From JAYEMH01 sp034717985 [NCBI: Candidatus Ratteibacteria bacterium] (GTDB lineage Bacteria > CAZDME01 > JAYEMH01): DNA of 10,283 nucleotides. The stretch is from contig JAYEMH010000022.1 of the NCBI GenBank assembly GCA_034717985.1, positions 3,949 to 14,231 on the forward strand, written 5' to 3'. Shown one piece after another: positions 1 to 10,283 of this stretch. Position numbers and translations under genes: made by a program. The notes beneath the pieces are model-generated. The model saw only the letters and a list, made by a program, of their open reading frames with translations. It was not told the origin of the DNA and searched no databases. Within the stretch, counting starts at the first letter, position 1; each line of letters starts with the position of its first letter.

Positions 1-383
1 TTCACAGAGAACTCTTTTGTTTTTTTTGACCCTTTTATTTTTTTATCTATAACGGACAGGTCATGACCTGTCCCTACACATTTTTTTGTTATTTTTCCTC
101 TGTGTCCTCTCTGGTCAATCTTTCTCTGTATTTGTGATATTTTGCCTGCCCCGTACCTAAGCCAAAGGCGAATGGTATCGGGGTTTGTTCTGTGTTCACC
201 TGTGTTTATCTGTGGTTCCTTTCATTTTCTTTTATCTCTTTGTGTCTCTGTGTGCTCTATGGTTATTTTTTATCCTGTAAATCCTGTCAGAAACGTTTTG
301 TTTTTATTTTTGTATTTTCTTTTTCTTCTCTGTGGACTCTGTGGTTAATTCTTTCATGTTTTTTCATGTTACTTTTGACACTA
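1..383. repeat. Intergenic repeat element, copy 1 (left end cut by window edge)
   Basis: This stretch downstream of sufB carries no credible gene. It aligns by eye with 7165-7480: the two share the poly-T tract, the palindrome at 54-73, the TTTGCCTGCCCCG block with the following sequence around 140-205, and the end block CTCTGTGG...TTTCATGTT...TTTGACACTA (about 331-383). Copy 1 has about 110 extra bases (roughly 209-325) that include more CTCTGTG and ATCCTGT motifs. CTCTGTGG/CCACAGAG units recur through the element. The small reading frames inside (for example 142-348) are rich in Phe, Leu and Cys from the T-rich sequence and look spurious. The window start cuts the left terminal inverted repeat. 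Confidence 0.7.
54..77 (+). repeat. REP-like palindrome with CTAC tail
   Basis: GGACAGGTCATGACCTGTCC is a perfect 20-base palindrome followed directly by CTAC, so the opposite strand reads GTAG then the hairpin. The GTAG-hairpin layout is that of REP sequences recognised by RAYT transposases. An identical copy sits at 7242-7265 in the sister repeat element. Confidence 0.75.
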
Positions 384-387
384 CTAC

Positions 388-1599
388 CTATAATCCTTCT
401 CCAACGGGGTAAGTGGCTACCGCCTTATCCACCTCTTTTTGCAGAACTTCGGGCAAACCCATAATGGAGGTATCCAAAAATCCTCTGACAATAGCCGCCT
501 GAGCTTCATCCTGACTGAGACCCCTGGCCATAAGATATTCTATTTCATCCCGGGCAATTTTCCCGACGGCCGCCTCGTGAGACATCTCCACTCCTTTGAC
601 ATTTCCTTCCAGCTCAGGAATAGCATCTATCAGACCTTTCTCAGCCAGCATAAGTCCCCGGCATTCAAGGTGGGCTTTTATTCCCTTTGCCTCCCCGATG
701 AGATGACCCCGGGCAATAATATGCCCGCCGGCGGAAACGGCCCGGGATATTACCTCGGCTCTTGAAGCTTCGGCCTTCAATATTACCCGGGAGCCCACGT
801 CAAGATGCGTCCCCGAAGAGGCAAAAAGAATGGAGTTATACCGCGCCAAAGCACCGCCTCCGACCAATTCCGCCTTAGGACACATCTGTAAGGTTTTTAC
901 CGGCTTGAGGCAGATATAATTTGACAAAAAGGCGCCGCCTTCTTCAACCAGGGTCGCCGTCCTGGGACGGACAGCTACATCTTCGGCCCAGTTATGAATC
1001 ATGGTAAAGGTTAATTTTGCCCCTTTTTTGACATAAAATTCCGAGATGCCGATGTGGAGGCCCCGCCGAACATCACCGGCGGCAGCACAGCCGGTAATCA
1101 CCTCAAGGTCTGAACCCTCCTCGGCAATTATAATATTATGAACGTTCTGAATTATATTATTTTCGTTAATAAACAAACAGGCCTGTAAAGGGTAAACTGT
1201 TTTTACACCGGGAAGAGCCCGCAGGAAATAACCCTGATGCGGCTGTCTCTGTGCCTGTTTGGTAAAATCATCCGCTTCAATTGAAATCACCTTCCAGAAA
1301 TAATTGTTAAGCCACTCATGTTTTTTCAAGGCCTGGCTAATACTCATTACCTCAAGCCCGGGATAAAGACTTTTTGAATGCACAACGCTGTGGTCCATTT
1401 GTAGATAAGTGCCGGAACGCCCTTTTTGTGAGGGGTCTATGCCGGCAGATAACATATTTTCTTTCTGGCCGGAACCAAGCTTTTGCAGGTTTTCCAGGTA
1501 TCCCCAGGACTTAACCTTAGCTTTGTATGATTCAATATTTATTTTACCCGGAGAGGGGGTTCTTGTTTTGGTTTTTTGCTTTTGCATATCACGCACCAT
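388..1599 (-). CDS. sufB: SufB/SufD-family Fe-S cluster assembly scaffold (minimal SufBC type)
   Basis: This is the scaffold subunit that, with the SufC ATPase, builds Fe-S clusters in the cytoplasm. The 403-residue protein is one SufBD beta-helix domain without the long N-terminal region of E. coli SufB, which fits the two-gene minimal SUF type found in many archaea and anaerobes. Family blocks seen are TGCAAAGDVRRGLHIG (about 169-184), KKGAKLTFTMIHNW (191-204), AHLECRGLMLAEKG (309-322), DAIPELEG (325-332) and a C-terminal MSHEAAVGKI (339-348). By eye, Cys313 and Glu342 match the E. coli SufB Cys405 and Glu434 implicated in cluster assembly. The gene follows sufC and overlaps its 3' end by 61 bases. 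The ATG at 1599 has no clear ribosome site, so the ATG at 1587 is equally possible. No separate SufD, SufS, SufU or SufE is present in the window. The family call is firm. The exact start is not. Confidence 0.95.
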   Translation of the reverse strand: MVRDMQKQKTKTRTPSPGKINIESYKAKVKSWGYLENLQKLGSGQKENMLSAGIDPSQKGRSGTYLQMDHSVVHSKSLYPGLEVMSISQALKKHEWLNNYFWKVISIEADDFTKQAQRQPHQGYFLRALPGVKTVYPLQACLFINENNIIQNVHNIIIAEEGSDLEVITGCAAAGDVRRGLHIGISEFYVKKGAKLTFTMIHNWAEDVAVRPRTATLVEEGGAFLSNYICLKPVKTLQMCPKAELVGGGALARYNSILFASSGTHLDVGSRVILKAEASRAEVISRAVSAGGHIIARGHLIGEAKGIKAHLECRGLMLAEKGLIDAIPELEGNVKGVEMSHEAAVGKIARDEIEYLMARGLSQDEAQAAIVRGFLDTSIMGLPEVLQKEVDKAVATYPVGEGL

Positions 1600-2321
1600 T
1601 CATATCCGTGTTTTTTTACCGTTTCCAATATTGTCATAGGGTCGCCAACACAGTGAAGCCGGCCTCCGACGATAACACAGCCTGAGTCTGCCTTCACATA
1701 GTCCAGGATATAGCCGGTATGGGTAATAATTAACCCGGCATTATCCTTGTGCTTATTAAGTATCCGATTCATAATCCTGCCTACCAATATGATATTTTCC
1801 AAATCAACCCCGGATTCCGGTTCATCAAAAAAACTAAGCTCCGGGGAACCGGCCAGAAGCTGCAGTAATTCAGAACGCTTTATCTCTCCGCCGGAGAATC
1901 CTAAATTTATATCTCTATCCAGGAACGCTCTTAAATTAAGCTCTCCGGCCTCTTGGTCGGTATCAAAGCCGTCTCTCTTTATTAAATCTATCATCTGCCT
2001 CGTTTTCACCCCTCTGATGGTAGGCGGCCGCTGGAACATAATTCCCAGACCTAAGCGGACCCGTTCATCGACAGATAAATCGTTTATTCTTTTGCCTTTG
2101 AATATAATGTTCCCCCGGATAATTTTATAATTGGAAAAACCCATAATAGCCATGAGGAGAGATGTTTTTCCCGAACCATTGGGCCCTAAAAGAGCCATCC
2201 TCTGGCCATTCTTAATCTCTAAATTGATGTCGGTTAAAACTTCCCGGCCGGATATTTCAACAGTTAGGTTTTCTATTCTTAACATCTTATCGGCGGGCTT
2301 CCTGATATTAACCCCGTTCAT
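1539..2321 (-). CDS. sufC: SufC ABC-type ATPase of the Fe-S assembly system
   Basis: This cytoplasmic ATPase partners SufB and drives conformational change during Fe-S cluster assembly. Counting from the ATG at 2321 (260 residues), the Walker A motif GPNGSGKT is at 46-53, the Q-loop Gln at 97, the signature FSGGE at 142-146 in the SufC-type context GFSGGEIKRSELLQ, Walker B with FFDEPESG at 164-171, and the H-loop His at 201. The FFDEPESGVD block separates SufC from transport ATPases. The C-terminus adds an extra tail with a CxxC pair (Cys243, Cys246). The ATG at 2321 is chosen because AAGGAA lies 4 bases upstream and the promoter at 2356-2383 gives a leader of about 28 bases. An in-frame TTG at 2342 would sit only a few bases from the transcript start. 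Expression is probably as a sufCB operon. Confidence 0.95.
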   Translation of the reverse strand: MNGVNIRKPADKMLRIENLTVEISGREVLTDINLEIKNGQRMALLGPNGSGKTSLLMAIMGFSNYKIIRGNIIFKGKRINDLSVDERVRLGLGIMFQRPPTIRGVKTRQMIDLIKRDGFDTDQEAGELNLRAFLDRDINLGFSGGEIKRSELLQLLAGSPELSFFDEPESGVDLENIILVGRIMNRILNKHKDNAGLIITHTGYILDYVKADSGCVIVGGRLHCVGDPMTILETVKKHGYEWCVICKSKKPKQEPPLRVK

Positions 2322-2355
2322 TATTTCCTTCATTTCCTTCAATGCTTTTCCTGTT

Positions 2356-2383
2356 ATTATAACCTTAACCGGATAACAATCAA
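2356..2383 (-). promoter_or_regulatory. Sigma70-type promoter of sufCB
   Basis: On the minus strand TTGATT (2378-2383) and a perfect TATAAT (2356-2361) are separated by 16 bases. Transcription would start near 2349, about 28 bases before the sufC ATG. No Fe-S regulator operator is recognisable. Confidence 0.7.
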
Positions 2384-2403
2384 GGCTTTTTTCTTTCTAT
2401 AGA

Positions 2404-2427
2404 GGACAAGGCATGCCTTGTCCCTAC
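2404..2427 (+). repeat. REP-like palindrome with CTAC tail, left of the RAYT pseudogene
   Basis: GGACAAGGCATGCCTTGTCC is a perfect palindrome followed by CTAC. It lies just upstream of the sufCB promoter. It differs from the copy at 3066 only at the paired third and eighteenth bases (A-T here, G-C there), so the hairpin is kept. Confidence 0.8.
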
Positions 2428-2491
2428 AGGTTAAAATAATGAAATACATAAATAAAATTATAACAAACCAATCCAGGTAATTTTTCCCCGC

Positions 2492-2534
2492 GGCTAACGC
2501 CGCTCCGTAAAACCGGTTATTTCAAGCGTTAGAC
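2492..2534 (+). other. Possible degenerate attC-like site upstream of RAYT
   Basis: GGCTAAC (2492-2498) and GTTAGAC (2528-2534) pair at 6 of 7 positions and lie within the longer inverted repeat CTAACGC...GCGTTAG. GTTAGAC fits the integron R' consensus GTTRRRY, and the bases before it (TTCAAGC) look like the end of known attC sites. At 43 bases the site is shorter than typical attC, the R'' box breaks the RYYYAAC consensus at one base, and no clear L boxes are seen. It may be only a local hairpin. Confidence 0.25.
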
Positions 2535-2703
2535 AAAACAAATAAAAATAAATGCCAAAATCATATACCCGTCGAAACACTAATCGAATCCCTCGGCATA
2601 ATTATTCAACGCCAGGGCAATATTTCATAACGATTTGCACAGAAAATCGGCAACAGAATATGTAATAATGCCCAATCATATTCATGGAATAATCAATATT
2701 GCT

Positions 2704-2730
2704 GTAGGGGCGGCTCTATGTAGCCGCCCG
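2704..2730 (-). repeat. REP hairpin inside RAYT frame, left arm of REPIN-like pair
   Basis: The plus strand reads GTAG, then an 8-bp stem GGGCGGCT/AGCCGCCC (written on the minus strand) around the loop ACATAG. It is inverted relative to the copy at 2804-2830. Flanks and loop are identical between the two copies and only three stem base pairs differ. Confidence 0.8.
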
Positions 2731-2803
2731 TTAATAAATCCGTATATCGGCCCGATACAAAATAACAAAAATAATATCATCGGCAACAAAAATCGTATTA
2801 ATG

Positions 2804-2830
2804 CGGGCGAAAACATAGTTTCGCCCCTAC
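2804..2830 (+). repeat. REP hairpin inside RAYT frame, right arm of REPIN-like pair
   Basis: The stem GGGCGAAA/TTTCGCCC encloses the loop ACATAG and is followed by CTAC. With 2704-2730 it forms a 127-base unit with inverted ends GTAGGGGCG and CGCCCCTAC, the architecture called REPIN in other genomes. Confidence 0.8.
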
Positions 2831-3065
2831 AATATGACGGTTTAGGACAATATATATCGTGGTTTAAACGAATGGCAACAAATAAATATATTCGAAATGT
2901 AAAAAATAACAATTGGCGCCCATTCAACAAACGTCTCTGGCAGCGCAATTACCACGACCACATCATACGGAATGACAAATCATTAAATAATATTCGTAAT
3001 TACATAATTACCAACCCGGCAACCTGGAATATGGACGAAAATAATATTAAAAATTATTCTTCAGA

Positions 3066-3089
3066 GGGCAAGGCATGCCTTGCCCCTAC
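3066..3089 (+). repeat. REP-like palindrome with CTAC tail at the RAYT 3' end
   Basis: GGGCAAGGCATGCCTTGCCC is a perfect palindrome followed by CTAC. It encodes the last residues of the RAYT frame (GKACLAPT) just before the stop codon and faces the same way as the copy at 2404. Confidence 0.8.
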
Positions 3090-3090
3090 T

Positions 3091-3150
3091 GCCTAACCAG
3101 GCAACTCAGCGGATCCCGAAGCGTCGGGGCCGCTGAATTTTGTGTTGGAT
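3091..3150 (+). other. Candidate integron attC site (60 bases)
   Basis: GCCTAAC (3091-3097) fits the R'' consensus RYYYAAC and GTTGGAT (3144-3150) fits R' GTTRRRY. Inside them CTCAGCGG (3105-3112) and CCGCTGAA (3130-3137) pair at 7 of 8 positions as L boxes, and the centre CCCGA-AGCG-TCGGG is a compact hairpin. Spacers are 7 and 6 bases and the total length matches classic 59-base elements. The stop codon of the RAYT frame overlaps R'', as is usual in gene cassettes. Weak points are poor outer R''/R' pairing (two wobbles and one mismatch) and no integrase in the window. The hairpin with its following AATTTT could instead be a weak terminator. Confidence 0.4.
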
Positions 3151-3159
3151 GTAAAAAAT

Positions 3160-3193
3160 AAGGAGGACGGTGCAAGATTTATTTTTATTTTAG
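3160..3193 (+). other. Strong ribosome site followed by a seven-codon frame
   Basis: AAGGAGG lies 3 bases before a GTG at 3170 that opens only seven codons before TAG. It sits directly after the attC-like site. It looks like the 5' end of another gene or cassette cut off at the edge of the minus-strand ATP-grasp gene, with which it overlaps. It is probably not functional. Confidence 0.3.
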
Positions 3194-4270
3194 GTGTTTG
3201 AACAATTCCCCTTTATTGTCCAGCCGGGTTAATTCTTTGATCATGCTTCTGGCCAGATTAAAGGTTCTTCGTTTGGGGAAGCCGGGGAAAACATTAACAT
3301 CTACGATATAAACATCTTTAAGATGGCGGTCAAGCACAATGTCTATACCGGCCAATTTTAAATCCAGAGCCCGGGCTGCTTTCAGGGCTGTCTTTTCCGC
3401 TTTGGCCAATAACTTTTTGGGTATGAATTGTAAAAAACCGGGCTCGCCCTTCCCCCCTTGAGAAATATTGGTGGTGATTTCCTGCGGCTGATTTGTCTTT
3501 GGGTAAATATATAGACATTTTTGAAAAAACGTATAAATCCTTAAATCAAACTTCTTTCGCTTGACGATGAGAGAATCAACTGCTTCCTCAATCAGAATAT
3601 CTTTTTTAATCAGCTCTCTTAAAAAAGTCCTGTTTCCGGTAATATCCCTGAAATGCCAACCGTGGTCAGACCGGCGGCTGATAATTCTATCGTCGTGGAA
3701 TTGAAAATTCGTCTGCCAGTTTGACCAGCTAAGATAGGTGATTCCCTTGCCCATAGAGCCATATCTCGGTTTTAAAAAAAGCGAGTCCCCTTTAGAGAGA
3801 AATTTATAAATATCCCTGGTATGGGCAGCCAGATGCCGCCTGGGAACGGGAATTTTGGCCAGGGAAAGCCTGAGCTCAATGAGCCGCTTATCCCGGTACC
3901 GCCCGGATAAAAGCGGCTCATTTATAACCAGGACTTCCTGCCCGGAGAAATTCTTTTTTATGATCTTGTCTATTCTCTTCCAGAAAGACATAAATTTCCG
4001 GTAAAAAACACGGTTGCCGTACATTCCCCGGTAGGATTTGTGTTCAATATTTTTATTCCAATAATTAAACGGAAAGAATAAAAATATGATGACTTTTTTT
4101 GTCCTTATTCTGGGTAGTTTCTCTTGAAGAACCCTGGTATAATTTGCCGTGGCATAATTAAAGCCTTGTCTCTGCAGTAAATGTTTCTCCTTATTGAATT
4201 TTTTATATTCATCATAATCAAGCCTGTCCCCGAAACTTAAAACAGTAATATTTCTTTTTATCTTTTTCAT
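3185..4270 (-). CDS. YheC/YheD-like ATP-grasp enzyme
   Basis: ATP-grasp enzymes use ATP to activate a carboxylate and join it to an amine or thiol. In this 361-residue protein the N-terminal third is lysine- and tyrosine-rich and not recognised. The ATP-grasp fold spans about 130-345: nucleotide loop LKPRYGSMGKG (166-176), the EEAVDS strand (228-233), FDLR (241-244), TTNISQGGKGEP (266-277), LAGIDIVLD (306-314) and the metal-binding strand VDVNVFPGF (323-331), with Asp324 and Asn326 as ligand candidates. The LKPxxGSxGKG, FDLR and TNxSxGG blocks resemble the YheC/YheD coat-associated family of Firmicutes, though no spore context is seen. It follows the dehydrogenase gene by 45 bases with no terminator, so co-transcription is likely. 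The ribosome site is weak. The substrate is unknown. The fold is firm and the subfamily less so. Confidence 0.8.
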   Translation of the reverse strand: MKKIKRNITVLSFGDRLDYDEYKKFNKEKHLLQRQGFNYATANYTRVLQEKLPRIRTKKVIIFLFFPFNYWNKNIEHKSYRGMYGNRVFYRKFMSFWKRIDKIIKKNFSGQEVLVINEPLLSGRYRDKRLIELRLSLAKIPVPRRHLAAHTRDIYKFLSKGDSLFLKPRYGSMGKGITYLSWSNWQTNFQFHDDRIISRRSDHGWHFRDITGNRTFLRELIKKDILIEEAVDSLIVKRKKFDLRIYTFFQKCLYIYPKTNQPQEITTNISQGGKGEPGFLQFIPKKLLAKAEKTALKAARALDLKLAGIDIVLDRHLKDVYIVDVNVFPGFPKRRTFNLARSMIKELTRLDNKGELFKHLK

Positions 4271-4315
4271 GTGGCTGTTTTTCTCTTCTGTGTGTACTCT
4301 GCGGTTGATTTTATA
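4271..4315. repeat. Fragment of the CTCTGTG intergenic repeat
   Basis: The gap between the two metabolic genes reads TTCTCTTCTGTGTGTACTCT then GCGGTTGATT. This resembles the right end of the repeat elements at about 328-350 and 7421-7446 (CTTCTCTGTG, ACTCTGTGGTT). It is probably a decayed remnant inside the operon. Confidence 0.5.
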
Positions 4316-5629
4316 CTAAACCAACTCTCTCTTTAAATAGCTAAATCCTGAAGTTAATCCGCCGCCTTGAGTTATAACCGCCTGACGGATTTCTTTAGGT
4401 AGAACCGCATCCTTAGTAATATCCTTTGCGCCCCGGGCGGCAATTTGGTAAACATAATCACCTATCAGCCCGCCGAACTCCCTGGAGGAATCCCCGGGCA
4501 ATTCAGCCGGCAGATTATCTATGGCCAGAATAGTAATGCCATCCTCTTTATACCCGTCAACAAATTTCTTTTTCCCGGGGTTATAGGTAAAAACCGGATT
4601 TTCCGGCACGGCCGCCTTATAGGTTAGTTCTATGCCTCCGTTAAGGTCACAGGATATATCGCCGATGAATTTCAGCCGAAAGCGCTTCTCGCCGGACAAT
4701 CTATTTATCATCGTTTTGGTAACCAAACGAGGATAACGGCTGTCCCAGTAACTGGCCTGAATAAGCAGATTAAGATAAGGCAGGTAAATATCCATATTGG
4801 ATTCGAATTTTTTCGGCTCCCGGAGGTATCTTTCGGAAGAAAATTCTCTTCCATCTTTATAGCGGTATCTTTTCCCCCGGGGGAAAACAACCTTATAAAT
4901 GTTTTTATCTACTGTTTTTGCCGGCCGGGCAACCAGATATTCTATCTCTCCGGGACGAATTTCCACCGGATTAAGAAACTTAAGGATTTTCTGTATACCT
5001 CCGGAAACATTTCCATGACCGGTTATACCGATAATAAAAGGCGAGATTTTCCGGTCAAACCCCTGGCGCTTAATTTTCTTACTAATCCGGGGCATTAACC
5101 GGATGATCTCTTTTAATGAGCCATAGTGATAAGCCGGCCTGAGGGATTGAAATGGGTTTCTAATCCCCTGCCACTGCAATTTCCTGCCCAGGTAATACAA
5201 ACTATCGATTAAGCCGCAAATCCCGGCAAACTTACCAAAATAAACCAGTCGCCGGTCATCGGAATCAGTAATTTTTTCATAATCAATTAAGGTTACACCC
5301 TTTTCTATAAATTCCTTAAGCAGCAGCATATTTCCCGGCTGGCCCTTGATAGTGTGTGAAAAAACCATATAGATTTTATCTTTGTAAACGGTGCCAAGTT
5401 TTGGCTCTTTGATGCCTAATAAAAGAACCGCTCTTTTAAATTTATCTAAAACCGCCGCCCCGGTTTTCTTATATTCCCCATCACTAAATACTCTCGTTTC
5501 GCTTGATTCGACTTCTACTTCAATGCCTTTTTTTACCAGCCGGCGGACATCCAAAGGGGTAAGCGGAGCCCTCTTTTCTCCTTTTTCGCTCCTTTCTTTT
5601 AAGATGCCAACTACAAGATTTTCTCTCAT
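4316..5629 (-). CDS. Lysine-ketoglutarate-reductase-like (LKR/LOR) dehydrogenase
   Basis: The 437-residue protein matches the reductase half of bifunctional lysine-ketoglutarate reductase/saccharopine dehydrogenase, which joins lysine and 2-oxoglutarate through a reduced imine to give saccharopine. Motifs in order are the AlaDH/PNT-type N-terminus GILKERSEKGEKRAPLTP (8-25), FSHTIKGQPGNM (90-101), the dinucleotide-type loop GHGNVSGG (204-211), ASYWDSRYPRLVT (292-304), GDISCDLNGGIE (323-334) and AIDNLPAELPGDSSREFGG (369-387). The last three closely follow plant and animal LKR blocks. No saccharopine dehydrogenase half is fused or adjacent, so a lysine-degradation role is not established. The partner gene downstream is an ATP-grasp ligase, which hints at building an amine-linked or amide-linked product (inference). 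The ATG at 5629 has only a distant AGGGGA, 17 bases upstream. Confidence 0.88.
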   Translation of the reverse strand: MRENLVVGILKERSEKGEKRAPLTPLDVRRLVKKGIEVEVESSETRVFSDGEYKKTGAAVLDKFKRAVLLLGIKEPKLGTVYKDKIYMVFSHTIKGQPGNMLLLKEFIEKGVTLIDYEKITDSDDRRLVYFGKFAGICGLIDSLYYLGRKLQWQGIRNPFQSLRPAYHYGSLKEIIRLMPRISKKIKRQGFDRKISPFIIGITGHGNVSGGIQKILKFLNPVEIRPGEIEYLVARPAKTVDKNIYKVVFPRGKRYRYKDGREFSSERYLREPKKFESNMDIYLPYLNLLIQASYWDSRYPRLVTKTMINRLSGEKRFRLKFIGDISCDLNGGIELTYKAAVPENPVFTYNPGKKKFVDGYKEDGITILAIDNLPAELPGDSSREFGGLIGDYVYQIAARGAKDITKDAVLPKEIRQAVITQGGGLTSGFSYLKRELV

Positions 5630-5675
5630 CCAAGCGCTATTATTGCTTCCCCTTTAGTTGCTTTTCCTTCAACTC

Positions 5676-7139
5676 TTATTCAAACTCAAATCTTTTCTTG
5701 GCAAAAAGCTTCAGGCAGGCATCTACTACCCGGGTATCATAAAGAATACCCCTGTTTTTGGAGATTTCCGCCAGGGCCCCGTCTATGCCGAGAGCATTCC
5801 GGTAAGGCCGATGAAAAGCCATCGCTTCAACAACATCAGCTACCCCTAAGATTCTTGCTTCCAGAAGAATGCCCTCATCGGAGAGCCCTAAAGGGTAGCC
5901 GGAACCGTTCATTCTTTCATGATGCTGAAGCACCATTTTGGCAATCGGCCAGTGAAATTCTATCGTTTTCAATATGTCATAACCGCGCTGGGAATGAGTC
6001 CTAATTATCTCAAATTCGATTTTACTTAAGCGGTCGGGCTTACTGAGAATTTCGGAAGGCACATAAATTTTGCCGATATCATGAAGAATTCCCGCCAGGC
6101 GTATTCCGCTAATCTGATCCTCCGAAAGACCCATCTCCCTGGCAATAGCACAGGCCAGATTCGCTACACGCCGCTGGTGCCCGGCCGTATAGGGGTCTCT
6201 GGTCTCAATTATCTCGGTCATCGCCTGAACGGTTTCTTCAAATACTCTCTGTAAGGTATCGAAACTTTGTTGAATTCTTGCCTCGGCCTTCTTACGTTCG
6301 GTGATATCCTGCCAAGTTTCTATCGCCCCGGTTAGTTTTCCCTCAATGTCTCGCAACGGCGCAGCGGTAGAAAACAGCCACCTGTCTCCCACGTAAGGGA
6401 AGAAATCTTCCGCTTCGTAAGCCCCTTTAATAACGGTGGATTTTCGATATCTATCATCATAATATCTTCTCATCTTTTTCTCTGAAACCTTATCTACGAT
6501 AAGATCAGCCATAATCGGCCTTTGTTCAGGATAAAAAGCGCTCCACTGTTTTTTTGTGCCAATCATTTTCCGGGCAGGAATCCCGGTCAGGTTCTCACAG
6601 GCCGTGTTCCAGTGGGTAATAAGATGGTTCCGGTCAATAACAGCGGTGGGGATGGAATTACCCTGAATGATTTGTGAAAGCCGTTTCTCACTCTCCTCAA
6701 GCGCCGCCTCGGTCTTCTTGCAGTCGGTGATTTCTATATCTACCCCTCTATATCCCAGAAATTTTCCTTTCTCATCGATTATCGGCACACCGCTGGTTGA
6801 AAGCCAGACTATCCGGCCATTTTTACATATGTTTCGGTTAATAAATTTGCGGAAAGGACCTCTTTGGGCAAACATTTCAAAAGCCTTCTTCTTCACTTCC
6901 TCCCGGTCCTCAGGATGACAGAGGTCATAAAAATGCTTTTTCAGCACTTCCTCTGGTTTATACCCTAAAATCTTCTCCACCGCCGGGCCGGAATAGGTAT
7001 ATTTTCCTTTAGGGTCAACCTCCCAAATCCAGCCAAAGGCAGTCTCGCTTATATCTTTAAACCTTTCCCCGTTCTCTTTTAACAGTTTTTCTACCTCTTG
7101 TTGTCCTCCAGATAAATTCTTTGATTCGCCTTTTCCCAT
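5676..7139 (-). CDS. PAS-PAS-HD-GYP cyclic-di-GMP phosphodiesterase
   Basis: HD-GYP proteins hydrolyse cyclic-di-GMP, usually to pGpG or GMP. Counting 487 residues from the ATG at 7139, the first PAS with its PAC end is at about 22-143, the second at 152-288, a short helix links them to the HD-GYP domain at 300-483. Metal and active-site residues are present: His320 (TAGHQRR), His353-Asp354 (ILHDIGK), Lys357, His382, His406-His407 and the GYP motif NGSGYP (411-416). Asn411 replaces the more usual Asp. No membrane segment is seen, so it is cytosolic. The ATG is chosen because GGAGG lies 5 bases upstream; an upstream TTG at 7172 lies inside the repeat element and is unlikely. The second PAS is nearly the same as that of the kinase at 8516. 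It ends 46 bases before the dehydrogenase gene. Confidence 0.95.
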   Translation of the reverse strand: MGKGESKNLSGGQQEVEKLLKENGERFKDISETAFGWIWEVDPKGKYTYSGPAVEKILGYKPEEVLKKHFYDLCHPEDREEVKKKAFEMFAQRGPFRKFINRNICKNGRIVWLSTSGVPIIDEKGKFLGYRGVDIEITDCKKTEAALEESEKRLSQIIQGNSIPTAVIDRNHLITHWNTACENLTGIPARKMIGTKKQWSAFYPEQRPIMADLIVDKVSEKKMRRYYDDRYRKSTVIKGAYEAEDFFPYVGDRWLFSTAAPLRDIEGKLTGAIETWQDITERKKAEARIQQSFDTLQRVFEETVQAMTEIIETRDPYTAGHQRRVANLACAIAREMGLSEDQISGIRLAGILHDIGKIYVPSEILSKPDRLSKIEFEIIRTHSQRGYDILKTIEFHWPIAKMVLQHHERMNGSGYPLGLSDEGILLEARILGVADVVEAMAFHRPYRNALGIDGALAEISKNRGILYDTRVVDACLKLFAKKRFEFE

Positions 7140-7164
7140 TACTCCTCCGTTTGCCTTAAACGAT

Positions 7165-7480
7165 ACTGTCAAAAATTAACCACAGAGAACACAGAGAACT
7201 TCTTTTCTTTTTTTTGACCCTTTTATTTTTTTATCTATAACGGACAGGTCATGACCTGTCCCTACACATTTTTTATTATTTTTCCTCTGTGGACTCCGTG
7301 GTTACATTCTTTCTCTGTATTTGTGATATTTTGCCTGCCCCGCACCTAAGCCAAAGGCGAATGGTATCAGGGTTTGTCCTGTGTTCACCTGTGTTTATCT
7401 GTGGTTTGTTTTTTTTGTTTTCTTCTCTGTGAACTCTGTGGTTCATTCTTTCATGTTCTTTCATGTTTTATTTGACACTA
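7165..7480. mobile_element. Inverted-repeat-bounded intergenic element, copy 2 (MITE-like)
   Basis: The outer ends ACTGTCAAA (7165-7173) and TTTGACACT (7471-7479) are inverted at 8 of 9 positions. Inside them a 21-base pair of arms (7178-7198 and 7423-7443, AACCACAGAG.../...CTCTGTGGTT) matches at 19 of 21. The body shares the copy-1 blocks and the same REP palindrome. It has no transposase, so it could only move in trans. The small minus-strand frame at 7276-7464 (NHRVHREEN, PQINTGEHR, TTESTEE) is the kind of spurious translation such repeats give. Function is unknown. Confidence 0.65.
7242..7265 (+). repeat. REP-like palindrome with CTAC tail in repeat copy 2
   Basis: GGACAGGTCATGACCTGTCC plus CTAC is identical to 54-77 and lies at the same place in the sister element, so it was present before that element duplicated. 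Confidence 0.75.
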
Positions 7481-7550
7481 CCCCTTAAACTTCTTTAGGG
7501 CATATATATCACTGAATACACCTTAGGCTATTATCTCCGATTCAAAGACC

Positions 7551-7676
7551 AAACTTTAGACATCAGACTTTAGACATCAGACATCAGACTTTAGACTTCA
7601 GACATCAGACATCAGACTTTAGACTTCAGACATCAAACCTTGTCTATTGTTTTTCGTCTTTCGTCTTTTGTCTGTT
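7551..7676. repeat. Heptamer tandem array that reverses orientation
   Basis: Thirteen seven-base units (7551-7641) read AGAC plus a variable triplet, mostly ATC, TTT or TTC, with slightly altered first and last units. From 7642 to 7676 five units read GTCT plus a triplet (one as GTTT), which is the same motif on the other strand. The period is exact throughout. The GTCT arm covers the last codons and stop of the response regulator ending at 7644. It resembles the short tandem heptamer repeats known from cyanobacteria. Nothing recognisable lies in 7481-7550. Confidence 0.9.
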
Positions 7677-8069
7677 GGACCTGCGTCCTTTATATCTACC
7701 AGATATCCTTAAAGCGCCGGTTATACTTTCAATTTCCCTTTTTAAATTGCTGGTTTTAATCACAAACCCGGAGGCTTTTAAATGCTTGGCTAACTTAAAT
7801 CGCTCTTCATTAGAAAATGCGGTAATTATAAATACAGGCAAATCCTTAGCCTTCCTCCTTATCTTTTTTAAAGTCTCAAGTCCGTCAAGCTCAGGCATTA
7901 ATATATCAAGAAAAACCGCATCCGGTTTGTCTTTCTTTATTTTATCTAAAGCTTCTTTACCGCTGGCGGCGGTAATCACCTCATAATGACTGGTTTCAAG
8001 TCTTTTTCTTATTATCTTTAAGAAATCCGGTTCATCGTCAACTACCAGCACCTTTTTTCGCTTTTTCAT
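7644..8069 (-). CDS. Single-domain response regulator (second of the pair)
   Basis: This 141-residue CheY-like receiver has acidic pair Asp11-Asp12, phosphoacceptor Asp55 (FLDILMP), Thr83 and Lys105, but Thr rather than Pro follows the Lys. No output domain is attached, so it would pass a phosphate or act by protein contact. The ATG at 8069 is used because a GGGGGT ribosome site lies 5 bases upstream and the receiver begins there. The gene overlaps the previous regulator by 32 bases, which suggests translational coupling. The basic tail (RYKGRRSNRQKTKDEKQ) is partly encoded by the heptamer array, so its end is probably not conserved. The likely phosphodonor is the kinase at 8516. Confidence 0.93.
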   Translation of the reverse strand: MKKRKKVLVVDDEPDFLKIIRKRLETSHYEVITAASGKEALDKIKKDKPDAVFLDILMPELDGLETLKKIRRKAKDLPVFIITAFSNEERFKLAKHLKASGFVIKTSNLKREIESITGALRISGRYKGRRSNRQKTKDEKQ

Positions 8070-8514
8070 TTTTACCCCCGTGTTTACTTTTTTTCCTGCC
8101 GGGCGAGATTTTCCTTTTGGACTTGGTATCGCGTTTGCCCTTTTTCTCCCCCGCAATTATCGTTTTCACTTCCCATAATAGATCTATGATGTTAAAAGGC
8201 TTGCTTATAAAACAACTCGCCCCCTTCTCCAGCCCCTTGGATAAATCAGCCTCGCCGGCTAACACCGTTAACATAATCACCGGTATATCTTTAGTCTTAT
8301 CGCTTTCTTTTAAAAGTTTGCATACTTCAAAACCGTTAATTCCCGGCATCATAACATCCAGAATAATTAACCCGGGGGCCTCTTCTTTAGCTTTGCTAAG
8401 ACAACTTTCTCCGTCCGAGGCGCCAATAACATCATATCCGGCATTTTTCAATCTAAACTCCAGCACTCTACGAACATCCAACTCATCGTCAACCACCAAG
8501 ATTTTCCCTGCCAT
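8038..8514 (-). CDS. Single-domain response regulator with lysine-rich tail
   Basis: The 158-residue protein is a receiver domain (about 1-122) with Asp9-Asp10, phosphoacceptor Asp53 (ILDVMMPG), Thr83 and Lys105-Pro106. The tail from about 123 to 158 is almost entirely Lys, Arg, Gly and Ser and has no recognisable fold; it could bind nucleic acid or be a linker. The ATG at 8514 is preceded by GAGAGG at a good distance and leaves one base between it and the stop of the kinase gene. The pair is therefore a kinase-regulator operon. Longer upstream starts would run back into the kinase coding sequence. Confidence 0.95.
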   Translation of the reverse strand: MAGKILVVDDELDVRRVLEFRLKNAGYDVIGASDGESCLSKAKEEAPGLIILDVMMPGINGFEVCKLLKESDKTKDIPVIMLTVLAGEADLSKGLEKGASCFISKPFNIIDLLWEVKTIIAGEKKGKRDTKSKRKISPGRKKSKHGGKNEKAKKGAGS

Positions 8515-8515
8515 A

Positions 8516-10045
8516 TTAACCTCTCTGTTCTTTAATAGGTAAAACAAAATGAAATGTCGTTCCTTTACCGATTTTTGATTTGGCCCAAATTTTCCCGCGG
8601 TGTTTTTCGACAATCTCTTTAGAAATTGCCAGGCCCAGGCCTGTGCCTCCCATTTTTCCTCCCTTGGGCGCGGCTAATTGCTCAAATCTATGGAATAGCC
8701 TTGGTAAATCCTTCTTTTTAATTCCGGGGCCGGTATCCCGGACCGAAACCTGAACCATATTCTTCCCCCGGCCGGTCGTAATTACCACCTGCCCTTTGTC
8801 TGTAAATTTAACGGCATTATTAACGATATTGACTAAGACCTGGGTGATTTTATCCTTATCAAACCTTATCCGGGGCAATTTATCTTTCAATCTAATAGAA
8901 AAATCCAATCCTTCTTCCCCGGCTAAAGAAGACATAGTACGCCAAATATCTTTAACCACCTCGTTTATGTCATTTTTCTGTATATTAAACTCCATCTTGC
9001 CTCTTTCCAATTTTTGAAAATCTAAAGCATTATGGATTAACCTGGCCAGTCTATCTACATTTCGTTTGGCCATATCCAAAAAATCTTTTTGTTCGCCATT
9101 TATTTCTCCGGCAGAGCCGTCGAGCACTATGGCTATTGCTTCTTTTATCGCTGTCAGCGGGGTTCTTAATTCATGAGAAACCATAGAAATAAACTGCGAT
9201 TTTACCTCCATCGCTTCCTTTAAGCTCTTTTCAACCCGTTTGCGCTCGGTAATATCCTGCAGGGTCTCTATCGCGCCAATTATTCTTCCCTCAAGGTCTC
9301 GCAGCGGCGCTGCGGTAAAAAAAAGGTATTTCCCCCCTTTACCTACACGAAGAAAAAAATCTTCAGCTTCGTATGCTCCCTTTATCACCGCGGACTTGCG
9401 GTACTTATCAGCGTAATATCCGGCTATTTCTTTTTCTGAGGCTTCACCCACGATAAGGTCAGTCATCAGCGGCCTCTTTTTAGAATAAAAAGCGCTCCAC
9501 TGTTTCCGGGTCCCAATCATTTTCTTGGCAGAGATGCCCGTCAAACTTTCGCAGGCCTTGTTCCAGTGAGTAACCAGGCGGCGGTTATCAATAACAAAGG
9601 TGGGGATAGAACTGCCCTGGATAATTTGTGAAAGCCGTTTTTCGCTCTCCCGGAGGGCCTCCTCGGCCCGCCTGTGTTCGGGCAGGATATTTGAAATGAA
9701 TTTATTCGCATCATATTTATCAAACGTAAACAGCTTCACCCCTGTTTCAAATGCACCCTTGCCTTTTTTTGACTGAAGAGGACGAGACCACCTTACCTCT
9801 CCTTCTAAATGCAGCGGTTTTGGCTCAGAGGGGAAAAAAATCTCCAATTCAAGCCTGCTTCCAAACTCTAACTTCTTCTTTGAGATAAAACAAATCCCTT
9901 CTACGCTTATATTTCTGCTTATTCCGGAAATCTTTCCCGAAAGGGTGCTCTCCTTTCTTTTTTCTTGAATTTGGAAATTAATCTTGATTTCCGTGTCAAA
10001 TCTTATGTATTTCCTTCTATCCACCGGCTTTTGTTTCTCAAGCAC
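8516..10045 (-). CDS. PilZ-PAS hybrid-sensor histidine kinase
   Basis: This 509-residue kinase has no membrane segment and looks cytosolic. An N-terminal PilZ domain (about 8-120) carries both cyclic-di-GMP binding motifs: RxxxR as Arg11-Lys-Tyr-Ile-Arg15 and NxSxxG as Asn45-Ile-Ser47-Val-Glu-Gly50. A PAS domain with PAC end follows at 135-270, then HisKA with the phosphorylated His291 (SHELRTPL), and HATPase_c with the N-box (NIVNNAVKF, 406-414), DTGPGI (437-442) and GGTGLGLAI (466-474). PilZ at the front of a histidine kinase is uncommon; cyclic-di-GMP binding would directly tune phosphorylation of the two downstream regulators (inference). The start is GTG at 10045, with AAGGAG 8 bases upstream. 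Transcription probably starts at the promoter at 10107-10135. Confidence 0.96.
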   Translation of the reverse strand: MLEKQKPVDRRKYIRFDTEIKINFQIQEKRKESTLSGKISGISRNISVEGICFISKKKLEFGSRLELEIFFPSEPKPLHLEGEVRWSRPLQSKKGKGAFETGVKLFTFDKYDANKFISNILPEHRRAEEALRESEKRLSQIIQGSSIPTFVIDNRRLVTHWNKACESLTGISAKKMIGTRKQWSAFYSKKRPLMTDLIVGEASEKEIAGYYADKYRKSAVIKGAYEAEDFFLRVGKGGKYLFFTAAPLRDLEGRIIGAIETLQDITERKRVEKSLKEAMEVKSQFISMVSHELRTPLTAIKEAIAIVLDGSAGEINGEQKDFLDMAKRNVDRLARLIHNALDFQKLERGKMEFNIQKNDINEVVKDIWRTMSSLAGEEGLDFSIRLKDKLPRIRFDKDKITQVLVNIVNNAVKFTDKGQVVITTGRGKNMVQVSVRDTGPGIKKKDLPRLFHRFEQLAAPKGGKMGGTGLGLAISKEIVEKHRGKIWAKSKIGKGTTFHFVLPIKEQRG

Positions 10046-10106
10046 CTTTATTACTCCTTATTCAGACTGCTTATTTGTCTGTCTTCATTTATACTTATTA
10101 TGCTAT

Positions 10107-10135
10107 ATTATACCCGCAATTCTATCCGTAGTCAA
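10107..10135 (-). promoter_or_regulatory. Sigma70-type promoter of the kinase-regulator operon
   Basis: On the minus strand TTGACT (10130-10135) and TATAAT (10107-10112) are 17 bases apart, close to ideal. Transcription would begin near 10100, giving a leader of about 55 bases. That leader holds a small CAGAC/GTCTG inverted repeat before the ribosome site. No operator is recognised. Confidence 0.75.
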
Positions 10136-10152
10136 AATAAAAATTTAAAAAC

Positions 10153-10181
10153 TTGATTTTTGTCTGCCCATCGGTTAATAT
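10153..10181 (+). promoter_or_regulatory. Possible divergent promoter
   Basis: TTGATT (10153-10158) and TAATAT (10176-10181) are 17 bases apart and would drive transcription rightward into the heptamer array and beyond the window. Four of six bases match in each box, so this is tentative. Confidence 0.3.
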
Positions 10182-10185
10182 AAAC

Positions 10186-10283
10186 AGACCACAGACAATA
10201 GACATTAGACAAGAGACAACAGACAATAGGCAAAAGACAGCAGACCACAGACAATAGACAAGAGACAAAAACCAAAAACAAAA
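10186..10283 (+). repeat. Heptamer tandem array, second locus (runs off window end)
   Basis: Fourteen exact seven-base steps, nearly all AGAC plus a triplet (CAC, AAT, ATT, AAG, AAC, AGC, AAA), run to the window edge; the last two decay to AACCAAA and AACAAAA. The AGACCAC-AGACAAT pair recurs eight units later. It is the same motif as at 7551-7676 with different triplets. Confidence 0.9.

What the first reader, a model, noticed from the sequence alone, without database searches (positions are those of the whole stretch)
2552..3096. RAYT pseudogene carrying a REPIN-like pair inside its own reading frame
Two inverted GTAG hairpins (2704-2730, 2804-2830) lie between the HUH motif and the rest of the transposase, and a third forms its last codons, all without breaking the downstream frame. 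The gene appears to have been a target of its own type of element, or to tolerate these palindromes as a linker. Separately, about 35-40 residues are missing upstream with a frameshift.
Basis: partly seen in the sequence, partly recalled or inferred. Interest (0 to 1): 0.68.

Follow-up and report, generated by a model that had tools for sequence, protein, structure and literature searches.

The report
Broken transposase gene carrying REP repeats
A decayed bacterial transposase gene carries, in its own reading frame, a copy of the small hairpin repeat that this kind of transposase is thought to spread; many intact relatives do the same, a habit already described in 2018.

Summary
Observation confirmed. 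Window 2552-3096 is a broken RAYT (REP-associated tyrosine transposase; TnpA-REP) gene. GTAG hairpins lie at 2704-2729 (+), 2805-2830 (-) and 3066-3089 (-); shuffles of this segment give 0.01 on average. Against 61 intact homologues about 109 nt is missing upstream of the HUH motif, shifting the frame.

In-frame linker hairpins are a family trait. With a query lacking the linker, 34 of 46 intact homologues have one, against 2.3 after synonymous-codon shuffling. All 32 separate pairs among 107 genes run +,-; 45 of 49 single + hairpins share one codon phase. In-gene hairpins resemble those beside the same gene (0.78 against 0.61; exact in 15 of 40 genes against 0.19). In one Omnitrophica genome the linker REPIN equals the upstream REPIN apart from one 15-nt unit. 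A stand-alone relative of the window's linker lies outside any RAYT in a related genome.

REPs inside this RAYT subclass, frame kept, were published in 2018 (PMC6006769). Preferred slot, phase and own-flank match are additions I did not see in the parts read. New member of a known kind; moderate interest.

The parts
2552..2650 (+). N-terminal fragment of the RAYT gene (first part of the Y1 HUH domain), in a different frame from the rest
   Evidence: Translation; tblastn match to the N-terminus of a RAYT in G097 (L123, 45% over 31 aa)
2651..2667 (+). Junction of the deletion: 17 nt where most intact homologues have about 126 nt (42 codons); frame changes here
   Evidence: Comparison with 61 homologues
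2635..3096 (+). C-terminal part of the RAYT pseudogene: HUH motif NHIH, linker, WQR, catalytic Y in YIITNP, stop TAA
   Evidence: ORF; NF047646 and PF01797; alignment
2674..2685 (+). HUH motif (NHIH)
   Evidence: Sequence and alignment
2704..2729 (+). REP 1 of the in-gene REPIN, GTAG foot, 8-bp stem; read as VGAALCSRP, starting six codons after the HUH motif
2704..2830 (+). In-gene REPIN: REP 1, interior, REP 2, in frame between HUH and the WQR/Tyr half
   Evidence: stand-alone relative in G198
2805..2830 (-). REP 2 of the in-gene REPIN, inverted; read as GENIVSPL
3066..3089 (-). Third REP, another family (24 nt), encoding the last codons of the gene (GKACLAPT)
   Evidence: same place and phase in a RAYT of G019 (L097)
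2404..2427 (-). REP upstream of the gene, same family and orientation as the third REP (83% over 40 nt)

Best explanation
This is a decayed RAYT gene of the kind called subclass 2.4 (Quentin 2018), which that paper equates with RAYT group 4 of Bertels 2017. Its linker between the HUH half and the tyrosine half holds a REPIN, the inverted pair of GTAG hairpins that such enzymes are thought to bind and spread. Most likely a REPIN entered, or was repeatedly overwritten at, a preferred slot just after the HUH strand; it stayed because it is read without a stop and adds only a flexible surface loop. In intact relatives order and codon phase are nearly constant while the hairpin sequence varies with the REPs of the same locus, so copies are exchanged between gene and genome (single-strand transposition by TnpA-REP, or gene conversion). 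In the window lineage the gene then lost about 109 nt of its N-terminal domain and is very probably inactive; the REPIN remained. Shown: hairpins, deletion, family-wide linker hairpins with order and phase, resemblance to own flanks, whole-REPIN copies in gene and flank. Inferred: direction and mechanism of copying, and loss of activity.
For: Hairpins far above chance. Homologues fetched without the linker: 34 of 46 carry linker hairpins (2.3 after synonymous shuffling); density 4.39/kb in the linker, 0.60/kb in the N part, 0.34/kb in the C part; genes from other RAYT classes 1 of 19. A looser gene locator gives 36 of 48, 50 of 68 (first set) and 1 of 27. 32 of 32 separate pairs are +,-; single + hairpins in phase 0 in 45 of 49; + foot five codons after HUH in 16 of 45 and within 14 in 42 of 45. 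Own-flank match 0.780 against 0.609 (sd 0.013); exact in 15 of 40 against 0.19. Stem pairs change on both sides (28 cells against 7.4 shuffled). In-gene REPIN equal to the upstream REPIN but for a 15-nt unit in L010; single matches of 60 nt or more elsewhere in the locus in 5 further paired genes. The two REPs of one in-gene REPIN recur side by side at six other places in its genome. The window's linker has a stand-alone relative, 86 of 113 nt plus 17 of 17. Linker pLDDT 53-60 against 91-98 for the blocks around it; best solved match 4er8, TnpA-REP with a REP hairpin.
Against: 29 of 107 homologues show no linker hairpin by my scan, so the REPIN is not required. Presence or absence is no more clustered on the gene tree than shuffled labels (25 changes against 25.5), and the tree is poorly resolved (53 of 105 inner branches open), so one ancient insertion is not shown. 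The window's linker pair does not match the window's own flanking REPs, which are another family, and no second copy of it was found in the window; its genome is not held. The homologues are related, so phase and order counts are not independent. 24 of the 32 paired genes gave no other match of 33 nt or more in their locus. In the covariation count two of five measures barely or do not exceed shuffles (pairs changed on both sides 5 against 3.2, 24 of 500 as high; further pair types 9 against 9.0), and its sequences were chosen for having a hairpin.
Confidence: 0.85

Rival explanations
1. The in-gene REPIN is not a tolerated passenger but a working part of the RAYT gene: a site that the enzyme (or another factor) binds in its own gene or mRNA, for self-regulation or as a self-carried substrate. 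Selection then holds order, phase and hairpin.
For: Order and phase are nearly constant across many phyla while the sequence turns over with compensatory stem changes; hairpins are lost under synonymous shuffling.
Against: 29 of 107 genes lack a detected linker hairpin, and 11 of 55 slot-phase GTAGG starts are not followed by a hairpin that passes the scan. Continuous re-insertion or conversion by the genome's own REPINs would give the same picture without selection on function.
Confidence: 0.2
2. Repeated independent insertions: TnpA-REP prefers a target near the end of the HUH strand codons, so unrelated REPINs land in a similar slot and phase.
For: Several phases of the single - hairpin (20, 29, 2) and of double-foot forms (+ foot 14, 6, 1; - foot 9, 11, 1), presence scattered on the tree, and a second slot in the N-terminal domain of some genes (for example L191, L203, L204).
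Against: The single + hairpin phase is nearly fixed (45 of 49) although a second phase is also free of stops; shared ancestry explains this more simply.
Confidence: 0.3
3. The palindromes are a by-product of a conserved linker peptide (VGA...SPL) or of chance.
For: The peptide VGA is common at the slot.
Against: Protein-preserving codon shuffles remove nearly all hairpins (2.3 of 46 genes left against 34); residues within the REP vary widely while pairing is kept.
Confidence: 0.01
4. The deletion and frameshift are an assembly or sequencing fault and the gene is intact.
For: Many of the relatives come from metagenome assemblies (record titles); the window's own reads are not available.
Against: A loss of about 109 nt between otherwise open frames is, from general knowledge, not a typical short-read fault, though it cannot be excluded.
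Confidence: 0.1

Closest known systems
TnpA-REP subclass 2.4 (Quentin et al. 2018, PMC6006769) = RAYT group 4 (Bertels et al. 2017, by Quentin's correspondence)
   Same: HUH motif NHIH, WQ, Y---NP, long variable HuH-Y distance, flanking GTAG REPs, REPs inserted in the gene between HuH and Y with the frame kept, patchy occurrence over many phyla
   Different: The window copy lacks about 109 nt of its N-terminal domain and is a pseudogene; its Y motif is YIITNP, not YIxNNP. Preferred slot and phase, and identity with own flanking REPINs, are measured here; I did not see them in the parts of that paper that I read (abstract and outline; section 12; part 1 of sections 15 and 28; found passages; its supplement was not read).
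REPIN (inverted REP pair; PMC3116915, seen in the search listing only)
   Same: Two GTAG hairpins in inverted order with an interior; a stand-alone relative in another genome
   Different: Lies inside the reading frame of the RAYT gene; interior of 75 nt here
Intragenic GTAG REPs and REPtrons (Di Nocera et al. 2013, PMC3733652; abstract, sections 15 and 16 read)
   Same: REPs inside or overlapping ORFs, REPs overlapping the ends of RAYT genes, GTAG supplying the TAG stop
   Different: There REPs sit in varied host genes, mostly at different sites; here near one slot of the RAYT gene itself
E. coli TnpA-REP, PDB 4ER8
   Same: Best solved match of the model of an intact relative
   Different: 18% identity in that match; Quentin 2018 places the E. 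coli protein in subclass 2.2

Membership tests
TnpA-REP subclass 2.4 / RAYT group 4 | HuH motif NH[IFV]H | tested here: met
   NHIH at 2674-2685
TnpA-REP subclass 2.4 / RAYT group 4 | W motif WQ | tested here: met
   LWQRNYHDH
TnpA-REP subclass 2.4 / RAYT group 4 | Tyrosine motif YIxNNP (class 2 in general: Y---NP) | tested here: inconclusive
   YIITNP: class 2 motif met, the first N of the subclass consensus is T (consensus)
TnpA-REP subclass 2.4 / RAYT group 4 | Large HuH-Y distance (median 88 aa in 2.4) | tested here: met
   About 106 residues (H17 to Y123); median
TnpA-REP subclass 2.4 / RAYT group 4 | GTAG REPs flanking the gene and inserted within it, frame kept | tested here: met
   2404-2427 upstream, 2704-2729 and 2805-2830 in the linker, 3066-3089 at the 3' end
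TnpA-REP subclass 2.4 / RAYT group 4 | Complete Y1 HUH core | tested here: not met
   About 109 nt missing upstream of HUH with a frameshift: a pseudogene descended from the subclass, not a working member
REPIN | Two REPs with GTAG feet in inverted order | tested here: met
   2704-2729 (+) and 2805-2830 (-)
REPIN | Dispersed copies in the same genome | not testable with these tools
   No genome held for the window; one stand-alone relative in G198 among 10 genomes searched

The most novel reading that the evidence does not exclude
In this RAYT subclass the linker REPIN is a standing part of the gene: a preferred slot (just after the HUH strand, codon phase VGA, order + then -) whose hairpin sequence is kept in step with the genome's own REPINs. 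The transposase gene thus carries its cognate substrate inside its reading frame, as a reference copy or as a self-binding regulatory site, which would keep enzyme and repeat matched when the gene moves between phyla.
Probability: 0.25. Interest if true: 0.7.

Novelty: new member of a known kind. Interest (0 to 1): 0.4.

Why it matters
How REPs spread and why RAYTs are kept are open questions. A repeat that sits near one slot and mostly in one codon phase of its own transposase gene, and varies with the repeats beside it, offers a natural record of enzyme-substrate matching and a simple test bed (recode the slot, watch binding and spread). For the window itself the result is ordinary: a decayed member of a described subclass.

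Tried and rejected
Chance palindromes and peptide-driven palindromes were rejected by dinucleotide and synonymous-codon shuffles. NF047646 as a family query brought mostly other RAYT classes (19 usable genes from 60 loci, 1 with a linker hairpin), so it served as a contrast, not as the homologue set. A first pass over the loci with another locator gave 48 of 64. Rows dropped: 15 of 80 loci in the first set, 16 of 60 in the second and 41 of 60 in the contrast set had no ORF with HUH, W and Tyr motifs in order; proteins found twice were counted once (107 genes remain). Loosening the motifs adds a few genes and leaves the fractions. One search queried the genomes of 26 of the 80 loci. The own-flank test used the 40 genes that have both in-linker and flanking hairpins, of 78 with a linker hairpin. 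An imperfect direct repeat (2646-2671 and 2779-2804, 21 of 26) is marginal: the best of 60 shuffles reaches 20. A tree of 108 linker-free rows was too poorly resolved to count insertions. Rfam gave nothing in the window; viral contigs gave no relative; phages none, plasmids three. Four related genomes (G097, G302, G213, G032) had no RAYT match in the stretches fetched around their Suf genes (L119-L122).

Literature: searches. PMC6006769: abstract and outline, section 12, part 1 of sections 15 and 28, and found passages. PMC3733652: abstract, sections 15 and 16. PMC8266576: passages and section 29. PMC8049555: passages. PMC3116915: listing only. Bertels 2017: not read.

Full report
What is there. 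The window carries, on the + strand between a SufC-like ATPase gene (1539-2342, -) and an ATP-grasp-like gene (3185-4270, -) (both names from the look of the sequences, from no call), the remains of a RAYT gene. Its N-terminal part is read from 2552 and the rest from 2635 to the stop at 3094-3096. The second part matches NF047646 (E 8.6e-13, under its cut-off) and Y1_Tnp just under the Pfam cut-off. Against 61 homologues, 42 of which have exactly 42 residues in this stretch, about 109 nt is missing before the HUH motif. HUH, WQR and the catalytic tyrosine motif are present.

Hairpins. The window has six GTAG hairpins, three of them in the gene, where shuffles give 0.2 and 0.01 on average. The linker pair forms an inverted REPIN-like unit of 127 nt. 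The third, of another family, encodes the last residues; a RAYT of the related genome G019 has a REP of the same family at the same place and phase (L097...GKAGLAPTG) and one of that family upstream. Of 8 tails read in the Omnitrophota loci and L198 (11 loci tried; L099 and L198 give the same tail), 3 have a hairpin near the stop (L097, L101, L104). Among the 107 homologues 9 have a hairpin starting between the tyrosine region and the stop; in 6 of these the GTAG starts one base before the stop codon and so supplies the TAG, as Di Nocera 2013 describes in general.

Is it usual? One scan with an alignment of the window protein and three plasmid RAYTs brought 80 loci in many phyla. A second set, not chosen through the linker, was fetched with the C-terminal half only from 193 and 198 genomes of two phyla, in which 34 and 88 genomes had matches (30 loci each). 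In the second set 34 of 46 genes have a linker hairpin, in the first 47 of 65; codon shuffles that keep the protein leave 2.3 and 2.15. Loci of other RAYT classes show 1 of 19. With a looser locator the three figures are 36 of 48, 50 of 68 and 1 of 27. In 107 genes together: 32 separate pairs, all + then -; 20 double-foot; 15 - only; 11 + only; 29 none. Single + hairpins are in phase 0 (read VGA) 45 times and in phase 1 four times; phase 2 would put TAG in frame. Single - hairpins are in phases 0, 1, 2: 20, 29, 2; double-foot forms are more mixed (+ foot 14, 6, 1; - foot 9, 11, 1). The first single + foot lies five codons after HUH in 16 of 45 genes and within 14 codons in 42 of 45; in the window it is six. 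Relatedness makes these counts non-independent, and on a poorly resolved tree presence or absence is no more clustered than shuffled labels (25 changes against 25.5), while the double-foot form is clustered (13 against 18.5).

Cognate match. In 40 genes with both in-linker and flanking hairpins the best identity to the own flank is 0.780 on average, against 0.609 (sd 0.013) when flanks are exchanged; an exact match occurs in 15 of 40 against 0.19. In the Omnitrophica GWF2_43_52 locus (L010, the same gene as L188) the in-gene REPIN of 65 nt equals the upstream REPIN of 80 nt except for one 15-nt unit. Of 32 paired genes, 8 have another match of 33 nt or more to their in-gene REPIN in the locus and 24 have none; single matches of 60 nt or more occur in 5 (L009, L023, L024, L041, L056; L188 shows pieces of 49, 44 and 35 nt). 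Those of L041 lie in or at the edge of its stop-to-stop frame upstream of HUH, those of L009 and L024 at the very start of theirs, those of L023 and L056 outside. In G010 the in-gene REPIN has 27 matches, itself included, and its two REPs lie side by side at six other places. For the window, G198 holds a stand-alone relative of the whole linker (86 of 113 nt plus 17 of 17), with no RAYT reading around it and with an extra stretch within its second hairpin; matches in the other nine genomes searched were shorter. The window pair does not match the window's own flanking REPs, and its own genome is not held.

Stem changes. In 19 + hairpins of 26 nt (the window's and 18 from homologues) all cells are paired and 28 cells differ on both sides against 7.4 in shuffles; the number of pairs changed on both sides (5 against 3.2) and of further pair types (9 against 9.0) is not clearly above shuffles. 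The sequences were chosen for having a hairpin. Without that choice, 44 of 55 slot-phase GTAGG starts are followed by a hairpin, with 21 different stems.

REP load. In 12 Omnitrophota genomes the 6 with a window-type RAYT match have 17, 519, 34, 49, 49 and 35 hits of a REP pattern against 9, 10, 8, 4, 7 and 14 for the reversed pattern; the 6 without have 1, 1, 0, 1, 1 and 0 against 2, 3, 1, 11, 14 and 9. Two of those six do have RAYTs of other kinds by NF047646 (G213, G188). The window's SufB/D-like protein is 76-78% identical to those of G097, G032 and G302, genomes of the phylum of G019, whose locus L059 is titled Candidatus Omnitrophota; the window most likely belongs there. In the stretches fetched around those genes and in G213 the window's next genes beyond SufC and any RAYT gave no match.

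Structure. A model of an intact relative (L005, 65 sequences) is confident on either side (blocks of 91-98) and weak in residues 91-130 (blocks of 53-60), the REPIN-encoded part. The best solved match is 4er8, the REP-bound TnpA-REP (E 3e-6).

Reading. The family-wide picture supports a REPIN that lives near one tolerated slot of its own transposase gene and is exchanged with other copies. Whether it also does something for the enzyme is open. The fact of in-gene REPs in subclass 2.4, in frame between HuH and Y, and the suggestion that they sit in a peripheral loop, are in Quentin 2018. I therefore file the window as a decayed new member of a known kind. Slot, phase and own-flank identity are measurements I did not see in the parts read; the supplement (its Figure S10) was not available to me.

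Noticed in passing
window 13-398 and 7201-7495: Two copies of a long intergenic repeat block (83 nt at 94%, 127 nt at 90%, 102 nt at 78%), each holding the same GTAG hairpin (54-77, 7242-7265).
   Followed up: no
window 7550-7650 and 10185-10283: Short tandem strings of the kind CAGACATCAGACTTTAGACATC.
   Followed up: no
window 2646-2671 and 2779-2804: Imperfect direct repeat (21 of 26), one copy at the deletion junction, the other just before REP 2; marginal against shuffles.
   Followed up: partly
L191, L203, L204, L240: A second REP slot in the N-terminal domain upstream of HUH, with the + REP there and the - REP in the linker.
   Followed up: partly
G019 (1.6 Mb; locus L059): 519 REP-pattern hits against 10 for the control pattern, a very dense REP population in an Omnitrophota genome.
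   Followed up: no
L245 (G198:C29): The stand-alone REPIN has an extra stretch within its second hairpin, perhaps another repeat.
   Followed up: no
L003 739-1236: A RAYT-like ORF on a Monoglobus plasmid record with repeated peptides (GADSISAR, ADMESAP) that look REP-encoded.
   Followed up: no
L222, L053, L012: The interior of the in-gene REPIN can grow into tandem peptide repeats (up to 225 linker residues in L222) with the frame kept.
   Followed up: no
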